Source of the DNA: Ensifer sp. LC11
Lineage (GTDB): Bacteria; Pseudomonadota; Alphaproteobacteria; Rhizobiales; Rhizobiaceae
Length of the DNA: 64,000 nucleotides
Direction: 5' to 3'
Assembly: GCF_001695835.1 (NCBI RefSeq)
Contig: NZ_MBSO01000012.1
Span: forward strand, 372,001-436,000
Under the pieces are notes generated by a model. That model searched no databases. It was given only the letters and a program-made list of their open reading frames with translations, and was not told the origin of the DNA. This document shows, one piece after another, positions 1-64,000 of this stretch. The position numbers and the translations under genes were made by a program. How positions within the stretch are numbered: the stretch's first letter is position 1; every line of letters begins with the position of its first letter.

Positions 1-527
<527 letters not shown>

Positions 528-652
528 TCATGAATCCTTCTCATAGGTCCATGCCGTTTATACCATCTAATCGCAGGCAGCAGCCATGGCTAGATTGTGC
601 ACAGCAACAGGGCAGACGACGGCTCGTCGCGGCCACCCAAGGAGAGGAAGCC

Positions 653-1057
653 ATGGAGATCAGGAGAAGCGGGTCGCAGCCTTCGGCCAGGGGGCCTGAG
701 GACTGGTTTACGGGAACGGTGCGCATCGACCCGTTGTTTGCCGTGCGGGAGCCGGCGCGCGCCGCCGGCAACACCGTCACCTTCGAGCCCGGTGCCCGCA
801 CGGCCTGGCATACGCATCCGCTCGGCCAGGTGCTGATCGTCGTTTCAGGCTGCGGCCGCGTGCAGCGCGAGGGCGAGCCGATCGAAGAGATCCGGCCGGG
901 CGACGTTGTCTGGTTCGAGTCGGGTGAAAAACACTGGCACGGAGCCGCGCCGACGACCGCCATGACCCATATCGCCATCCAGGAATCGCTCGACGGCAAG
1001 GCGGTTGACTGGATGGAAAAGGTGACGGACGCCGAGTACGGCGCCAAGGCGGAGTAG
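653..1057 (+). CDS. small cupin, similar to cupin hydroxynitrile lyases
   Basis: A 134-aa single-domain cupin. The start at 653 is chosen because GGAGAGGAAG lies just upstream; upstream in-frame starts lack this. Cupin motif 1 is WHTHPLGQ (residues 52-59) and motif 2 is [15 protein letters not shown]. The predicted metal ligands are H53, H55, Q59 and H94. From memory, these are the Mn-site positions in the Granulicella tundricola cupin hydroxynitrile lyase, and much of the rest ([53 protein letters not shown]) also resembles it. Many such cupins have unknown substrates. It is followed after 8 bp by an MFS exporter and then an aldo/keto reductase, suggesting an aldehyde or cyanohydrin detoxification unit; this is inference. 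Confidence 0.85.
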
Positions 1058-1065
1058 ACACGACA

Positions 1066-2541
1066 ATGGACGTCACGTCGGTGAAGAACCATTCAACGCG
1101 CAAGGCGGCCGTGCTGGCGATCATCATCGTCAGCTACCTGATGATCGTGCTCGACATCTCGATCGTGATCACCGGCCTGCCGAAAATCCGCGACGAGCTG
1201 CAGTTCAGCGATGCCGGGCTTTCCTGGGTGCACAGCGCCTATACGCTCGCCTTTGGCGGCTTCCTGCTGCTGGGCGCGCGGGCGGGTGACATACTCGGAC
1301 GTCGCCGCATGTTCATTGCCGGGCTTGCCGTTTTCACGGCCGCCTCCGCGGTCATCGGGCTCGCGCCGTCGCCGGCGTGGCTGCTGGCCGCCCGCGCCGT
1401 GCAAGGCTTCGGCTCGGCCATCCTCGCGCCCGCCACGCTGGCGTTGATCCAGACGCATTTCACCGAAGGACCGGAGCGCACCCGGGCGGTCGCCTATTAC
1501 AGTTCGGTCGCCGGCATCGGCGCCACCTTCGGCATGGTGCTTGGCGGCCTGCTCGCCGGCTGGCTCAGCTGGCGGGTCGGCTTTTTCATCAACCTGCCGA
1601 TCGGGATCGCCCTGATGCTGGCGGCGCGCGCTTACGTCGGGGAGACGGAACGGCGCACCGGTGAATTCGACCTCGCCGGCGCGGTGAGTTCGACGCTCGG
1701 GATGACCGCGCTCGTCTACGGCATCGTCCGCTCGGCGGAGAAGGGGGCGCACGACCCGCTGACACTATCGGCGCTTGCCTTCGGCCTTCTGCTGCTTGCC
1801 GCCTTCGTCGCCATTGAACGGCGCGCCGGGCAGCCGATCATGCCGCTCAGGCTCTTTTCGAGCCGCGAGCGCGTCGGGGCCTATCTGGCGCGCGTGCTTT
1901 TCCTGGCGGCGATGATCGGGTTCTTTTTCTTCTTCACCCAATATCTTCAAGGGGTCCTTCACCTCGATCCGCTGGCCTCCGGTCTCGCCTTCATTCCGGC
2001 GACACTCACCAATTTCGTCGCGGCGATCTCCGTTCCTCGGCTGACCCCACGGTTCGGCAATCGGCGGCTGCTTGCCTTTGGGCTGGTCGCCGCGCTGATC
2101 GGCATGATCTCTATCAGCCAGGTCTCGGCCGAAACGTCCTATCTCTTCGGCATGGCGCCACCCTTGATGCTGATCGGGCTCGGCCAGGGCTTCACCTTGA
2201 GCCCGCTGACGGTCGCCGGCATTGCCGGTGTGGCGCCCGGTGACGCGGGGGCGGCCGGCGGCGTCGTTAATGTCGCCCACCAGCTCGGCAATTCGCTCGG
2301 CCTCAGTGTGCTCGTCGCCGTCGCAGCCTTCGGTGCGGATGGGCTTGCCGGCAGCCACCTGCTCGCCCATCGGGTCGACAACGTTCTCATCGGCTGCACG
2401 GTGCTGCTGGCGCTGGCGCTCGTGGTCGTCGCGCTGGTTGTCCGGCCGCGCGCTGTGACGCGGGTCGAGCTCGTGGCAAAAAGCCGCCCGCTCGCCTGTC
2501 AAAATTGCCGCTCGGTTTCCCTCAATCCGGCGGCGTCATAA
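1066..2541 (+). CDS. MFS drug exporter, DHA2 (EmrB/QacA-type, 14 TM)
   Basis: A 491-aa inner-membrane protein. The length and hydrophobicity fit the 14-helix DHA2 drug:proton antiporters. Visible family motifs include LDISIVITGLPKIRDELQFS in TM1, the loop 2-3 motif GARAGDILGRRRMFIAG, and the antiporter motif C region (GIGATFGMVLGGLLAGWLSW). The C-terminal tail of about 30 residues is polar. It starts 8 bp after the cupin stop and ends 12 bp before the aldo/keto reductase start, so the three genes look like one transcript. The substrate cannot be read from sequence; export of a toxic small molecule handled by the neighbouring enzymes is an inference. Confidence 0.92.
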   Translation: MDVTSVKNHSTRKAAVLAIIIVSYLMIVLDISIVITGLPKIRDELQFSDAGLSWVHSAYTLAFGGFLLLGARAGDILGRRRMFIAGLAVFTAASAVIGLAPSPAWLLAARAVQGFGSAILAPATLALIQTHFTEGPERTRAVAYYSSVAGIGATFGMVLGGLLAGWLSWRVGFFINLPIGIALMLAARAYVGETERRTGEFDLAGAVSSTLGMTALVYGIVRSAEKGAHDPLTLSALAFGLLLLAAFVAIERRAGQPIMPLRLFSSRERVGAYLARVLFLAAMIGFFFFFTQYLQGVLHLDPLASGLAFIPATLTNFVAAISVPRLTPRFGNRRLLAFGLVAALIGMISISQVSAETSYLFGMAPPLMLIGLGQGFTLSPLTVAGIAGVAPGDAGAAGGVVNVAHQLGNSLGLSVLVAVAAFGADGLAGSHLLAHRVDNVLIGCTVLLALALVVVALVVRPRAVTRVELVAKSRPLACQNCRSVSLNPAAS

Positions 2542-3531
<990 letters not shown>

Positions 3532-3598
3532 GCCAGCCTCGATAGTCACCAAGCCATCGGGCGGGCCGTGCGGCCGATGGCTAACTATTGGCGCCGGC

Positions 3599-3625
3599 CC
3601 TGCCGGGTGTGGCAGGTTTTCTTTT
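3599..3625 (+). terminator. Rho-independent terminator after the aldo/keto reductase
   Basis: CCTGCC (3599-3604) pairs with GGCAGG (3611-3616), followed by TTTTCTTTT. A second perfect 9-bp hairpin, AGCCATCGG/CCGATGGCT (3552-3560 and 3574-3582), lies just upstream without a T run. The rest of the gap up to panC at 3873 shows no gene; it is relatively T-rich around 3725-3740 and probably holds the panCB promoter. Confidence 0.85.
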
Positions 3626-3872
3626 GCTCTCCAGCGTGGGTTGCACCCGTGCGGGTTGAGCACCGTGAGAGGCCGCCTGTGGAAGTCAGGCGTGCTGTCG
3701 GCGTCATCAAGCTGTCATCAATCCGATTGTTTTTTTGCGCTGCACAAGATAGAGCTTTGCAGCCGAATTTTGTGCAAATGCCCGCTGGCGGAGCAGGTTT
3801 GTCGCCATGCCGCAGGGCAGGGCGTCACCATCCTTAAGGGTGGGGCGCCGTCGCGGATTGGAGGGTCCGGAG

Positions 3873-4748
3873 ATGAAGACTTTCACCACCATCGCCGAGC
3901 TGCGCGCGGCCCTTGCCGAACACAGGCGGGCGGGCAAGACCGTCGGCTTCGTGCCGACCATGGGCTACCTGCATGTCGGCCATATGGAGCTGATGCGCCG
4001 GGCGCGTGAGGAAAACGACATCGTCGTCGCCAGCATCTTCGTCAACCCGCTGCAGTTCGGCGCCAACGAAGATCTCTCCAAGTATCCGCGCGATCTTGCC
4101 CGCGATCAGGCGATGCTTGAAGCGGGCAACGTCGACTATCTCTTCGCGCCCGGCGTTTCCGACATGTATCCGCGGCCGATGGAAACAGTCGTCGACGTGC
4201 CGACGCTTGGCAGCGAGCTTGAAGGATCGGTCCGCCCCGGCCATTTCGCCGGCGTTGCCACCGTCGTCACCAAGCTCTTCAACATCGTCCAGCCGGACCG
4301 CGCCTATTTCGGCGAGAAGGATTTCCAGCAGTTGCAGATCATCCGCCGCATGGTGGACGATCTCGCCCAGCCGGTGACCGTCATCGGCGTGCCGACAGTG
4401 CGCGAGGCCGACGGGCTCGCCTGTTCGTCGCGCAATGTCTATCTGACCCCAGAGGAGCGTCGCGCCGCAGCGATCGTGCCCAAGGCATTGGAAGAGGCTG
4501 CGCGTCTGGTTGCCTCCGGTATCAGCGATGTGGCCGCGCTCGAAAAGGCCGTCACCGATTATCTCGCGGGCGAGCCATTGGCCAGGCCCGAGGTCGTTGC
4601 CGTGCGTGATCCCGAGACGCTCGAAACCATCGAAACGATCGGCGACAGACCGGTACTGCTCTTGCTCTTCGTTCGCTTCGGCACGACCAAGCTGCTCGAC
4701 AACCGGGTCATCGCGCCGAAGTCCGCGCAATTTGCAAAGGTCGCCTGA
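3873..4748 (+). CDS. panC: pantoate--beta-alanine ligase
   Basis: A 291-aa cytosolic enzyme that joins D-pantoate and beta-alanine with ATP to make pantothenate, the vitamin B5 precursor of CoA. It shows the nucleotidyltransferase HIGH-type motif [10 protein letters not shown] (residues 28-37), [51 protein letters not shown] and the KMSKS-equivalent SSRNVYL. The start at 3873 is set by GGAGGG at 3860-3865, 7 nt upstream. An earlier in-frame ATG would add a low-complexity arginine-rich stretch not seen in the family. panB begins 1 bp after its stop, a translationally coupled biosynthetic pair. Confidence 0.98.
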
Positions 4749-4749
4749 C

Positions 4750-5571
4750 ATGAGCGTACAGACCGCGAAACGCCGCCTAAGCCCTGCCAACATCGAGGCG
4801 CTGAAGGGTGATCGTCCGATCGTCAGCCTCACGGCCTATACGACGCCGATCGCAAGGCTGCTCGATCCGCATGTGGATTTCCTGCTGGTCGGCGATTCGC
4901 TCGGCATGGTGCTCTATGGTCTCGATACGACGGTCGGCGTCACGCTCGACATGATGATTGCCCATGGCCAGGCGGTGATGCGCGGCTCGGAGCGCGCCTG
5001 TGTCGTCATCGACATGCCCTTCGGCTCCTACCAGGAATCGAAGGAACAGGCGTTCCGCAGTGCCGCGCGCATCCTGAAGGAGACCGGCTGCAGTGCGGTC
5101 AAGCTCGAGGGCGGGGCGGAGATGGCCGAGACGGTCGCGTTCCTCGTCAGCCGCGGCATACCGGTGCTCGGCCATGTCGGCTTGATGCCGCAGCTCGTCA
5201 ACACGACGGGCGGCTATCGCTCCGTTGGCCGCAACGACAAGGAAGTGGCGAAGATCCGCCGCGACGCCAAGGCGATCGACGATGCCGGCGCCTTTGCCAT
5301 CGTCATCGAGGGGACGGTCGAGCCGGTCGCCCGCGATATCACCGCGGAACTGCGCTCGCCGACCATCGGCATCGGCGCATCGCCCGCCTGCGACGGCCAG
5401 ATCCTCGTCTCGGATGACATGCTCGGCCTCTTCAACGACTTCAAGCCGCGCTTCGTCAAGCACTTCGCCGAGCTTGCCCCGGCGATCTCCAAGGCTGCCG
5501 AGGAGTACGCGGCCGAGGTGAAGGCGCGTACCTTCCCGGGTATCGAGCACACGTTCCAGGCCAAGAAGTAA
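4750..5571 (+). CDS. panB: 3-methyl-2-oxobutanoate hydroxymethyltransferase
   Basis: A 273-aa enzyme that transfers a hydroxymethyl group from 5,10-methylene-THF to alpha-ketoisovalerate to give ketopantoate, the first committed step of pantothenate synthesis. Family landmarks are [14 protein letters not shown], the metal ligands D49 ([10 protein letters not shown]), D88 ([13 protein letters not shown]) and E120 (AVKLEGG), the catalytic Glu in [10 protein letters not shown] (E187), and GHVGLMPQ. Full length with the typical C-terminal Phe/Lys-rich tail. Its ATG is 1 bp beyond the panC stop. A terminator follows at 5610, so panC-panB is a closed operon. Ketopantoate reductase (panE) and panD are not in this window. 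Confidence 0.98.
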
Positions 5572-5609
5572 GGCGGCAGGCCCGCACGAACCTTAAATTC
5601 CCCGGGGGC

Positions 5610-5645
5610 AAAACGCACCGGTTTCCCGGTCGGTGCGCATTTTGT
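5610..5645 (+). terminator. terminator after panB
   Basis: AAAA-CGCACCG (5614-5620) pairs with CGGTGCG (5631-5637), followed within 3 nt by TTTTG. The A-run on the other side makes it potentially bidirectional. Confidence 0.8.
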
Positions 5646-5783
5646 TCAAGCCTTGTTCGGGCAAGGCATCATAAAATTCAATCAATGTATCAGCGCATTT
5701 GAATTGTTGCCGAAGGCGCAAGCGCCTATCAGTCCGGCACCGGCCGCACGGCGCTTGCATCGCCTCGGCCGGCGGAGGTTTCC

Positions 5784-6500
5784 ATGACAAAAGACGAATT
5801 CTGGGAAGGCGTGCGCGGCGGCTTTCCCATCATGCTCGCGGCATCGCCCTTCGGCGCGCTGTTCGGGGCGCTTGCGGTCGACAACGGCTTTACCATCGCC
5901 GATGCGGTGTTCATGAGCGCGACGGTCTATGCCGGCGCCAGCCAGATGGTCGGCATCGAGCTTTTCGGCAATCACGTCCAGCCTTGGCTGGTCGTGCTTT
6001 CGGTCTTTGCCGTCAACTTCCGCCACGTGCTCTATTCGGCCTCGATCGCCAAATATGTCCGGCATTTCACCTTCGGGCAGAAGTTCCTCGCCTTTTTCCT
6101 GCTGGTCGATCCGCAATATGCCGAGACCGAGAAGCGCGGCGAGCGCGGGCTGGCGATCACGTTTTCCTGGTATCTCGGCTTCGGCCTCGTCATCTACATT
6201 CCCTGGATCATCAACACGCTGGTCGGCGCGATCTTCGGGCAGATGATCGGCGACCCCAAGGCGATCGGCCTCGATGTGCTGCTGCCGGTCTATTTCATGG
6301 GGCTGGTGATGGGCTTCCGCAAACGCGACCGGTTCCTGCCGATCGTCACGGTTTCCGCGCTTGCGTCGGTCGCCGGCATGCATTTCGTCGGCTCGCCCTG
6401 GCATGTGAGCATCGGCGCACTTGCCGGCATCGTGCTTGCCGCCTGCCTGCCGCCGAGCGAGCGGGCAGCCGCACCCACCGGCGTCGAGAAGGAGGCGTGA
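5784..6500 (+). CDS. azlC: AzlC-family branched-chain amino acid exporter, large subunit
   Basis: A 238-aa inner-membrane protein with GGAGG 7 nt before the ATG. The N-terminal signature FWEGVRGGFPIMLAASPFGALFGALA and the internal FMSATVYAGASQMVGIELFG and VNFRHVLYSASIA are characteristic of AzlC/YgaZ, the large subunit of a two-component branched-chain amino acid exporter. About seven hydrophobic segments are visible. It is followed 2 bp later by the small AzlD partner. The role is export of valine/isoleucine/leucine analogues or excess amino acids, based on the family. Confidence 0.93.
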   Translation: MTKDEFWEGVRGGFPIMLAASPFGALFGALAVDNGFTIADAVFMSATVYAGASQMVGIELFGNHVQPWLVVLSVFAVNFRHVLYSASIAKYVRHFTFGQKFLAFFLLVDPQYAETEKRGERGLAITFSWYLGFGLVIYIPWIINTLVGAIFGQMIGDPKAIGLDVLLPVYFMGLVMGFRKRDRFLPIVTVSALASVAGMHFVGSPWHVSIGALAGIVLAACLPPSERAAAPTGVEKEA

Positions 6501-6502
6501 CG

Positions 6503-6817
6503 ATGGATCCGCAACACCTCAACCTCATCTATCTCATCATCGCGGCTGCAGTCGCGACCTTCCTGACGCGCGTCGGCGGCTACATCCTGATCACGCAGAT
6601 GAAGCAGATCCCGCCGCGGCTGGAGGCCGCACTCAACGCCGTTCCGGCGGCGGTCCTGACGACGCTGGTGGCACCGGCCTTCGTTTATGGCGGGCTCGAC
6701 GTGACGATCGCGATGTTCGTCGCCTTCGCCATCGCGCTCGGCTTCAACCTCTCGACGCTGCGCATGCTCGTCATCGGCTGGGTGGTGGTGATGCTGATCC
6801 GCCACGTGGTGCTGTAG
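6503..6817 (+). CDS. azlD: AzlD-family branched-chain amino acid exporter, small subunit
   Basis: A 104-aa membrane protein, matching the small AzlD/YgaH partner of AzlC in size and position. It has three to four hydrophobic segments and the family stretch FLTRVGGYILITQMKQIPPR followed by LNAVPAAVLTTLVAPA. The start is set by AAGGAGG, 6-7 nt upstream and overlapping the end of azlC. The two genes are almost certainly cotranscribed and form one transporter. Confidence 0.92.
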   Translation: MDPQHLNLIYLIIAAAVATFLTRVGGYILITQMKQIPPRLEAALNAVPAAVLTTLVAPAFVYGGLDVTIAMFVAFAIALGFNLSTLRMLVIGWVVVMLIRHVVL

Positions 6818-6911
6818 GTTCCTTGCTTCTAGCGGGCGCGCTTCAATGCCGCACGGGCGGCGCGCATCGACTGGCATTGGCGGCGCGTCCCTCGTGGATT
6901 ATCATCCCTTG

Positions 6912-7000
6912 CGTACCGGAGAGGTACGGTAGCACCGCAGGTGCTGTCAGACGTGCGACGTCGCTGCAACAACGCAGAGCCTCCCGGCGGTGGAGGAGTA
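6912..7000 (+). promoter_or_regulatory. structured 5' leader with a possible RBS-sequestering hairpin
   Basis: Two adjacent perfect hairpins, CGTACC/GGTACG (6912-6928) and AGCACC/GGTGCT (6931-6945), precede a third in which CCTCC (6980-6984) can pair with the ribosome-binding GGAGG (6992-6996) of the small gene starting at 7004. The first two could equally be the end of the azlCD transcript, although no T run follows. It matches no riboswitch class that I recognise. Confidence 0.35.
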
Positions 7001-7003
7001 ACC

Positions 7004-7243
7004 ATGTTAGCCAGGATCTCGATTGCCCTCCTGCTGGCGCTCGCGCCGGCAGCGGCCTTTGCCAATCAGTGCCCCACCATTATGGCTGCGATCGACGCGG
7101 CGATGCCGACTGCGAAACTGTCCGAGGCCGACATGGCCAAGGTCACGGAGTTGCGTAAGAAGGGCGAAGAGCAACACAAGGCGGGCGATCACGCTGCCTC
7201 GGAGGCGACGCTCGGCGAAGCCAAGAAGCTGTTGGGAATCTAA
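7004..7243 (+). CDS. small exported protein of unknown function
   Basis: A 79-aa protein with a clear Sec signal peptide (MLARISIALLLALAPAAAFA, cleavage probably before NQ), giving a mature periplasmic protein of about 58 residues. The mature part has a single Cys (NQCPTIM) and is otherwise a charged, alpha-helical stretch rich in Lys, Glu and Ala (KVTELRKKGEEQHKAGDHAA). GGAGGAG at 6992-6998 fixes the start. An in-frame upstream start would put about 20 polar residues ahead of the signal and is unlikely. I do not recognise the family. Downstream, a GC-rich hairpin separates it from the convergent pepP. Confidence 0.75.
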   Translation: MLARISIALLLALAPAAAFANQCPTIMAAIDAAMPTAKLSEADMAKVTELRKKGEEQHKAGDHAASEATLGEAKKLLGI

Positions 7244-7323
7244 GTGCAAAGGCCGGTTTTCCGGTCTATTGCCGCCGTGTGGGCCTCGTCGCCAAGAGGC
7301 GGCTGCGGCGCGCAATGCCTGTT

Positions 7324-7351
7324 GCCCGGGCTCCCAAACAGGAGCCCGGGC
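7324..7351. terminator. GC-rich hairpin between convergent genes
   Basis: GCCCGGGCTCC (7324-7334) and GGAGCCCGGGC (7341-7351) form a perfect 11-bp stem with loop CAAACA, placed between the small exported gene and the convergent pepP stop. Neither strand has a T run, so it may be a transcription barrier rather than a textbook terminator. Confidence 0.6.
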
Positions 7352-7363
7352 AGAGCGCCTGAC

Positions 7364-9199
7364 TCAGCGTGAAAGCGCTGCCGTTGCGGTCTTCAGCCAG
7401 TCGCGGGTTTCGTCGCTGGCCAGCAGCGGCATCAGCTTTTCGCGTGTCTCGGCATGGTAGGCGTTGAGCCAGTCGAGCTCCTCATCCGTCAGCAGCGCCG
7501 GCAGCACGAGGCGGCGGTCGATCGGGCAGTAGGTGATGGTATCGAAGCCGAGCATCGGCAGGTCGCCGCCGTCGACCATCGTTGCCGGCTGCACCACGAT
7601 CAGGTTTTCAATGCGGATGCCGAAGGCGCCGGGGCGGTAGTAGCCGGGCTCGTTGGACAGGATCATGCCGGGCAGCAGTTCCTGTGTTGCAAGACGGGCG
7701 ATGCGCTGCGGGCCTTCATGCACCGAGAGATAGGAGCCGACGCCGTGGCCGGTGCCGTGGGCATAGTCGGCGCCGGCCTTCCAGAGCGCGATGCGGGCCA
7801 AGGGGTCGAGATCGACGCCGCGCGAACCCGTGGGGAAACGAGCCGTGCTGATCGCGATCATGCCCTTCAGCACCAGGGTGAAGAAGCGCTTCTGTTCCTC
7901 GGGAACTGCGCCGATCGCGACCGTGCGGGTGATGTCGGTGGTGCCGTTGATGTATTGCGCACCGGAATCGATCAGGAACATGGTGCCCGCTTCGATCGCC
8001 TGATCGGTGGCGGTGGTGACGCGGTAGTGCATGATCGCCGCATGGGCGCCGGCGCCGGAGATCGTGTCGAAGGAGATGTCCTTCAGCGGGTTCTGCATCC
8101 GCTCGCCGACGGTGGCGCGGGCGGCTTCAAGTTGGTTCGTGGCGCCGATCTCGGTGACCGTGCCGGGCTGCTGCCTGTCCAGCCAGGCGAGGAACTCGAC
8201 CATGGCGGCACCGTCCTGCAGGTGGGCGCGGGTCGAACCGTCGATTTCGGCCTTGTTTTTCTGGGCGCGGGGCAGGCGGGCCGGGTCGACCGCTTCGACC
8301 ACCTTGCCGCCCTTGGAGCGGATCAGCTCGGAGATGGCAAAGGAGGCGAGATCCGGGTCGATCATTACGGACGTGCCGGCAGCGCCCAGCGCGGCCAAGC
8401 GATCGTCGAAAGTCGCGGGCGCGACGATGTCTGCGATCTGGGTGAGATAGGCTTCCTGCTCGATGCCGGTCTTGCGCTTGTCGAGGAAGAGTTCGGCGCG
8501 GCCGTCGGCATGGATGATGGCGCGGGCGAGCGGATGCGGCGTGTGCGGCACATCGCTGCCACGGATGTTGAAGGTCCAGGCGACGGAGGAGGGGTCGGTC
8601 AGGATGACGGCGCTGGCGCCTGCCTTGTCGAGGCCGGCAGCGATCGTCGCGATCTTGTCCTTGGCAAGCGCACCGGCATGTTCGATGGGCTGAATGGTGA
8701 CCTTGCCGAGCGGAGCTGCGGGACGGTTCGCCCAGATCCGGTCGAGCGGGTTATGATCGAGGAAGACGAGGGAGCCGCCGATGACGGCCAGCGCCTTTTC
8801 CAGCCGGCGCACTTCGGCGCCGGTGTGCAGCCACGGGTCGATGCCGAGCTTGAAGCCTTTGGCCCCATGGTTCTCCAGCCAGAGATGCGGCGGCTCGCCG
8901 ATGAGATCGCCACCGGTGAAAACGCTGCCGTCGACCTGTTCCTTCAGCTGCGTGACGTAACGTCCGTCGACAAAGACGACCGCTTCACGCTGCGTGATGA
9001 GGGCGATGCCGGCCGAACCGGTGAAGCCCGTCAGCCAGGAAAGGCGCTCGGACGAGGCAGGCACATACTCGCCCTGGAATTCGTCGGCGCGCGGCACGAG
9101 AAAGCCGTCGATGCCAAGGGCCGCGAAGGAGGCGCGCAGGGCTTCGGTGCGCTCCTTGCCGAATTGCGGCGTGGAGGTGACTTCAAAAGACTGAAACAT
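7364..9199 (-). CDS. pepP: aminopeptidase P (Xaa-Pro aminopeptidase, M24B)
   Basis: A 611-aa dimetal peptidase removing N-terminal residues that precede proline. The long form contains two creatinase-like N-terminal domains (DEFQGEYVPASSERLSWLTG near residue 40, and a second around 180-320) and a C-terminal pita-bread catalytic domain. The metal ligands are visible: Asp in FLIDSGAQY, Asp in GTTDITRT, His in GTGHGVGSYL, Glu in LSNEPGYYR and Glu in FGIRIENLIVV. It is complete. Its 3' end faces the small exported gene; its 5' side faces the sRNA region. A general peptide-turnover role is known for the family. Confidence 0.97.
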   Translation of the reverse strand: MFQSFEVTSTPQFGKERTEALRASFAALGIDGFLVPRADEFQGEYVPASSERLSWLTGFTGSAGIALITQREAVVFVDGRYVTQLKEQVDGSVFTGGDLIGEPPHLWLENHGAKGFKLGIDPWLHTGAEVRRLEKALAVIGGSLVFLDHNPLDRIWANRPAAPLGKVTIQPIEHAGALAKDKIATIAAGLDKAGASAVILTDPSSVAWTFNIRGSDVPHTPHPLARAIIHADGRAELFLDKRKTGIEQEAYLTQIADIVAPATFDDRLAALGAAGTSVMIDPDLASFAISELIRSKGGKVVEAVDPARLPRAQKNKAEIDGSTRAHLQDGAAMVEFLAWLDRQQPGTVTEIGATNQLEAARATVGERMQNPLKDISFDTISGAGAHAAIMHYRVTTATDQAIEAGTMFLIDSGAQYINGTTDITRTVAIGAVPEEQKRFFTLVLKGMIAISTARFPTGSRGVDLDPLARIALWKAGADYAHGTGHGVGSYLSVHEGPQRIARLATQELLPGMILSNEPGYYRPGAFGIRIENLIVVQPATMVDGGDLPMLGFDTITYCPIDRRLVLPALLTDEELDWLNAYHAETREKLMPLLASDETRDWLKTATAALSR

Positions 9200-9489
9200 G
9201 GGGGAATTCCGGTAGATTGAGCGGCAAACCGCGGGAAAGATGGCGCCATGTTAGCGGAAATCGCCCTTGCCGGGAAAGAGGCGATATCCTGTAAGCAGCC
9301 GTGGCCCACGGTTCTCACAATGCTTGCGGTTGTGGGCCGCCAGGGAGAGCAATTGCTCATTCATCATACATATGCGCTCAGTGCATGGCACCCATGCTCA
9401 GAAGTCTCTATCTCTATCGGAATAATAGTTTATAAGCCGCCTCAACGAACACGGACGAACATCCGGTGGTTCAAAAGACTGCGGTTCCG

Positions 9490-9641
9490 AGAATAGTTGG
9501 TCATTCTGTTCTCCTCCTCCCTCAAGGGTGGCCAATTTCGGAACGGTAGACGCCCGCTCGAGCACTCCTCCTCCTCAGGCTCGCGGGCATGGTTGGTCAC
9601 AAGCCAGCCAGCAGGCGATGCCCCTGGCATCGCCTTTGTTT
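9490..9641 (+). ncRNA. trans-acting sRNA of the alpha-r14 / CuckooS type (anti-Shine-Dalgarno loops)
   Basis: No protein gene fits here, but the + strand folds into three hairpins. Hairpin 1: AGTTGGTCA (9495-9503) with TGGCCAATT (9529-9537), loop containing CTCCTCCTCC. Hairpin 2: GCCCGC-GAGC (9552-9563) with GCTC-GCGGGC (9579-9588), loop ACTCCTCCTCCTCAG. Hairpin 3: a Rho-independent terminator at 9614-9641. Two exposed CU-rich anti-Shine-Dalgarno loops plus a terminator are the hallmark of the rhizobial alpha-r14 family (S. meliloti NfeR1) and of CuckooS RNAs, which block ribosome-binding sites, often of transporter mRNAs. The 5' end is uncertain; transcription could begin up to about 50 nt earlier, near TTTATAAG at 9429. 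Confidence 0.72.
9614..9641 (+). terminator. terminator of the alpha-r14-type sRNA
   Basis: GGCGATGCC (9614-9622) and GGCATCGCC (9626-9634) form a perfect 9-bp stem with a 3-nt loop, followed by TTTGTTT. Confidence 0.85.
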
Positions 9642-9643
9642 CG

Positions 9644-9684
9644 AAAGGCCGCCCGTCATGATAGACGTGGCGGCCTTTTCGTTT
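9644..9684 (+). terminator. second strong terminator in tandem
   Basis: AAAGGCCGCCCGTC (9644-9657) pairs with GACG-t-GGCGGCC (9664-9675), followed by TTTTCGTTTTT. It lies only 3 nt beyond the sRNA terminator T-tract, so it is either a backup terminator or the end of a second overlapping transcript. Confidence 0.75.
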
Positions 9685-9711
9685 TTCCACGATGGTTACA
9701 CTTGGAGATCT

Positions 9712-9757
9712 GCCCCTCACCCTAACCCTCTCCCCGCAGGCGGGGCGAGGGGACGTG
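9712..9757. repeat. RIME-like palindromic repeat (family C, copy 1)
   Basis: Contains GCCCCTCACCCTAACCCTC then CCCCGCAGGCGGGG, the core shared by the copies at 9848, 11751, 11889, 54053, 56325 and 56513. No coding content is seen. Confidence 0.7.
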
Positions 9758-9847
9758 TCCGATTGCTCGCCCTCAGCGAGGCGCGTTGGCATCCGATGCG
9801 GCGGTCGGCACTGACTGGCATGATTGAGTGGGAGAGCGCCGCAAAAT

Positions 9848-9894
9848 CCCTTCGCCCCGCGTGCGGGGAGAAGGTGCCGGCAGGCGGATGAGGG
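9848..9894. repeat. RIME-like palindromic repeat (family C, copy 2, inverted)
   Basis: CCCTTCGCCCCGCGTGCGGG followed by GAGAAGGTGCCGGCAGGCGG and ATGAGGG, the reverse orientation of the family C core. Further partial matches extend to about 9945. It lies just beyond the prmA 3' end. Confidence 0.7.
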
Positions 9895-9982
9895 CGCTCT
9901 CCTCACCGCGTGGATGAGGTGAGCTCCCCCCACGGCGCGGATGAGGGGCAGCGTCAATAGGGCAGGCGGATAATCCGCGCCC

Positions 9983-10858
9983 TCACTTCTCCAGATGAAT
10001 TGTCACCCAGCCATTGCGCCAGATGGTGCGGACATGGCGCAGGTGCTGGCCGTTGTAGTGGGCGAGCACTTTCCAGCGCTGTTCGGCGAGAATGCCCGAG
10101 AGGATCACCGAGCCGCCGGGGGCGAGGTTGGCGACGAGTTGTGGCGCCATCTTCATCAAGGGACGTGCGAGGATGTTGGCGATGATGAGGTCGAACGGGC
10201 CGTTGGTGCTGAAGGCGGTCGAATGAAAGCCCGGAGCGGTGGCAAAGGTCATGCCGGTGACGACGCCGTTGACCCGGGCGTTTTCCTCGGCGACGCGGGT
10301 GGCGATCGGGTCGATGTCGGTGGCAAGCACCGGCACGTGCATGAGCTTCCAGGCGGCGATCGCCAAGACGCCACTGCCGGTGCCGAGATCGAGCACGTTC
10401 TTCACGGTGCGGGTGCGCGCGACGGAAGCGAGCACTTCGAGGCAGCCGGCTGTCGTGCCGTGATGGCCGGTGCCGAAGGCCTGGCCGGCATCGATCTCGA
10501 TGGCGATTTCGCCGGTCTTGACCTTGTCGCGGTCGTGCGAGCCGTGCACGACGAAGCGGCCGGCGCGCACCGGCGCCAGGCCCTCGAGCGATTTGGCGAT
10601 CCAGTCGATATCCGGCAGCACTTCGCGCTCGATCGGAAGATGGGCGAAGTCTTGGGCAAGCGCGTCGGTGAGGCGTTCGTTCACGCTCTCCTCGTCGGCC
10701 GTCATCATGTAGATCGAGGCTTCCCAGACGTCGCGCTTCTCGTCGACTTCCGTCGTGCCGATGGCAAAGTCCTCTTCGCCGAAGATCGCGCTCAAGCGAT
10801 CGAGCACGGCTTCCGCCTGCTTCTCGGTGGTGGTGACGAAAAGTCTGATCTCGCTCAA
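9983..10858 (-). CDS. prmA: ribosomal protein L11 methyltransferase
   Basis: A 291-aa SAM-dependent methyltransferase that modifies ribosomal protein L11. It shows the family stretch DAGQAFGTGHHGTTAGCLE (about 122-140), SAM motif I VLDLGTGSGVLAIAAW, the acidic motif II ATDIDPIA, and the IANILARPL catalytic-site motif. The start codon is TTG at 10858, supported by AAGGA about 8 nt upstream; no ATG lies near. Full length for the alpha-proteobacterial form. It stands alone, with family C repeats downstream and a short gap upstream to the SCO1-type gene. Confidence 0.96.
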   Translation of the reverse strand: MSEIRLFVTTTEKQAEAVLDRLSAIFGEEDFAIGTTEVDEKRDVWEASIYMMTADEESVNERLTDALAQDFAHLPIEREVLPDIDWIAKSLEGLAPVRAGRFVVHGSHDRDKVKTGEIAIEIDAGQAFGTGHHGTTAGCLEVLASVARTRTVKNVLDLGTGSGVLAIAAWKLMHVPVLATDIDPIATRVAEENARVNGVVTGMTFATAPGFHSTAFSTNGPFDLIIANILARPLMKMAPQLVANLAPGGSVILSGILAEQRWKVLAHYNGQHLRHVRTIWRNGWVTIHLEK

Positions 10859-11018
10859 GGCCCTGTCCTTCGGCTGGCAAATCCGCCGCCCGCCTCAAGC
10901 CGCAAGGGCGGCGCGCCGGGCGGCGGCAATCGTGCGCTGTGCGCTATCACGATTGCTCCACAAAGGCAAAGCGCCGGACAGGGCCGGCGCTTCGAAGTTT
11001 TCGCTTGATGGCGAGGGC

Positions 11019-11618
11019 TCAGCCCTTGGTGAGGTTTTCCAGTTTCTTGACCGCCGTCTCCGGGTTTTCCTCGTAGGCGATCGTGCCGGAGAACTTGCCA
11101 TTGGCGTCGAGCAGGAACACGGACGCGGTATGGTCCATGGTGTAGTCGCCATCGGGTTTTGCGGCGTCGACCGGCACCTTCTTGGCGTAGACGCGGAAGC
11201 CCTTGACCATCTCCAACACCTTGTCGGCCGGGCCGGAAATGCCGGTGATGCGCTTGGAGACGTTGGAGACGTACTGGCCGAGGATTTCCGGCGTGTCGCG
11301 CTCGGGATCAACGGTGATGAAATAGGCCTGCAGCTTGTTGCCTTCAGGGTCGACCTTCTCCATCCAGCCGTTCAGCTCGAACAGCGTCGTCGGGCAGACT
11401 TCCGGGCAATGGGTGAAGCCGAAGAACAGCGCGGTCGGCTTGCCGGTGAAGGCCTTTTCGGTGATTTCCTTGCCGTCCTGGGCGACGAGCGTGAAGGGAA
11501 CGCCGAAGGGGCCAGTGGCGGCCTGCTCTTTCGACTGGGTCATCTCATAGGTCAGCCAGCCCAGAATGCCGGCCATGGCGACGACGGCGACCCAGAGGAC
11601 GATGCGGATGGTTTTCAT
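11019..11618 (-). CDS. SCO1/SenC-family copper chaperone
   Basis: A 199-aa membrane-anchored thioredoxin-fold protein that delivers copper to the CuA site of cytochrome oxidase. N-terminal TM anchor (IRIVLWVAVVAMAGILGWL, residues 4-22), then the periplasmic domain with copper ligands C71 and C75 in THCPEVCPT and H163 in YTMDHTASVF. ITVDPERDTPEIL is the second family hallmark. The start at 11618 is chosen because it places the anchor at the N-terminus; longer forms would run through repeat DNA. No cox genes are adjacent. Confidence 0.94.
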   Translation of the reverse strand: MKTIRIVLWVAVVAMAGILGWLTYEMTQSKEQAATGPFGVPFTLVAQDGKEITEKAFTGKPTALFFGFTHCPEVCPTTLFELNGWMEKVDPEGNKLQAYFITVDPERDTPEILGQYVSNVSKRITGISGPADKVLEMVKGFRVYAKKVPVDAAKPDGDYTMDHTASVFLLDANGKFSGTIAYEENPETAVKKLENLTKG

Positions 11619-11750
11619 GCGTGCTACCGATTTCGTTGGGGCCTCAGGCGGCCGTGTCCGGTTGATCGGACGTTGATACCGCCTTCGTGCAGCCTGCGCA
11701 AATGGGACAATTGCCGCAGGTTGTGGCGGGGAACCTCTCGTTGCCCGGCT

Positions 11751-11800
11751 GCCCCTCATCCCGCTGCCGCGACCTTCTCCCCGCAGGCGGGGAGAAGGGG
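11751..11800. repeat. RIME-like palindromic repeat (family C, copy 3)
   Basis: GCCCCTCATCCCGCTGCCGC then CCTTCTCCCCGCAGGCGGGG and AGAAGGGG. Nearly identical to the copy at 54053. The gap between the SCO1-type gene and the small gene ending at 11969 holds only this copy and the next. Confidence 0.75.
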
Positions 11801-11888
11801 CCTTGTGGCGATCCTTCGCCTTAACAATGAACCCTGGTGCGCCTGCGCCAAAGGTGGAAGAACCGCACGGCGGTGTTTCGCGCGCGCT

Positions 11889-11950
11889 CGCCCCTTCTCT
11901 CCGCAAGCGGCGAGAGGGTTAGTCCTCGGGTTAAACCCGAGGAGAGGGGC
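11889..11950. repeat. family C repeat copy 4 with a palindromic hairpin
   Basis: CGCCCCTTCTCTCCGCAAGC and GGCGAGAGGG match the family core and are followed by the 21-nt near-perfect palindrome at 11923-11943 (TCCTCGGG...CCCGAGGA). The palindrome lies 26 bp downstream of the minus-strand gene at 11969-12127 and may terminate it. Confidence 0.65.
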
Positions 11951-11968
11951 AAACCTCCTCGATTGCGG

Positions 11969-12127
11969 CTAAAAACACCAGGAAAGGCCCGACTGGGCGA
12001 GCGCCAGGAACATCTCTGCGCCATTCTCCATCCAGCCGCGGAAGGCCAGCAGCAGGACGACGGCGATCGCGGCCGCAAGGCTTGCGGCGAGGGGAAGGCG
12101 GATCGAGCGCTGTGTTTTCGTGTTCAT
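11969..12127 (-). CDS. small single-pass membrane protein
   Basis: A 52-aa protein beginning MNTKTQRSIRLPLAASLAAA with one TM helix (LAASLAAAIAVVLLLAFRGW), a short GWMENGAEMFLALAQSGLSW tail and a terminal Phe. A longer version starting at 12232 would add a polar lead that looks untranslated. The ribosome-binding site is weak, so the call rests on the membrane segment and reasonable codon use. A possible hairpin terminator lies at 11923-11943. No function can be assigned. Confidence 0.5.
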   Translation of the reverse strand: MNTKTQRSIRLPLAASLAAAIAVVLLLAFRGWMENGAEMFLALAQSGLSWCF

Positions 12128-12469
12128 CGCATCATCATAACAGTTCGGACGGAGAGGGGAAGTCGGCCCGTCCGTCGGGCCGACCGTGGCCAGCCATTGG
12201 CCTGCCGCTGGAAAAGGGGTCGAAAACCACACCCGACGCGCTGATGGATTGTGCCTGTAAATACCGGGAAAACCGGCGCCTGCAGCAAATATGCGCGATT
12301 TCGAAAATAAGGTGGTTTCCCTGGGGATCCGCGAGGCGCCTTAGCGAATGTTTAAGGTCTGTTTGACACTGTTTTTTCACGCGGGAGGAGTGTTCGTGCT
12401 CTGACATGACATGAGGTCATCCGGTTTGATCCGCCCGGCTTTCCGTATTGATCGAGGAGGATCCGCTTC
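12128..12469. other. intergenic region upstream of the chemoreceptor gene
   Basis: No gene seen. A -35-like TTGACA lies at 12363-12368 ahead of the MCP gene, but I see no convincing -10 at the right spacing. GAGGAGG at 12454-12460 is the MCP ribosome-binding site. Confidence 0.4.
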
Positions 12470-14596
12470 GTGCGGGTCCGTGACCATGGACTCCCTATGA
12501 CTGCCTCATCTGTCTCCCTGAAGCGCAATCTCTCCGTTAGCCAGCGGCTGGCGACGCTTGCCGGTGCAGCCTTCGTTGGCTTTGGCTCGGTGCTCGGGCT
12601 CGGCTGGTATGAGGGCGGCCGCGCGAACGACGCCCTGCAGGGGGCGGTCGCGGCGCAGAACGGTCTGATGACGGTCGACGAGATTCGCCTGGCGACGACC
12701 AATCTTGTGCTCAACGCCATGGACAGCATCATCGACCGCGATGAAGGCGCGATCCAGCCGGCACGTGCCGCCAGCATTGCCGAGCTTTTAAAGCTGCTCG
12801 AAACGAAATCGGCAGACGTCAAGGCGCTCGCCGGCCTGCTTGGCCGCAGCGACGCACTTTCCACCTTCGAGGCCGATGTCGCGGAACTGCGCCAGGCAAT
12901 CGGCACGGATCTCAAAGCTCTGATCGAAGGCAGGGCGTCTGCCGACGATTTCGGCAAGATCGACGACGCGATCGATGGCGCCGGCGAACGGGTCGCCACG
13001 GCGCTGACCAGTCTCTCCGAGGCTGCGACTGGCCTGGTGCAGACACGCGTTGCCGAGGCGCGCACTGTGTCCGACCAGGCGTTCCAGCTTCAGGTGGCGG
13101 CCGGGCTTCTGGCCATGGCGACGCTGCTCTATCTTCTCTGGTTCCACGGCAGCACGCTCAGGCGCGGCATCCTCACCTTGCGCGACGGCATGCAGCGGAT
13201 CCAGAAGGGCGAACTTGCCACCCGGATCGAGGCGCTCGACCGTGGCGACGAAATCGGCGCGATTGCGCGCTCGGTCGATCTGTTCCGTCTGTCGGCGATC
13301 GAGAAACAATCGCTCGAACAGAGTGCGGCACTCAGCCGTCGCGAGATCGAGAAGGAACGCGAAGAGCAGCAGAACGAGCGCGAAGAGGCGGTGCGCCGCA
13401 TCCAGGCGGCAATCGACACCCTCGGCCGCGCCCTGACCCAGCTTGCCGAAGGCGACCTTGCGGTTGCCATCGACCGGCCCTTCGACGGCAATCTCGATCA
13501 ACTCCGGCAGAACTTCAACCAGACGGTCGAGCGGCTGCGCGTGGTGCTTTCGAGCGTCAAGGAGAACGCGCTTTCGATTGAATCGAACGGCCGGCAGATG
13601 CGAACGGCGGCAGACGATCTGGCGCGCCGCACCGAGCGGCAGGCCGCTTCGCTGGAGCAGACTTCTGCAGCGCTCGACGAAATCACCGTGACGGTGCGCA
13701 CCGCGACCCAGCGCGCCGAAGAGGCAAGCCGCATGGTCGACCAGACCCGTACCAATGCGGAGGAATCCGGGCGCATCGTCGGCGAGGCCATTGCTGCCAT
13801 GGCGCGCATCGAGGGTGCCTCAAACGAGATCGGCAAGATCATCAACGTCATCGACGAGATCGCCTTCCAGACCAATCTTCTGGCGCTGAACGCCGGCGTC
13901 GAGGCGGCCCGCGCCGGCGAGGCCGGCAAGGGTTTTGCCGTGGTGGCGCAGGAAGTGCGCGAACTTGCCCAGCGCGCGGCAGGGGCCGCCAAGGACATCA
14001 AGGCGCTCGTCAGCCGTTCCGGCAACGAGGTCGGTAGCGGCGTCAAGCTGGTGCAGGCGACGGGCGAGGCGCTGGGGCGGATCGGCACTGACGTCGCCCG
14101 CATCAACGAGCTCATGTCGTCGATCGTCATGGCGGCGCGCGAACAGTCGACAGGCCTCAACGAAATCAGCACGGCCGTCGGCCAGCTCGACCAGATGACG
14201 CAGCAGAATGCCGCGATGGTCGAGCAGACCAACGCTTCGAGCCACACGCTGGCGCAGGATGCCGAACGTCTGACGGACCTCGTCGGCCAGTTCCGCGAAG
14301 GACATACGATGCAGCGCGCCATGCCCACGTCGGCACCGGCAGCGATGGCGCCGCCGGCAAAGGCGGCCGCCCCGATACAGACGAGAACCCCTTCGGCCTC
14401 GGCCGCTCAGCGGCCGGCAGCAAAGGGCACGGACGCGGCGGTGCCGCTGCGCAAGATCGGCGCGGCCAAGATGGCCTCGTTTCCAACTCCATCTCCCGCC
14501 AAGGCCCTGATGGGCAAGCTTGCGGGCGCATTCGGCAACAAACCGGGCTCTGTGCCGTCGACGACGGCCTCCGGTGAAAACTGGGAAGAATTCTGA
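12470..14596 (+). CDS. methyl-accepting chemotaxis protein with C-terminal NWEEF
   Basis: A 708-aa inner-membrane chemoreceptor. The start is GTG at 12470, with GGAGG at 12456-12460. An internal ATG at 12497 has no RBS. Layout: TM1 about residues 28-47, a mostly helical periplasmic sensor of about 150 residues, TM2 about 205-225 (LLAMATLLYLLWFHG), HAMP domains, then the signalling domain with hairpin tip IAFQTNLLALNAGVEAARAG and EVRELAQRAAGAAKDIKALV. A long Ala/Pro-rich linker ends in NWEEF, the CheR/CheB-tether pentapeptide type (NWETF in E. coli Tar/Tsr). It is followed 2 bp later by cheW, so the pair feeds a CheA complex encoded elsewhere. The ligand is unknown. Confidence 0.96.
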   Translation: MRVRDHGLPMTASSVSLKRNLSVSQRLATLAGAAFVGFGSVLGLGWYEGGRANDALQGAVAAQNGLMTVDEIRLATTNLVLNAMDSIIDRDEGAIQPARAASIAELLKLLETKSADVKALAGLLGRSDALSTFEADVAELRQAIGTDLKALIEGRASADDFGKIDDAIDGAGERVATALTSLSEAATGLVQTRVAEARTVSDQAFQLQVAAGLLAMATLLYLLWFHGSTLRRGILTLRDGMQRIQKGELATRIEALDRGDEIGAIARSVDLFRLSAIEKQSLEQSAALSRREIEKEREEQQNEREEAVRRIQAAIDTLGRALTQLAEGDLAVAIDRPFDGNLDQLRQNFNQTVERLRVVLSSVKENALSIESNGRQMRTAADDLARRTERQAASLEQTSAALDEITVTVRTATQRAEEASRMVDQTRTNAEESGRIVGEAIAAMARIEGASNEIGKIINVIDEIAFQTNLLALNAGVEAARAGEAGKGFAVVAQEVRELAQRAAGAAKDIKALVSRSGNEVGSGVKLVQATGEALGRIGTDVARINELMSSIVMAAREQSTGLNEISTAVGQLDQMTQQNAAMVEQTNASSHTLAQDAERLTDLVGQFREGHTMQRAMPTSAPAAMAPPAKAAAPIQTRTPSASAAQRPAAKGTDAAVPLRKIGAAKMASFPTPSPAKALMGKLAGAFGNKPGSVPSTTASGENWEEF

Positions 14597-14598
14597 TC

Positions 14599-15063
14599 AT
14601 GAGCAACGCAATCAAGCAGTCCGGTGCCTATCTCGAAATCGTCTCGTTTCACCTCGGCGACCAGGAATTCTGCATCGACATCATGGCGATCCGCGAAATT
14701 CGCGGCTGGGCGCCGGTAACGCCGATGCCGCACACGCCGCCCTATGTGCTCGGCCTCATCAACCTGCGCGGCGCGGTGATCCCGGTCATCGACATGGCGG
14801 CCCGCCTCGGCATGAAGATGACCGAGCCGTCGGAACGCTCGGCGATCATCGTTACCGACATCGCCGGAAAGCTTGTCGGTCTGCTCGTCGAGCAGGTTTC
14901 CGACATGATGACCATCAAGAGCGAAGCCTTGCAGCCGGCGCCCGAGATCATCCCGGAAGCGCAGCGCGCCTTCTGCCGCGGCATCGTCGCCCTGGAAAAG
15001 ACCATGGTCTGCTTCCTCAACCTCGACACGGTCATTGCCGACGAGCTGGCGCAGGCCGCCTGA
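14599..15063 (+). CDS. cheW: chemotaxis coupling protein CheW
   Basis: A 154-aa soluble SH3-like adaptor linking chemoreceptors to the CheA kinase. Typical sequence: EIVSFHLGDQEFCIDIMAIR, EIRGWAPVTPMPHTPPYVLG, LINLRGAVIPVIDMAARLGM and VGLLVEQVSDMMTI. It starts 2 bp after the MCP stop, so the two genes are cotranscribed. A Rho-independent terminator follows at 15088. No other che gene is present, indicating an auxiliary receptor-coupler pair outside the main che operon. Confidence 0.97.
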   Translation: MSNAIKQSGAYLEIVSFHLGDQEFCIDIMAIREIRGWAPVTPMPHTPPYVLGLINLRGAVIPVIDMAARLGMKMTEPSERSAIIVTDIAGKLVGLLVEQVSDMMTIKSEALQPAPEIIPEAQRAFCRGIVALEKTMVCFLNLDTVIADELAQAA

Positions 15064-15087
15064 AGCATTTCGTTCCAGCTTGGCAGG

Positions 15088-15116
15088 GGCCCTGGCGTAG
15101 TGCGCCGGGGCCTTTT
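15088..15116 (+). terminator. terminator after cheW
   Basis: GGCCCTGGCG (15088-15097) and CGCCGGGGCC (15103-15112) form a 10-bp stem with one wobble and a 5-nt loop, followed by TTTT. Confidence 0.9.
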
Positions 15117-15318
15117 GCGTTTCGGCATGATCAGGCGCCGTGCGGGGCGGTACTGGAACCCGCCGGTCAAGTTAAACTTCCGCAATGAACTTCACGCTTG
15201 GGCGATGCCATTGTGACAAATCGTCATGTGGCCGGCAGAGATACTTGTACTAATTTACGGCTGTTGCTGGGTGCCCGAACGGAGGCCGGGTGCCTGTGTC
15301 GAAACAGGAGTTGAACCC

Positions 15319-15618
15319 ATGACAATCTCTGCAAGAAAACTCATTGCCGCGCTCTCCGTAACGATGGTCATGGCTGGTCCGGCTTTGGCCGACAGCTATT
15401 ATCAGGGCATTGACCCGAACAATCCTCCCGGAACACAGAGCCACCGGGCAATGCCTATGATGCGACAGTCCGCAGCGCCCGTCGACACGATGTCAACGGG
15501 CAGCATCAATCGAACCACGACGCCGACGCCTGTCTATCGTGAACGTCAACCCTATGGCGGATATCAAGGTGGCGACGGCGACTATTATCAGGGCATCGTT
15601 CCGCCGGCGTCCTACTAG
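15319..15618 (+). CDS. small exported protein with two YYQGI motifs
   Basis: A 99-aa protein starting at 15319 behind CAGGAG. The signal peptide MTISARKLIAALSVTMVMAG ends at PALA. The mature part of about 75 residues starts DSYYQGIDPNNPPG and ends GDYYQGIVPPASY, so the same YYQGI-x-P motif brackets a low-complexity Ser/Thr/Pro/Tyr-rich middle. It has no Cys and no hydrophobic segment after the signal. It is probably periplasmic or secreted; I do not recognise a characterised family. It directly abuts a family A repeat. Confidence 0.75.
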   Translation: MTISARKLIAALSVTMVMAGPALADSYYQGIDPNNPPGTQSHRAMPMMRQSAAPVDTMSTGSINRTTTPTPVYRERQPYGGYQGGDGDYYQGIVPPASY

Positions 15619-15720
15619 AGCACCGTGCGTTCATATGAACGCACCAAGGACAATCTAGCACTTTGATTCTAGAGCATCTTTCCGCCTCAGGTGGATCCAC
15701 TTGAGTGAGGGATGCTCTAG
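15618..15720. repeat. family A interspersed palindromic repeat, copy 1
   Basis: About 100 bp starting GAGCACCGTGCGTTCATATG, with the palindrome GCGTTCATATGAACGC, then CTTTGATTCTAGAGCATC and ending GGGATGCTCTAG. Copies: 33252 (same orientation), 20640 (inverted) and a degraded one at 17478. AGAGCATC/GATGCTCT gives an internal hairpin. The IS5-type remnant begins exactly at its right end. Confidence 0.85.
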
Positions 15721-16064
15721 GTCACGGACAAGCACACGCTGGCAGGAGCGCCGCCGGTATGCTCGATACGCTCGGCGGCGGCGACGCGCTGCTCGCCGAT
15801 CGCGTCTACGACAGTGATGCCTTGCGCCTCGAGATGGCCGCGCGCGGCGCATGGGCCAACATCAAGCCGATGCCCGGCCGCAAACGCCGCCCGCCGTTCA
15901 GCGCCTTCCTCTATCGCTACCGCAACCTCGTCGAGCGCGTCTTCAGCAAACTCAAGCACGTCCGTGCCGTCGCCACCCGCTTCGAAAAGCACAGCGAAAA
16001 CTACCTTGCTCTCGTCAAACTCGCTTCAGCCAAAATCTGGATGCGCTTTACGAGGCGGTGAGCT
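15721..16064 (+). mobile_element. IS5-family transposase remnant (C-terminal third)
   Basis: The translation of about 15759-16061 gives about 100 residues of an IS5-type DDE transposase: LLADRVYDSDALRLEMAARG holds the second catalytic Asp, and YRNLVERVFSKLKHVRAVAT holds the Glu of the DDE triad. The N-terminal half, including the first Asp, is missing; the similarity starts directly at the edge of a family A repeat. It is therefore a dead fragment, not an active element. The last 70 bp are duplicated at 16552-16623. Confidence 0.85.
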
Positions 16065-16114
16065 AGAAGGGGCCCCTCGAACGCTCGGAGAGGCGTTCAG
16101 GCAGGAGCCCGACC

Positions 16115-16429
16115 ATGATCAAGATGAGTGTCTACTATCCCGCCGATGGCGGTTCGAAGTTCGATCACGACTATTACCGCACCCGTCATATGCCACTGAT
16201 CCAGGAACGGCTCGGCGATGCCTGCCTGCGCTACGAGATCGATAAGGGCCTTGCGGGGCGCGAACCTGGAAGCGCGCCGGAGTTCGTCGCGGCGTGCCAC
16301 GTCTACTCGCCGAGTCTGGCGACCTTCCAGGAGGCGTTGGGTCCCCACCGCGCGGAGATCGCCGCGGACGTCGCCAGCTATACCGACATCGCCCCCATCG
16401 TGCAGATCAGCGAAGTCGTTGAAGGGTAG
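16115..16429 (+). CDS. EthD-family protein
   Basis: A 104-aa ferredoxin-like-fold protein (dimeric alpha-beta barrel) with CAGGAG before the ATG. The EthD pattern is clear: MIKMSVYYPADGGSKFDHDY, then YYRTRHMPLIQERLG, where the His-x-Pro-Leu element is the family signature, and IAADVASYTDIAPIVQISEV at the C-terminus. EthD was first linked to ethyl tert-butyl ether degradation, but most homologues have unknown substrates. The gene lies between two copies of the 3' end of an IS5-type element, suggesting acquisition or rearrangement with it. Confidence 0.9.
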   Translation: MIKMSVYYPADGGSKFDHDYYRTRHMPLIQERLGDACLRYEIDKGLAGREPGSAPEFVAACHVYSPSLATFQEALGPHRAEIAADVASYTDIAPIVQISEVVEG

Positions 16430-16437
16430 GGGCTTCG

Positions 16438-16550
16438 GCGTAGGCGTAGCGTTGAACTTTCCGCGATCGGCGTTGTGCTGGCCGATCTGATCCATGGTGA
16501 AGTAGCCGGTGCCGAACCGGTCGACGATCGGGAACATGTAGCTGCCGTTG
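16438..16550 (-). pseudogene. unidentified gene remnant
   Basis: On the minus strand, the roughly 35 residues reading GSYMFPIVDRFGTGYFTMDQ then IGQHNADRGKF look protein-like, but the frame is interrupted on the upstream side by the IS end at 16552 and has no start. It is probably the tail of a gene truncated when the IS-flanked segment was rearranged. The family is not recognised. Confidence 0.3.
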
Positions 16551-16551
16551 A

Positions 16552-16625
16552 AGCGAAAACTACCTTGCTCTCGTCAAACTCGCTTCAGCCAAAATCTGGA
16601 TGCGCTTTATGAGTCGGTGACCTAA
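16552..16625 (+). mobile_element. duplicated 3' end of the IS5-type element
   Basis: Bases 16552-16608 repeat 15993-16049 (AGCGAAAACTACC to GATGCGCTTTA) without a mismatch that I can see, and the next 15 differ at only a few positions. The offset is 559 bp and the orientation is the same. Together with the remnant at 15721, it brackets the EthD gene. Confidence 0.85.
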
Positions 16626-16774
16626 AGCGGTCACAAGCGGGGAACAGGCGGGTAGCCGCCGACACACGTTCCCGTCCGCTCAGCCGCGGTTTTGGAAGCG
16701 CCCACGAAAGGGCGGGCGCTTCGGCCTATTACACCGGATCGCCTTGCGCGCCGACGCCGGCAGCAGGGCCACAC

Positions 16775-17269
16775 TTACTGCGGCTTGCCGTTCTGCCAGT
16801 TGACCGTCTGGCCGTAGAGCGGAATCGTCGTGATCGACATCTTGGCCGAGCCGTCGGTCAGCTCCCGGGAATGGGCGAGATAGATCAGCGTATCGTTCTG
16901 GCGGTCGTAGATCCGCGTGACCAAAAGGTTCTTCCAGACGAGCGACAGCCCGGCGCGAAAGACTTCCTCGCCCTCCTTGGAAAGATCGATATCGCCGATC
17001 TCGATCGGTCCGGTCTGGCGGCAGGCGATGGAATTGTTGGATGGATCTTCGAACCAGTTGCCGTTCTTCAACCGATCGATGACGCCGCGGTCGAAATAGG
17101 TGACGTGGCAGGTGATGCCCTTGATCTTGGGATCGCTGACGGCGTCGATCACGATGTCGTTGCCGAGCCAGTCGACACCGACTTCGCCGACCGTTTCGGC
17201 GCGGGCGGGCTGGGCGACCGCGAAGGCGGCAAGACCGGCAAGAAAAAGGGCACGAAAAGCACGCAGCAT
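16775..17269 (-). CDS. creA: CreA-family periplasmic protein
   Basis: A 164-aa protein. GGAGG 7 nt upstream fixes the start at 17269; longer in-frame forms lack a signal. The Sec signal is MLRAFRALFLAGLAAFAVAQ with cleavage after PARA. The mature domain shows the CreA pattern: VGEVGVDWLGNDIVIDAVSD, DPKIKGITCHVTYFDRG, NNSIACRQTGPIEI, FRAGLSLVWKNLLVTRIYD and NDTLIYLAHS. The molecular function of CreA remains undefined; in E. coli it is named after the linked creBCD genes, which are absent here. A conserved Cys pair (ITCHV, SIACRQ) probably forms a disulfide. Confidence 0.92.
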   Translation of the reverse strand: MLRAFRALFLAGLAAFAVAQPARAETVGEVGVDWLGNDIVIDAVSDPKIKGITCHVTYFDRGVIDRLKNGNWFEDPSNNSIACRQTGPIEIGDIDLSKEGEEVFRAGLSLVWKNLLVTRIYDRQNDTLIYLAHSRELTDGSAKMSITTIPLYGQTVNWQNGKPQ

Positions 17270-17477
17270 GGAATGTCCTCCGGCAGCGCCGCGCCTTGGG
17301 TGCAAGGCCGCTGCAGCATCTTGAATGGCTGCATGTTTGTCCCCTGGATCGCTGGCGATCCAGGAAAGCACGCACCAGGCAGCCTGGTTCAGATAGGTTC
17401 AGGACGAGGCTTTACAAGGCGAACGCGCGCCGCACCAGAGCGCCCGACATCATGCGAGAGTATGAAGGTCGTAACAG

Positions 17478-17537
17478 CGCCTTGATTTCAAAACATCTTT
17501 CCGCCCGCAGCAGCTCCACTTGCGGGCAGATGCGCTT
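17478..17537. repeat. degenerate family A repeat
   Basis: CTTGATTTCAAAACATCTTT then CCGCCCGCAGCAGCTCCACT and TGCGGGCAGATGCGCT follow the second half of family A copies with many substitutions. It abuts the stop of the GGDEF gene. Confidence 0.5.
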
Positions 17538-18780
17538 AACCGGTGTCGCGCAGCAGTTGCGGCTCGAGGCTTCGGCTGTCGGCCGCGCGCATTTGGGCGG
17601 CGGCGGCGGCGAGTGCGCGCGCGCTGGCATCAGGCTGGAAGCGCCCGGCAATCGTGCAACGGTCGCGGCCATCGGCCTTGGCGTCGTAAAGCGCCATGTC
17701 GGCGCGGATCATGACGTCGCTGATCGTGTCGCCGGGGGCGGCTTCGGCAAGGCCGATGCTCACCGTCAGCCGGATCGGACGGTCGAAACGGCCGATCGGC
17801 GTGTCGCGTACCGTGCGGCCGATTTCCTCGGCCAAAACAAAGGCGGCGTCTTCCGAATGGTTGGGCAGGACAATACCGAACTCTTCGCCGCCGATGCGCC
17901 CGAGCGTGCCGCGGCCCGCGAGACAGGCAGTCACGGTGCCGGCGAAATGGCCAAGCGCCGCATCGCCGACCGCATGTCCATAGCGGTCGTTGATCTGCTT
18001 GAAATAGTCGAGATCGAGCAGCAGGAAGGTGAGTGGCCGCTGTCGGGCGAGGCTGACCGTCAGGGCGCGCTGGCCGAAATCAAGCAAGGCGCGCCGCGAC
18101 TGCACTCCCGTCAGTTCATCGCGGGCGATCGCGCTCTTGAGATCGGCGATCACCCGGTTCTGGATCATCAGGATGACGCCGAGGAAGAGGGCGGGCAGAT
18201 AGAAGTGCCGCATGGCGGCGCAGGCGAAATCCCAGGTGACGGGCGCAAGCGGTACCGCCCCGGCTTCGTGTGTGGCCGGAGAGAGGGTGGTAACGGCAAG
18301 CAGCGCCGAACAGCCGACGGCGGCGCAGGCGACGACGACCAGGCGTTCGATCGGCCCCGGGGCGCCGCGCCGGTGTTGCGAGCAGACGGCAATGTTCAGA
18401 ACGAAGGCCGCGGCAATGCCGATGGCGGAAAGCGCGTGCAGCGTAGCGCTGTTTGCCCCGAGCGCGGCAAGCAGCAGCGCCAGAACCGCGATCGATGCCG
18501 CAGCAACCAGTAGCGTCGATACGCGCTTCGAAACGTCGAGAGCCCGGTGGAAGCCTGACAGGACGAACAGACAGGCGCCGCCCAGGAGCGCCAGCCCGAT
18601 CGGGAACAGCAGCCGAAGCGCCGGGAATTCAGCCAACATCAGAAAGAGGGTCGCCGCCGCGGCGATCGCACAGGCGGCCGCGAAATCCGTGCCACCCTCG
18701 ACCATGGAGGCGCGCAACGAAATCAGGACCGGGAGCATCGCCAGGAGGGCAATGATCGATATGGCAGGGAGAAAGCTCAT
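17536..18780 (-). CDS. membrane-bound diguanylate cyclase (GGDEF)
   Basis: A 414-aa protein predicted to make cyclic di-GMP from two GTP. The first 210 residues form about six TM helices without a recognisable periplasmic domain; the C-terminal 200 are a GGDEF domain (RDELTGVQSRRAL, LLLDLDYFKQINDRYGHAVG, active-site GGEEF at 297-301, DVMIRADMALYDAKADGRDR). The RxxD product-inhibition site is not seen before GGEEF (the segment reads AGRGTLGRI), so feedback inhibition may be absent. The start at 18780 places the first TM at the N-terminus; a further 50 in-frame codons up to 18930 are possible but polar. It is monocistronic. Confidence 0.93.
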   Translation of the reverse strand: MSFLPAISIIALLAMLPVLISLRASMVEGGTDFAAACAIAAAATLFLMLAEFPALRLLFPIGLALLGGACLFVLSGFHRALDVSKRVSTLLVAAASIAVLALLLAALGANSATLHALSAIGIAAAFVLNIAVCSQHRRGAPGPIERLVVVACAAVGCSALLAVTTLSPATHEAGAVPLAPVTWDFACAAMRHFYLPALFLGVILMIQNRVIADLKSAIARDELTGVQSRRALLDFGQRALTVSLARQRPLTFLLLDLDYFKQINDRYGHAVGDAALGHFAGTVTACLAGRGTLGRIGGEEFGIVLPNHSEDAAFVLAEEIGRTVRDTPIGRFDRPIRLTVSIGLAEAAPGDTISDVMIRADMALYDAKADGRDRCTIAGRFQPDASARALAAAAAQMRAADSRSLEPQLLRDTG

Positions 18781-19144
18781 TTCGAAACGGCCTGTCGTGC
18801 TAAAATCAACAAAGGCGGCTTGCGTCTCAGCCAGATACGCGCTGCCAATTGGTAGCGATGGCGCCTTAACGAAAGCCGGCGAAATCCGTTGCAATTTTAG
18901 CGATTGGCCGGGAATGGCACGGTTGTTCACAATGGTACACGGGCAACCAGCAGATGACGGGCCGTCGATCCGGTGAGGCAGTCTGGCGGCTTGCCAAAGT
19001 GACCCCGGCGGGGCGCTCTTTCGCCGAGCCGAGAGGCTCGCAGGTCAGCAAAACGAGGCGCCGAGACCGCAGGATGAACTGCTGGACCCTGCTCGATCTG
19101 GCCCGCGACGTTTGGTGGCCTTGGTGTTCGGCCTGATCCGGCGC
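18781..19144. other. intergenic region between divergent genes
   Basis: No convincing gene on either strand. It separates the GGDEF gene (minus) from the phosphoribosyltransferase gene (plus) and should hold both promoters; none could be assigned with confidence. Confidence 0.4.
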
Positions 19145-19831
19145 ATGAGCGAAGACCATGGAGAAACGCGCGTGTTTACGGGGGCATGGATTTTCGAAGA
19201 CAGGGCGGATGCCGGGCGGCAACTCGCCAGGGCGATCGAAAGAGAAGACCTGAAGGATCCTGTGGTGATGGCGCTGCCGCGCGGCGGCGTGCCGGTAGGC
19301 TATGAGATTGCCGTTCATATCGGCGCACCGCTCGAAATCCTGATCGTGCGCAAGATCGGCGCGCCGGGCCACCTGGAGTTCGGGCTTGGCGCACTGGTCG
19401 ACGGCGAGGAGCCGGAACTGGTGCTGAACCAACAGGCGATCCGGCTCGTGCGCCCGCCTGAGGGCTATATCGAGGCGGAGACAGAACGCCAGCGCGCCGA
19501 GATCCTGCGCCGCCGCACGCTCTATTTTGGCGACCGCGCGCCGACCTCGCCTGAGGCACGCGACGTTATCCTTGTCGATGACGGCATCGCCACCGGCGGA
19601 ACCGTGCGGGCGGCCATCAAAGGGCTCAGCCGGATGGGGGCACGTCGCCTGGTGCTCGCCATACCCGTGGCGCCGAAAAGCGAGCTTGCAGCGCTGAAAA
19701 GCTCTGTCGACCGCATCGTCTGCCTTGCCACTCCCTTCGCCTTCCGTGCCGTCGGGCTGCACTATCGCGATTTCGAGCAGACGACGGACGAGGAGGTGAT
19801 CGCGCTGATGAGGAAAGCGCATGCGACGTGA
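19145..19831 (+). CDS. phosphoribosyltransferase-family protein
   Basis: A 228-aa type I phosphoribosyltransferase-fold protein. The PRPP-binding motif is VILVDDGIATGGTVRAAIKG (about 147-166), and the N-terminal segment has the usual FEDRADAGRQLARAIE, VMALPRGGVPVGYEIA and VRKIGAPGHLEFGLGA. This subgroup, often annotated as a putative PRTase, is linked elsewhere to stress loci and has no proven base substrate. The start at 19145 is tentative because no strong ribosome-binding site is visible; 19112 is an in-frame alternative with a hydrophobic lead. Confidence 0.87.
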   Translation: MSEDHGETRVFTGAWIFEDRADAGRQLARAIEREDLKDPVVMALPRGGVPVGYEIAVHIGAPLEILIVRKIGAPGHLEFGLGALVDGEEPELVLNQQAIRLVRPPEGYIEAETERQRAEILRRRTLYFGDRAPTSPEARDVILVDDGIATGGTVRAAIKGLSRMGARRLVLAIPVAPKSELAALKSSVDRIVCLATPFAFRAVGLHYRDFEQTTDEEVIALMRKAHAT

Positions 19832-20000
19832 TGGCGTCCGACCTGTTGCCGGCCCGACGGTTGCCGTGATGGCCGCGAGGCGTCCGATTGGTTGCGTGTG
19901 ACGGTCAGAAGCATCTTGCAACCGCGCGCCGTGCGCGCCACATTCCCGGCGCGAGATTTGTCGGAAGCGGTCGCCGGGAGAGGTGGCCCGAGGAGGAGCC

Positions 20001-20639
20001 ATGGCCGCGAGATTGGAAATCGGAAAGACGCTTGAAGACTTCTGCCGTCCGGATCGGATGGCGCTCATCGTCTACGACATGCAGGCGGGCATCACCAATC
20101 AGGTCAAGAACGGTCCGGCGATCCTGGCCGAGGTGCTGAAGCTGCTGGAGGCGGCGCGGAGAGGCGGCTTTCCCGTCATCTTCTTAAGGCACCTGTCGAT
20201 GCCGAAGCCGCTGATGGGCGCTTTCCAGATGCGTCAGGCGATGGCCTGGCAGCGGACGGATGATCCGGACGCGGTGCACCCCTGGTTCCTGCGCGGCACG
20301 CCGGGCTTTGAACTGGTGCCGGAGCTGGAGCCCCGCGCGGACGAGGCGATCCTCGACAAGATCACGTTTTCGGCGTTCGAGGGCACGCCGCTTGCCATGA
20401 TCCTGCGCGACCTCGGGCTCACCTCCTTTGCGATCTGCGGCATCGCCACCGAGATCGGTATCGATCCGACCGTTCGCCACGCCACTGACCTTGGCCTCGT
20501 GCCCGTCGTCGTGCGCGACGCCTGCGGGGCAGGGCACCACGAGGCCGGCGAACGCTCGATGGAAAACATCGTCTTCATGGGCGATGCGATCATAACGGAC
20601 GTTCAGGCGATCACGGCGGCGATGGCCAAGGGGCAATGA
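20001..20639 (+). CDS. isochorismatase-family protein lacking the nucleophilic Cys
   Basis: A 212-aa Rossmann-like hydrolase with GGAGGAG before the ATG. The catalytic Asp (D26 in LIVYDMQAG) and Lys (K120 in ILDKITFSAFEG) are present. The segment that normally reads G-x-x-T-x-x-C reads ICGIATEIGIDPTVRHATDL, with Gly at the Cys position (G153). The same Cys-to-Gly change occurs in true isochorismatases (EntB, PhzD), whose chemistry does not need a thiol nucleophile, so hydrolysis of a vinyl-ether-like substrate is more plausible than nicotinamidase-type chemistry. No siderophore genes are nearby. A family A repeat follows immediately. Confidence 0.88.
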   Translation: MAARLEIGKTLEDFCRPDRMALIVYDMQAGITNQVKNGPAILAEVLKLLEAARRGGFPVIFLRHLSMPKPLMGAFQMRQAMAWQRTDDPDAVHPWFLRGTPGFELVPELEPRADEAILDKITFSAFEGTPLAMILRDLGLTSFAICGIATEIGIDPTVRHATDLGLVPVVVRDACGAGHHEAGERSMENIVFMGDAIITDVQAITAAMAKGQ

Positions 20640-20744
20640 CTGGAGCATCCCGCTCTCAAGTGGATTCACGCGAGGCGGAAAGATGCTCTAGAATCAAAGT
20701 ACTAGAGTGTCCTTGGTGCGTTCATATGAACGCACGGCGCTCTA
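20640..20744. repeat. family A interspersed palindromic repeat, copy 2 (inverted)
   Basis: Starts GAGCATCCCGCTCTCAAGTG and ends TTCATATGAACGCACGGCGC, the reverse complement of the copies at 15618 and 33252. It carries the TTCATATGAA palindrome and a GATGCTCTAGAATCAAAG segment. It lies between the isochorismatase-like and GNAT genes. Confidence 0.85.
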
Positions 20745-20793
20745 AGCGTTAGGGCGGCAGTGCCCCTCCATCCAATCGATCACAGGACCAACA

Positions 20794-21255
20794 ATGGCCG
20801 ACAATCTTATCATCCGCCCGATAGCCAAGGCCGACTATGAGCAATGGCTGCCGCTCTGGGATGGCTACAACGCCTTCTACGGCCGTTCGGGTGCTACGGC
20901 GCTCGATCCCGCGATCACCGCCATGACCTGGTCGCGCTTCTTCGATGCCTACGAGCCGGTGCATGCGCTGGTGGCCGAGAGCGACGGGCGGTTGATCGGG
21001 CTGACGCACTACCTCTTCCACCGCAGCACGACCGCCATCCAGCCGAACTGCTACCTGCAGGACCTCTTCACCAGCACTGAGGCGCGCGGCAAGGGCGTCG
21101 GGCGGGCGCTGATCGAGGGCGTCTACGAGGCGGCACGGGCGGTGGGCTCGCCGCGCGTCTACTGGATGACGCACGAGACCAACGAGACGGCGATGGCGCT
21201 CTACGACAGGGTGGCGGAGAAGTCGGGGTTTTTGGTGTATCGCAAGGTGGTTTGA
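20794..21255 (+). CDS. GNAT-family N-acetyltransferase
   Basis: A 153-aa acetyl-CoA-dependent transferase. It starts MADNLIIRPIAKADYEQWLP, shows LIGLTHYLFHRST and the acetyl-CoA pyrophosphate loop LFTSTEARGKGVGRALIEGV (motif A, Q/RxxGxG/A), and has WMTHETNETAMALYDRVAEK at the C-terminus. AGGA precedes the ATG. Full length for the family. The acceptor substrate is unknown. It is the only gene between a family A repeat and the convergent adenylate cyclase. Confidence 0.92.
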   Translation: MADNLIIRPIAKADYEQWLPLWDGYNAFYGRSGATALDPAITAMTWSRFFDAYEPVHALVAESDGRLIGLTHYLFHRSTTAIQPNCYLQDLFTSTEARGKGVGRALIEGVYEAARAVGSPRVYWMTHETNETAMALYDRVAEKSGFLVYRKVV

Positions 21256-21302
21256 CGGCGGATCGGCCCATGCGCATGGCCGAGGAAGTGACGAGCGGCG
21301 CC

Positions 21303-22565
21303 TCAGATATCCGTCTGCGCGAGGGTGCCAATCTCGCACGATTCAAGGCTCGGCAGCCGCATGTTCCAGATTTCGGTCGGGCCGAAACCCTTGATGTCCT
21401 CATCGCCGGAGCGGTCGAACCGGAAGTGCCCGCTCAATCGCTGCCTGATCTCTGCGGTCGTCGTGATGCAGCCCGGCTGGCCGATTGCCTCCAGGCGTGC
21501 TGCGAGGTTTACCGGCGCGCCCCAGACGTCATAGGCGTATTTCGTGCGTCCAAGGACGCCAGCTGTTACCGACCCCGACGCCATGCCGGCGCGCAGCACC
21601 AGGTCGACGCCGTGGCGTTCGCCGACCTCGCGGGTCGCGGTGATGGCGCCGAAACCGAAGGCCGCGGCCGCCTTTTCAGGCGCGGGATGTCGCGCGGGTA
21701 CGCCAGCCACGGCGAGATAGGCATCGCCGATGGTCTTGATCTTCTCGACACCGACTGCTGCGGCCAGGCGGTCGAACTCGCTGAAGAGTTCGTTGAGCAG
21801 GCTCACGGTTCTTTCCGGTCCCAGGTTGTTTGACAGGGCCACGAACTGGACGATGTCGGTCAGGATCACCGTCGCGTGCTCGAACTCATCGATGATCGTT
21901 TCGCGCTCGTTTCGAAGCAGACGCGCCACGATCTCGTCCGGCATGATCGACGTCATCAGGCGGGCCAGTCGCCCCTGCGCTTCCCTCGCCAGGTGGAAGG
22001 CATAGTAGATCGTGGCGAAGCACATGAGCGTGAGGGTGACGATTGAAGACGAATGAAGGAGCTGCAGGAAGCGGTTGTCGTCATAGACACCCGATCGTGC
22101 CTCCGGAAACGCGATGGATGCAGCGATGACCGTGATCGCGGCTATGGCGCTCAGGACCGTCACCAGGGCGATGTTCTCAAACCCGAGGATCGCGAAGGCG
22201 ACCGGCGTGACGCCGAGCAGGGTCAACAGCACGCCGGAATCTCTACCGACATAGGAAGCGATCCAGACGAGGATCACCATGCAGATGCCGAATTCCCAAA
22301 GTCCTGAGGCGACACGCCCGAAGCGATGAAAGAGCGGTGTCAGCGCGGCCGCGCCCGCCAGAGCGAGATTGGCGTAGACGAGCGGGATCAGGCTCGGCTC
22401 GCCATAGAGCGCATAGATGAGGGCAAAGCTCGTGGTGGTGACGACGATCACACAGGCGGCAACATTCGCGACGAGGATGCCTTCGCGATCACCCTCGGCA
22501 ACATTTGCGGCGCCCAGTTCCAACAGTCTGCGAGCAGCGCTCGTCCAGGACATGTCTCCATCCAC
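21303..22565 (-). CDS. membrane-bound class III adenylate cyclase
   Basis: A 420-aa protein predicted to make cAMP from ATP. The N-terminus (about 30-190) has six TM helices; the C-terminal cyclase domain has the metal-binding Asp residues D237 (VILTDIVQF) and D281 (KIKTIGDAYLAVAG), adenine-contacting K277 and D346 (TKYAYDVWGAPVNLAARLE), and the transition-state residues N353 and R357. All catalytic positions are present in one chain, so it should work as a homodimer. An in-frame start at 22553 is also possible. Rhizobia carry many such cyclases; the signal sensed by the membrane part is unknown. Confidence 0.95.
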   Translation of the reverse strand: MDGDMSWTSAARRLLELGAANVAEGDREGILVANVAACVIVVTTTSFALIYALYGEPSLIPLVYANLALAGAAALTPLFHRFGRVASGLWEFGICMVILVWIASYVGRDSGVLLTLLGVTPVAFAILGFENIALVTVLSAIAAITVIAASIAFPEARSGVYDDNRFLQLLHSSSIVTLTLMCFATIYYAFHLAREAQGRLARLMTSIMPDEIVARLLRNERETIIDEFEHATVILTDIVQFVALSNNLGPERTVSLLNELFSEFDRLAAAVGVEKIKTIGDAYLAVAGVPARHPAPEKAAAAFGFGAITATREVGERHGVDLVLRAGMASGSVTAGVLGRTKYAYDVWGAPVNLAARLEAIGQPGCITTTAEIRQRLSGHFRFDRSGDEDIKGFGPTEIWNMRLPSLESCEIGTLAQTDI

Positions 22566-22841
22566 TTCGCGTCGAGGGAGATCGGTACACGGTTTCGTTC
22601 AAACGCGAGAATTGTGCCTGAAATATTATTGCACTTTGCCATTCCGCGCCATGAGGTCGGCGGCTGCACGATCCATGGGAGTACACGCGGCGCGGGCTTT
22701 GGATGGGCGCGCCCAGACGCCGATGCAAAATTTTCTCATGCCTCGCCGTTGATTTCGTCGTTTGCCGCGCCTCCACCGGCATGACAGTTTCCGATGCTCG
22801 CAGTGGACAAGGCGCCGTTCCGGCGTTTTTCGAGGACAACG

Positions 22842-23318
22842 ATGCTGCCAATGGGCGAAAAAAGACTGGACTGCGCGATCTCTTCAGAGGCGACTGACGG
22901 CGATCGGGGCTTGCGCACAAGGGCTCACGCCCTCTTCATGGGCGCTCTTCTCGCAGGAGCCACGGCTGCGCCGGCGATGGCCGATGAAGGCACTCTGGTC
23001 GGACGGCGCGGTCTTGCCGCAGCGGAAGAGACCCCGCCAGCGGTCGCAAGCTGCCAGCAGCTTTCCGAAACGCTCCGCGATTTCAAACTGCAGGATGAGC
23101 GCGTAGACCTGTGGGCCTCCGGGCCGCTCACCCTCATCGAGACCGATCAGGTGCTCTGGTATCTCGCCATATGCTCCGAGCCGGGCATCCGGGTGCTGTG
23201 CGTCACCTATTCCGACAACGGCATGAAGGTGGGCGAACAGGCCACCCTTCGCGGCGCCATGCGGATCGAGGATGACAAGCACGTGGTGCTCGATCCCTGT
23301 CTGGCTTCACGGGATTGA
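22842..23318 (+). CDS. exported protein of unknown function
   Basis: A 158-aa protein if started at 22842, where GAGGA lies 5-6 nt upstream; an earlier ATG at 22794 and a later one at 22938 are alternatives. A hydrophobic signal-like segment (ALFMGALLAGATAAPAMADE) ends at about residue 48, preceded by an unusually long polar N-region, so the true start may be 22938. The mature part includes VASCQQLSETLRDFKLQDER, LWYLAICSEPGIRVLCVTYS and KHVVLDPCLA, with four Cys that may pair in the periplasm. No known family is recognised. Confidence 0.6.
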   Translation: MLPMGEKRLDCAISSEATDGDRGLRTRAHALFMGALLAGATAAPAMADEGTLVGRRGLAAAEETPPAVASCQQLSETLRDFKLQDERVDLWASGPLTLIETDQVLWYLAICSEPGIRVLCVTYSDNGMKVGEQATLRGAMRIEDDKHVVLDPCLASRD

Positions 23319-23426
23319 CTGGCATCGCTAGGCGGCGCTTGTGGCGCGATGTGCCAGCGCACTGAGTGGAGGTGCGGCCCGGGCGTCTGCGGGGTGTACT
23401 GATCGAGACAAACCAAGGTGCGGAGC

Positions 23427-23993
23427 TCACGGTCTGGGTCCGTGATCTCGGTGGTAGGCAAGGATCAATTCACGAAGTTCGCCGAATGTAATGGCAAGCC
23501 CTGTCGAAACAATGAGAAGTCCTTTGGGTGTTCCAAACATGCCACTTCGGCGAACTTTCGAACCGATTTTTCTATGCAGGCGACCGATGATGTTTTGATC
23601 GAGTGTCAAGACAATCATCTTTTGTTTGTAATATTCGACAGTGTTGACATCGACTATTGCGGACCAAGGAATCATACTCGGAGCCAATCGAGCATCACTA
23701 AGTCCTTGAGGGGATAACGAGACAACGTAGCGGCGCATTGGAACGAAAAGGACAAGAGTAGCCAGGAAGGCAATGGGCCAAGCTATCAAGCCGAGATAGC
23801 CGGCGAACAACAGGCGTCCGGTCGGTGCTTCGTCAACCCAGTTCAGCAAAATGGCCAGGGAGACCGCCGACAAGGCTGCGCTGGCAGCGAGAACCCCTAT
23901 CAACTGCGGCCAGGATTTGTTGACTTCAACGGTACGGCTCGTGTCGATCGGATGTCGGCAATCCAAATCGTCGTTTCCGTCAGCTACGGCCAT
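23427..23993 (-). CDS. STM3941-like two-TM membrane protein
   Basis: A 188-aa protein with two TM helices (LIGVLAASAALSAVSLAILL and YLGLIAWPIAFLATLVLFVP) followed by a cytoplasmic PH-like domain: VVSLSPQGLSDARLAPSMIP, WSAIVDVNTVEYYKQKMIVL. The arrangement of TM hairpin, then 'G-L' and 'IPW-x-x-I' resembles the STM3941 family, whose function is unknown. It starts 30 bp after the uvrD stop on the same strand and may be cotranscribed with it. Confidence 0.65.
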   Translation of the reverse strand: MAVADGNDDLDCRHPIDTSRTVEVNKSWPQLIGVLAASAALSAVSLAILLNWVDEAPTGRLLFAGYLGLIAWPIAFLATLVLFVPMRRYVVSLSPQGLSDARLAPSMIPWSAIVDVNTVEYYKQKMIVLTLDQNIIGRLHRKIGSKVRRSGMFGTPKGLLIVSTGLAITFGELRELILAYHRDHGPRP

Positions 23994-24023
23994 GTAATCC
24001 CCATCCCAGCGGGCGAGTTGTCC

Positions 24024-26489
24024 TCACACCTTCTCGACAAACCCATCCAGCACGCGCTTCTGGCCGGCGCGGTCGAAGTCGATGGTGAGCTTGTTGCCTT
24101 CGATCGCCGCGATGTTGCCGTTGCCGAACTTGATGTGGAAGACGCGGTCGCCGACCAAGAAGCGCGAGGGTTCCGTGGCTGTCGATTTTGCCACCAGCTC
24201 GCCATCGATGGTGCGGCCGCGCGGGCCGCTTTCGCCGTAGCCAATGCGCTCGACCGCGTGGCCGGAGCGGGTGCCCCAGTTGTCGCGGGTGGCATCGGAA
24301 CGGTGCTGCTGGGCGCGTTTCCAGCCCGGTGTCGAATAGGTGTTCTGGAACGGATCGGCCTTGTCGAAGCGCGACTGGCCGTAGCCGCCGCGACCGTAAC
24401 CGCCATAGGACTGCTCGCTCTCGGCCACGTCGACATGGGCGGGCGGCAGCTCGTCGAGGAAGCGCGACGGCAGGGTCGACTGCCAGAGGCCGTGGATGCG
24501 GCGGTTGGAAACGAACCAGATGTGGCAGCGATACTTGGCGCGGGTGATGCCGACATAGGCAAGGCGCCGTTCCTCCTCGAGGCCGGAGCGGCCGCCTTCG
24601 TCGAGCGCGCGCTGGTGCGGGAAGAGGCCTTCCTCCCAGCCGGGCAGGAAGACGGTGTCGAACTCCAGCCCCTTGGCCGAGTGCAGCGTCATGATCGACA
24701 CGGCATCGAGGTTCTCGTTCTGCTCGGCATCCATGACGAGCGCCACGTGTTCGAGGAAGCCGCGCAGGCTCTCGAAGGCTTCCATCGAGCGGATGAGTTC
24801 CTTGAGGTTCTCGAGCCTTCCCGGGGCTTCGGCCGACTTGTCGTTCTGCCACATGGCGGTGTAGCCGCTCTCGTCGAGGATCTGCTCGGCAAGCTCGGTG
24901 TGCACGGTCGTCTCAAGCAGGCTCTGCCAGCGGCGGAAATCGGTGACGACGTCGAACAGCGCCTTGCGCGCCTTCGGCTTCAGCTCGTCGGTCTCGATGA
25001 TCTCTGAAGCCGCCGCCAGCATGGGCACATCGCGGGCGCGGGCATAGTCGTGCAGCGTGCGCACGGTGGTGTCGCCGAGGCCACGCTTCGGCGTGTTGAT
25101 GATGCGCTCGAAGGCGAGATCATCGGCCGGCTGGCAGACGAGGCGGAAATAGGCCATGGCATCGCGGATTTCGAGGCGCTCGTAGAAGCGCGGGCCGCCG
25201 ATGACGCGGTAGTTGAGGCCGAGCGTGACGAAACGGTCTTCGAACTCGCGCATCTGGAACGAGGCGCGCACCAGGATCGCCATGTCGTTCAGATTGTGCT
25301 TCTGGCGCTGGAGCTGCTCGATTTCCTCGCCGACGGCACGGGCTTCCTCTTCCGAATCCCAGGCGGCGTGCACCTGCACCTTCTCATCGTCCGGATCGGT
25401 GCGGTCGGTGAAAAGCGTCTTGCCGAGGCGGCCTTCGTTATGGGCGATCAGGTGGCCGGCGGCACCGAGAATATGTTCGGTGGAACGATAGTTGCGCTCG
25501 AGCTTGATGACCTTGGCGCCTGGGAAATCCTTTTCGAAGCGCAAGATGTTGTCTACTTCCGCGCCGCGCCAGCCATAGATCGACTGGTCGTCGTCGCCGA
25601 CGCAGCAGACGTTCTGTGGAACGCCCTTGGGTCGCTGGGCAAGCAACCGCAACCACATGTACTGCGCTGTGTTGGTGTCCTGGTACTCGTCGACCAGGAT
25701 GTAGCGGAACTTGTCGTGGTAGTCCTTCAGCACGTCCGCATGGTTGCGGAAGATGCGGATCGGGTGCAGCAGAAGGTCACCAAAATCGCAGGCGTTGAGC
25801 GTCAACAGCCGGTTCTGGTAGGCGGTGTAGAGCTCGCGGCCCTTGCCGTTGGCAAAGGCGCGCGCGTCGCCTTCGGGGATCTGCGCCGGATCGAGGCCCT
25901 TGTTCTTCCAGCCGTCGATCATGCCGGCGAACTGCTTGGCCGGCCAGCGCTTGTCGTCGATGCCTTCGGCCTGGATAAGCTGCTTGATCAGCCTGACGAC
26001 GTCGTCGGTGTCGAGAATGGTGAAATCGGAGCGCAGGCCCACGAGCTCGGCATGGCGGCGCAGCAGCTTGACGCCGATCGAGTGGAAGGTGCCGAGCCAG
26101 GGCATGCCTTCGACCGCATGGCCGACGAGCACGCCGATGCGCTCCTTCATCTCGCGCGCCGCCTTGTTGGTGAAGGTCACGGCGAGCATCTGCGAAGGGA
26201 AGGCGCGGCCGGTGGAAAGAATGTGGGCGATGCGGGTCGTCAGCACCCGGGTCTTGCCGGTGCCGGCGCCGGCAAGCACGAGCACGGGTCCATCCAACGT
26301 TTCGACCGCTTCGGCCTGTTCCGGGTTGAGGCCGGAGAGATAATCCGGGCGCGGCTGAGCACGATCACGCGCCGCCATGGCGCGCGCGGCGATACCGCTG
26401 GCAGCTGGGATACCTCCGGGGGCTGGCGGTTGCTTGCGCGGCGCCGGCTCCTCGTCGAAGAAGGGAATGTCGTCGAAACCACTCATCAT
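24024..26489 (-). CDS. uvrD: UvrD/PcrA-type superfamily 1 DNA helicase
   Basis: An 821-aa ATP-dependent 3'-5' DNA helicase for mismatch/excision repair and replication-fork clearance. SF1A motifs are in order: Q motif LNPEQAEAV, motif I GAGTGKTRVLTTRIA, Ia TFTNKAAREMKERI, II VDEYQDTN, III GDDDQSIYGWRGA, IV ERNYRST, V IMTLHSAKGLEFDTVFLPG and VI EEERRLAYVGITRAK. A Pro/Ala-rich tail of about 45 residues precedes the helicase core. The C-terminus ends in a Tudor-like PcrA/UvrD module (VGDRVFHIKFGNGNIAAIEG). The ATG at 26489 is preferred over an in-frame TTG at 26498. The symbol follows the family; PcrA would be equally acceptable. Confidence 0.97.
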   Translation of the reverse strand: MMSGFDDIPFFDEEPAPRKQPPAPGGIPAASGIAARAMAARDRAQPRPDYLSGLNPEQAEAVETLDGPVLVLAGAGTGKTRVLTTRIAHILSTGRAFPSQMLAVTFTNKAAREMKERIGVLVGHAVEGMPWLGTFHSIGVKLLRRHAELVGLRSDFTILDTDDVVRLIKQLIQAEGIDDKRWPAKQFAGMIDGWKNKGLDPAQIPEGDARAFANGKGRELYTAYQNRLLTLNACDFGDLLLHPIRIFRNHADVLKDYHDKFRYILVDEYQDTNTAQYMWLRLLAQRPKGVPQNVCCVGDDDQSIYGWRGAEVDNILRFEKDFPGAKVIKLERNYRSTEHILGAAGHLIAHNEGRLGKTLFTDRTDPDDEKVQVHAAWDSEEEARAVGEEIEQLQRQKHNLNDMAILVRASFQMREFEDRFVTLGLNYRVIGGPRFYERLEIRDAMAYFRLVCQPADDLAFERIINTPKRGLGDTTVRTLHDYARARDVPMLAAASEIIETDELKPKARKALFDVVTDFRRWQSLLETTVHTELAEQILDESGYTAMWQNDKSAEAPGRLENLKELIRSMEAFESLRGFLEHVALVMDAEQNENLDAVSIMTLHSAKGLEFDTVFLPGWEEGLFPHQRALDEGGRSGLEEERRLAYVGITRAKYRCHIWFVSNRRIHGLWQSTLPSRFLDELPPAHVDVAESEQSYGGYGRGGYGQSRFDKADPFQNTYSTPGWKRAQQHRSDATRDNWGTRSGHAVERIGYGESGPRGRTIDGELVAKSTATEPSRFLVGDRVFHIKFGNGNIAAIEGNKLTIDFDRAGQKRVLDGFVEKV

Positions 26490-26716
26490 GCGGCTCAATG
26501 TAGTGATTCGGTGGGGAAAGGCCAGAAAGGATGTTCTTCTTTTATTCCGTTTTCTGCGCCAGCCGCACCAAGCCTGTGGAAAGACAGGCGATTTCGAGAC
26601 CGCTTATTCTTGGTCATGTCGCCTGGGCGCGTCGGGATCTTTCAGGTCGCGCTTTGAGTTTTTGATTTGCGCCTGTCGCCTTCGCAAAACCGCTGCGCAT
26701 TTTTGCGCGACATGCT

Positions 26717-27124
26717 TTACCCGGACGCCTTGTCGAAGGCGGGGTCGACCGGCACCTGAAGGGCGGTCGCAAGCTGGTTGGTGCGGGCGGCAAGCGAGAT
26801 CACCCGGATGAGGTCCGCGTGCTCGGCATCGCTCATGCCCTTGGCTTTCGCGGCCGCCGTATGGGAATGGGCGCAGTAGCCGCAGCCATTGGTCACGGAG
26901 ACGGCGATATAGAGCATCTCCTTGACGAGCGGATCGAGTGCGGACGGCGTCGCCATCACCGCCTTGACGTCGCGCCAGGTCTGCTCCAGCAGCTCCGGAT
27001 CGAAGGCGAGCCACAGCCACATATTGTTGATGAAATCGGATTTGCGCGTGGCGCGGATGTCGTCGAACACGGCTTTGACGCGTGGATCGGCTTCCGGGTT
27101 TTCGCGTGGGGTAACGGTACTCAT
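26717..27124 (-). CDS. AhpD-like carboxymuconolactone decarboxylase-family protein
   Basis: A 135-aa all-helical protein of the CMD/AhpD superfamily. VTNGCGYCAHSHTAAAKAKG carries the CxxC with the downstream His typical of AhpD-like alkylhydroperoxidase proteins, so a thiol redox role is likely rather than decarboxylation. The start at 27124 is supported by AGGA; the longer reading frame upstream overlaps the neighbouring stop region and is Pro/Gly-rich. It is downstream of the cyclase-family gene, separated by 73 bp on the same strand, probably one operon. Confidence 0.9.
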   Translation of the reverse strand: MSTVTPRENPEADPRVKAVFDDIRATRKSDFINNMWLWLAFDPELLEQTWRDVKAVMATPSALDPLVKEMLYIAVSVTNGCGYCAHSHTAAAKAKGMSDAEHADLIRVISLAARTNQLATALQVPVDPAFDKASG

Positions 27125-27197
27125 AGGCGTTCCTGGCTCGGCTCTTCCTGGCTTGAAGGTTCCCGGCGGCCTTGCACCGCCGGGTCGACAGGTGGGT

Positions 27198-28019
27198 TCA
27201 GGCAAGCGCGAAGACGCGGGCCGGGCCGCCGGTGCCGCCGCGGTGTTTTGGCGCGCCGAGGATCAGCGTTGCGCCCTTGGCCGGCAGCTTGTCGAGATTG
27301 GCGGCGGCTTCCAGCCCCCAACGGCCCTCGGGCAGCCAGGCATAGTGCGTGGCAAAATCGGGCGAGGGGCCGTGGTCGAGCGACAGCGTATCGACGGCGA
27401 TGCCTGCGGTCTTGCTTTCTTCAATGAGATACTTCGCCGCCTCCACATGGAAGCCAGGGAAATGCAGCTTACCGCCGCCATCGGCATTGCGGAACTTGTC
27501 CGTGCCCATATGCGCGCCCCAGCCCGAGAGCATGGCGACGCAGGCGTTTTGCGGGATCTCGCCATTGGCAGCGATCCAGGCCTTGAGATCGTCAGGCGTC
27601 ACCTGCGCATCGGCATCAGCCGTCGCCTTCTCGCGGATATCGACGATCACGAGCGGCACGACGAGTTTTTCGACCGGCAGCTCGGCGACGGAGAGACCGT
27701 CGGCGGAAAAGTGCAAGGGCGCGTCGACATGGGTGCCGGTGTGTTCGTTCACCCGCAGCTCAAACATGTTGAACTTGTCCTTCGCGTAGTTGAACTTTTC
27801 CTCGCGGAAGAACTGTTGCTGGCCGAAGAAGGTCGGAAAATCCTCATGCAGCTCGTGCGTCAGATCGGTGACGCTGGCGTGGCCCTGGGCCAGTGCCGGC
27901 GGCGCCGCAACGACGCTTGCCGCGGCAAGACCGGCGGTTCCGACAGCGGCGGCCTTGAAGAAACTGCGGCGTGAGAGCATGCGCTCTTTCACCGCTTCCA
28001 TTACGCAGGCATCGCACAT
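27198..28019 (-). CDS. Tat-exported cyclase-family hydrolase (kynurenine formamidase-like)
   Basis: A 273-aa metal-dependent hydrolase. The twin-arginine signal is MLSRRSFFKAAAVGTAGLAA at about residues 14-33, with cleavage near PALAQG, indicating a periplasmic enzyme folded before export. The cyclase-family metal motif HxGTHxDxPxH is present as EHTGTHVDAPLHF, and LSLDHGPSPDF and HFPGFHVEAAKYLIE fit the rest of the fold. A CDAC pair precedes the signal. It heads a two-gene unit with the AhpD-like gene. The substrate is unknown; the family includes arylformamidases and isatin hydrolases. Confidence 0.93.
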   Translation of the reverse strand: MCDACVMEAVKERMLSRRSFFKAAAVGTAGLAAASVVAAPPALAQGHASVTDLTHELHEDFPTFFGQQQFFREEKFNYAKDKFNMFELRVNEHTGTHVDAPLHFSADGLSVAELPVEKLVVPLVIVDIREKATADADAQVTPDDLKAWIAANGEIPQNACVAMLSGWGAHMGTDKFRNADGGGKLHFPGFHVEAAKYLIEESKTAGIAVDTLSLDHGPSPDFATHYAWLPEGRWGLEAAANLDKLPAKGATLILGAPKHRGGTGGPARVFALA

Positions 28020-28289
28020 CGTCTTCTCTCCTCTCCAAGAGACCTGAAGATCAGGCGCAAGACCGGCCGAAACTCGCTGCCGGCGGTTGCAAGATAGCGC
28101 AGTCCTCGTGGCTGTAAATGCTGATTATCTGGGGAGATTTTGCGCGAAGGTGAGGCGATCCTTCGGCGCACTGGCCTGAGATTGGGCGAACGTTCGTCAT
28201 TGTATATTCGTGTTTCCTCAAACGAGGGCGCGTGCTATTTATGGTTGAAGTGGGGCGAAATCACCGCTCCCATGGATCGGAGACCGCCT

Positions 28290-28676
28290 ATGGCCAAACG
28301 TTGCTGGTCGAACAGGGAAAGGGTTCTCCTCGTGTATGGTTTGGCTGTCGTATTGTTTCTTCTATGTCTGACTCTGGCCTGTACCGCGATTGTCATTTCG
28401 GTAGATAAGGACGTTGTCGATGAAATAAGCAAATATCATAATATGTTTAAAAACTATAACTTATACGTTTCGTGTACTATCAATATGTTCGTGTCATTTA
28501 TGTACTATAGGGTCGTTGTTGAATTTGATTCAATCAAGCTTCAAATGAAGCCTCTTGCACTCCATTTTGATTTCTTTGCTTTTCTCGTGTTGTTTACGGC
28601 GATGGCGCTGTTGACGATGGCGTTTATGTTGGTGCCGGCGGCCCTGTCTGCGTATCTTGTTTTTGTTCAATCATGA
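28290..28676 (+). CDS. AT-rich orphan membrane protein
   Basis: A 128-aa protein with TM segments at about 12-34 (LLVYGLAVVLFLLCLTLACT), 60-75, and 90-125 (FDFFAFLVLFTAMALLTMAF). The start at 28290 is chosen for GGAGA 6 nt upstream. Base composition drops sharply across about 28390-28580 (stretches such as AATATCATAATATG), and codon use includes ATA, TTA and AAA rarely used by the neighbours, suggesting horizontal acquisition. There are no recognised motifs and no operon partner. A hairpin follows at 28730. Small membrane proteins of this kind can be immunity or phage-related; nothing here proves it. Confidence 0.65.
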   Translation: MAKRCWSNRERVLLVYGLAVVLFLLCLTLACTAIVISVDKDVVDEISKYHNMFKNYNLYVSCTINMFVSFMYYRVVVEFDSIKLQMKPLALHFDFFAFLVLFTAMALLTMAFMLVPAALSAYLVFVQS

Positions 28677-28729
28677 CGGCGTACCAGACCGGCTGCACCA
28701 GAGGGGGCCGCCGAAGAGCCTGCAAAATT

Positions 28730-28750
28730 CCGGGGCCGAACGGCCCCCGG
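28730..28750. terminator. GC-rich hairpin downstream of the orphan gene
   Basis: CCGGGGCCG and CGGCCCCCGG pair with one bulged C. AAAATT lies on the left, so on the minus strand the stem is followed by AATTTT. It is a plausible boundary element between the orphan gene and the RND operon. Confidence 0.4.
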
Positions 28751-28921
28751 ATAGGCAGATACGTCATCATGCCGCCAACAATTTCGCTTTTATTACAATT
28801 GCGTAATGATGGCATTCGGTCATTGCCCCGGCGCGTGCGAACAGGGATACTCCGCCCAATCGGAACGAACCGCCGGCCGCGCCGCGCTGGGGCGTGTTTT
28901 ATGCTTTATTCGGAGACTTGA

Positions 28922-30106
28922 ATGCGGGTTTGGAAACAGCTTGCGGTAAGCGCCGCTGTGCTTCTGGTGGGCGCAGCCGTCTGGGTGCGGTTCGTGCCCG
29001 GTGCTGGCGAAACGCTGGCTGCGATCGGCGTCTCGCATCCGCTGATCGATGCCTTGTCCAAGCCGGGCGCCGGCGGCGGCGCGGGTGGCGAGCGCGGCAA
29101 TGGCCGCGGCCAGGGCGGCAACAATGCCATCCTCGTCATGGTTCGTCCGTCGGCGACCGCTGTCGTCAACGACCGGCTGAACGCCATCGGCAACGGCGAG
29201 GCGATCCACTCCGTCACCGTAACGCCGACGGCAACCGGCAACCTCACCGAAATTCTCGTTCGCTCCGGCGAAAAGGTGGCGCAAGGGCAGGTGATCGCCA
29301 AGCTCGACAGCGACGACCAGAAGATTGCCGCCGACCAGGCGCGGCTCAACCGCGACAGCGCCCGCGAAAAGGTCGAGCGCTACCGCAACCTCGGCACGGC
29401 GCGGGCGGTGACGGCTGTCGAGGTCCGCGATGCGGAAATTGCCATGCAGACGGCGGAGCTGGCGCTGAAAACCGCCGAGCTCGACCTCAAGCGTCGCGAT
29501 ATCGTCGCCCCCTCCAAGGGTGTCGTTGGCATCATCACTGTCAATGTCGGCGACTACGTCACCACCACGACGCCGATTGCCGTCGTCGACGACCGCTCGG
29601 AGATCCTCGTCGATTTCTGGGTGCCGGAGCGCTTCGCCAACAAGATCACCGTCGGCCAGCCGGTCACCGCGTTTGCGATCGCCCAGCCGGGCAACCAGCT
29701 CGAGGGCGCGATCCACGCGATCGACAACCGGCTCGACCAGGCAAGCCGGACGCTGCGGGTGCGGGCGCGCCTCGAAAACCCTGACGATATGCTGAAGGCG
29801 GGCATGTCCTTCTCTGTCACCGTGGCGTTTGACGGCGACACCTACCCGACCGTCGATCCGCTGGCGATCCAGTGGAGTTCGGAAGGCTCCTACATCTGGC
29901 GCGTCTCGGGCGACAGAAGTGAGAAGGTGCCGGTGAGGATCATCCAGCGCAATCCGGACAAGGTGCTCGTCGACGCGGCCCTTAACGAAGGCGACGAGAT
30001 CGTGACCGAGGGCGTGCAGCGCCTGCGCGATGGCGGCGAGGTGCGCATCGCCGGTCGCGAGCGCAGCCAAGAGGCGCCGCAGAAGGTCGCGGAGGAAACC
30101 AAGTGA
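28922..30106 (+). CDS. RND efflux periplasmic adaptor (membrane fusion protein)
   Basis: A 394-aa adaptor with an N-terminal membrane anchor (residues 5-25) and an unusual Gly-rich linker (GAGGGAGGERGNGRGQGGNN, about 50-69). Then come a lipoyl/barrel-sandwich domain split around a short helical hairpin (TPTATGNLTEILVRSGEKVA ... IVAPSKGVVGIITVNVGDYV) and beta-barrel and membrane-proximal domains (LDQASRTLRVRARLENPDDM, LKAGMSFSVTV). It overlaps the RND pump gene by 4 bp, so the two are translationally coupled. No outer-membrane channel gene is adjacent. Confidence 0.95.
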   Translation: MRVWKQLAVSAAVLLVGAAVWVRFVPGAGETLAAIGVSHPLIDALSKPGAGGGAGGERGNGRGQGGNNAILVMVRPSATAVVNDRLNAIGNGEAIHSVTVTPTATGNLTEILVRSGEKVAQGQVIAKLDSDDQKIAADQARLNRDSAREKVERYRNLGTARAVTAVEVRDAEIAMQTAELALKTAELDLKRRDIVAPSKGVVGIITVNVGDYVTTTTPIAVVDDRSEILVDFWVPERFANKITVGQPVTAFAIAQPGNQLEGAIHAIDNRLDQASRTLRVRARLENPDDMLKAGMSFSVTVAFDGDTYPTVDPLAIQWSSEGSYIWRVSGDRSEKVPVRIIQRNPDKVLVDAALNEGDEIVTEGVQRLRDGGEVRIAGRERSQEAPQKVAEETK

Positions 30107-33100
30107 GCGGCGGGGAGGGGCATGCAAGCGGAGGGGGCCACGTGTCCGCCCGCGAGCGCGGCAAGACCGGCTTTACCGCACTCTTCATCCGCCGGCCGAT
30201 CTTTGCGCTCGTCGTCAACACGCTGATCGTCGTTGCGGGTCTCGCCGCCTGGAACGGTATCGAAATCCGCGAATTGCCGCAGGTCGACCAGCCGGTGATC
30301 TCGGTGACGACGACGCTCGATGGCGCAGCGCCTGAGACGATGGACCGCGAGGTGACCTCGGTGGTCGAGGGTGCCGTCTCGCGCGTCCAGGGCATCCGCG
30401 ACATCTCCTCGACCTCGACCTTCGGCCGCAGCCGGGTGACGCTGCAGTTTTCCGACACCACCGATATCGGCCAGGCTTCCAACGACATTCGCGACGCGCT
30501 CGGCCGGGTGCGCAACCAACTCCCCGACAATGTCGACGAGCCGAGCATCGTCAAGGCCGATGCCGACAGCCAGCCGATCATGCGGCTGGCGCTCACCTCC
30601 GACACGATGTCGATGGAAGACATGACGCTGCTCGTCGAAAACGAGATCAGCGACCGGCTGGCGGCCGTCGAAGGGGTCGCCGACGTCGCGGTCTACGGCG
30701 ATCAGGAAAAGATCTTCCGCATCGACCTCGACCAGGCGAAGCTCGCCGGGCGCGGGGTGACGGTGGCAAACCTCAGGACCGCGCTCGCCAACGCTTCCTA
30801 CGATGTGCCGGCGGGCAAGCTGACCAGCGCCAGCCAGGACATTTCCGTGCGCGCCACCGCCGACCTGCAGACGCCGGAGCAATTCGAAAACCTGATCCTC
30901 GTCAACAATGTGCGGCTGCGTGACGTCGGCACGGTAACCCTTGGTCCGGACACGGGCACGACGGCGCTGCGCTCCAACGGTCGCCAGGGCATCGGGCTTG
31001 GCATTATCCGCCAGGCGCAGTCCAACACCGTTGATATCTCCGAGGGCGTGCGCAAGGTCGTCGACACGATCCAGACGCAGATCCTGCCCGAGGGCACGCA
31101 GCTTCGGATCACCAGCGACGACGCCGTCTTCATCAACGGCGCGATCCATGAGGTCGAGATTGCGCTGATCGTCGCCGTCTTCATCGTGACGCTGGTCATC
31201 TACATCTTCCTGCTCGACTGGCGGGCGACCTTGATCCCGACGATCACCATGCCGATCGCGCTGATTGGCACGGTGGCGGCCATCTATCTTGCGGGCTTTT
31301 CGATCAACATTCTGACGCTGCTCGCAATCGTGCTTGCGACCGGGCTTGTGGTTGACGACGCCATCGTGGTTCTCGAAAATATCGTGCGGCGGCGCGCCGA
31401 GGGGCTTGGCCCACGTGCGGCTGCGGTGCACGGCACGCTCGAAGTGTTCTTTGCGGTGCTGGCGACGACGGCGACACTTGCTGCCGTGTTCGTGCCGCTC
31501 TCCTTCCTGCCGGGGCAGACCGGCGGTCTTTTCCGCGAGTTCGGCTTCGTGCTCGCCTTCTCGATCCTGCTTTCCTCCTTCGTGTCGCTGACGCTCTGCC
31601 CGATGCTCGCCTCGCGCATGCTGACGAAGGAGGATCATTCGGTGCCGGGGCCCATGGCCCGGTTTGGCGCGCGCGCCGCCGGCTTCTACCGGGTGACGCT
31701 TCGCGCCTGCCTCAACTCGCCGCTGATCGTCTTTGCCGTCGCTGCCTTCTTTACGGTGATGGGGGCTGCCGGTTTCCTGACGCTGAAGTCGGAGCTGACA
31801 CCGAGCGAGGACCGGTCGCAGGTGATGATGCGCATCAACGCGCCGCAGGGTGTGTCGCTCGAATATGCCCAGGCACAAATGCGCCGCATCGAGGATGGTT
31901 TGCAGGCGCTGGTCAAATCCGGCGAGATCGACAACATCTTCTCGATTTCAGGGCAGGGCGGTTCGGCCAACAGCGGCTTCATGGTGCTGACGCTCGCCCC
32001 CTGGGAAAAGCGCGACCGAAGCCAGCAGGAGATCGTTTCCGACATCAACAAGGTGACGGCGCGCATTCCCTCGGTCCGCGTCTTTGCCATGCAGCCGAAC
32101 AGCCTCGGCATTCGCGGCGCCGGCAGCGGCCTGCAGGTGGCGCTTGTCGGCAACGACTACAACAGGCTCGGCGACGCGGCGGCAAAGCTGGTGCGCCAGA
32201 TGGAAGACAGCGGCCGCTTCGAGAACGTCCGGCTCAACTACGAGGCCAACCAGGCGCAGCTTTCGATCACCATCGACCGTGAGCGTGCCTCCGACATGGG
32301 CGTCGATATCGGCGGCCTCGCCTGGGCGCTGCAGGCCATGCTCGATGGCAACAGCGTCGTCGATGTCTATGTCGACGGCGAATCCTATCCGGTGAAGCTG
32401 CTTTCCTCGACCAATCCGGTCAACGATCCGACCGACCTGCAGAACATCTTCCTGAAGGCCGGCGACGGCAAGATCGTGCCGATGTCGACGATCGCCAGCG
32501 TCGAGGAAAAGGCGGTGGCGCCGCAGCTCTCGCGCGAATCACAGCTTCGCGCCGTGTCGCTCTCAGCCGGCCTCAAGTCGGACCTCGCGCTCGGCGAAGC
32601 CTTGACCATGGTCGAGCAGATGGCCGAGCCGCTCTTGCCGCCGGGCTCGCGCATCATGCCGCTGGCGGAAGCGGCGACGCTCAACGAGAACGCCAATGGC
32701 CTCTTCGTCACTTTCGGCTTTGCCGTCGTCATCATCTTCCTGGTGCTCGCCGCCCAGTTCGAAAGCTTCGTCAGCGGGCTGATCATCATGTCGACGGTGC
32801 CGTTGGGGCTCGCCTGCGCGGTCTTTGCGATGATCATGACCGGCAACACGCTCAACATCTACAGCCAGATCGGGCTCGTCATGCTCGTCGGCATCATGGC
32901 GAAGAACGGCATCCTGATCGTCGAATTCGCCAACCAGCTGCGCGACCGCGGCCAGGACGTGCGCTCGGCGATCGAAAACGCCGCCAACATTCGCCTGCGC
33001 CCTGTCATGATGACGATGATCGCCACCATTGTCGGTGCAGTGCCGCTGGTGCTGGCAAGCGGTGCGGGTGCGGAAGCGCGCATCGCGCTCGGCTGGGTGC

Positions 33101-33252
33101 TGGTCGGCGGCCTCGGGCTGGCGGTGATCGTGACCCTCTACCTGACGCCGGTCGCCTATCTCGTCATTGCCCGCTTCACCAAACCGCACGCGGACGAAGA
33201 GCGCAAGCTGCACGACGAGATGGAAGCAGCGGCGGCGCTGGAAGCGCGGTAG
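30103..33252 (+). CDS. RND multidrug efflux permease (HAE1-type)
   Basis: A 1049-aa inner-membrane proton-driven exporter with 12 TM helices and two large periplasmic loops. The proton-relay residues are conserved: the Asp pair in ATGLVVDDAIVVLENIVRR (TM4) and the Lys in GIMAKNGILIVEFANQLRDR (TM10). The GTG start at 30103 overlaps the adaptor stop (GTGA), with GGAGG 7 nt upstream at 30091-30095. An N-terminal Gly/Ser-rich extension of about 20 residues precedes FIRRPIFALVVNTLIVV. It needs the adaptor at 28922 and an outer-membrane factor encoded elsewhere. The substrate range is not readable. No local regulator is present. Confidence 0.97.
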   Translation: MSGGEGHASGGGHVSARERGKTGFTALFIRRPIFALVVNTLIVVAGLAAWNGIEIRELPQVDQPVISVTTTLDGAAPETMDREVTSVVEGAVSRVQGIRDISSTSTFGRSRVTLQFSDTTDIGQASNDIRDALGRVRNQLPDNVDEPSIVKADADSQPIMRLALTSDTMSMEDMTLLVENEISDRLAAVEGVADVAVYGDQEKIFRIDLDQAKLAGRGVTVANLRTALANASYDVPAGKLTSASQDISVRATADLQTPEQFENLILVNNVRLRDVGTVTLGPDTGTTALRSNGRQGIGLGIIRQAQSNTVDISEGVRKVVDTIQTQILPEGTQLRITSDDAVFINGAIHEVEIALIVAVFIVTLVIYIFLLDWRATLIPTITMPIALIGTVAAIYLAGFSINILTLLAIVLATGLVVDDAIVVLENIVRRRAEGLGPRAAAVHGTLEVFFAVLATTATLAAVFVPLSFLPGQTGGLFREFGFVLAFSILLSSFVSLTLCPMLASRMLTKEDHSVPGPMARFGARAAGFYRVTLRACLNSPLIVFAVAAFFTVMGAAGFLTLKSELTPSEDRSQVMMRINAPQGVSLEYAQAQMRRIEDGLQALVKSGEIDNIFSISGQGGSANSGFMVLTLAPWEKRDRSQQEIVSDINKVTARIPSVRVFAMQPNSLGIRGAGSGLQVALVGNDYNRLGDAAAKLVRQMEDSGRFENVRLNYEANQAQLSITIDRERASDMGVDIGGLAWALQAMLDGNSVVDVYVDGESYPVKLLSSTNPVNDPTDLQNIFLKAGDGKIVPMSTIASVEEKAVAPQLSRESQLRAVSLSAGLKSDLALGEALTMVEQMAEPLLPPGSRIMPLAEAATLNENANGLFVTFGFAVVIIFLVLAAQFESFVSGLIIMSTVPLGLACAVFAMIMTGNTLNIYSQIGLVMLVGIMAKNGILIVEFANQLRDRGQDVRSAIENAANIRLRPVMMTMIATIVGAVPLVLASGAGAEARIALGWVLVGGLGLAVIVTLYLTPVAYLVIARFTKPHADEERKLHDEMEAAAALEAR

Positions 33253-33355
33253 AGCGCCGTGCGTTCATATGACCGCACCAAGGACGCTCTAGCACTTTGA
33301 TTCTAGAGCATCTTTCCGCCTCACGCGGATCCACTTGAGAGCGGGATGCTCTAGC
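33252..33355. repeat. family A interspersed palindromic repeat, copy 3
   Basis: GAGCGCCGTGCGTTCATATG then ACCGCACCAAGGACGCTCTA, GCACTTTGATTCTAGAGCAT and ending GCGGGATGCTCTAG. Same orientation as the copy at 15618. It starts at the last base of the RND stop codon and may serve as its 3' hairpin. Confidence 0.85.
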
Positions 33356-33372
33356 CGGCGATCTTTCCCGCT

Positions 33373-33807
33373 TTACAATTCGAGCCTGGCGGCGACGAGA
33401 AAGATCGTTGCCGCCAGCCCGCCGAGCGCACTTCGGCCGGCATGAAGCCTGCCCCAGAGCTTGAGCAGGCCGCGGCTCTCCTCGCCGGCGTCGTCCGGGC
33501 GGATTGCCTCCAGGGAGCGATTGACCGGCATGACGAAGAGCAGGGTGTAGGGCCAGTTCAGGATGATGATCGCGGCACCGAAACCCCACAGCACGTGGCC
33601 GGTCTGTCCCCAGGCGGCAGCGCCGAAGAGGCCCGAGACGAGCGCGAGCGTCGCTTGCATCTCGAAGGCGCGGCGATAGGAGGGGACCCACTGCACAAGC
33701 GCTGCGCGATCCTCGAGATGGAGCCTGGCGGGCTGTTCGACCAGATTGATGTAGATGGCGGCGCCGAAAAAGATCGACGCGGTGAGCAAAGCGAGCAGAC
33801 CCGGCAT
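33373..33807 (-). CDS. DUF1772-family membrane protein
   Basis: A 144-aa protein with four predicted TM helices and AAGGAGAGG just upstream. DUF1772 features: an N-terminal TASIFFGAAIYINLVEQPAR, WVPSYRRAFEMQATLALVSG, then WPYTLLFVMPVNRSLEAIRP and LLKLWGRLHAGRSALGGLAA. The 'NxxxEQPAR' and 'MPxNxxL' elements are characteristic. Distant relatives include anthrone oxygenase-like proteins, but the bacterial function is unknown. It stands alone between a family A repeat and a pseudogene-bearing gap. Confidence 0.88.
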   Translation of the reverse strand: MPGLLALLTASIFFGAAIYINLVEQPARLHLEDRAALVQWVPSYRRAFEMQATLALVSGLFGAAAWGQTGHVLWGFGAAIIILNWPYTLLFVMPVNRSLEAIRPDDAGEESRGLLKLWGRLHAGRSALGGLAATIFLVAARLEL

Positions 33808-34137
33808 GTGCCTCTCCTTCGTTTACGCCACCATGATAATCCAAGGCTGGCAAAACGGCAGGTGTTTTTTCGGACCTCGCTCTCATACGTAGCAGTGCTT
33901 CAGGTCGATCGGTCGGTCGGCGGGTCGGAGGCGATGCTGGGCCAATTCCTGATGTGAGAGCGAGATGACCGCCAGCGGCCGCGCACCAAGAGTTTTGCGA
34001 GGCATCGACGCACAAGGGCGGGTTTCCCGATCCGGTGAAACTGATTCCGATAGTTCCGCCAGTGTTTTGAAACTGAATCGCTTATCGGCCTTGGTGGTGC
34101 CTCATCCGGGCGTCGATGCGTCGGTCCCGCGACGATT
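33808..34137. other. intergenic region with no supported gene
   Basis: Short frames on both strands show no recognisable protein. It leads into the tetA-like remnant at 34138 and may contain further decayed sequence. Confidence 0.35.
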
Positions 34138-34301
34138 GTGGTAAGCGCGTGTTTCGGCGCCGGCATGATCGCCGGACCCGTTGTCGGCGATTTGCCGGGC
34201 TCCCGGGCTGCATGCGCCTTTTGCGGCGGCCGCAGTCATGAACGGGCTGGGGTTTGGGCTCTATCCCGTCTGCCTGCCGGCGCAGAGGCACCAGCCGCGT
34301 T
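34138..34301 (+). pseudogene. tetA-like MFS exporter remnant, frameshifted
   Basis: One frame reads SACFGAGMIAGPVVGDLPG and, after a shift near 34200, another reads LHAPFAAAAVMNGLGFGLYP then VCLPAQRH. Together these match a continuous piece of TetA-type 12-TM MFS proteins (GFGAGMIAGPV-x-GG-x-LG ... HAPF-x-AA-x-NG-x-x-x-L-x-x-x-x-LPE). Only about 55 codons survive, with a frameshift, no start and no end. A decayed antiporter gene. Confidence 0.65.
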
Positions 34302-34441
34302 GAAAGCCCGCTGTTTTCCACGCTGTCATACAGTCCTGTGACACTCCGGTCTCACCGCGGGCGTTTTCCTGCGCTACTGTGCCAATGAAGAGCGCGAGCG
34401 TCTGGACAAAATGATTCCGATTTGCACAGTAGCGCCTTGAA

Positions 34442-35911
34442 ATGACTGCGCTTCCCGACCATCGATGCGGGGGTGTGGCAGATGCAAGAGGAAGGGCGTT
34501 TTCCGTGGCATTGAAGGCAATCAAAGCTGGCGCGAGAAACGAGGCCGGCATTGCGGCGGCGAAGGAAGCTCTGGCTGCCCGTTTCGGCGACCGGTTCCAG
34601 ATGGGCGAGGCGATCCGCGCCCAGCATGCCCATACGACCACCTATATTCCGGCGCAGCTTCCCGATGGGGTGGTGTTTGCCGAGAATGCCGAGGAGGTGC
34701 GCGAGATCGTCCGGATCGCTGCCCGCCACGGGGCGCCGCTGATCCCCTTTGGCACCGGTTCTTCTCTCGAAGGCCACGTCAACGCACCGCACGGGGGCAT
34801 CTCGGTCGACCTTCAGCGCATGAACCGGGTGCTGGAGGTCAATGCCGAGGACCTCGACTGCCGCGTCGAGCCGGGTATCACCCGCGAAGAGCTCAACACC
34901 TATCTGCGCGACACCGGCCTGTTTTTCCCGATCGACCCCGGCGCCAATGCCTCGATCGGCGGCATGGCCTCGACGCGGGCGTCCGGCACCAATGCAGTGC
35001 GCTACGGCACGATGAAGGACAATGTGCTGGCGTTGACGGTGGTGACCGCCGATGGGCGCGAGATCCGCACCGCGCATCGGGCGCGCAAGTCATCGGCCGG
35101 CTACGATCTCACCCGGCTATTTGTCGGCGCCGAAGGCACGCTCGGCATCATCACCTCGATCACGCTCAGGCTCCAGGGCATTCCAGAGGTGATTTCCGGC
35201 GGCGTCTGCCCGTTCCCGACGATTGCGGATGCCTGCAACGCGGTGATCCTCACCATTCAGTCCGGCATTCCTGTCGCGCGCATCGAACTTCTCGACGCGC
35301 TGCAGATGAAGGCCTGCAACGCCTATTCCGGCCTTTCCTATGCGGAGACGCCGACGCTCTTCGTCGAGTTCCACGGCAGCGCCGAGAGCGTCGAGCTGCA
35401 ATCGCGCCAGTTTGCCGAAATCGCGGCCGAATTCGGCTCGACCGGTTTCCTGTGGACGACCAATCCGGAAGAGCGGGCGCGGCTCTGGAAGGCGCGGCAT
35501 AACGCCTATTGGGCGCAGAAGAGCCTGATCCCGGGGGCCGCGATCCTGTCGACCGATGTCTGCGTGCCGATCTCGCGGCTGGCGGACTGTGTCGCGGCGA
35601 CCCAGGAAGATAGCGCTGCCCACGGCCTGACGGCGCCGATCGTCGGCCACGCGGGTGATGGCAACTTCCATGTGGGCCTGTTGTTTGACGACAAGGACGC
35701 AGCCGACGTGGTGCGCGCCGAGGCCTTCGTCGACCGGTTGAACGCGCGGGCGCTCGCAATGGACGGCACTTGCACCGGTGAACATGGCATCGGCCAGGGC
35801 AAGATGCCGTTCCTTGAGGCCGAGCTTGGCGATGCGCTGGACCTGATGCGCCAGATCAAGCGCTCGCTCGATCCGAAGAACATCTTCAACCCCGGCAAGA
35901 TCTTCGCCTGA
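34442..35911 (+). CDS. FAD-linked D-2-hydroxyacid dehydrogenase (GlcD/D-lactate dehydrogenase-type)
   Basis: A 489-aa flavoprotein of the VAO/PCMH family that oxidises D-lactate, glycolate or a related D-2-hydroxyacid. The FAD-binding half has PLIPFGTGSSLEGHVNAPHG, VEPGITREELNTYLRDTGLF, DPGANASIGGMASTRASGTN and GAEGTLGIITSITLRL. The C-terminal substrate cap has the metal/active-site motif IVGHAGDGNFHVGLLFD and ends with the family tail GTCTGEHGIGQGKMPFLEAE and DPKNIFNPGKIF. There is no GlcE/GlcF partner, so a single-subunit D-lactate dehydrogenase-type enzyme is favoured. The exact start is uncertain; 34442 lacks a clear ribosome-binding site. Confidence 0.93.
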   Translation: MTALPDHRCGGVADARGRAFSVALKAIKAGARNEAGIAAAKEALAARFGDRFQMGEAIRAQHAHTTTYIPAQLPDGVVFAENAEEVREIVRIAARHGAPLIPFGTGSSLEGHVNAPHGGISVDLQRMNRVLEVNAEDLDCRVEPGITREELNTYLRDTGLFFPIDPGANASIGGMASTRASGTNAVRYGTMKDNVLALTVVTADGREIRTAHRARKSSAGYDLTRLFVGAEGTLGIITSITLRLQGIPEVISGGVCPFPTIADACNAVILTIQSGIPVARIELLDALQMKACNAYSGLSYAETPTLFVEFHGSAESVELQSRQFAEIAAEFGSTGFLWTTNPEERARLWKARHNAYWAQKSLIPGAAILSTDVCVPISRLADCVAATQEDSAAHGLTAPIVGHAGDGNFHVGLLFDDKDAADVVRAEAFVDRLNARALAMDGTCTGEHGIGQGKMPFLEAELGDALDLMRQIKRSLDPKNIFNPGKIFA

Positions 35912-36039
35912 GGCGCCGGGCGAGGGCGTCGGCTGCCGCTCCTTTTTGGGGCAATGCGCTGGCGCCAAAGTGTGATACTGCATAGTTCTGAAGTCGGAAT
36001 CGACCCCGAGCGAGTTATGCGGCAAATCAAATCTCTGCG

Positions 36040-36055
36040 GCGCCACGCGTGGCGC
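36040..36055. repeat. 16-bp perfect palindrome upstream of the AsmA gene
   Basis: GCGCCACGCGTGGCGC is self-complementary over its full length, located between the GlcD-type gene and the AsmA gene. It could be a hairpin or a protein-binding site. The rest of 35912-36138 shows no gene. Confidence 0.4.
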
Positions 36056-36138
36056 GGTAGACGAGCGCCCGGTTATGGCGATCAAATCGATTTGCGGCGC
36101 GCAAATGCGCCAATGAACGGAATGGGAATATAGGCACG

Positions 36139-39100
36139 GTGCTTTCGCGAATTCTGCTTGCCGTCGGTGGACTTGTGGTCGTTGCGCTCTTTGCGGCGCT
36201 GATCGCCCCGTGGTTCATTGACTGGACGGATTTCCGCAAGGAGTTCGAGCGTGAGGCGAGCCGCATCATGGGCAAGCCGGTCGTCGTTCACGGCAGCGTC
36301 GATGCGCGCTTGATTCCGTTCCCGACCGTGACGCTGAACGACGTGCGCGTTGGCGCCAGCGGCGACGGCGAACCGTTGATCCAGGTGGCGCAGTTTTCGA
36401 TGAGCGCGGAGCTTGCGCCATTCCTCAGCGGCGAGGCGCTGATCTTCGACATGCGCCTCGACCGCCCCAAGGCGAAAGTCAGGCTCTTGCCCGACGGTAC
36501 GCTCGACTGGGCGCGGGGGCGGCGCGCATCGATCCCGGCCAAGACCGTCGTTCTTGAAAATGTCGAGATCATCGACGGGCAGGTCGAGTTCATCGACGAG
36601 CAGACTGGCCGCACCCGGCGCGTGAGCGACCTTGCCGCCGACGTTTCTGCGCGCTCACTCGCCGGTCCCTGGAAGGTGGAGGGGCGCGCGGCGCTTGACG
36701 GCGAAGTCGGCAGTTTCTCCTTCATCAGCAATGAGGTGGATGCAGCCGGTGCACTCAGCCTCAAGGCACGGGTGACACCCGAGAAGCGGCCCTTTGGCGT
36801 CGAAACGGACGGCTCGCTCAGGATCGTTGATTTCAAGCCGGTCTACAGCGGCCGTTTCACGCTGACGGAAAACCGGCCGCAGAGCGAGGCAAAGGATGCG
36901 GAGCAGCGGGCGCCGCTGCGCATCAACGGTGATTTCCAGCTTACCAACGAGAGCATCCGCGTTCCGGACTACCGCTTCGAAATCGGCCCGTCCGATGATC
37001 CCTATGTGGTCACCGGCGAGGCAACGCTCGATACCGGCAAGGAGCAGAAGTTCCTGCTGATCGCCGACGGTCAGCAGATCGACGTCAGCCGCATCGGCCC
37101 GAGCCGCAACAACAAGACGGGCCGCGATCCGGCGATCTCCATGCGCCAGCGGCTTGAAGCCATGCTCGCGATCGCTGCCGACATTCCGATCCCGCAGGTT
37201 CCGGGTCGTGCCAGCCTGAAACTGCCGGCGATCGTTGTCGGCGATACGACCGTGCGCGACGTGCGTATCGACGTGCAGCCCGACGGCGCCGGCTGGGTGA
37301 TCGACAATGTCGTGGCGCTTCTGCCGGGACGCACGCAGCTGGAGGCCAAAGGCCGGCTGAACCTTAAGGGGCAACGGACGTTCCGCGGCGACCTGCTGCT
37401 CGCCTCCAACCAGCCTTCGGGGCTTGCAAACTGGCTGGCCGGGTCGGTTGACCCGGCGATCCGGAAGCTGAAAACGGCGGGCTTTTCGGCGACGGTGAAC
37501 CTGACCGATACGTTGCAGCAGTTCGAAAACCTCGAAGTGGCCGCCGGCGAGGCGAGCTTGAAGGGGCGCATCGAGCGGCAATCCTTCGCCGATCAGCAAC
37601 CGAACCTGTCGCTTCAGCTCAAGGGCAATCGCATCGATTTCGAGGCGCTGCAGGCGCTGGCCGGCCTGGTGGCGGGCGATGCCTCCACCGAGACACTGCT
37701 GCAGCATGCCATTGCCGCCGACTTCTCGGCCGACGCGTTCTCGGCCTTCGGCGAGGAAGCCAATGATGTGCAGGCGGTGCTGACGCTGAAGAACGGCCAG
37801 CTTCAGGCCGAGCGCGTGGCGATCGGTTCGCTTGCCGGCGCCCAACTCGCCTTTTCCGGCCGGGCAAGTGGAGACCTCGAAAAGCCCGTCGTCTCGGCCA
37901 AGATGAAGCTTGCCGCCAAGAACCTGACGCCGTTCCTCACGATGATCGGCCGGCACGCGGTGAACCACCCGGCGCTCCGGCAATTGATCAAGGCCGGCCC
38001 CTACTACAGCGACACCGCCTTTGACGTGACGCTGACCGCGGGCAACAAGGAGGGCAATGCGCCGGCGACCTTCGGCATTTTCGGAACCGCCAACGGCACC
38101 AAGATCGCCGCCAGCTATCAAGCGCCCGACATGGCGCAGGCGCTGACCGGCAAGGCGATGCTGCTCGAAGCGACGCTCGAAAACCCTGAAACCCGCCTGC
38201 TGCTCGGCCAGACGGGTTTCGACCCATTGCCCTTCGATGCAGATGCCAACGGCATTCTGTCGATCAAGCTGCAAAGCACCGATGGCGCGAAGGCGAACGG
38301 CACGGTGACCTTTACCACCGAGAAGACGTCACTCGCCGCCAAGGGAACCGTCGACCTATCCCGCGATCATTTCCTCGAGGGCCAGGCGAAGGTGACGCTG
38401 CAGACGCAGGACCTGGAACCCTATCTGCTCTTGCAGGGCGTGGCGCTGCCGCAAATGGGCAGTGGTCTGCCTTTGACGATCTCGACCGATATTGCCGCAA
38501 CGCCCGAGGCGATCGCGCTGACGGCCGTTGAAGGCAAGGCGGATCGCAACAATTTTACCGGCGCCCTGACGATCGATCGCAAGGCTCCCGGGAGCGCGAC
38601 CGGCCAGATTACGCTCGATACGCTCGACCTTGCCTGGCTGGGCGAGGGCATCCTCGGCCCGGTCGAGGATGCGAATGGCGCGTTTTCGAAGGGGGCTCTG
38701 GCGCAACCGGCCTGGACCGGCCTCAACGTGGCGCTCGACGTTCAGGCCGGAAAGTTCTGGCCGGGGGTCTATGGCGCCGTCACAAGCTTTGCCGGCAAGA
38801 TGGAGTGGAAGGGCGACGAACTTTCCCTGACCGATGCCGCGGGCGACTGGCTGGGCGGCAAGCTTGGCGGGCGGGTGCAGATCGGCAACGCCAATGGTTC
38901 CGGCTTTCTGCGCTCGCGCCTGGACGTGAAGGGCGGCGATCTCGCACAGGCCGGCTGGATGCATGCGGGCGCACCCGTGGCGACCGGCACCTTCGATCTC
39001 TCGGTTGCGCTCGAGGCCTCCGGCGCGACGCCCGAGGCGATGGCGCACTCGGCCAGCGGGTCCGGCACCGCCACCTTCAACGGCACGACGCTTGCCGGCA

Positions 39101-39900
39101 TCAACAGCGCGGCCCTGCCGCAGCTGATCGCAGCCGCCGACGCGCTGAAGACGCAGATCTCGCCGGATACGATCAGAGGTGCGGCGGAGACGACGGTTTT
39201 CTCGGGCCAATCGGTGGTCGGCGTCGTCAAGGTTCCATTCAGCATCGCCGGTGGCGTGTTAAGGGCGCAGAACGTGACGGCCGGAGACGGCAATGCCGCC
39301 CTGACGGGCGACGCCGCCTTCGATCTTGCAGCCGGCCGGATCGACGGCGGTATCGACCTGACCTTCCGGCCCGGCGAGGAGGCGCTTGCGGGCGCCGAAC
39401 CGCGTGTTCGGATCGGCTATGCCGGGCTGCTTGAGGCGCCCGGTGTCAGCCTCGACGTGGCCGATCTGGCGAACTTCCTGTCGCTGCGCGCCTTCGAGCG
39501 CGAGCGCCGGCGCGTCGAGATCCTGCAGGCAAACGTGCTGGAGAAGCAGCGCTTGCGCCGGGAGCTTGCGCTTTACAAGGCGAAGGCAGAGGCGCGGGAA
39601 CTGGACCGGCGGCGTGCGATCGCCGAAGAGCGTCGGCGTGCGGCGGGCGCTGCCGAGGCTGCCCGCGTGAAGGCCGAGGCCGAGGCGCAACGAAAGGCCG
39701 AAGCGGAACGCAAGGCTGAAGAGGAGCGTCGTGCGGAGGCCGAGCGCCGGGCAATGGAAGCGGTGGAACCGCCGCGCGGCGCCGGCCAGGGACCATCGAT
39801 CCCTCCGACCGGGGCAGATGGTTCGCAGGGAACCGGTACGGGAGCTACTCCCGGCCAGAAGCTGAACTTCGACGTTCTGCCCGACATCACGGTGCAGTAG
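36139..39900 (+). CDS. large AsmA-family protein with a charged coiled-coil tail
   Basis: A 1253-aa protein starting with GTG. An N-terminal TM anchor (ILLAVGGLVVVALFAALIAP) is followed by the AsmA signature FIDWTDFRKEFEREASRIMG, KPVVVHGSVDARLIPFPTVT and LNDVRVG. A long beta-rich body follows, related to the lipid-transfer groove proteins AsmA/TamB/YhdP, and a C-terminal AsmA_2-type segment (about 960-1100). The last roughly 100 residues before the end are a highly charged Glu/Arg/Ala coiled coil (about 1120-1210) followed by a Gly/Pro tail, unusual for the family. Probable role in the envelope: phospholipid transport or outer-membrane assembly between inner and outer membrane. Confidence 0.93.
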   Translation: MLSRILLAVGGLVVVALFAALIAPWFIDWTDFRKEFEREASRIMGKPVVVHGSVDARLIPFPTVTLNDVRVGASGDGEPLIQVAQFSMSAELAPFLSGEALIFDMRLDRPKAKVRLLPDGTLDWARGRRASIPAKTVVLENVEIIDGQVEFIDEQTGRTRRVSDLAADVSARSLAGPWKVEGRAALDGEVGSFSFISNEVDAAGALSLKARVTPEKRPFGVETDGSLRIVDFKPVYSGRFTLTENRPQSEAKDAEQRAPLRINGDFQLTNESIRVPDYRFEIGPSDDPYVVTGEATLDTGKEQKFLLIADGQQIDVSRIGPSRNNKTGRDPAISMRQRLEAMLAIAADIPIPQVPGRASLKLPAIVVGDTTVRDVRIDVQPDGAGWVIDNVVALLPGRTQLEAKGRLNLKGQRTFRGDLLLASNQPSGLANWLAGSVDPAIRKLKTAGFSATVNLTDTLQQFENLEVAAGEASLKGRIERQSFADQQPNLSLQLKGNRIDFEALQALAGLVAGDASTETLLQHAIAADFSADAFSAFGEEANDVQAVLTLKNGQLQAERVAIGSLAGAQLAFSGRASGDLEKPVVSAKMKLAAKNLTPFLTMIGRHAVNHPALRQLIKAGPYYSDTAFDVTLTAGNKEGNAPATFGIFGTANGTKIAASYQAPDMAQALTGKAMLLEATLENPETRLLLGQTGFDPLPFDADANGILSIKLQSTDGAKANGTVTFTTEKTSLAAKGTVDLSRDHFLEGQAKVTLQTQDLEPYLLLQGVALPQMGSGLPLTISTDIAATPEAIALTAVEGKADRNNFTGALTIDRKAPGSATGQITLDTLDLAWLGEGILGPVEDANGAFSKGALAQPAWTGLNVALDVQAGKFWPGVYGAVTSFAGKMEWKGDELSLTDAAGDWLGGKLGGRVQIGNANGSGFLRSRLDVKGGDLAQAGWMHAGAPVATGTFDLSVALEASGATPEAMAHSASGSGTATFNGTTLAGINSAALPQLIAAADALKTQISPDTIRGAAETTVFSGQSVVGVVKVPFSIAGGVLRAQNVTAGDGNAALTGDAAFDLAAGRIDGGIDLTFRPGEEALAGAEPRVRIGYAGLLEAPGVSLDVADLANFLSLRAFERERRRVEILQANVLEKQRLRRELALYKAKAEARELDRRRAIAEERRRAAGAAEAARVKAEAEAQRKAEAERKAEEERRAEAERRAMEAVEPPRGAGQGPSIPPTGADGSQGTGTGATPGQKLNFDVLPDITVQ

Positions 39901-40266
39901 CCAAGGATCAATCGAACGCCGCTGGCGCCCTCCTGGCGCCGGGGAGGGTACGTGTTTTCGCCGGGCCGGTTACGACACATTTTTGATCGCCGCGATCAGC
40001 TGCCTCAAAGGGCGTGGCCTTGTCGACACGCCTTGCTTGCCCCTTGCCTTCGGGCTGCCGAACGGGATCGGCAAAGTTTTAACGAATTCTGAAGCACATA
40101 ATCCATAGTTGCTCTCTAAATTAGCGATTTGCGTTGGATGGCAGGGGAGGACGCGCGGTTTCCGCTCCGCGTCCCTATCCGACTCATTGGAAACGAGGAC
40201 GCTTGCGCTGCAGGGCGACCCTGGAGCGATGACGTTCGTCGTCTGCTGAGGGGGCAATGAACAGAG
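39901..40266. other. intergenic region with a terminator-like hairpin
   Basis: CCCTCC (39928-39933) can pair with GGAGGG (39943-39948), followed a few bases later by GTTTTC, a plausible end of the AsmA transcript. No gene is seen up to the Tad-like gene. The stretch 40080-40135 is AT-rich and could hold the next promoter. Confidence 0.45.
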
Positions 40267-41601
40267 ATGCGCGAAAATCTAAAGAAGAGAGCCGCTCGCA
40301 TTCTTGAGGACGAGAGCGGTAACTTTGCCATTCTGACAGCGCTGCTAGCCGTACCGCTGTTTGGCGCTGCTTCCGTTGCCATCAACCTGGCCCGGATCAA
40401 CCTCGAAACCGCCAAGATGCAGGCAGCGCTCGATGCTGCGGCCTACTCAGCGGTCAAGTCTTACGGTGAGGGCGAGACGGCGGCTGATGCGACGGATGCG
40501 GCAAACAGCGTCTTCTTCGCAAATTTCGGCCAGCCGGAGACTGTCGATCAAATCGCACCGGAGAGCGGCATAGCTGTGGCGACGCAGCCTATCCAGGTCG
40601 CCTTCGGTGCTGTTGGCGTGGAGACCACGGCGACGACGACCTATGCGCTGAAATACGATCCGCTTTTCTGGGGCTTGCAGCCCTACACGATAGACCGGGA
40701 AAGCGTTGCTGCGAGCATGCCGGGAAGGGAAGCATGCATCCTTGCCCTGCATCGGACGGCGAGCCGCGCGTTCGAGGTCAGCGGTGGTGCGAGCGTCGAT
40801 ACGTCGGGTTGCACCATTACTTCGAACTCGAACGATGCCCAGTCGATCTATCTCAGCGGATCGGCCACGTTGCGGGCCGAATGTCTTTACACGGCCGGCA
40901 AGGTGTCGGCGTCGCTTGCCGATCTCGAGCTGGCCTGCGGCAAGGCGGTAGAGGAGGTGGCGCCGATTGCGGACCCGTTCCGCTTCAAGAAGATGCCGAC
41001 CGCTGCAAGTTGGGTCAGTCTCGGCGGATGCGGGCAGAATTTCGTGGGCGGTGGTGGCGGCAATGGTGACTGCAACGGCACCGGCAAGACCCCGAACAAC
41101 GCGCCCGACACCTATCGCGTCGAGCTGAAACCCGGAACCTATGGCGAGCTGGAAATCAAGGGCAACGTTTTTCTGCGACCCGGGGAATACATCATTGATG
41201 GCGGCAACCTGAAGTTCACCAGCCAGTCGGTGGTTGGCGCAGACGGTGTCACCTTCTTCCTGCTGAACGGCGCCCAGCTCGACATCCACGGCGGGGCGAC
41301 CTTCCAGATAAGCGCGCCAGCGACCGGTGACTGGGCGGGGTTCTCGATCGTCGCCGGCAGGAACAATACGGCCGCCGCCACCATCAACGGCAACAGCGCC
41401 TCGTCGCTTACCGGCATCATCTACATGCCGGCGTCGCGCGAGATCCAATATGCCGGCAATGGGGCCACCGGGGGCGAGTGCGTGCGCATCATTGCCCAGG
41501 AGATCACCATGATCGGCAACAGCAGCTTCAAGCTGGATTGCAAGGCGGTGGTCGCCAACAACGCCATCAACAATCCCGGTGCGATCCGGCTGGTCAGGTA
41601 G
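40267..41601 (+). CDS. Tad/TadG-like surface protein
   Basis: A 444-aa protein. The N-terminus is a TadE/TadG-type anchor: RILEDESGNFAILTALLAVP, LFGAASVAINLARINLETAK, MQAALDAAAYSAVK, with the Glu-x-Gly-x-Phe-Ala pattern and the conserved D-A-A-A motif of Flp-pilus assembly minor pilins. The rest is extracytoplasmic: four or more Cys residues, a Gly-rich loop (GGGGGNGDCNGTGKTPNN), and a beta-helix-like stretch (VELKPGTYGELEIKGNVFLR ... AQLDIHGGATFQIS). No cpaA-F, rcp or tad genes accompany it, so it is an orphan. A bidirectional terminator follows at 41655. Confidence 0.88.
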   Translation: MRENLKKRAARILEDESGNFAILTALLAVPLFGAASVAINLARINLETAKMQAALDAAAYSAVKSYGEGETAADATDAANSVFFANFGQPETVDQIAPESGIAVATQPIQVAFGAVGVETTATTTYALKYDPLFWGLQPYTIDRESVAASMPGREACILALHRTASRAFEVSGGASVDTSGCTITSNSNDAQSIYLSGSATLRAECLYTAGKVSASLADLELACGKAVEEVAPIADPFRFKKMPTAASWVSLGGCGQNFVGGGGGNGDCNGTGKTPNNAPDTYRVELKPGTYGELEIKGNVFLRPGEYIIDGGNLKFTSQSVVGADGVTFFLLNGAQLDIHGGATFQISAPATGDWAGFSIVAGRNNTAAATINGNSASSLTGIIYMPASREIQYAGNGATGGECVRIIAQEITMIGNSSFKLDCKAVVANNAINNPGAIRLVR

Positions 41602-41654
41602 AAACGTCATAGTGCCAACCGTGCGGCCACGCTGTTTGCAGAGTGCGGCGAGCA

Positions 41655-41690
41655 TGAAAAAACCGGCCCTTTCGGGGCCGGTTCTTCATG
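41655..41690. terminator. bidirectional terminator
   Basis: AACCGGCCC (41661-41669) pairs with GGGCCGGTT (41675-41683), loop TTTCG, with AAAAAA on the left and TTCTTC on the right. It serves the Tad-like gene and the convergent outer-membrane protein gene. Confidence 0.88.
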
Positions 41691-41729
41691 GCTTTCGGCA
41701 TATAGTCCGGGTTGTTCCTTTGCGCCGAG

Positions 41730-41772
41730 GCGATCAAGGGACAAAGATGCAAAGTGCTACAGAGACCTTCGC
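41730..41772 (+). repeat. family B repeat, truncated copy
   Basis: GATCAAGGGACAAAGATGCA then AAGTGCTACAGAGACCTTCG match the left half of the copy at 42820, with a 9-bp internal loss. It lies directly downstream of the outer-membrane protein stop. Confidence 0.7.
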
Positions 41773-41777
41773 GTGGA

Positions 41778-42566
41778 TCAGAAGCGGATGGCTACGCCGA
41801 TGATCGGGCCCTGCTGGACCGTGTCGAAAATGAAGCCGTCATTGTCGTAGTCGACACCGAGCGCGCGATAGCCGACGATGGCCGAGATCGTATCGCTGAA
41901 CCGGTAGCCGAGGCCGAGTGCGGCATCCCAATCTATATCGGCGCCGCCACCGCCGACGAGGCCCCAGCCGGTCAGGTAGATTTCCGGCGTCAGATAATAG
42001 GCGCCGCGCAGACCCACCATACCGTCGACCCAGGTCTTGCCGTCGTCGCGGCTGACACCGTCGAGCGGGCCGCCATGGAAGGAAATGGTGGTATCGACCG
42101 ACCAGACCTTCACGCCACCGACGATGTCGAGATGCGATTGCTGATCCTCGAACACGGTGTAGCCGGCGGCGAAAAGGCCGGCGAATGTTTCTGAGTCGAC
42201 CTCCACATTGTCGGTGAAGATGCCGCGCGCCTTGCCGTCGCCGGAAACCTTGGAATAGGCCAGGTCGGTGAAGACGCTGAAGCGGTCCTTACGGGCTTCG
42301 GCGATCGCCATGGCACCGAAATCGAGATTGTTCCAGATGTCGCCGAAGTCGGAGTCGATGTGCACAGGCGGGAGCCCGAACTGCGCGGTGTCGCCGGAAA
42401 GACCGGCGATCCAGAAATAGGGGGCGATGGTAAACTGCCAGCCGCTCTCGGTTTCTTCGACCGGCGCCGCTGGCGCCATCAGCGGCGTGATGTCTGCCGC
42501 ATGGGCCGATAGAACGGACGCCAGGCTCAGGCAGGCCGCAAGGCCCAGTCGCGCAGAGATACTCAT
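41778..42566 (-). CDS. outer-membrane beta-barrel protein
   Basis: A 262-aa protein; GGGAGG 7 nt upstream sets the start at 42566. The Sec signal MSISARLGLAACLSLASVLS ends AHA before ADITPL. The mature part alternates aromatic-rich amphipathic strands and turns (GWQFTIAPYFWIAGLSGDTA, FSVFTDLAYSKVSG, LDIVGGVKVWSVDTTISFHG, LTGWGLVGGGGADIDWDAAL, AIVGYRALGVDYDNDGFIFD) and ends in the C-terminal Phe (IGVAIRF) recognised by the BAM machinery. It is related to the rhizobial outer-membrane proteins of unknown ligand; an 8-12 strand barrel is likely. Confidence 0.88.
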   Translation of the reverse strand: MSISARLGLAACLSLASVLSAHAADITPLMAPAAPVEETESGWQFTIAPYFWIAGLSGDTAQFGLPPVHIDSDFGDIWNNLDFGAMAIAEARKDRFSVFTDLAYSKVSGDGKARGIFTDNVEVDSETFAGLFAAGYTVFEDQQSHLDIVGGVKVWSVDTTISFHGGPLDGVSRDDGKTWVDGMVGLRGAYYLTPEIYLTGWGLVGGGGADIDWDAALGLGYRFSDTISAIVGYRALGVDYDNDGFIFDTVQQGPIIGVAIRF

Positions 42567-42819
42567 GATACGCCTCCCGCTGGGGCAGCTCCCGGTAAGG
42601 CGTGGAGCGCCTTTCCCCCCGGACCTGCATACTTTCAACATGCGATGCGCAACAGCAGACGCCGTCGCGTCCAACAGGGTCATCATTATATAAGATTGTT
42701 CGAATGCAACTTGTTTCGCCCCGCTGCGCCAGCCGAAGCGGGCAGAACGGACCCCCTCTGTTGCATCGGCCACACAGTCGCGCTGTCTCGGCCACTGCAT
42801 GTGTCCTTTCATCGCAGTC

Positions 42820-42902
42820 GATCAAGGGACAAATACATGCAGCAACTCAAAGTGCTAGGGCGACCGTTGCGCGTCTCACGAGACGTGCGGCGCCGCAGGT
42901 GA
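42820..42902 (+). repeat. family B repeat, full copy
   Basis: GATCAAGGGACAAATACATG then CAGCAACTCAAAGTGCTAGG, GCGACCGTTGCGCGTCTCAC and GAGACGTGCGGCGCCGCAGG. The right half is an imperfect hairpin (GCGCGTCTCACGAGACGTGC). The left half includes an ATG followed by CAGCAACTCAAAGTGCTA. Relatives at 41730, 50661 (inverted) and 55136. The rest of the 42567-42933 gap holds no gene. Confidence 0.8.
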
Positions 42903-42933
42903 TTTCTGGCCGTGGTCGCCTGGACAGGCGGTG

Positions 42934-43170
42934 TCAGCTCTCTTCGGGCGTGGAGAACGGAAGCTTCGATTTCAGCCATTCGAGCACGTAGACGCGCAGG
43001 GCCGAGGAGAGGTTGCTGTCGGGCGCGCGCTGGTCATCGATCTCGGCGATGAGCTGGGCAAGCGGCATCGCTCTTACCGCGGCAATCGCCTTCAGCTCCT
43101 GCCAGAAGGCGTCCTCGAGCGAGAAGCTGGTGCGGTGGCCGTGGAGCGTCGCGGAGTGCTTACGGATCAT
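42934..43170 (-). CDS. ribbon-helix-helix domain protein
   Basis: A 78-aa protein starting MIRKHSATLHGHRTSFSLED. RTSFSLEDAFWQELKAIAAV is the beta-strand plus helix of the RHH_4-type DNA-binding fold found in alpha-proteobacteria, followed by LIAEIDDQRAPDSNLSSALR. It is probably a small dimeric regulator of unknown target. It is in the same-strand run sspB - DUF4169 - RHH; a tiny possible ORF (43160) overlaps its start. Confidence 0.88.
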   Translation of the reverse strand: MIRKHSATLHGHRTSFSLEDAFWQELKAIAAVRAMPLAQLIAEIDDQRAPDSNLSSALRVYVLEWLKSKLPFSTPEES

Positions 43171-43282
43171 CGCGCTGCCTCTGGATCACGATGACGTGCA
43201 TGGATGCGATCGGGACGCGGGCGGAAGACCACACATAGTGTTGCTCGTCCCGCTCCGGGAGTTCTTTAAGGGCCTGGCACAT
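43160..43282 (-). CDS. possible 40-aa small protein
   Basis: Between the DUF4169 and RHH genes, the minus strand carries MCQALKELPERDEQHYVWSS then ARVPIASMHVIVIQRQRDDP, ending 11 bp inside the RHH start. A TTG at 43303 would extend it by seven codons. The sequence is not low-complexity, and the overlap with the next gene is the kind seen in coupled genes. However, there is no good ribosome-binding site and I recognise no family. Confidence 0.25.
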   Translation of the reverse strand: MCQALKELPERDEQHYVWSSARVPIASMHVIVIQRQRDDP

Positions 43283-43347
43283 CGATTCGGGAAGCTGCCG
43301 CAAGTCCTTGCTCCGGAATCGCTTTTTCGATGAAAGAGGAGGGCGGC

Positions 43348-43560
43348 TCAGCTCTCGCTGCCGTCGCCGTCATCCTTTGTCGGGCGCTGCAGCCGACCTT
43401 GGTCGAGGCGCTTGTCCGCCTTGTCGTTCAGTGCCTTCGTCAAGGATTTTTCGGCCTTGTTGCGGCCAAAGGAGATGCGGTTCTGTTCGGCCTGCTTTTC
43501 CTTTTCCGTGCGCTCACGGCGCTTGCGGAACTGGCGCAGATTGACGACGTCGCCGGTCAT
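43348..43560 (-). CDS. DUF4169-family protein
   Basis: A 70-aa very basic/charged protein: MTGDVVNLRQFRKRRERTEK, EKQAEQNRISFGRNKAEKSL, then a disordered acidic tail. The VVNLRQFRKR and NRxxFGRxKAEK elements are the DUF4169 signature, a family limited to alpha-proteobacteria. It is typically found between SspB and an RHH protein, as here. The function is unknown. GGGGAG lies about 9 nt before the ATG. Confidence 0.9.
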   Translation of the reverse strand: MTGDVVNLRQFRKRRERTEKEKQAEQNRISFGRNKAEKSLTKALNDKADKRLDQGRLQRPTKDDGDGSES

Positions 43561-43584
43561 GAGCCGCCGCTCCCCGAAACTTGA

Positions 43585-44097
43585 TCAGTTCTTCTTGCGG
43601 AAGGAATCGAGCGAGACGACGGAACCGCCGCCGTTCTTCGGCTCGGTCGGCTTGTCTTCCTTGGCGGAGGCCTCGCCATTTTCCTCAGGAACGGGATAGG
43701 CGGTGATTTCAGCCGATTCCGGTTCCTCTTCCTCGCCGGCCGCCACATCGAACTCCAGCTCGAAATTGACCGAGGGATCATAGAAGCCACGGATGGCGTT
43801 AAACGGGATGACCAGCCGTTCCGGCGTGTCAGAGAAGGAAAGGCCGATTTCGAAGCCGCCTTCGGTCACCTTGAGCTCCCAGAACTGGTGCTGGACCACG
43901 ATGGTCATCTGTTCCGGATACTTTGCCTTGAGGTGCTGCGAGATGCGCACGCCAGGCGCGCCGGTGAGAAAGGTGATGAAGAAATGGTGCTCGCCAGGCA
44001 GGTGGCCGGTCGTTGCGACTTCCGTCAGAACCTTGCGGATGACGCTGCGGAGCGCGTCCTGTGCCAGAATGTCGTAGCGGATATGGTCCTGGCCCAT
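43585..44097 (-). CDS. sspB: SspB, ClpXP adaptor (alpha-type)
   Basis: A 170-aa adaptor that hands ssrA-tagged proteins to ClpXP. The folded tag-binding domain (residues 1-115) begins MGQDHIRYDILAQDALRSVI and includes GEHHFFITFLTGAPGVRISQ, QMTIVVQHQFWELKVTEGGF and RLVIPFNAIRGFYDPSVNFE. It is followed by an acidic disordered linker and a short C-terminal motif (GGSVVSLDSFRKKN) that in the family contacts the ClpX N-domain. The start at 44097 is chosen because the upstream extension overlaps the tmRNA gene. It lies about 140 bp downstream of ssrA on the same strand, putting the tag and its adaptor side by side. Confidence 0.94.
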   Translation of the reverse strand: MGQDHIRYDILAQDALRSVIRKVLTEVATTGHLPGEHHFFITFLTGAPGVRISQHLKAKYPEQMTIVVQHQFWELKVTEGGFEIGLSFSDTPERLVIPFNAIRGFYDPSVNFELEFDVAAGEEEEPESAEITAYPVPEENGEASAKEDKPTEPKNGGGSVVSLDSFRKKN

Positions 44098-44239
44098 GAG
44101 CGTCCCGTCTTTCTCGAACTCAATCTTACTTGTCTGCAGCCGGCTATGACATGCTGCCGTCGGCTTTTCATTGCCCGTCTCGATGAGACGAGTCAATTAT
44201 TCAAGCATCTATAGACCATTTCGAAGCGGGGGAGAAGGT

Positions 44240-44557
44240 GAAGGCTTCTGTTGCCAGGTGCCTTCGGACCCCGCCTTACGGTGCTACCCGGAAGGACTTG
44301 ATTTGAAGTGTCGCACCGCGATTAAGCAGCGAGACGTGCTTCAGCATAGTTGTCGTTTGCAACTATAAGTTTAGCCCGATAACGGTGGTACAATGCCGAG
44401 CAAAAAGTCGATCTTTACGCCCTTGTCGATCCTATTTCGCCCCCATCAAAAGCCGATCGCCAAGGATCGGTTTTTGGTGGAGGCGCCGGGTACCGCCCCC
44501 GGGTCCAATGGGTTTATTTCATCGCCCGTTTATTGCCATAGCCGCCCGAAGACGGCA
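44240..44557 (-). ncRNA. ssrA: tmRNA, two-piece permuted form
   Basis: The minus strand encodes the tag ANDNYAEARLAA plus stop at 44360-44322, the rhizobial ssrA proteolysis tag. The coding RNA begins GGGGGCGAAATAGGATCGAC at 44444, the conserved tmRNA 5' end. The acceptor RNA lies upstream and ends CGCCTCC-A-CCA at 44475. GGGGGCG (44444-44438) pairs with CGCCTCC (44485-44479) to form the 7-bp acceptor stem, and CCGGG/CCCGG form the T arm. The intervening spacer 44445-44474 folds as CCGATC/GATCGG and is expected to be removed. The outer ends (about 44557 and 44240) are approximate. Function: trans-translation, rescuing stalled ribosomes with SmpB. Confidence 0.93.
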
Positions 44558-44563
44558 CCGTTC

Positions 44564-44592
44564 ATATAGGTCTTTCCGGCGCTCAAGAAAAG
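44564..44592 (-). promoter_or_regulatory. likely ssrA promoter
   Basis: On the minus strand, CTTTTC (44592-44587), a 17-bp spacer and CTATAT (44569-44564) give a -10 matching the rhizobial preference CTATAT. Transcription from about 44557 would yield an 83-nt acceptor piece, a reasonable size. Confidence 0.5.
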
Positions 44593-44741
44593 GGGGATGT
44601 GTCGGATATATGACTTTGTCCCGGCCTGCCCGGCGCCGAACTGCCTTGACTTGCCCGGCATCCATGAAAAACTCCCGCTGCTCAACGCGGCCGGCGAAAC
44701 CTGGCTGCCGTTTCGAAAAGCAAAAGCAACCTGGAGGCCTC

Positions 44742-45050
44742 ATGACGGACTACCTCGCAGATGTGCAGAAATATGACAATGGCGCCGACGAAGCCGTTGT
44801 GAACAAGATCGTGCGCCACCTCGGCATTGCGCTGCGCAACAAGGATTCCTCACTCGTTTCGGCAACCGATCCGAAGGAGCTTGAGCGCGTCAAGGAGAAA
44901 TGGTGCGAAAAGAAGCTCGGCATCAGTGGCGCGGATGCGGACAAGGCGATCGAGGCTACCGTGAAGGCGATGTCGGCCGACCGCTCCAAATCGCGCGTCA
45001 CCTTCTACTATCTGGTGGCCAAGAACCTCGGAAAACTGCAGACGCTGTAG
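44742..45050 (+). CDS. DUF2853-family protein
   Basis: A 102-aa small helical protein with GGAGG upstream. It begins MTDYLADVQKYDNGADEAVV and contains KIVRHLGIALRNKDSSLVSA and LERVKEKWCEKKLGISGADA, the DUF2853 pattern. Structures exist in the family but no function is known. It sits between ssrA and thyA and is divergent from ssrA. Confidence 0.88.
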   Translation: MTDYLADVQKYDNGADEAVVNKIVRHLGIALRNKDSSLVSATDPKELERVKEKWCEKKLGISGADADKAIEATVKAMSADRSKSRVTFYYLVAKNLGKLQTL

Positions 45051-45209
45051 TTTAGTAAAACAACGCGGTATGCGGGCGAAAAAGCCACAGGCGTCCTGCC
45101 GTATTCCGCTCTTTGGCCGAAATCTCAGGGATAATTCTCCCTTGGTCATTGGTTCGCCGCCGGCTTCGTCCTAAATTTGGGGACGTTTACGAATCGGCGG
45201 CGCCAGACC

Positions 45210-46004
45210 ATGCAGCAATATCTCGACCTTCTCGACCACGTGATGAAGAACGGAAGCGACCGGGGCGACCGGACGGGCACGGGCACGCGCTCGGTCTTCG
45301 GCCATCAGATGCGCTTCGATCTCTCCGAAGGCTTCCCGGTGCTGACGACCAAGAAGCTGCACCTGCGCTCGATTATCCATGAGTTGCTCTGGTTCCTGAA
45401 GGGCGACACCAATATCGCCTATCTCAAGGACAATGGCGTCACCATCTGGGACGAATGGGCCGACGAAAACGGTGACCTCGGCCCGGTCTACGGTTACCAG
45501 TGGCGCTCCTGGCCAGCGCCGGACGGGCGCCACATCGACCAGATCGCCGGCCTCGTCGAAAGCCTGAAAACCAATCCGAACTCGCGCCGCCACATCGTCT
45601 CGGCCTGGAACCCGGCGCTGGTCGACGAGATGGCGCTGCCGCCCTGCCATTGCCTGTTCCAGTTCTACGTCTCCGACGGCAAGCTTTCCTGCCAGCTCTA
45701 TCAGCGCTCGGCCGACATCTTCCTGGGCGTGCCCTTCAACATCGCATCCTATGCGCTATTGACGATGATGGTGGCGCAGGTGACGGGCCTCAGGCCAGGT
45801 GATTTCGTGCACACGCTCGGCGACGCGCATATCTACCACAACCATTTCGAGCAGGCGCGGCTGCAGCTGACCCGCACGCCGAAGGCGCTGCCGCAGATGC
45901 AGATCAATCCTGAGGTGAAGGACCTGTTTTCTTTCCGCTTCGAAGACTTTAGGCTCGTCGGCTACGAAGCCGATTCAAGCATCAAGGCGCCGATCGCCGT
46001 CTGA
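45210..46004 (+). CDS. thyA: thymidylate synthase
   Basis: A 264-aa enzyme, exactly the usual size, converting dUMP to dTMP with 5,10-methylene-THF and releasing dihydrofolate. The nucleophile is C146 in [12 protein letters not shown]. Also visible are [62 protein letters not shown] and [13 protein letters not shown] (here [13 protein letters not shown]). The start at 45210 fits family length; an in-frame ATG at 45177 would add 11 residues. It is upstream of two folA copies, which regenerate THF from its product. Confidence 0.98.
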
Positions 46005-46177
46005 CGTATGCGGGCATTGCGGGCACGCAAGCCTGCATTCCTGAACTTCGTTTCTTGCGCTTGTGCCGCGCTGTTCTTTGGCGCGGCGCGGCAGGCGCCT
46101 TCGTCGCTTCAAGCCGAGGGGCCGGCGATCCAATGCTCGGGCACGGCGGGGAGGGCTGCCGTCCAAGGGAGGTATCG

Positions 46178-46783
46178 ATGCTCACACTGATCCATGCGCC
46201 GCTGTCGCGTTCGTCGCGCATCGTCTGGCTGCTCGAGGAGCTCGGCGCCGAGTACGAGATCCGCTACGTGTCGATCCGTCGTTGGGATGGCTCGGGCGAG
46301 CCCGACGACAACAATCCGCATCCGCACAAGCAGGTGCCCGCACTCATTCACAACGGGACGGTGATCTGGGAGTCGGCTGCCGTCGTGCAGTATCTCACCG
46401 ACCTTTATCCCGATTGCAGCCTCGGCCGGCCGCCCGGCCACAAGGAGCGCGGCGCCTATCTCTCCTGGCTTGCCTATTATGCAGGCGTGATCGAGCCGAC
46501 AGCGCTCGCCCATATCTCCGGCGCCACCATCAACAATCCGGCGCAGGCCCGGCTCTACGGCGAAATGTGCGCCCATGTGATCGACGTGCTCACCCGGCGA
46601 ACCTATCTGCTTGGCGAAACGATGAGTGCCGCCGACCTGCTTCTGGCAAGCGCGCTGCAATGGATGCGCAAGATCCTGCCGGAGAGCACGGTGGTTGATC
46701 GCTACATCCGGGTGGTGACAGACCGCGCGGCCTACGACCGGGCAAGGGAAATCGACAGCAAACCGCAGGGGTTCCATGACTGA
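46178..46783 (+). CDS. glutathione S-transferase-family protein
   Basis: A 201-aa GST with AAGGGAGG 5 nt upstream. The N-terminal thioredoxin-like domain has the probable catalytic Ser region in LIHAPLSRSSRIVWLLEELG, the cis-Pro in HKQVPALIHNGTVIWESAAV and the glutathione-binding E-S-A. The helical C-terminal domain runs from about residue 85 (ERGAYLSWLAYYAGVIEPTA, LGETMSAADLLLASALQWMR). It overlaps folA copy 1 by 8 bp, so it is probably cotranscribed with the folate genes. The substrate is unknown. Confidence 0.93.
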   Translation: MLTLIHAPLSRSSRIVWLLEELGAEYEIRYVSIRRWDGSGEPDDNNPHPHKQVPALIHNGTVIWESAAVVQYLTDLYPDCSLGRPPGHKERGAYLSWLAYYAGVIEPTALAHISGATINNPAQARLYGEMCAHVIDVLTRRTYLLGETMSAADLLLASALQWMRKILPESTVVDRYIRVVTDRAAYDRAREIDSKPQGFHD

Positions 46784-47312
46784 AAAGAAGAACACCGATC
46801 CGAAGATCTCGATCGTCGTGGCGGTTGCCGCCAACGGCGTCATCGGCCGCGACGGCGATCTGCCCTGGCGGCTTTCGACCGACCTCAAGCGCTTCAAGGC
46901 GCTGACGATCGGCAAGCCTGTCATCATGGGGCGCAAGACCTGGGCCTCGCTCGGCCGGCCGCTGCCCGGCCGCGCCAATATCGTGGTTACCCGCAACGCC
47001 GATTTCGTCGCCGAAGGGGCCAGCGTCGTGCCTTCGCTCGATGCGGCGATCGCCCTTGCGCGCCGTGAAGCACAAGCGGCGGGCGCCGACGAGATCTGTG
47101 TCATCGGCGGTGGCGAGATCTATCGCCAGTCGATCGCGCTTGCCGATATCCTGCATGTAACCGAGGTCCAGGCGGAGGTGGACGGTGATACTCGCTTTCC
47201 GGATATCGACGCGCAAGTCTTCGAGAAGGTGTTCGAGGAAGACCTGCCGCAGGGCGAAAGGGACAGCCACGCCATGCATTTCGTCACCTTCAAGCGGCGT
47301 GCGACAGCCTGA
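46776..47312 (+). CDS. folA: dihydrofolate reductase, copy 1
   Basis: A 178-aa NADPH-dependent enzyme reducing dihydrofolate to tetrahydrofolate; target of trimethoprim. ISIVVAVAANGVIGRDGDLP then WRLSTDLKRFKALTIGKPVI and MGRKTWASLGRPLPGRANIV cover the active-site Asp-equivalent region and cofactor loop, and EICVIGGGEIYRQSIALADI is the second NADPH motif. The ATG overlaps the GST stop by 8 bp. It is followed after 41 bp by a close paralogue, about 89% identical by eye. Confidence 0.96.
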   Translation: MTEKKNTDPKISIVVAVAANGVIGRDGDLPWRLSTDLKRFKALTIGKPVIMGRKTWASLGRPLPGRANIVVTRNADFVAEGASVVPSLDAAIALARREAQAAGADEICVIGGGEIYRQSIALADILHVTEVQAEVDGDTRFPDIDAQVFEKVFEEDLPQGERDSHAMHFVTFKRRATA

Positions 47313-47353
47313 CGCGACGGATCGTCAACTATTTTGCTGACCGTAAGGGCTTC

Positions 47354-47890
47354 ATGACTGAGACGAAGAGCCTCTATCCGAAGGTCTCGATCGTCGTGGC
47401 GGTTGCCGCCAACGGCGTCATCGGCCGCGACGGCGATCTGCCCTGGCGGCTCTCGACCGACCTCAAGCGCGTCAAGGCGCTGACGATCGGCAAGCCTGTC
47501 ATCATGGGGCGCAAGACCTGGGCCTCGCTCGGCCGGCCGCTGCCCGGCCGCGCCAATATCGTCGTGACCCGCAACACCGATTTTGTCGCCGAAGGGGCCA
47601 GCGTCGTGCCTTCCCTCGATGCGGCAATCGCGCTCGCCAACCGCGAAGCGGCGGCGGCAGGCGTGAGCGAAATCTGCGTCATCGGCGGCGGCGAGATCTA
47701 TCGCCAGGCGATCGGGGTGACCGATATCCTGCACGTGACCGAGGTGCAGGCGGAGGTGGATGGCGACACGCGCTTTCCTGATATCGATCCTGATATCTTC
47801 GAGAAGGTGTTCGAGGAAGACCTGCCGCAGGGCGAAAAGGATAGCCACGCCATGCATTTCGTCACCTTTAAGCGGCGTGCGACAGCCTGA
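47354..47890 (+). CDS. folA: dihydrofolate reductase, copy 2
   Basis: A 178-aa paralogue of copy 1 with the same length and all the same motifs (VAANGVIGRDGDLPWRLSTD, MGRKTWASLGRPLPGR, EICVIGGGEIYRQAIG). Differences cluster in the N-terminal six residues, in ALANREAAAAGVSE and in RQAIGVTDI. None removes a recognised catalytic or cofactor residue, so both copies look functional. It has only a weak ribosome-binding site (GTAAGGGCTTC). Directly upstream of the hflK promoter. Confidence 0.95.
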   Translation: MTETKSLYPKVSIVVAVAANGVIGRDGDLPWRLSTDLKRVKALTIGKPVIMGRKTWASLGRPLPGRANIVVTRNTDFVAEGASVVPSLDAAIALANREAAAAGVSEICVIGGGEIYRQAIGVTDILHVTEVQAEVDGDTRFPDIDPDIFEKVFEEDLPQGEKDSHAMHFVTFKRRATA

Positions 47891-47944
47891 CGCGGCGGAT
47901 CGTCAACTATTTTGAACCATTTACGGTGAACTCGGGCGTATCGC

Positions 47945-47974
47945 GTTGAAAGCGGTGCGGGGGATACCTATAAC
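47945..47974 (+). promoter_or_regulatory. heat-shock-like promoter upstream of hflK
   Basis: GTTGAA (47945-47950), 16-bp spacer, CCTATAAC (47967-47974) resembles the rhizobial RpoH pattern CTTGAA-N16-CCTATNT, about 70 bp before the hflK ATG. It would fit heat-shock control of a membrane-protease regulator. Confidence 0.45.
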
Positions 47975-48046
47975 GGTTTCACATCATGAACGACCGTGCG
48001 GTGGCGCGGCCGTTCTGCGTGCGAAGTATTCAACAGAGAGGTTTTG

Positions 48047-49159
48047 ATGCCCTGGAGCAATCAGAATGGCGGCGGCGGCCCATGGGGCGGCGGCGGCGGC
48101 AATCAGGGGGGGCCATGGGGCCAGGGGCCGAACCGGCCGCGTGGCGGCGGTAAGGGTGGCCCGCCGGATCTGGAAGAGATCATTCGTCGTGGCCAGGACC
48201 AGCTTAAGAACGTCGTTCCCGGCGGGTTTAACGGCGGCGTCTTTGCCATTGTCGGTCTGTTGATCGTCGGCTTCGTCCTGATCAACTCGATCTATACGGT
48301 GCAGCCGGACGAGCGCGGCGTCGAAATGCGCTTCGGCAAGCCGAAGGACGAGATTTCGATGCCTGGCCTGCACTATCATTTCTGGCCGTTCGAAACCGTC
48401 GAATTCGTCAAGATCACCGAGCAGCAGCAGAATATCGGCGGCCGCTCCAGCGGCCAGTCGAATTCCGGCCTGATGCTCACCGGCGACCAGAACATCGTCA
48501 ACGTCCAGTTCTCGGTCCTCTATTCGGTCACCGACCCGAAGGCTTACCTCTTCAACGTCGAGAACCCGTCCGACACGCTGCAGCAGGTGGCTGAAAGCGC
48601 GATGCGCGAAGTCGTCGGTCGCCGTCCGGCACAGGACATCTTCCGTGACAATCGTCAGGCGATCGCCGCCGACGTGAAGAGCACGATCCAGGCGACGATG
48701 GACACCTACGGTACCGGCGTCTCCGTCAACACGGTCGCGATCGAGGACGCCGCACCGCCGCGCGAAGTGGCCGATGCGTTCGACGAAGTGCAGCGCGCCG
48801 AACAGGACGAAGACCGTTTCGTCGAGGAAGCCAACCAGTACGCCAACCAGGTGCTCGGTAAGGCCCGTGGTCAGGGTGCGCAGATCCGCGAAGAGGCGGC
48901 CGCCTACAAGGACCGCGTCGTCAAGGAAGCACAGGGTGAAGCGCAGCGCTTCGTCTCCGTCTATGACGAATACTCGAAGGCCCCTGACGTGACCCGCAAG
49001 CGTCTCTACCTCGAAACGATGCAGGGCGTTCTTGGCAAGTCGAAGAAGGTGATCATCGACGAGAAGAACGGCCAGGGCGTTCTGCCCTACCTGCCGCTGA
49101 ATGAAATCGGCCGTCCGACCACGTCGGGTGCCGCCGCAGTGTCGGGAGCAGCACAGTGA
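48047..49159 (+). CDS. hflK: HflK, FtsH protease modulator subunit
   Basis: A 370-aa type II membrane protein. It starts at 48047 behind AGAGAGG with a Gly/Pro/Asn-rich cytoplasmic tail (PWSNQNGGGGPWGGGGGNQG), a TM helix (VFAIVGLLIVGFVLINSIYT, about 65-84), then the SPFH/band 7 domain (VQPDERGVEMRFGKPKDEIS, PGLHYHFWPFETVEFVKIT) and a coiled coil containing DEVQRAEQDEDRFVEEANQY. With HflC it forms the large periplasmic cage around FtsH and tunes membrane-protein degradation. It overlaps hflC by 4 bp. Confidence 0.97.
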   Translation: MPWSNQNGGGGPWGGGGGNQGGPWGQGPNRPRGGGKGGPPDLEEIIRRGQDQLKNVVPGGFNGGVFAIVGLLIVGFVLINSIYTVQPDERGVEMRFGKPKDEISMPGLHYHFWPFETVEFVKITEQQQNIGGRSSGQSNSGLMLTGDQNIVNVQFSVLYSVTDPKAYLFNVENPSDTLQQVAESAMREVVGRRPAQDIFRDNRQAIAADVKSTIQATMDTYGTGVSVNTVAIEDAAPPREVADAFDEVQRAEQDEDRFVEEANQYANQVLGKARGQGAQIREEAAAYKDRVVKEAQGEAQRFVSVYDEYSKAPDVTRKRLYLETMQGVLGKSKKVIIDEKNGQGVLPYLPLNEIGRPTTSGAAAVSGAAQ

Positions 49160-50076
49160 TCAACAACCGTACCTCCGTCATCCTGATCCTGCTCGCGGTT
49201 GTCTTCGTCGGCATCTATTCCTCGGTCTTCGTCGTCAACGAGCGCCAGCAGGCAATCGTCGTGCGCTTCGGTCAGATCAAGGACGTCAAGAGCCAGCCGG
49301 GCCTCTACTTCAAGCTGCCCTTCGCCTTCATGGACGCCGATCGTGTCCAGTACGTCGAAGACCAGGCACTGCGCTTCGATCTCGACAACATCCGTGTCCA
49401 GGTCTCGGGCGGCAAGTTCTACGAAGTCGACGCCTTCGTCGTCTACAAGATCGCCGATCCCCGTCGCTTCCGCGAAACGGTATCGGGCGACCGCGATTCT
49501 GCGGAATCGCGCCTGCGCACCCGTCTCGACGCATCGCTGCGTCGTGTCTACGGTCTTCGTGGCTTCGAGGCAGCGCTCTCCGACGAGCGTGCGTCGATGA
49601 TGCGTGAAGTGCGCGCTGACCTGAAGACCGATGCCGAGTCGCTCGGTCTCAACATCGAGGACGTCCGCATTCGTCGCACCGACCTGACGCAGGAAGTGTC
49701 GCAGCAGACCTACGACCGCATGAAGGCCGAGCGTCTGGCGGAAGCCGAACTGATCCGCGCCCGTGGTAACGAAGAAGGCCAGCGTCGCCGCGCCATCGCC
49801 GACCGTCAGGTCGTCGAGATCGTCGCCGACGCGCAGCGCGATTCGGAAATCCTGCGCGGTGAGGGCGAAGCCGAACGGACGAAGACCTTTGCCGACGCCT
49901 TTGCGCGCGATCCGAAGTTCTTCGAGTTCTATCGGTCGATGACCGCTTACACGCAGTCAATCGGCAGCCCGGACACGACGCTCGTGCTGTCGCCGCATTC
50001 GGAATTCTTCCGTTACTTCAACAACTCGGAAGGCACTGCGCCGGCCGCAGCACCTCAAGCAGCGACCGGAAACTAG
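49156..50076 (+). CDS. hflC: HflC, FtsH protease modulator subunit
   Basis: A 306-aa partner of HflK. The GTG start at 49156 overlaps the hflK TGA stop (GTGA), implying translational coupling. TM anchor SVILILLAVVFVGIYSSVFV at the N-terminus, band 7 domain with VNERQQAIVVRFGQIKDVKS and QPGLYFKLPF, then the coiled-coil segment RMKAERLAEAELIRARGNEE and a C-terminus with FYRSMTAYTQSIGSPDTTLV. Ala/Pro-rich tail. Periplasmic side of the inner membrane, in complex with HflK and FtsH. Confidence 0.97.
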   Translation: MINNRTSVILILLAVVFVGIYSSVFVVNERQQAIVVRFGQIKDVKSQPGLYFKLPFAFMDADRVQYVEDQALRFDLDNIRVQVSGGKFYEVDAFVVYKIADPRRFRETVSGDRDSAESRLRTRLDASLRRVYGLRGFEAALSDERASMMREVRADLKTDAESLGLNIEDVRIRRTDLTQEVSQQTYDRMKAERLAEAELIRARGNEEGQRRRAIADRQVVEIVADAQRDSEILRGEGEAERTKTFADAFARDPKFFEFYRSMTAYTQSIGSPDTTLVLSPHSEFFRYFNNSEGTAPAAAPQAATGN

Positions 50077-50083
50077 GCGGGCG

Positions 50084-50269
50084 ATGTCAGACTTTCTGAC
50101 AGGATTCGCTTTCTTCCTGATCATCGAGGGGCTGGTGTACGCACTGGCCCCTTTGGTTTTGGTGGAAATGGCAAAGCGTTTGCCGTATGTCCCCGAACAT
50201 CAGCTTCGACTGGCGGGGCTCGTTTGCGTTGCTGCCGGGGTCGGACTTGTATGGTTGCTTCGAGGATAA
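50084..50269 (+). CDS. DUF2065-family small membrane protein
   Basis: A 61-aa protein with two TM helices: FLTGFAFFLIIEGLVYALAP and LRLAGLVCVAAGVGLVWLLR, separated by a short basic loop (EMAKRLPYVPEHQ). The DUF2065 family (YjeT in E. coli) is commonly encoded directly after hflC, as here, 7 bp downstream, so a role with the HflKC/FtsH complex is plausible but unproven. Confidence 0.93.
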   Translation: MSDFLTGFAFFLIIEGLVYALAPLVLVEMAKRLPYVPEHQLRLAGLVCVAAGVGLVWLLRG

Positions 50270-50275
50270 TGCGAA

Positions 50276-50662
50276 ATGCCACATAAACTGCTGATCCGGC
50301 TGGTCGATGCCGAATACGCCATCACCCGCCTCAATATCGGTTCCAGCATACCGGAATGGTTGCCGGGACCGGGCTTCTGGACCGTGTCGAGCTCGCGCGA
50401 GGAGATGACGCTGGTCTGCCGCGCCGCCCGCGTGCCGTCCAGCGTCCAAAGCTCGCTCGGCTGGCGCTGCTTCCGCGTCGAGCAACACTTTGCCTTCGAC
50501 GTGCCTGGTGTGCTTGCCTCCGTCCTCCAGCCGCTTTCGGATGCCGGCGTTGGCATCTTCGCCAATTCGACCTTCAGCACCGACTACATCTTCGTTGCCG
50601 GCTCCGATCTCGACAAGGCGGTACGGGCCCTGAAAGAGCACGGGCACGAACTGACCACCTGA
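50276..50662 (+). CDS. ACT-domain protein
   Basis: A 128-aa protein beginning MPHKLLIRLVDAEYAITRLN. It contains paired ACT-like folds: an N-terminal half with WTVSSSREEMTLVCRAARVP and a C-terminal half with VPGVLASVLQPLSDAGVGIF and ANSTFSTDYIFVAGSDLDKA. This is the CASTOR/ACT-type small-molecule-binding module, often an amino acid sensor. There is no enzyme or DNA-binding domain. It starts 6 bp after the DUF2065 stop and is probably the last gene of the hflKC operon. The ligand is unknown. Confidence 0.87.
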   Translation: MPHKLLIRLVDAEYAITRLNIGSSIPEWLPGPGFWTVSSSREEMTLVCRAARVPSSVQSSLGWRCFRVEQHFAFDVPGVLASVLQPLSDAGVGIFANSTFSTDYIFVAGSDLDKAVRALKEHGHELTT

Positions 50663-50722
50663 CCTGCCGCGCTAGGTCTCATCAGGCGCGCAAAGGTCGC
50701 TGCTGCGCTCTGACTTGAGGAA
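50661..50722 (-). repeat. degenerate inverted family B repeat
   Basis: CATCAGGCGCGCAAAGGTCG then CTGCTGCGCTCTGACTTGAG aligns to the reverse complement of the family B copy at 55136 (GCGCAAAGGTCGCTGTAGAA). It fills the gap between the convergent ACT and MgtC-type genes. Confidence 0.55.
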
Positions 50723-50728
50723 GCGCGT

Positions 50729-52003
50729 TCAGGTTGCCGGAACGACGAAACCCAGGGTGAAATGGGCGAGCGCCCCCGCCGCGATTGCAGCGAGCGTCGC
50801 CAAAGCGAGCGTGATCGCGTAGGGTCCTTTCCCGGCGGCGGTGAAGGCCAGCACCACTTTCGTCAATAGATTGACGACCACCGCGATCAGGATCGCGGTG
50901 ACTGCAGTGGTGAGATCGACGGTCGTCCCGGAAAGCCGCGCTGTTGAAAGCGTGATAGCATCGACATCCATCAGACCCGATACCGCGGCGACGACGAAGA
51001 GCATGGTCTGGCCGACCCTGTCGACCAGTACCTTCGACACCAGAATCACGCCACCGAGCAGGCCGCCAAAGCGCAGAACTTCGCTGAGTTCGAACGGATT
51101 TTCGAGTTGAAGATCCGGCGCGCCCTGCTTCTCGCTACGAAAGGCGAGCATGGCACTGGCTGCCAGCATGACCAATATGGCCGGCGTCAATGCAATCCCC
51201 AACGGCATGAGGAGGACGGGTGCGAGGGCGGCCCCGATGACGACGACGCGGATAAGCGACAGGGCTCCGGCGATCGCAGCGCCGGACGCGAGCTGCCGGC
51301 CGCTCTTCGGCGCCTCTGCTGCGAAGCGGCCAAAGGAGAGTGTCAGGGCCGTGGAGGAGGCCAGTCCGCCGGCGGCGCCGGCAAACAGGATGCCGCGGGT
51401 CGGTCCGGCAACCCGTATGGCGACATAACCGACAAAGGAGATGGCGGCGATCGTGATCGTCAGCAGCCACAACTCGAAGGGGTTCAGCACATCCCAGGGA
51501 TCGACGGTCTCATTCGGCAGCAGCGGTAGGGCGACCAGGGTCATGGCGAGGAGAACGAGGGCTGCCCGGATCTCCAGCCAGGTCAATTGCCGCAAGAACC
51601 GGTGGAGTCTACGCTTGGCCGCAAGCACCACCGTTGTCGCTACCCCGCCGGCGGCCGCGATGCGCAAGTCGCCGAGAACCGCCAGCGCACCAAGTGCGAA
51701 GACGACGAAACTCGCGACGACGGTCGTTACACCATAATCATCCTCTTCCTCTGACTCTCGCTGCCTGAAAATGATGAAGGCGGTGCCATAGAGCAATAGC
51801 AGCGCCGCCGGCACGATGGGGCCGGAGAGCGTCTGGAGGTAGCCGGCGAGGCCGCCGAGGAAGCCGGCAAGACCAAACGTGCGAATGCCCGCGGTTCGGC
51901 CACCGGATGGCTGTTCACGCTCTTGCCATCCTCGCTCGCAGCCCACAAGCAGCCCGATGGCGAGGGACACGCCGAGGCGTTGGAAGATTTCGACAAAGTC
52001 CAT
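50729..52003 (-). CDS. MgtC/SapB-family membrane protein with DUF4010 domain
   Basis: A 424-aa protein with about 12 hydrophobic segments. The N-terminal MgtC domain has FQRLGVSLAIGLLVGCERGW and GGRTAGIRTFGLAGFLGGLA, with the conserved Glu-Arg-Gly and Arg-Thr. The C-terminal DUF4010 half includes GLASSTALTLSFGRFAAEAP and SGLMDVDAITLSTARLSGTT. MgtC proteins relate to Mg2+ limitation and virulence; the DUF4010 fusion type is uncharacterised. It lies on the opposite strand, splitting the hflKC operon from degP. No obvious ribosome-binding site at the start. Confidence 0.93.
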   Translation of the reverse strand: MDFVEIFQRLGVSLAIGLLVGCERGWQEREQPSGGRTAGIRTFGLAGFLGGLAGYLQTLSGPIVPAALLLLYGTAFIIFRQRESEEEDDYGVTTVVASFVVFALGALAVLGDLRIAAAGGVATTVVLAAKRRLHRFLRQLTWLEIRAALVLLAMTLVALPLLPNETVDPWDVLNPFELWLLTITIAAISFVGYVAIRVAGPTRGILFAGAAGGLASSTALTLSFGRFAAEAPKSGRQLASGAAIAGALSLIRVVVIGAALAPVLLMPLGIALTPAILVMLAASAMLAFRSEKQGAPDLQLENPFELSEVLRFGGLLGGVILVSKVLVDRVGQTMLFVVAAVSGLMDVDAITLSTARLSGTTVDLTTAVTAILIAVVVNLLTKVVLAFTAAGKGPYAITLALATLAAIAAGALAHFTLGFVVPAT

Positions 52004-52309
52004 ATGGAAAGGATAGGCTTCCGGATCGCCTGGACAAGAGTCTGCGCGACACGGTCGCTTGTCTGCCGCCAGCGACGTGCTGCAACGCTTCGGTGCGGAT
52101 CAGGAAATCGTGTTTGGACGCTTCCGAATTCCGCCTTATCTTCAGGGGAAAATCGGATGTCGCGCGGTCTCCGGATTGCGGCGACGACGCCCACCGCATA
52201 ATCGACTGGACTGAATGGGCCAAAGGTCGAACTATGCGAGGAATCAAAGTGCTATGGCGACAGTCACACGTCCGGACGGACTGCTGGTCGCCGTGCAGGA
52301 GTGGCAGCG
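52004..52309. other. intergenic region between divergent mgtC-type and degP genes
   Basis: No gene supported on either strand. It should hold the degP promoter, but no RpoH- or RpoE-type match convinced me. AGGAG at 52297-52301 is the probable degP ribosome-binding site. Confidence 0.4.
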
Positions 52310-53884
52310 ATGGCCGCAAGCGGTCGTCCGCCGAAACAGCGAAGGAGCTTAAGCGAATTGTCCACGCGATCGAAATCCCGAGCTCATTCGCTTGGCGCTG
52401 CCTTGGGCGTTCTGGCGCTTTCAGGCACGCTCGCCTTCAGCAGTACGGCGCTTGCCCAGACCGCTGCCGTGCGTCCGCCGACGAACGGTCCGGCCTCCGT
52501 CGCCGATCTCGCCGCCGGGTTGCTTGACGCGGTCGTCAACATCTCGACCTCGCAGAAGGTCAAGAACGACGACGACGCGCCGACCCCGCAGGTACCGGAG
52601 GGCTCTCCCTATCAGCCCTATTTCGACGAGTTCTTCAAAGGGCAGGGCGGTCAGGGCGGCAACCGACAGCGTACGGTCGATTCGCTCGGTTCCGGCTTCG
52701 TCATCGATCCCACAGGCTTCATCGTCACCAACAATCACGTGATCGAGGGCGCTGACGATATCGAGATCAATTTCGCCAATGGCAGCAAGCTGAAGGCCAA
52801 GCTCATCGGCAAGGATACCAAGACCGATCTCGCGGTGCTGAAGGTTGAGCCGAAAACGCCGCTGAAGGCCGTTTCCTTCGGCGATTCCCGCACGATGCGC
52901 ATTGGCGACTGGGTGATGGCGATCGGCAACCCGTTCGGCCTCGGCGGCTCGGTTTCGGTCGGCATCATTTCGGCGCGTGGCCGCAACATCAATGCCGGCC
53001 CCTATGACAACTTCATTCAGACGGACGCGGCGATCAACCGCGGCAATTCCGGCGGACCGCTCTTCAACATGGCCGGCGAGGTGATCGGCATCAACACCGC
53101 GATCATCTCTCCATCCGGCGGCTCGATCGGCATCGGCTTTTCGGTGCCGACGGAGCTTGCCGCCAATGTCGTGCTGCAGCTCAAGGACTTCGGCGAGACG
53201 CGGCGCGGCTGGCTCGGCGTGCGTATCCAGCCGGTGACCGACGATATCGCCGAGAGCCTGAAGATGGCGTCGCCCCGCGGTGCGCTCGTTTCCGGCATCA
53301 TCGAGGGCGGGCCGATCGCCCATGGCGAGATCAGGGCCGGTGACGTCATCGTCAGGTTCGATGGACGCGAAGTGAGCGAGATGCGCGACCTGCCGCGGGC
53401 CGTTGCCGAAAGTCCCGTTGGCAAGGCGGTCGACGTGGTGGTGATCCGCGACGGCAAGGAGCAGACAGTCAAGGTGACGCTCGGCCGTCTTGAGGACGGC
53501 GAAGAGCTGGCAAGCGCGCCGGCGGTAGCGACCGGCGAGGAGGGGCCGAAAGTGGACAAGCCCGAGGCGGCGCCGCTTCCCGCGACCGATGTCGTGCTCG
53601 GCATGAAGCTTGCGACGCTGAACGAGGAGATCCGCAAGAAATACGGCATTGCCGAGGATGTGGACGGTGTGGTGATCACTGAGGTCGCGCCGAACTCCGG
53701 CGCTGCGGAGCGGCGGGTCGAGCCGGGAGACGTCATCGTCGAGGTGGGACAGGAAGCGATGGGCACGCCCGGCGACGTTGCCGACCGGGTGGAGGAATTG
53801 AAATCCAGCGGCCGGCGCAATGCGCTTCTGATGCTCTCCAACAAGACCGGTGAACTGCGCTTCGTCACGGTGCGGGTGGAATAG
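52310..53884 (+). CDS. degP: DegP/HtrA-type periplasmic serine protease (Do family)
   Basis: A 524-aa periplasmic protease-chaperone. The start at 52310 follows AGGAG by 8 nt; a TTG at 52358 is an alternative. A long basic N-region precedes the signal hydrophobic core (LGAALGVLALSGTLAFSSTA, cleavage near LAQ). The trypsin-like domain carries H143 (VTNNHVIEG), D173 (DTKTDLAVLKV) and S247 (INRGNSGGPLFN), followed by two PDZ domains (GWLGVRIQPVTDDIAESLKM, about 310-400; VLGMKLATLNEEIRKKYGIA, about 425-524). It degrades misfolded envelope proteins; its proximity to hflKC makes an envelope quality-control neighbourhood. Confidence 0.96.
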   Translation: MAASGRPPKQRRSLSELSTRSKSRAHSLGAALGVLALSGTLAFSSTALAQTAAVRPPTNGPASVADLAAGLLDAVVNISTSQKVKNDDDAPTPQVPEGSPYQPYFDEFFKGQGGQGGNRQRTVDSLGSGFVIDPTGFIVTNNHVIEGADDIEINFANGSKLKAKLIGKDTKTDLAVLKVEPKTPLKAVSFGDSRTMRIGDWVMAIGNPFGLGGSVSVGIISARGRNINAGPYDNFIQTDAAINRGNSGGPLFNMAGEVIGINTAIISPSGGSIGIGFSVPTELAANVVLQLKDFGETRRGWLGVRIQPVTDDIAESLKMASPRGALVSGIIEGGPIAHGEIRAGDVIVRFDGREVSEMRDLPRAVAESPVGKAVDVVVIRDGKEQTVKVTLGRLEDGEELASAPAVATGEEGPKVDKPEAAPLPATDVVLGMKLATLNEEIRKKYGIAEDVDGVVITEVAPNSGAAERRVEPGDVIVEVGQEAMGTPGDVADRVEELKSSGRRNALLMLSNKTGELRFVTVRVE

Positions 53885-54052
53885 GCTTTCCCAGTGGTAC
53901 GGCTGTGGCAAGTTTTCGGGTGCCGCAGCGAAGGTGATTGCCGAATCTTTTCAAATCCATCGTCCGTTCGGCTGACAGGCTGAATCCGTTCCTTCAGGTT
54001 TTGATTCAAGACTGAAATCGGTGGCGGTTGGTGTTCTCCATCCGCCCCTCAT

Positions 54053-54095
54053 CCCGCTGCCGCGACCTTCTCCCCGCGCGCGGGGAGAAGGGGCA
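54053..54095. repeat. RIME-like palindromic repeat (family C, copy 5)
   Basis: GCCCCTCATCCCGCTGCCGC then CCTTCTCCCCGCGCGCGGGG and AGAAGG, nearly identical to the copy at 11751. The 428-bp gap between degP and the RDD gene contains this and no gene that I can support. Confidence 0.75.
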
Positions 54096-54312
54096 CCGCC
54101 GCACCCGCTTGCGTGCGCCAACAGTTCCGGGTTTTCCCCTCGACACAGCGCGGTTGCAAGGGGCGTGCGCTGTGCGCGTATCTTTGGAGTTGGATGCGAT
54201 AAGTGGGACGAAGCGGCTGGTGTAGGTAGCGCAGGTATTGATTTCCCTGCAAGGTTGTCCTTACACCTAGCGAACTGGGGTCGGACAGATCCTATTGCGC
54301 CGGGGGAATTTG

Positions 54313-55092
54313 ATGACGGACAGCCTTGAGAAGGTCGTATTGCGCGCAGGCTTCTGGCGACGAGCCATAGCGTTCCTCATAGACTTTACGCTTGTCGCCC
54401 TGCCGATGCAGGCCGCGGTCATCGTGCTGTTCATGCTAACCGGCGGAGCCGTGCAGGGCAGCTTTGGTTTCCACTACATGGTTTGCCAAGATCTCGGTGA
54501 TCTTCCGATAGTGCCCACGCCACGACCACCAGCCGATTACAATAGCGTCGTTGAATGCCGGGTTACGTTGGCTGGGTTCGACCTGAAAAGAACGTTGACG
54601 GTCAGCAAGGTTACCGTTGAAGCTGGGACCACGACCCGGATTTCGCAGACTTATTATCTGGGAGCAGACGGGAAGCAGCGCGATGTGTGGCCCGTCGACT
54701 TCTTCGGCTTTCTTGTCTTTCTGGCGTATCTCGTGACGCTGGAAAGCCGCCGCGGCGCGACGCTCGGCAAGCAATTGCTTTCGATCCGAACGGCGAGCCA
54801 TCTGGATGCCCTCGCCGTTGGCGTCCCTGTTCGTTCGGCTTTGCTGCGTTACGTCGTGATGTTTTCCGCTGTCGTTCCAGGCATGCTGGTGACGTTGGGA
54901 TTTGAACTCGCTGTGGCACGTTGGGCCTGGGACCCGTTTGTTCTGCTCACCCACCCGGTCTTCGTCGGCGCCAATATTCTCGCAGGGCTCATATTCGTCG
55001 GATGGTTTGCCTGGATTACAGTGAGTGTCGTTCGAAAGCGGGACCCTGTTTACGATCGTGCCGCCGGAACATCGGTCTGGGTGCGGAATTGA
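54313..55092 (+). CDS. RDD-family membrane protein
   Basis: A 259-aa protein with four TM segments. The N-terminal RDD signature is AGFWRRAIAFLIDFTLVALP (Arg and Asp of the first helix), and the second part has SRRGATLGKQLLSIRTASHL, typical of RDD proteins. Between TM2 and TM3 is an unusually long polar insert of about 85 residues (VCQDLGDLPIVPTPRPPADY ...) with two Cys. The start at 54313 is preceded by GGGGG. Base composition is lower in GC than the flanks. Some RDD proteins are Na+/H+ antiporters; most are unknown. Confidence 0.88.
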   Translation: MTDSLEKVVLRAGFWRRAIAFLIDFTLVALPMQAAVIVLFMLTGGAVQGSFGFHYMVCQDLGDLPIVPTPRPPADYNSVVECRVTLAGFDLKRTLTVSKVTVEAGTTTRISQTYYLGADGKQRDVWPVDFFGFLVFLAYLVTLESRRGATLGKQLLSIRTASHLDALAVGVPVRSALLRYVVMFSAVVPGMLVTLGFELAVARWAWDPFVLLTHPVFVGANILAGLIFVGWFAWITVSVVRKRDPVYDRAAGTSVWVRN

Positions 55093-55135
55093 GGCCGCAG
55101 ACTAACAGTCGTCACTCTCTGCCGCTCTACTACAT

Positions 55136-55236
55136 GTTTCCTTTAATCGTAGCCGTTTGAAGGACAAAAACATGCAGGAACTCAAAATTCTACAGCGACC
55201 TTTGCGCGTCTGATAAGACGCGCGGCGCTGTAGGGT
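55136..55236 (+). repeat. family B repeat, full copy
   Basis: GTTTGAAGGACAAAAACATG then CAGGAACTCAAAATTCTACA, GCGACCTTTGCGCGTCTGAT and AAGACGCGCGGCGCTGTAGG. The right half folds as CTACAGCG...GCGCGTCtgataaGACGCGC...CGCTGTAG. The minus strand of this repeat supplies the end of the small gene at 55190-55315. Confidence 0.82.
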
Positions 55237-55315
55237 GCATGCAGGACTTCCTGCGTGCCGGCTGGAAGGTGATCAGCCGCAGGGCTTCGAACAGGATTTC
55301 GATGATCGCAAGCAT
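55190..55315 (-). CDS. 41-aa small protein ending inside a family B repeat
   Basis: MLAIIEILFEALRLITFQPA RRK is an amphipathic/hydrophobic start preceded by a near-consensus GGAGGTGCGGCC ribosome-binding site. The last 16 residues (MHPTAPRVLSDAQRSL) and the stop come from the family B palindrome read on the minus strand. The strong ribosome-binding site and membrane-like N-terminus argue for translation. No homologue is recognised. The stop region is also a hairpin, which could serve as its terminator. Confidence 0.5.
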   Translation of the reverse strand: MLAIIEILFEALRLITFQPARRKSCMHPTAPRVLSDAQRSL

Positions 55316-55407
55316 GGCCGCACCTCCTCTCTTTCAAGCATTTCACCGCACTTGCCCGTATTCCTCAAACGAGTTTACAGTCGGCTTCGGATAACTTGAG
55401 GTTATGC

Positions 55408-56310
55408 ATGAAGCGCGGCCGTCTGCCCCTGACAGCGTTGCGGAGTTTCGAGGTGGCCGGGCGGCTGGAGAGTTTCACGCTGGCGGCGGCCGAGCTTTTC
55501 GTCTCTCAAGCGGCGATCAGCCGGCAGGTGCGCGAGCTTGAGGATCTGATCGGCCGGCCGCTGTTCGAGCGGCATCACAGGAGCGTCCGATTGACCGCCG
55601 ATGGCCGCGCATTGCTCGGCACGCTGACGGCGGCCTTCGACACGGTGGGCGAAAGCCTCGATGCGCTCTCGGGGCGGCAGCTGTCGCAGACGCTGAAGGT
55701 CAGCGCCGAGCCCTCCTTTGCCGGTTGCTGGCTGGTGCCGCATCTGCAGCAATTTCAGCAGGAGAACCCGGACATTGATTTGGTCATCGACGCCGATACC
55801 CGGCTGGTCGAGTTTCGCTCCGGTGACGCCGATATCGCCATCCGCCACAGCGTCACCGCCCGTTCCTGGCCACGGGTCGAGGCGCGGCCTCTGGCGAAGG
55901 TGGAGATGGTCCCGATGATCGCGCCGGCGCTGGCGGCTGCCGGAAAGCCGCTCGACCGACCCGAAGACCTGCTGCAGCATGGGCTCTTGCACGAGGAGAA
56001 CAGACAGCTCTGGGAACAGTGGTTCGCAGGCGCCGGTGAGGCTCCGGTCAAGCTGGAGCGCGGCGCGATTTTCGCCGATGGCTCGATGGTGTTGCAGGCG
56101 ACGCTCAGGGGAAATGGCGTCGGGCTGATCGACCGCGACCACGCGCGCGACGACATTGCCGCTGGCCGGCTGATCCAGCCCTTCGATATCTCGGTGCCCT
56201 ATGGCGCCTTGTTTATCGTGACGCGGCGCTTCGATGCGCTCTCGGAGGCGGCGCTGGCTTTTGTCGCCTGGGTTGAGCGGAGCTATCCTGGGGCGGGGCG
56301 CGAGAGGTGA
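55408..56310 (+). CDS. LysR-family regulator, GcvA-type
   Basis: A 300-aa transcription factor. It begins MKRGRLPLTALRSFEVAGRL, a GcvA-type N-terminus, with helix-turn-helix FTLAAAELFVSQAAISRQVR and HHRSVRLTADGRALLGTLTA, then a periplasmic-binding-like effector domain (LKVSAEPSFAGCWLVPHLQQ, DADTRLVEFRSGDADIAIRH). The ATG at 55408 has GAGG 7 nt upstream; a TTG at 55396 is in frame but has no ribosome-binding site. No gene is clearly divergent from it apart from the 41-aa small protein, so its target is unclear. Confidence 0.93.
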   Translation: MKRGRLPLTALRSFEVAGRLESFTLAAAELFVSQAAISRQVRELEDLIGRPLFERHHRSVRLTADGRALLGTLTAAFDTVGESLDALSGRQLSQTLKVSAEPSFAGCWLVPHLQQFQQENPDIDLVIDADTRLVEFRSGDADIAIRHSVTARSWPRVEARPLAKVEMVPMIAPALAAAGKPLDRPEDLLQHGLLHEENRQLWEQWFAGAGEAPVKLERGAIFADGSMVLQATLRGNGVGLIDRDHARDDIAAGRLIQPFDISVPYGALFIVTRRFDALSEAALAFVAWVERSYPGAGRER

Positions 56311-56324
56311 CGGATTTCGCACGC

Positions 56325-56372
56325 GGCCCCTCACTGTCCTGCCGGACATCTCTCCCGCAAGCGGGGAGAGAG
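56325..56372. repeat. RIME-like palindromic repeat (family C, copy 6)
   Basis: GCGGCCCCTCACTGTCCTGC then CGGACATCTCTCCCGCAAGC and GGGGAGAG, a divergent family C core, immediately after the LysR stop. Confidence 0.6.
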
Positions 56373-56512
56373 CCGCGAGGAGAAGCGGCGCTGCCCGAAA
56401 CGAAAGCCGGGTATGCCGCGCGGCTGCGACGACCTATGCAGGATCAGGAAAAATAGGCCGGCAAGATTCCATCAAAGGGCGCCTGTGTGACCGGCAAGCT
56501 TGCCTCGTGCGT

Positions 56513-56564
56513 CCTTCGCCCCGCTGGCGGGGAGAAGGTGCCGACAGGCGGATGAGGGGCAGCC
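56513..56564. repeat. RIME-like palindromic repeat (family C, copy 7, inverted)
   Basis: TCCTTCGCCCCGCTGGCGGG then GAGAAGGTGCCGACAGGCGG and ATGAGGGGCAG, close to the copy at 9848. It lies just beyond the GNAT gene 3' end. Confidence 0.75.
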
Positions 56565-56581
56565 AACGACTGGAAGGTGCG

Positions 56582-57157
56582 CTAGATCCCGGCCGTCGAA
56601 TGCCGCTGCCGCCATTCGCCGGCACTGATGGCGTAGAGCACGTGGCGCACCAGCGCCGGCTGGTCGGCGGGGACGCGGGGGTGGTCGAAGTCGCGGCTGG
56701 CGTCGCGGTGCATGCCGAGCCGCTGCATGACGGCCGTGGAGCGGGAATTGGCGGCGACGGCGAAGGAGACGACCTCGTCGAGGCCTTTTTCCTCGAATCC
56801 GTAACGCAGAAGTTCCGACGCTGCCTCAGTGACGTAACCCTGGCCCCAATAGCGGGCGGCGAGCCGCCAGCCGATCTCGACCGTGCCTTTGGGAAAGTGC
56901 GGTTCCAGATCCGTGAGCGCGAGGCCGCAGAAGCCGATCGGCCGGTCATCGGCTCTCAGAGCGATTGCGAAGAAGCCGAGGCCCGTCTCCGCAATGCCGC
57001 GTCCAACGCGATCGAAGAGCGCGTCGGACTCCGCGCGGCTGCGGCGGAAGGGGAAGAACTCCATCACCTTGGGATCGCTGTTGATCTCGAAGAAGAGATC
57101 GCGGTCTGGTTGCTTCCAGGCCCGAATGCGCAGCCGCTCGGTTTCGGAAATGATCAT
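56582..57157 (-). CDS. RimJ/RimL-type GNAT acetyltransferase
   Basis: A 191-aa GNAT of the protein/antibiotic-acetylating subgroup: MIISETERLRIRAWKQPDRD, DDRPIGFCGLALTDLEPHFP, then KGTVEIGWRLAARYWGQGYV and TEAASELLRYGFEEKGLDEV, with the Gln/Arg-x-x-Gly-x-Gly/Ala loop as YWGQGYVTEA. Its start codon overlaps the serB stop (ATGA), so it is translationally coupled to serB. The acceptor is unknown. Confidence 0.93.
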   Translation of the reverse strand: MIISETERLRIRAWKQPDRDLFFEINSDPKVMEFFPFRRSRAESDALFDRVGRGIAETGLGFFAIALRADDRPIGFCGLALTDLEPHFPKGTVEIGWRLAARYWGQGYVTEAASELLRYGFEEKGLDEVVSFAVAANSRSTAVMQRLGMHRDASRDFDHPRVPADQPALVRHVLYAISAGEWRQRHSTAGI

Positions 57158-58041
57158 CCGATGAAATCCGTCTTGCGGTAGCCCTGCAGATAGAGGAGGG
57201 CCGTCAGGTCGCCATGGTCGATGCGGACTTTGGCCTGTTCGGCGACAACAGGCTTGGCGTGCAGCGCCACACCCGTTCCGGCAAGCTGGATCATGCCGAG
57301 GTCGTTGGCGCCATCGCCGACGGCAAGGGCTTCATCCGTCGAGATGCCGAGGCGGCCGGCGATGTCCAGCAGCGCGTCGACCTTGGCCTGCTTGCCGAGA
57401 ATGGGAGAGGCGACCTCGCCGGTGAGGATGCCATCTTCCGCGATCAGCGTATTGGCGCGGTTCTCGTCAAAGCCGAGCATCTCGGCGATCGGTCCGGTGA
57501 AGACGGTGAAGCCGCCGGAGACGAGGGCGGTATAGTGGCCCTTGCTCTTCATCGTGGCGATCAGCTGGCGCCCGCCCGGCGTCAGCGTGATGCGCTTGGC
57601 GATCACTTCGTCGACGACGCCAAGCGGCAGGCCCTTCAGCAGTGCTACGCGCTCGATCAACGCCGGCTCGAAGGCGATCTCGCCGTTCATGGCGCGGGCG
57701 GTGATTGCCGCCACCTTGTCCTTGAGGCCGACTTCGGCGGCGAGTTCGTCGATGCATTCCTGGCCGATCATGGTCGAATCCATGTCGGCGATCAGAAGCT
57801 TCTTGCGACGGCTTTCGGCGTCCTGCACGGCGATGTCGATCGGCGCGTTGCCAATCTGGCCACGCAGCAACGCTTCGGCCGCATCCGGGTCGGTGCCGTC
57901 GATGAGTGCGATGTCGCAGGCGACACCGTCTGCCAGCCAATAGAGGCCTGATGCCTTGACGGCTTCTACGGCCGCTTCCGCAAGCGCGGGCGTCAGAACA
58001 GGATTTGACGGATTGGCGATAAGCGTGGCAACGAGAGCCAT
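57154..58041 (-). CDS. serB: phosphoserine phosphatase
   Basis: A 295-aa HAD-family phosphatase for the last step of serine synthesis. An ACT-like N-terminal half (residues 1-75) is followed by HAD motif I LLIADMDSTM (D86 nucleophile, D88), motif II LVSGGFTVF, the Lys of motif III in GEVASPILGKQAKVDALLDI and motif IV VGDGANDLGMI. The start at 58041 is set by family length; its ATG and the miaA ATG share two bases on opposite strands (CCATGG). AAGG lies about 9 nt upstream, inside miaA. It is followed by a GNAT gene with a 4-bp overlap. Confidence 0.97.
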   Translation of the reverse strand: MALVATLIANPSNPVLTPALAEAAVEAVKASGLYWLADGVACDIALIDGTDPDAAEALLRGQIGNAPIDIAVQDAESRRKKLLIADMDSTMIGQECIDELAAEVGLKDKVAAITARAMNGEIAFEPALIERVALLKGLPLGVVDEVIAKRITLTPGGRQLIATMKSKGHYTALVSGGFTVFTGPIAEMLGFDENRANTLIAEDGILTGEVASPILGKQAKVDALLDIAGRLGISTDEALAVGDGANDLGMIQLAGTGVALHAKPVVAEQAKVRIDHGDLTALLYLQGYRKTDFIG

Positions 58042-58951
58042 GGACAACAACCTTGATACCGAGAGCGACGCGATCCTGATAACCGGGCCGACCGCCAGCG
58101 GCAAGTCTGCGCTTGCCGTCGAACTGGCGCGACGTCACGGCGGCGTGGTGATCAACGCCGATAGCATGCAGGTCTACGACACGTTGCGGCTCTTGACCGC
58201 ACGGCCGGATGAAGCCGACATGGGCGGCATCGAGCACTGTCTTTACGGCCATGTGCCGGCGGCTTCGGCCTATTCCACCGGCGCCTGGGCGCGCGAAGCG
58301 CAGGCGCTGGTCGCGCGGCTTAGGGGTGAAGGACGCCTGCCTGTCTTCGTCGGGGGGACCGGGCTCTATTTCAAGGCGCTGACCGGTGGTCTCTCGGATA
58401 TGCCCGAAATTCCGGCCGCGATCCGCGAACGGCTGCGTGAACGGTTGAAGGCGGAGGGGCCGGAAATCCTGCATCGCGAGCTTGCGGCGAAGGATCCGGA
58501 GACGGCGGCGACGCTGAAGGCGGGTGACGGCCAGCGGATCGTCCGGGCGCTCGAAGTGGTGGAGGCGACGGACAAGCCGATCCGCTTCTTTCAGCAACAG
58601 AGCGGACCCGTCATCGTCGACCCAGACCGGGCGCAGAAATTTGTCGTGCAGCCGGAGCGCAAGGTGCTGCACGAGCGGATCAACCGCCGCTTCGAAGCCA
58701 TGCTTTCAGGCGGTGCGATCGATGAGGTGCGGGCGCTTTTGGCACTCGACCTGCCGCCGGAAATGCCTGTCATGAAGGCGATCGGCGTCAGCCAGATTGC
58801 GGCACTTCTGAAGGGCGAGATCGACGAGGCCGACGTGATCGAAACGTCGTCTGCGGCCACGCGGCAATATGCCAAGCGGCAGATGACCTGGTTCCGCAAC
58901 CAGCTCGACGACAGCTGGCTGCGCATCGAGAGCGCCGCGGCGGTGCTCTGA
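58040..58951 (+). CDS. miaA: tRNA dimethylallyltransferase
   Basis: A 303-aa enzyme that prenylates A37 of UNN-decoding tRNAs. P-loop LITGPTASGKSALAVELARR (GPTASGKS at 16-23), VINADSMQVYDTLRLLTARP, HCLYGHVPAASAYSTGAWAR, VFVGGTGLYFKALTGGLSDM and AATRQYAKRQMTWFRNQ are all typical. The ATG at 58040 gives the conserved length; longer in-frame starts run antisense to serB. The first bases are shared with the divergent serB start, so each gene's 5' untranslated region lies inside the other's coding sequence. Confidence 0.97.
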   Translation: MDNNLDTESDAILITGPTASGKSALAVELARRHGGVVINADSMQVYDTLRLLTARPDEADMGGIEHCLYGHVPAASAYSTGAWAREAQALVARLRGEGRLPVFVGGTGLYFKALTGGLSDMPEIPAAIRERLRERLKAEGPEILHRELAAKDPETAATLKAGDGQRIVRALEVVEATDKPIRFFQQQSGPVIVDPDRAQKFVVQPERKVLHERINRRFEAMLSGGAIDEVRALLALDLPPEMPVMKAIGVSQIAALLKGEIDEADVIETSSAATRQYAKRQMTWFRNQLDDSWLRIESAAAVL

Positions 58952-59043
58952 GGCAAAATCAGGAAAGGACGTCGCCAATGGCTCTCAACCGGAAGCGCGT
59001 CGCTTTGAATCCGGCGCGGTGGAGGGGGCATGCGTACCTCGGC

Positions 59044-59445
59044 TCAAGCCGCCAAATTCAGTTGCCAGGAAACGCCGAAGCGATCGTTCACCCAGGTAAA
59101 GCGGCGGCTGAAGCCGTAATCGTCGAGCGGCATCAGCACGCCCCCGCCTTCGGCCAGCGCCGCCGACAGGACGAGGATCTCGTCTTCGCTCTGGCACTCG
59201 ACAAAAAAGGAGAAGGACGGCGTGAAGTCGAAGGCATGCTTGACCGGGCTGTCGATGCACTTGACCCTCTGGGTGCCGAGCTGGAACAGCGCGACCTTGA
59301 CGCTGCCTGCAGGACCCTGCTCGTCCGGACCGTAGCGCTCGACCTCCAGCACCTCGGCATTCGGGAACAGCGAGACGTAGTAGGCCATGGCGGCCTCGGC
59401 GACGCCGTCCTGGAACATCAGGAAAGGGGTGATGCTTGTGACCAT
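59044..59445 (-). CDS. VOC-family protein (PhnB/3-demethylubiquinone methyltransferase-like)
   Basis: A 133-aa vicinal-oxygen-chelate protein. GGGAG 7 nt upstream sets the start at 59445. MVTSITPFLMFQDGVAEAAM, YYVSLFPNAEVLEVERYGPD and FSFFVECQSEDEILVLSAAL are typical of the bacterial proteins labelled 3-demethylubiquinone-9 3-methyltransferase by old annotation, although no methyltransferase activity is expected. The C-terminus is DRFGVSWQLNLAA. Convergent with miaA. Confidence 0.92.
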   Translation of the reverse strand: MVTSITPFLMFQDGVAEAAMAYYVSLFPNAEVLEVERYGPDEQGPAGSVKVALFQLGTQRVKCIDSPVKHAFDFTPSFSFFVECQSEDEILVLSAALAEGGGVLMPLDDYGFSRRFTWVNDRFGVSWQLNLAA

Positions 59446-59566
59446 GGCGCGCTCCCATCTTCGTCGGTGGTTCAACAAACCGGCTGACGGATACTACCCC
59501 GGGATGTCGCCGTGACAACGGCTGGGTCCCGGCAAAGTTCCCTTGCGGGATACGCACCTGGCCGGC

Positions 59567-59685
59567 TCAGTCGGGCCAGAAGCGGCCACAGCACCAGTCT
59601 GATCCCGATGATGCTGGCCGCAACCAGCTCGGCGACAGCTGGCAGCGAACCGGGAATGCTGATGCCGTGCTGTAAAGCGGGGCGA
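59567..59685 (-). pseudogene. duplicated fragment of the MAPEG gene 3' end
   Basis: The minus strand reads ASIIGIRLVLWPLLARLSRP, matching ASIIGIGLVLWSLLA at the C-terminus of the intact MAPEG protein (60055-60447). At DNA level, CAGTCGGGCCAGAAGCGGCC versus CAGTCAGGCCAGCAGCGACC, and CACAGCACCAGTCTGATCCC versus CACAGCACCAGTCCAATCCC. The match fades beyond about 110 bp. A partial, decaying duplication in the same orientation. Confidence 0.7.
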
Positions 59686-59718
59686 CTTGCAGGTTCGGGC
59701 GGCGCATGCCATGTCCCA

Positions 59719-60009
59719 ATGATGACAGACGAGCAGAAAACTTCTCCTGACAGTGCGGAAATCCGCCTTTCTCCCGATGAAGCCGTGGTGCTTTTTGAAC
59801 TTCTGTCGCGCTGGAGCGAAGAGAACGTGGCTCCAACGCCGGACGCTGCCTGTTTCGAAAGCACGGCGGAATGCGCGGTGCTGCTCGGACTGCTGGCAGG
59901 TCTTCAAAAACAGCTGGTCGCACCCTTTCGCGAAGACTACGCCGCGATCGTAAAAGCGGCACGCCGCCGCCTGGTGCCATCGTGGGACTATGCTGATCTC
60001 AGGGGGTGA
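59719..60009 (+). CDS. small soluble protein of unknown function
   Basis: A 96-aa protein starting at 59719 (tandem ATGATG). It is acidic and helical: LSPDEAVVLFELLSRWSEEN, ESTAECAVLLGLLAGLQKQL, VAPFREDYAAIVKAARRRLV, ending PSWDYADLRG. There is no signal, TM or known motif. Length and codon use support a real gene. It is sandwiched between the MAPEG fragment and the intact MAPEG gene, so it may have arrived with, or been bracketed by, that duplication. No strong ribosome-binding site. Confidence 0.6.
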   Translation: MMTDEQKTSPDSAEIRLSPDEAVVLFELLSRWSEENVAPTPDAACFESTAECAVLLGLLAGLQKQLVAPFREDYAAIVKAARRRLVPSWDYADLRG

Positions 60010-60054
60010 TTGGCACGCTGGTGCCGGTGCCCGTGCTTCATCGGTCGGGCTCAG

Positions 60055-60447
60055 TCAGGCCAGCAGCGACCACAGCACCAGTCCAATCCCGATGATGCTG
60101 GCTGAAAAGAGCACCGAGCGAAGCACCGGAATGCCAATCGCATAGGCGAGCCAGAAGGCGATCCGCGCCGAAAGCCAGAGGATCGCGCCGGCTTCCGTCA
60201 TCCCGTTGCCCCTACCTGTGATTTCGACCGCAAGCAGCGCGGACGAAGCGAAAGGGAATGTCTCGAGGAAATTTGTCTGCGCGCGTTTCAGTCGGCCGAC
60301 CAGGGGTGTTGGCCGCGGCATTGCCGCCTCGCGCGAGGAGAGCGACCAGGCCAGCCCATGTTGGCGGGTCTGGAATTGGGCTGCGACGAAAACCTGGACG
60401 ATGCCGAAGATGCAGCCGAGCGCCAGAACGGTCATCTCCACACTCAT
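60055..60447 (-). CDS. MAPEG-family membrane protein
   Basis: A 130-aa protein with four TM helices: MTVLALGCIFGIVQVFVAAQ, ALLAVEITGRGNGMTEAGAI, ILWLSARIAFWLAYAIGIPV and VLFSASIIGIGLVLWSLLA. RLKRAQTNFLETFPFASSAL is the MAPEG signature (R-x-x-x-N-x-x-E near helix 2). Bacterial MAPEG proteins are glutathione-related but mostly uncharacterised. GGAG lies about 7 nt before the start at 60447. Divergent from an HxlR regulator across a 158-bp gap with a perfect palindrome, so it is the likely regulated gene. Confidence 0.9.
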   Translation of the reverse strand: MSVEMTVLALGCIFGIVQVFVAAQFQTRQHGLAWSLSSREAAMPRPTPLVGRLKRAQTNFLETFPFASSALLAVEITGRGNGMTEAGAILWLSARIAFWLAYAIGIPVLRSVLFSASIIGIGLVLWSLLA

Positions 60448-60556
60448 CGCTGCGCTCCGAAAGCCGTCTCCAACCTCGCTTTTCTGGGCGCTTGCGCCGT
60501 TGCAGCCATCGTGCCGTCCTCCCGCATTGATTGCTGAAAGCAGGCTAACTCTCTGG

Positions 60557-60568
60557 TACGATATCGTA
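60557..60568. promoter_or_regulatory. candidate HxlR operator
   Basis: TACGATATCGTA is a perfect 12-bp palindrome within GGTACGATATCGTAAATACG, in the gap between the divergent MAPEG and HxlR genes, about 38 bp before the HxlR start. HxlR-type regulators bind such short inverted repeats at divergent promoters. Assignment is by position only. Confidence 0.45.
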
Positions 60569-60605
60569 AATACGGACAAAAAGGGTAGCATGGAGGATGG
60601 GCGGC

Positions 60606-61019
60606 ATGTCGGAAAGAACCGCGGAACCCGAGCAAAGTGTGGGCCCGAAAGTGTCCAGCCTCACCGGTCTCGACATGAGCCATATCCGGCTCTGCCCGGC
60701 CATCGCCTTCAACCGGATCGTCGGCGGGCGCTACAAGCTCCACATTCTCTGCGTGCTGGAAGGCGGCACCCACCGCTATGGCGAGATTGGACGGTCGCTG
60801 CTTCGCGGCGGGCTTGGAAAAGCGATCACCCCGCGCATTCTCAGCCGCGAATTGCGCGAACTGGAGGAACGCGGCCTTATCAGCCGCCGAGACTATCCAG
60901 TGGTGCCGCGCAAGGTGGAATACAGCCTGACCGATCACGGGCGGGCGCTGATGCCGATTCTCGCCGAGATCGTCCGTTGGGGCGCGACCGGCGCCCATGA
61001 GGAAATCCTCGGCATCTGA
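60606..61019 (+). CDS. HxlR-family transcriptional regulator
   Basis: A 137-aa winged-helix protein. GGAGG at 60592-60596 is 9 nt before the ATG at 60606. HIRLCPAIAFNRIVGGRYKL includes the conserved N-terminal Cys found in many redox-responsive HxlR proteins. The HTH and wing are ILCVLEGGTHRYGEIGRSLL, ITPRILSRELRELEERGLIS and RRDYPVVPRKVEYSLTDHGR. It is divergent from MAPEG and probably controls it and itself. The inducer is unknown. Confidence 0.94.
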   Translation: MSERTAEPEQSVGPKVSSLTGLDMSHIRLCPAIAFNRIVGGRYKLHILCVLEGGTHRYGEIGRSLLRGGLGKAITPRILSRELRELEERGLISRRDYPVVPRKVEYSLTDHGRALMPILAEIVRWGATGAHEEILGI

Positions 61020-61181
61020 ATTCCTCATCTTCAGCCGGCTCCAGGCCGGTGCTTCTCGCGGATGCTGCCGCCGCGCGCCGCGTTCACAGCTTCACGGACG
61101 AGAAGAAGAGGAAGCGCGGTTTGGTCGTCAGGCTTTTGTACGCCTCGGGAAAGAGCGTGCGGGCCCGCGTGATGTGGCGGG

Positions 61182-63251
61182 CTATGGTTTGCGGATGATG
61201 CTGCCAAGCGGCCGCTTCAGCAGGCTTTCACGCAGCGATCCTTCGCGCGGGCGGTCGCCGGGGGCTGCTAACGGTGCTTGTGGCGGCGATCCGTAGCGGG
61301 GCGCGGGTGCTTCGTCCGCCGGCTTTTCGCTCAGAAGCTGCTGGCGGATCTGGTTGAAGCGTTCGAGTTCCGGATTGGCCGGAGGTGCCGCGCGCGGGAG
61401 CATGTCCGGGCGATAGGGCTCGATCTGGGGCACCGGTTCGCTGAGGCCCTGTTGCGGCGCCGCCTCTGCTGAAGCGCCAAGTTCGGCTTCCCAGCGCTGC
61501 TCTTCGTTGGCGGTCTGCGCTGCTATGTAGCTCTGCTGGAAGCTGGAAATATCCGGCCCGCTGATGGCGCGCATACGGCTGACGATCGATCTGAGGTCGA
61601 TGGTCGGCGGGTGGTCCTCGTCGATCCGGTCGATGATCCCGTGGGCGCGCGGCAGGCGCTCTTCGGCGATGCGGGAAAAACGCATGCGCATCGGCACGGC
61701 CACGGCTTCGCCAAACGCGATCGCCTCGCCGTTGCCGATCGACGAAATGAAGCTGGTGGTCGAGGTGGACGAGTTCGGAATGGCCGAGCGGATGATGTCC
61801 TGGTCGCGGTCGTTGGCAAGCCGCATGGCAAAGACCGTCGAGCACTGCGACAGGATCGTCGGGTCGAGTTCGCCGGGGCGCTGGGTGATGATGCCGAGCG
61901 AGACGCCGTATTTGCGGCCTTCCTTGGCGATGCGGGCGATGGCCTGGCGGGTCGGCAGGAAGCCGAGCGACGGATCGGCCGGCACGTAGCGGTGCGCTTC
62001 TTCGCAGACAACGAGCATATGGATGCCGCCATTGCTCCAGAGCCCGATTTCAAAGGCCATGCGGCAGAGCACCGAAGCGACCGAATTGACGACTTCCGAG
62101 GGGATGCCGGCCAGCTGGAAGGTGGCGATCGGCCGGCCGTCGCCGGGAATGCGAAACACCCGGGCGATCGTGTCCTGGATGGTGTCGGTGATCGTGTTGG
62201 AGGAGAACATGAAATGATAGCGCGGGTCGTTGATCGCCGAGACGATCTTGATCTTCAGCGAGCGCAGATGCGGCTTGTCATTGCGGCCCTCGAGCCTGCC
62301 GATGCGCTCGTCGATCAGCGCCAGGAGGTCGGCGATGCGATAGGGAACCGGCGTATCGGCGGTGATCGAGCTTTTTTCCGTCTGGCGCCGGACGACGCCG
62401 GCTTCGCCGCCGCCGCGAAAGGCCTTCTTCGCCTCGGGGATGATGTCGCGCAGCATGTCGAGCTCGTCCGGCGGGGCCGGGCGGCCACGGAAGATCACCT
62501 CGGCGAATTCTTCCAACCGGAAGAACCAGAAGGGCAGATCCAGCGTGTCGGTGTCGATGACGACGGCAAGATCGGGAAAGGCGGCGGCGAACTCGTTGTG
62601 CGGATCGAGGATCAGCACGCGCAGCTTCGGGTCGGCTGATATCGCCTTGTTGAGCAGCAGCGTGACCGCCGTCGACTTGCCGACGCCGGTCGTGCCGACG
62701 ATCGCGAAGTGCTTGGCAAGCATCGAGGGAACGTGGATCGTCGCGTCGAGGCTCTCGTCCTGGGTAAGCTTGCCGATGATGCAACTGTCGTTGCGGCCGG
62801 AATCGTAGATGCGGGCAAGGTCGGCGGCACGGATCCGATGGGCGATGGCGCCGAGATAGGGGTACTGGCTGATGCCGGCGGAAAATTCTTCACGCCCGTC
62901 TGGCCCCTTGTGGACCTCGCCCATCAGCTCGACTTCGATGCGAAAGATGTTGTTGGCTTCCTCGCCCCATTCGCTGGAGGCGGTCTGCATGGAATAGACC
63001 AGCGCCACCACGCGGTTCCTGCCGACGGAAATGGAGATCAACCGGCCGACGGACCAGAGTTCGGTCAGCGAGGTTTCGCCGTTTTCGGCGATGGCGGCAA
63101 TGGTGGCGCGCGAGCCGTTGCAGGCAACCACCCGTCCGAGGAACCGGTTGCCGGGCTTCAAGCCGTCACGGCGATCCTGCTCTCCGGCGCGGATCGAGGA
63201 ATGAAGTTCATTGTTCAGCAACGCGCAAACCCCGGCAATACGGCCCTTCAT
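61182..63251 (-). CDS. HerA-type ATPase (DUF87)
   Basis: A 689-aa FtsK/HerA-superfamily ATPase. An N-terminal HAS-barrel-like region (about 30-125: GNRFLGRVVACNGSRATIAA) is followed by Walker A VGTTGVGKSTAVTLLLNKAI (186-194 core), Walker B HMLVVCEEAHRYVPAD and an arginine-finger region near RQAIARIAKEGRKYGVSLGI, ITQRPGELDPTILSQCSTVF. The last about 120 residues are a Pro/Glu/Gln-rich disordered tail. HerA normally pairs with the nuclease NurA in end resection, or with other effectors in defence systems; no such partner is adjacent, so the role here is open. Confidence 0.93.
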   Translation of the reverse strand: MKGRIAGVCALLNNELHSSIRAGEQDRRDGLKPGNRFLGRVVACNGSRATIAAIAENGETSLTELWSVGRLISISVGRNRVVALVYSMQTASSEWGEEANNIFRIEVELMGEVHKGPDGREEFSAGISQYPYLGAIAHRIRAADLARIYDSGRNDSCIIGKLTQDESLDATIHVPSMLAKHFAIVGTTGVGKSTAVTLLLNKAISADPKLRVLILDPHNEFAAAFPDLAVVIDTDTLDLPFWFFRLEEFAEVIFRGRPAPPDELDMLRDIIPEAKKAFRGGGEAGVVRRQTEKSSITADTPVPYRIADLLALIDERIGRLEGRNDKPHLRSLKIKIVSAINDPRYHFMFSSNTITDTIQDTIARVFRIPGDGRPIATFQLAGIPSEVVNSVASVLCRMAFEIGLWSNGGIHMLVVCEEAHRYVPADPSLGFLPTRQAIARIAKEGRKYGVSLGIITQRPGELDPTILSQCSTVFAMRLANDRDQDIIRSAIPNSSTSTTSFISSIGNGEAIAFGEAVAVPMRMRFSRIAEERLPRAHGIIDRIDEDHPPTIDLRSIVSRMRAISGPDISSFQQSYIAAQTANEEQRWEAELGASAEAAPQQGLSEPVPQIEPYRPDMLPRAAPPANPELERFNQIRQQLLSEKPADEAPAPRYGSPPQAPLAAPGDRPREGSLRESLLKRPLGSIIRKP

Positions 63252-63359
63252 GTTAGCCGAGGGGATTTAACAAGTGGTTTCGCGCGCTTGCTGAGGTAGC
63301 AGCGTGGGGTGCTGGCAAGGTGCCTTGTGCATTCGCTGCCCGCCAGCCCTGGACGCTCG

Positions 63360-63881
63360 TCAGGGTGACGGCAGCCGTGCAGCCATCTTCTGAGCCATAC
63401 CCCCATACTGCCAGCGGATCATGAGATAGGAGACTGTGAGGCTGAACGCCAGCAAGCCAGCAAGCAGGAGCCAGAGACCCGGACCCAGGGATATGAACAG
63501 GGAAACAGCCTTTTGCCAGTAGGCGTAGTAGTAGAGTTGATACGCTGGGTCCGCGACAAGAAACGCCATTGCATAATACCAGGCAACGACCGCAATGAAC
63601 GGCAGGGTACCGATTATCACGTTCAAGCCGAAGGAGACGCGGGAAAGCTGTCTCTTCTCTTCGTCGGTCGGGATTCTGCGATGATTTTGCACGAACCGGA
63701 TGGCCGTGAAGGACGAAGGGAGCATAATCGACGCTGGCCAAAGGCCGTATTCAATCCCCTCGGGGAGTGGGCCCACGTAGATTTCGTAGGCGATCACCCC
63801 GGCCAAGATGGCCGCCAATTTAGCGACGGTGGTGAGGGCGCAGTAACGGTAATAGGGCGTCAGCGGCACAGTCGGGGTCAC
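63360..63881 (-). CDS. four-TM membrane protein, ABZJ_00895-like
   Basis: A 173-aa protein. The GTG at 63881, 8 nt after AGGA, is preferred over a GTG at 63914. TM segments: LTTVAKLAAILAGVIAYEIY, LWPASIMLPSSFTAIRFVQN, LNVIIGTLPFIAVVAWYYAM and LGPGLWLLLAGLLAFSLTVS. The element RRIPTDEEKRQLSRVSFGLN after TM2 resembles the R-x-PT-x-x-E motif of the uncharacterised ABZJ_00895 family. The function is unknown. The final 86 bp of the window contain no recognised feature. Confidence 0.68.
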   Translation of the reverse strand: MTPTVPLTPYYRYCALTTVAKLAAILAGVIAYEIYVGPLPEGIEYGLWPASIMLPSSFTAIRFVQNHRRIPTDEEKRQLSRVSFGLNVIIGTLPFIAVVAWYYAMAFLVADPAYQLYYYAYWQKAVSLFISLGPGLWLLLAGLLAFSLTVSYLMIRWQYGGMAQKMAARLPSP

Positions 63882-64000
63882 GGGCGATTCCTGGTGCGGT
63901 GGTTGTGGCACCACTTCGCACGGCTAGCGCATAACTTGCAAGGCGGCGCATTCCGTGCGTTCGCTCACCTCAGTCAGTGGCGAAGGATACGCATTCGGCG

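Follow-up and report, generated by a model that had tools for sequence, protein, structure and literature searches.

A predicted anti-Shine-Dalgarno small RNA at a conserved pepP-prmA locus of Ensifer, probably descended from the 3' end of a DUF1127-like mRNA

Anti-Shine-Dalgarno small RNAs (sRNAs) have been described before, as has their association with DUF1127 genes. According to passages of PMC10746234 and PMC7143759, alpha-r14 (ar14) RNAs consist of three hairpins with CCUCCUCCC in each loop. The ar14 RNA of S. meliloti, NfeR1, blocks translation via three redundant loops, with transport-protein mRNAs and ntrB mRNA as targets (passages of PMC10746234, PMC7143759, and PMC8844928). In S. 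meliloti, the NfeR1 promoter is activated by LsrB, which binds TGCA-N6-GCAT at positions -72 to -60 (passages of PMC10746234), and AbcR1 is likewise driven by LsrB (passages of PMC8844928). Cuckoo RNAs (the SmelA075/SmelA099/RS0680a group) have adjacent hairpins with one CCUCCUCCC per loop, three and four hairpins in the members described in PMC3927594 and two in RS0680a. A tie to small protein genes comes from CcsR1-4, which derive from the 3' UTR of ccaF1 (passages of PMC8625941); the association of a DUF1127 gene with a CcsR-like sRNA in Alphaproteobacteria has been labelled CIN1 (passages of PMC10253847). In Brucella, VtlR, a LysR-type regulator of the same kind as LsrB, controls DUF1127 genes and AbcR2 (passages of PMC12595884).

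The locus considered here lies in a window of 64,000 nucleotides from Ensifer sp. LC11. Its flanking genes, named as in the original prediction, are both on the minus strand: pepP (Xaa-Pro aminopeptidase, a 611-aa ORF at 7364-9199), which is the partner of prmA in 94 related tree loci, and prmA (ribosomal protein L11 methyltransferase, a 291-aa ORF at 9983-10858), for which 80 related loci were gathered. The nearest named prmA relatives are those of Ensifer sp. Root278 (97%) and E. adhaerens. Between the two genes, folding predicts an RNA of four hairpins on the plus strand at 9479-9641. The segment 9480-9650 folds at -75.5 kcal/mol (z -4.32), a value equalled by 0 of 200 shuffles, and a putative transcript of ~198 nt at 9444-9641, delimited by the position of a -10 element and by the terminator, folds at -86.2 kcal/mol with a small additional 5' hairpin of four pairs (9452-9465).

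Hairpin 1 (9479-9549) presents the anti-Shine-Dalgarno motif CUCCUCCUCCC in its loop (9511-9521), with a predicted unpaired probability of 1.0. Hairpin 2 (9552-9588) has the stem CCGCUCGAGC/GCUCGCGG, nearly invariant over 29 sequences, and the loop motif CUCCUCCUCCUC (9565-9576), unpaired at 0.92. Hairpin 3 (9590-9610) is a spacer without the motif, and hairpin 4 (9613-9641) is an intrinsic terminator in which a 10-pair stem (9613-9635) is followed by a U-rich tail, TTGTTT. CTCCTCCTC has four occurrences in the 64 kb, where 0.59 would be expected, and three of them fall inside loops 1 and 2. The original prediction had described three hairpins, one of them a perfect terminator, with two exposed CUCCUCC loops and a start at 9490. 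The stable structure, its terminator, and the exposed loops are borne out. The hairpins number four, loop 2 reads CCUCCUCCU rather than CCUCCUCCC (eight of nine letters agree), and hairpin 1 begins at 9479, with a 5' end that conserved promoter elements place near 9444.

Downstream, a second terminator-like hairpin appears at 9644-9678 when 9444-9684 is folded; a terminator scan reports it at 9653-9673 on the plus strand only, although by its symmetry it might also serve as terminator for prmA on the opposite strand. The interval from terminator to prmA holds GC-rich inverted-repeat-like sequence (9720-9960). Intergenic repeats of rhizobia make gap lengths vary, and this sequence may account for the variable gap in Ensifer (519-1184 nt in 28 loci). 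As originally predicted, no protein gene occupies the gap in the window: the longest ATG/GTG/TTG frame between the putative start and the terminator has 27 codons and a GTG start, and it is missing or shorter in several relatives (compared in the 29-sequence set minus L035 and L036). In many relatives a small ORF does lie in the gap (see below).

The hairpin region is strongly conserved. Two CTCCTCCTC motifs, 52-54 nt apart, are found in the prmA-pepP gap of 28 of 28 loci (L034-L060 and L093), of which 27 are named Ensifer or Sinorhizobium and one 'Rhizobiales bacterium'. Across these 28 loci and the window, conservation stays high between roughly 9410 and 9680 and drops after 9690; the ten bases 9510-9519 are identical in all 29 aligned sequences. 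Covariation was assessed in an alignment of 29 sequences, comprising the window and 28 related loci chosen for variety (L104 was left out). Both loop motifs are predicted to be unpaired at 0.79 or more in each of these 29 sequences. Loop 1 has the exact CCUCCUCCC in 22 of 29; loop 2 has UCCUCC in all 29 and CCUCCUCCC in four.

The stems vary in a manner that preserves pairing. RNAalifold finds 27 pairs, of which 12 have changed on both sides, and 98.6% of the cells formed by these pairs and 29 sequences can pair. Cells changed on both sides number 76, compared with 24.9 in shuffles, and 0 of 500 shuffles reach 76. Changes on both sides affect six of seven counted pairs in the outer helix of hairpin 1 and four of ten in the terminator. 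Shifting the partner by one to three columns lowers pairing to 36-45%, a comparison that favours the tested structure because it was derived from the same alignment. G-U cells outnumber A-C cells 45 to 3, which indicates that the RNA is the plus strand. By folding energy, the weaker kind of strand evidence, the plus strand is the more stable one in only 20 of 29 sequences.

A covariance model built from the 29 pepP-prmA sequences (R1) defines the distribution of the RNA. In searches run with stricter filters, so that weak matches are lost, R1 matches 91 of 297 genomes of the host's family at E ≤ 0.001 and 61 of 297 at 50 bits or more, the latter with one match per genome; among 297 genomes drawn from the order, the best match outside the family scores 32.7 bits. 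The best 30 of the 61 loci all adjoin prmA, and pepP lies within the stretch in 29 of these 30. When R1 was applied to 41 named prmA loci outside its seed, 34 matched on the correct strand at 39 bits or more, several of them close relatives of seed sequences. Several non-seed loci have a single UCCUCC motif, that of hairpin 2 (e.g. L062, L068, L073, L076, L078, L082, L083, L095, and L099). In loci of the Allorhizobium/Agrobacterium vitis type (e.g. L073, L095, and L099), hairpin 1 seems to be missing, and a different small ORF (MTSPIRT...) lies between the promoter and hairpin 2. Judged by sequence, the RNA forms a distinct family, present in single copy at a conserved pepP-prmA place, and the earlier description of 'a copy at this location' undersells both this and the apparent past of the locus, in which the RNA was the 3' end of a small protein gene.

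Membership in ar14, as originally proposed, is not borne out by the ar14 covariance model (RF02344), which requires 58.8 bits and gives the window RNA 18.6 (E 0.36 when 661 bases are searched and 0.81 over the whole genome of 6.2 Mb). Four other loci of the same genome pass this model at 116.1, 107.4, 102.6, and 90.1 bits, so the failure is not due to lineage. In the reverse direction, the highest R1 score for these ar14 copies is 15.3 bits, obtained with filters off. Of 13 relatives examined with ar14 and CcsR1, one (L026) reaches 24 bits with ar14 and one (L108) reaches 19.4 bits with CcsR1, both below the cut-offs. The CcsR1 model (RF02791, cut-off 65.3 bits) has no match in the window up to E 10. 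At gathering cut-offs, Rfam reports only tmRNA in the window, a permuted alphaproteobacterial form at 44237-44595 on the minus strand (314 bits). RNAI (25.5 bits), PVT1_4, RsaE, and other weak Rfam matches at the locus fall far under their cut-offs and were rejected.

The likeness to ar14 RNAs such as NfeR1 includes anti-Shine-Dalgarno loops on hairpins, a terminator as last hairpin, a LysR-type box at about -71, and, in Ensifer, a putative stand-alone transcript. Unlike the three-hairpin ar14 layout, the pepP-prmA RNA has two motif loops, the first exact and the second CCUCCUCCU, and its hairpin 3 and terminator are free of the motif; it also keeps to one conserved place per genome and appears to originate in a small protein gene. 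Compared by description with the Cuckoo pattern, it offers two adjacent motif hairpins, one exact and one agreeing in eight of nine letters. AbcR1 and AbcR2 are likewise rhizobial sRNAs with anti-Shine-Dalgarno motifs, and AbcR1 is LsrB-dependent (passages of PMC8844928), but their structure and place differ, and the window RNA has no Rfam match at the gathering cut-off. In the host genome, two true ar14 copies (L002 and L003) stand in tandem ahead of two canonical DUF1127 genes on the same strand (G000:C45:125137-126476).

Members of the ar14/cuckoo family often arise by intragenomic duplication, and the pepP-prmA RNA might be one such extra copy that has diverged. The identical loop motif, the similar promoter layout, and the weak R1 matches to ar14 copies (best 15.3 bits with filters off) are consistent with this origin, which nevertheless appears unlikely given the sub-cut-off ar14 score and the occupation of one conserved place across Rhizobiaceae rather than scattered positions. 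The RNA further has its own conserved hairpin 2 stem, a motif-free third hairpin, and a 5' arm derived from an ORF.

That ORF, of about 57 codons, is present between the same promoter and hairpin 1 in Neorhizobium, Xaviernesmea, Pseudorhizobium, Ciceribacter, Shinella, and others; in these relatives the hairpins come immediately after the stop codon and precede the terminator. The end of the ORF, stop codon included, there supplies the outer 5' arm of hairpin 1, which in Neorhizobium is made up of the codons AGC TAC GTA TTC TGA. The ORF is constrained at the protein level: among 25 equal-length sequences the median dN/dS is 0.19, and pN equals or exceeds pS in 0 of 300 pairs, which are non-independent. 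Pfam and NCBIfam do not recognise the protein. Because hhalign aligns it with an alignment of nine G000 stretches (DUF1127 or weaker PF06568 matches) at a probability of 85.4% (E 5.8e-6), against a best probability of 23.3% among 40 column shuffles, it is termed DUF1127-like here.

The ORF-bearing relatives thus resemble the CcaF1-CcsR1-4 (CIN1) arrangement of Rhodobacter sphaeroides, in which a small DUF1127-type gene is followed by CCUCCUCC hairpins and one terminator (passages of PMC10253847). Differences are that the CcsR1 model stays under its cut-off (19.4 versus 65.3 bits, at L108), that the protein is a distant DUF1127 relative unrecognised by Pfam, and that the ORF is gone in Ensifer. 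A CIN1-type locus was therefore rejected for Ensifer itself, which has neither the ORF nor a DUF1127 match at this place, the arrangement existing in the ORF-bearing relatives.

Several observations point to loss of the ORF on the way to the Ensifer state. The ORF is absent from the Ensifer pepP-prmA gap, PF06568 has no match there up to E 10, and no homologue of the Neorhizobium protein is found elsewhere in the host genome (G000) at E ≤ 1. Box and hairpin 2 lie about 350 nt apart in ORF-bearing loci and 181 nt apart in the window, a difference close to the ORF length of 174 nt. In L018, L021, and L025, remnants of the ORF flanks align to the ORF-bearing L020, with a gap in place of the ORF's central part. 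A prmA+pepP tree of 95 loci, rooted with Aurantimonas, includes 40 ORF-less loci, for which Fitch parsimony requires five changes; with nodes under 0.7 support collapsed and only losses allowed, there are at least four losses. In these counts, eleven loci of the Allorhizobium/A. vitis type whose ORF is different or unclear are scored as ORF-bearing; support is low at some nodes, with 0.12 at that of Ensifer. Ensifer and at least three other lineages appear to have lost the ORF and kept the RNA. Among other ORF-less genomes, G103 (3.5e-7) and G100 (4.3e-6) contain unlinked ORF homologues, so the protein there may have moved or have a paralogue; in G075, G106, G094, G138, and G057, no match is better than E 0.09. 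The opposite of the Ensifer state is seen in L092, L097, L098, L102, L103, and L106, which keep the ORF and promoter box and have neither an R1 match nor such a hairpin pair. The two halves of the locus are therefore separable.

The six hairpin-less loci, and the position of the hairpins between stop codon and terminator in other relatives, would also fit a regulatory untranslated region that protects or ends the small mRNA and persists in Ensifer as a relic or spacer. Such a role is very improbable, since a relic would decay, whereas in Ensifer nothing has been preserved better than the loops since the ORF was lost (9510-9519, 100% over 29 sequences) and the stems still gain compensatory changes.

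The promoter region is shared by all of these states. Its main element is a LysR-type box, TGC-N7-GCA (T-N11-A), at 9373-9385, a candidate LsrB site. A match to the LsrB consensus GCAT-N3-TG-N3-T (given in passages of PMC8844928) adjoins it on the minus strand at 9385-9397, and a -10-like element, TATAAG, follows on the plus strand at 9431-9436 without a good -35. The box and TATAAG together place the start near 9444, so that the box would lie at -71; judged by site pattern, the ar14-type promoter feature, an LsrB-type box near -72 to -60, is present. The conserved spacing between box and -10 argues for this layout. After three duplicates were dropped, TGC-N7-GCA is present in 94 of 96 prmA-pepP intergenic regions versus 31% of 480 shuffled regions, and an extended form in 86 of 96 versus 1%. 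A loosely defined -10-like pattern starts 57-59 nt past the box in 82 of the 86 extended-box regions. Of 95 relatives, only 22 have the exact LsrB consensus close to the box, and a simple sigma-70 scan of the plus strand reports no promoter.

Two of the four ar14 copies of the host genome have a comparable arrangement. The -10 is located 58 nt past the box in L002 and L003, and in L003 the box lies at -71 from the start of the Rfam match. L004 lacks the box, and L005 has a box without a -10 at that spacing. By chance, the box pattern occurs in 26 of 319 window pieces of 200 nt. LsrB would likely act on the promoter of the pepP-prmA RNA as well.

On the minus strand, a sigma-70-like site directed toward pepP (9391-9363, a 9-of-12 match) overlaps the box, which may therefore also or instead serve pepP; a single box may serve two divergent promoters. 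That the whole conserved block is a pepP leader on the minus strand with a LysR-controlled promoter, as this adjoining site might suggest, is extremely doubtful, because the structure lies upstream of the site and thus outside a pepP leader, the excess of G-U over A-C favours the plus strand, and the terminator tail is on the plus strand.

The fold, the covariation, the conserved place, the promoter spacing, and the presence and loss of the ORF are read directly from the sequences. The explanation that best accommodates them is that the locus probably encodes a stand-alone sRNA of ~200 nt that is activated by LsrB, masks ribosome-binding sites, and descends from the 3' end of a DUF1127-like mRNA; its transcription, LsrB binding, target pairing, and phenotype would be expected on this basis. 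A LysR-type activator, most likely LsrB, would bind the box at 9373-9397 and activate a promoter whose -10 is good and whose -35 is poor. The hairpins of the resulting RNA would present two single-stranded CUCCUCC loops that could pair with the Shine-Dalgarno sequences of target mRNAs and prevent their translation in the manner of NfeR1, and the transcript would end at its own terminator. The ancestor would have been the mRNA 3' end of a small DUF1127-like protein, with the ORF removed in Ensifer and the promoter, hairpins, and terminator retained. The core of the original prediction is supported: the RNA is very likely a trans-acting sRNA that carries two anti-Shine-Dalgarno loops, ends in a terminator of its own, and is of the same functional kind as the ar14 and CcsR RNAs.

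A more tentative proposal, for which the chances are slightly short of even, concerns the ancestral locus. It may have produced a two-in-one RNA, at once a DUF1127-like mRNA and an anti-Shine-Dalgarno sRNA tail. As the last codons and stop of the ORF constitute one arm of hairpin 1, translation and sRNA folding would compete. At least four parallel conversions from coding to non-coding would then have followed, while other lineages kept only the protein.

In open-licence papers, no description was found of this RNA family, its LsrB-type promoter, or the repeated loss of the ORF. For the S. meliloti 1021 orthologue, the main tables and passages of three sRNA catalogues name neither pepP nor prmA. 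Valverde 2008 predicted a candidate, sm11, with upstream ORF SMc01671, orientation < > <, and a length of 99-244 nt, which was undetected by their microarray. The orientation is right, and sm11 could be the pepP-prmA locus; within the open-licence literature, SMc01671 to SMc01673 appear only in Valverde 2008. The RNA itself has thus possibly been published, and what appears new is the LysR-box/-10 promoter layout and the probable origin from a DUF1127-like ORF locus.

Through anti-Shine-Dalgarno sRNAs, rhizobial metabolism and nodulation are linked to stress signals, and LsrB is the regulator of several of these sRNAs. The pepP-prmA RNA would add to them a conserved RNA that resembles the known members, occurs in single copy, and escapes standard models. 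A single place with a single promoter shows three related states: both protein and RNA, RNA alone, and protein alone. Because these states are so closely related, the question of how a small protein gene becomes a regulatory RNA is directly testable here. If the ancestor was indeed a two-in-one RNA, the locus would offer a natural series in which an mRNA becomes a regulatory RNA while its promoter stays unchanged.
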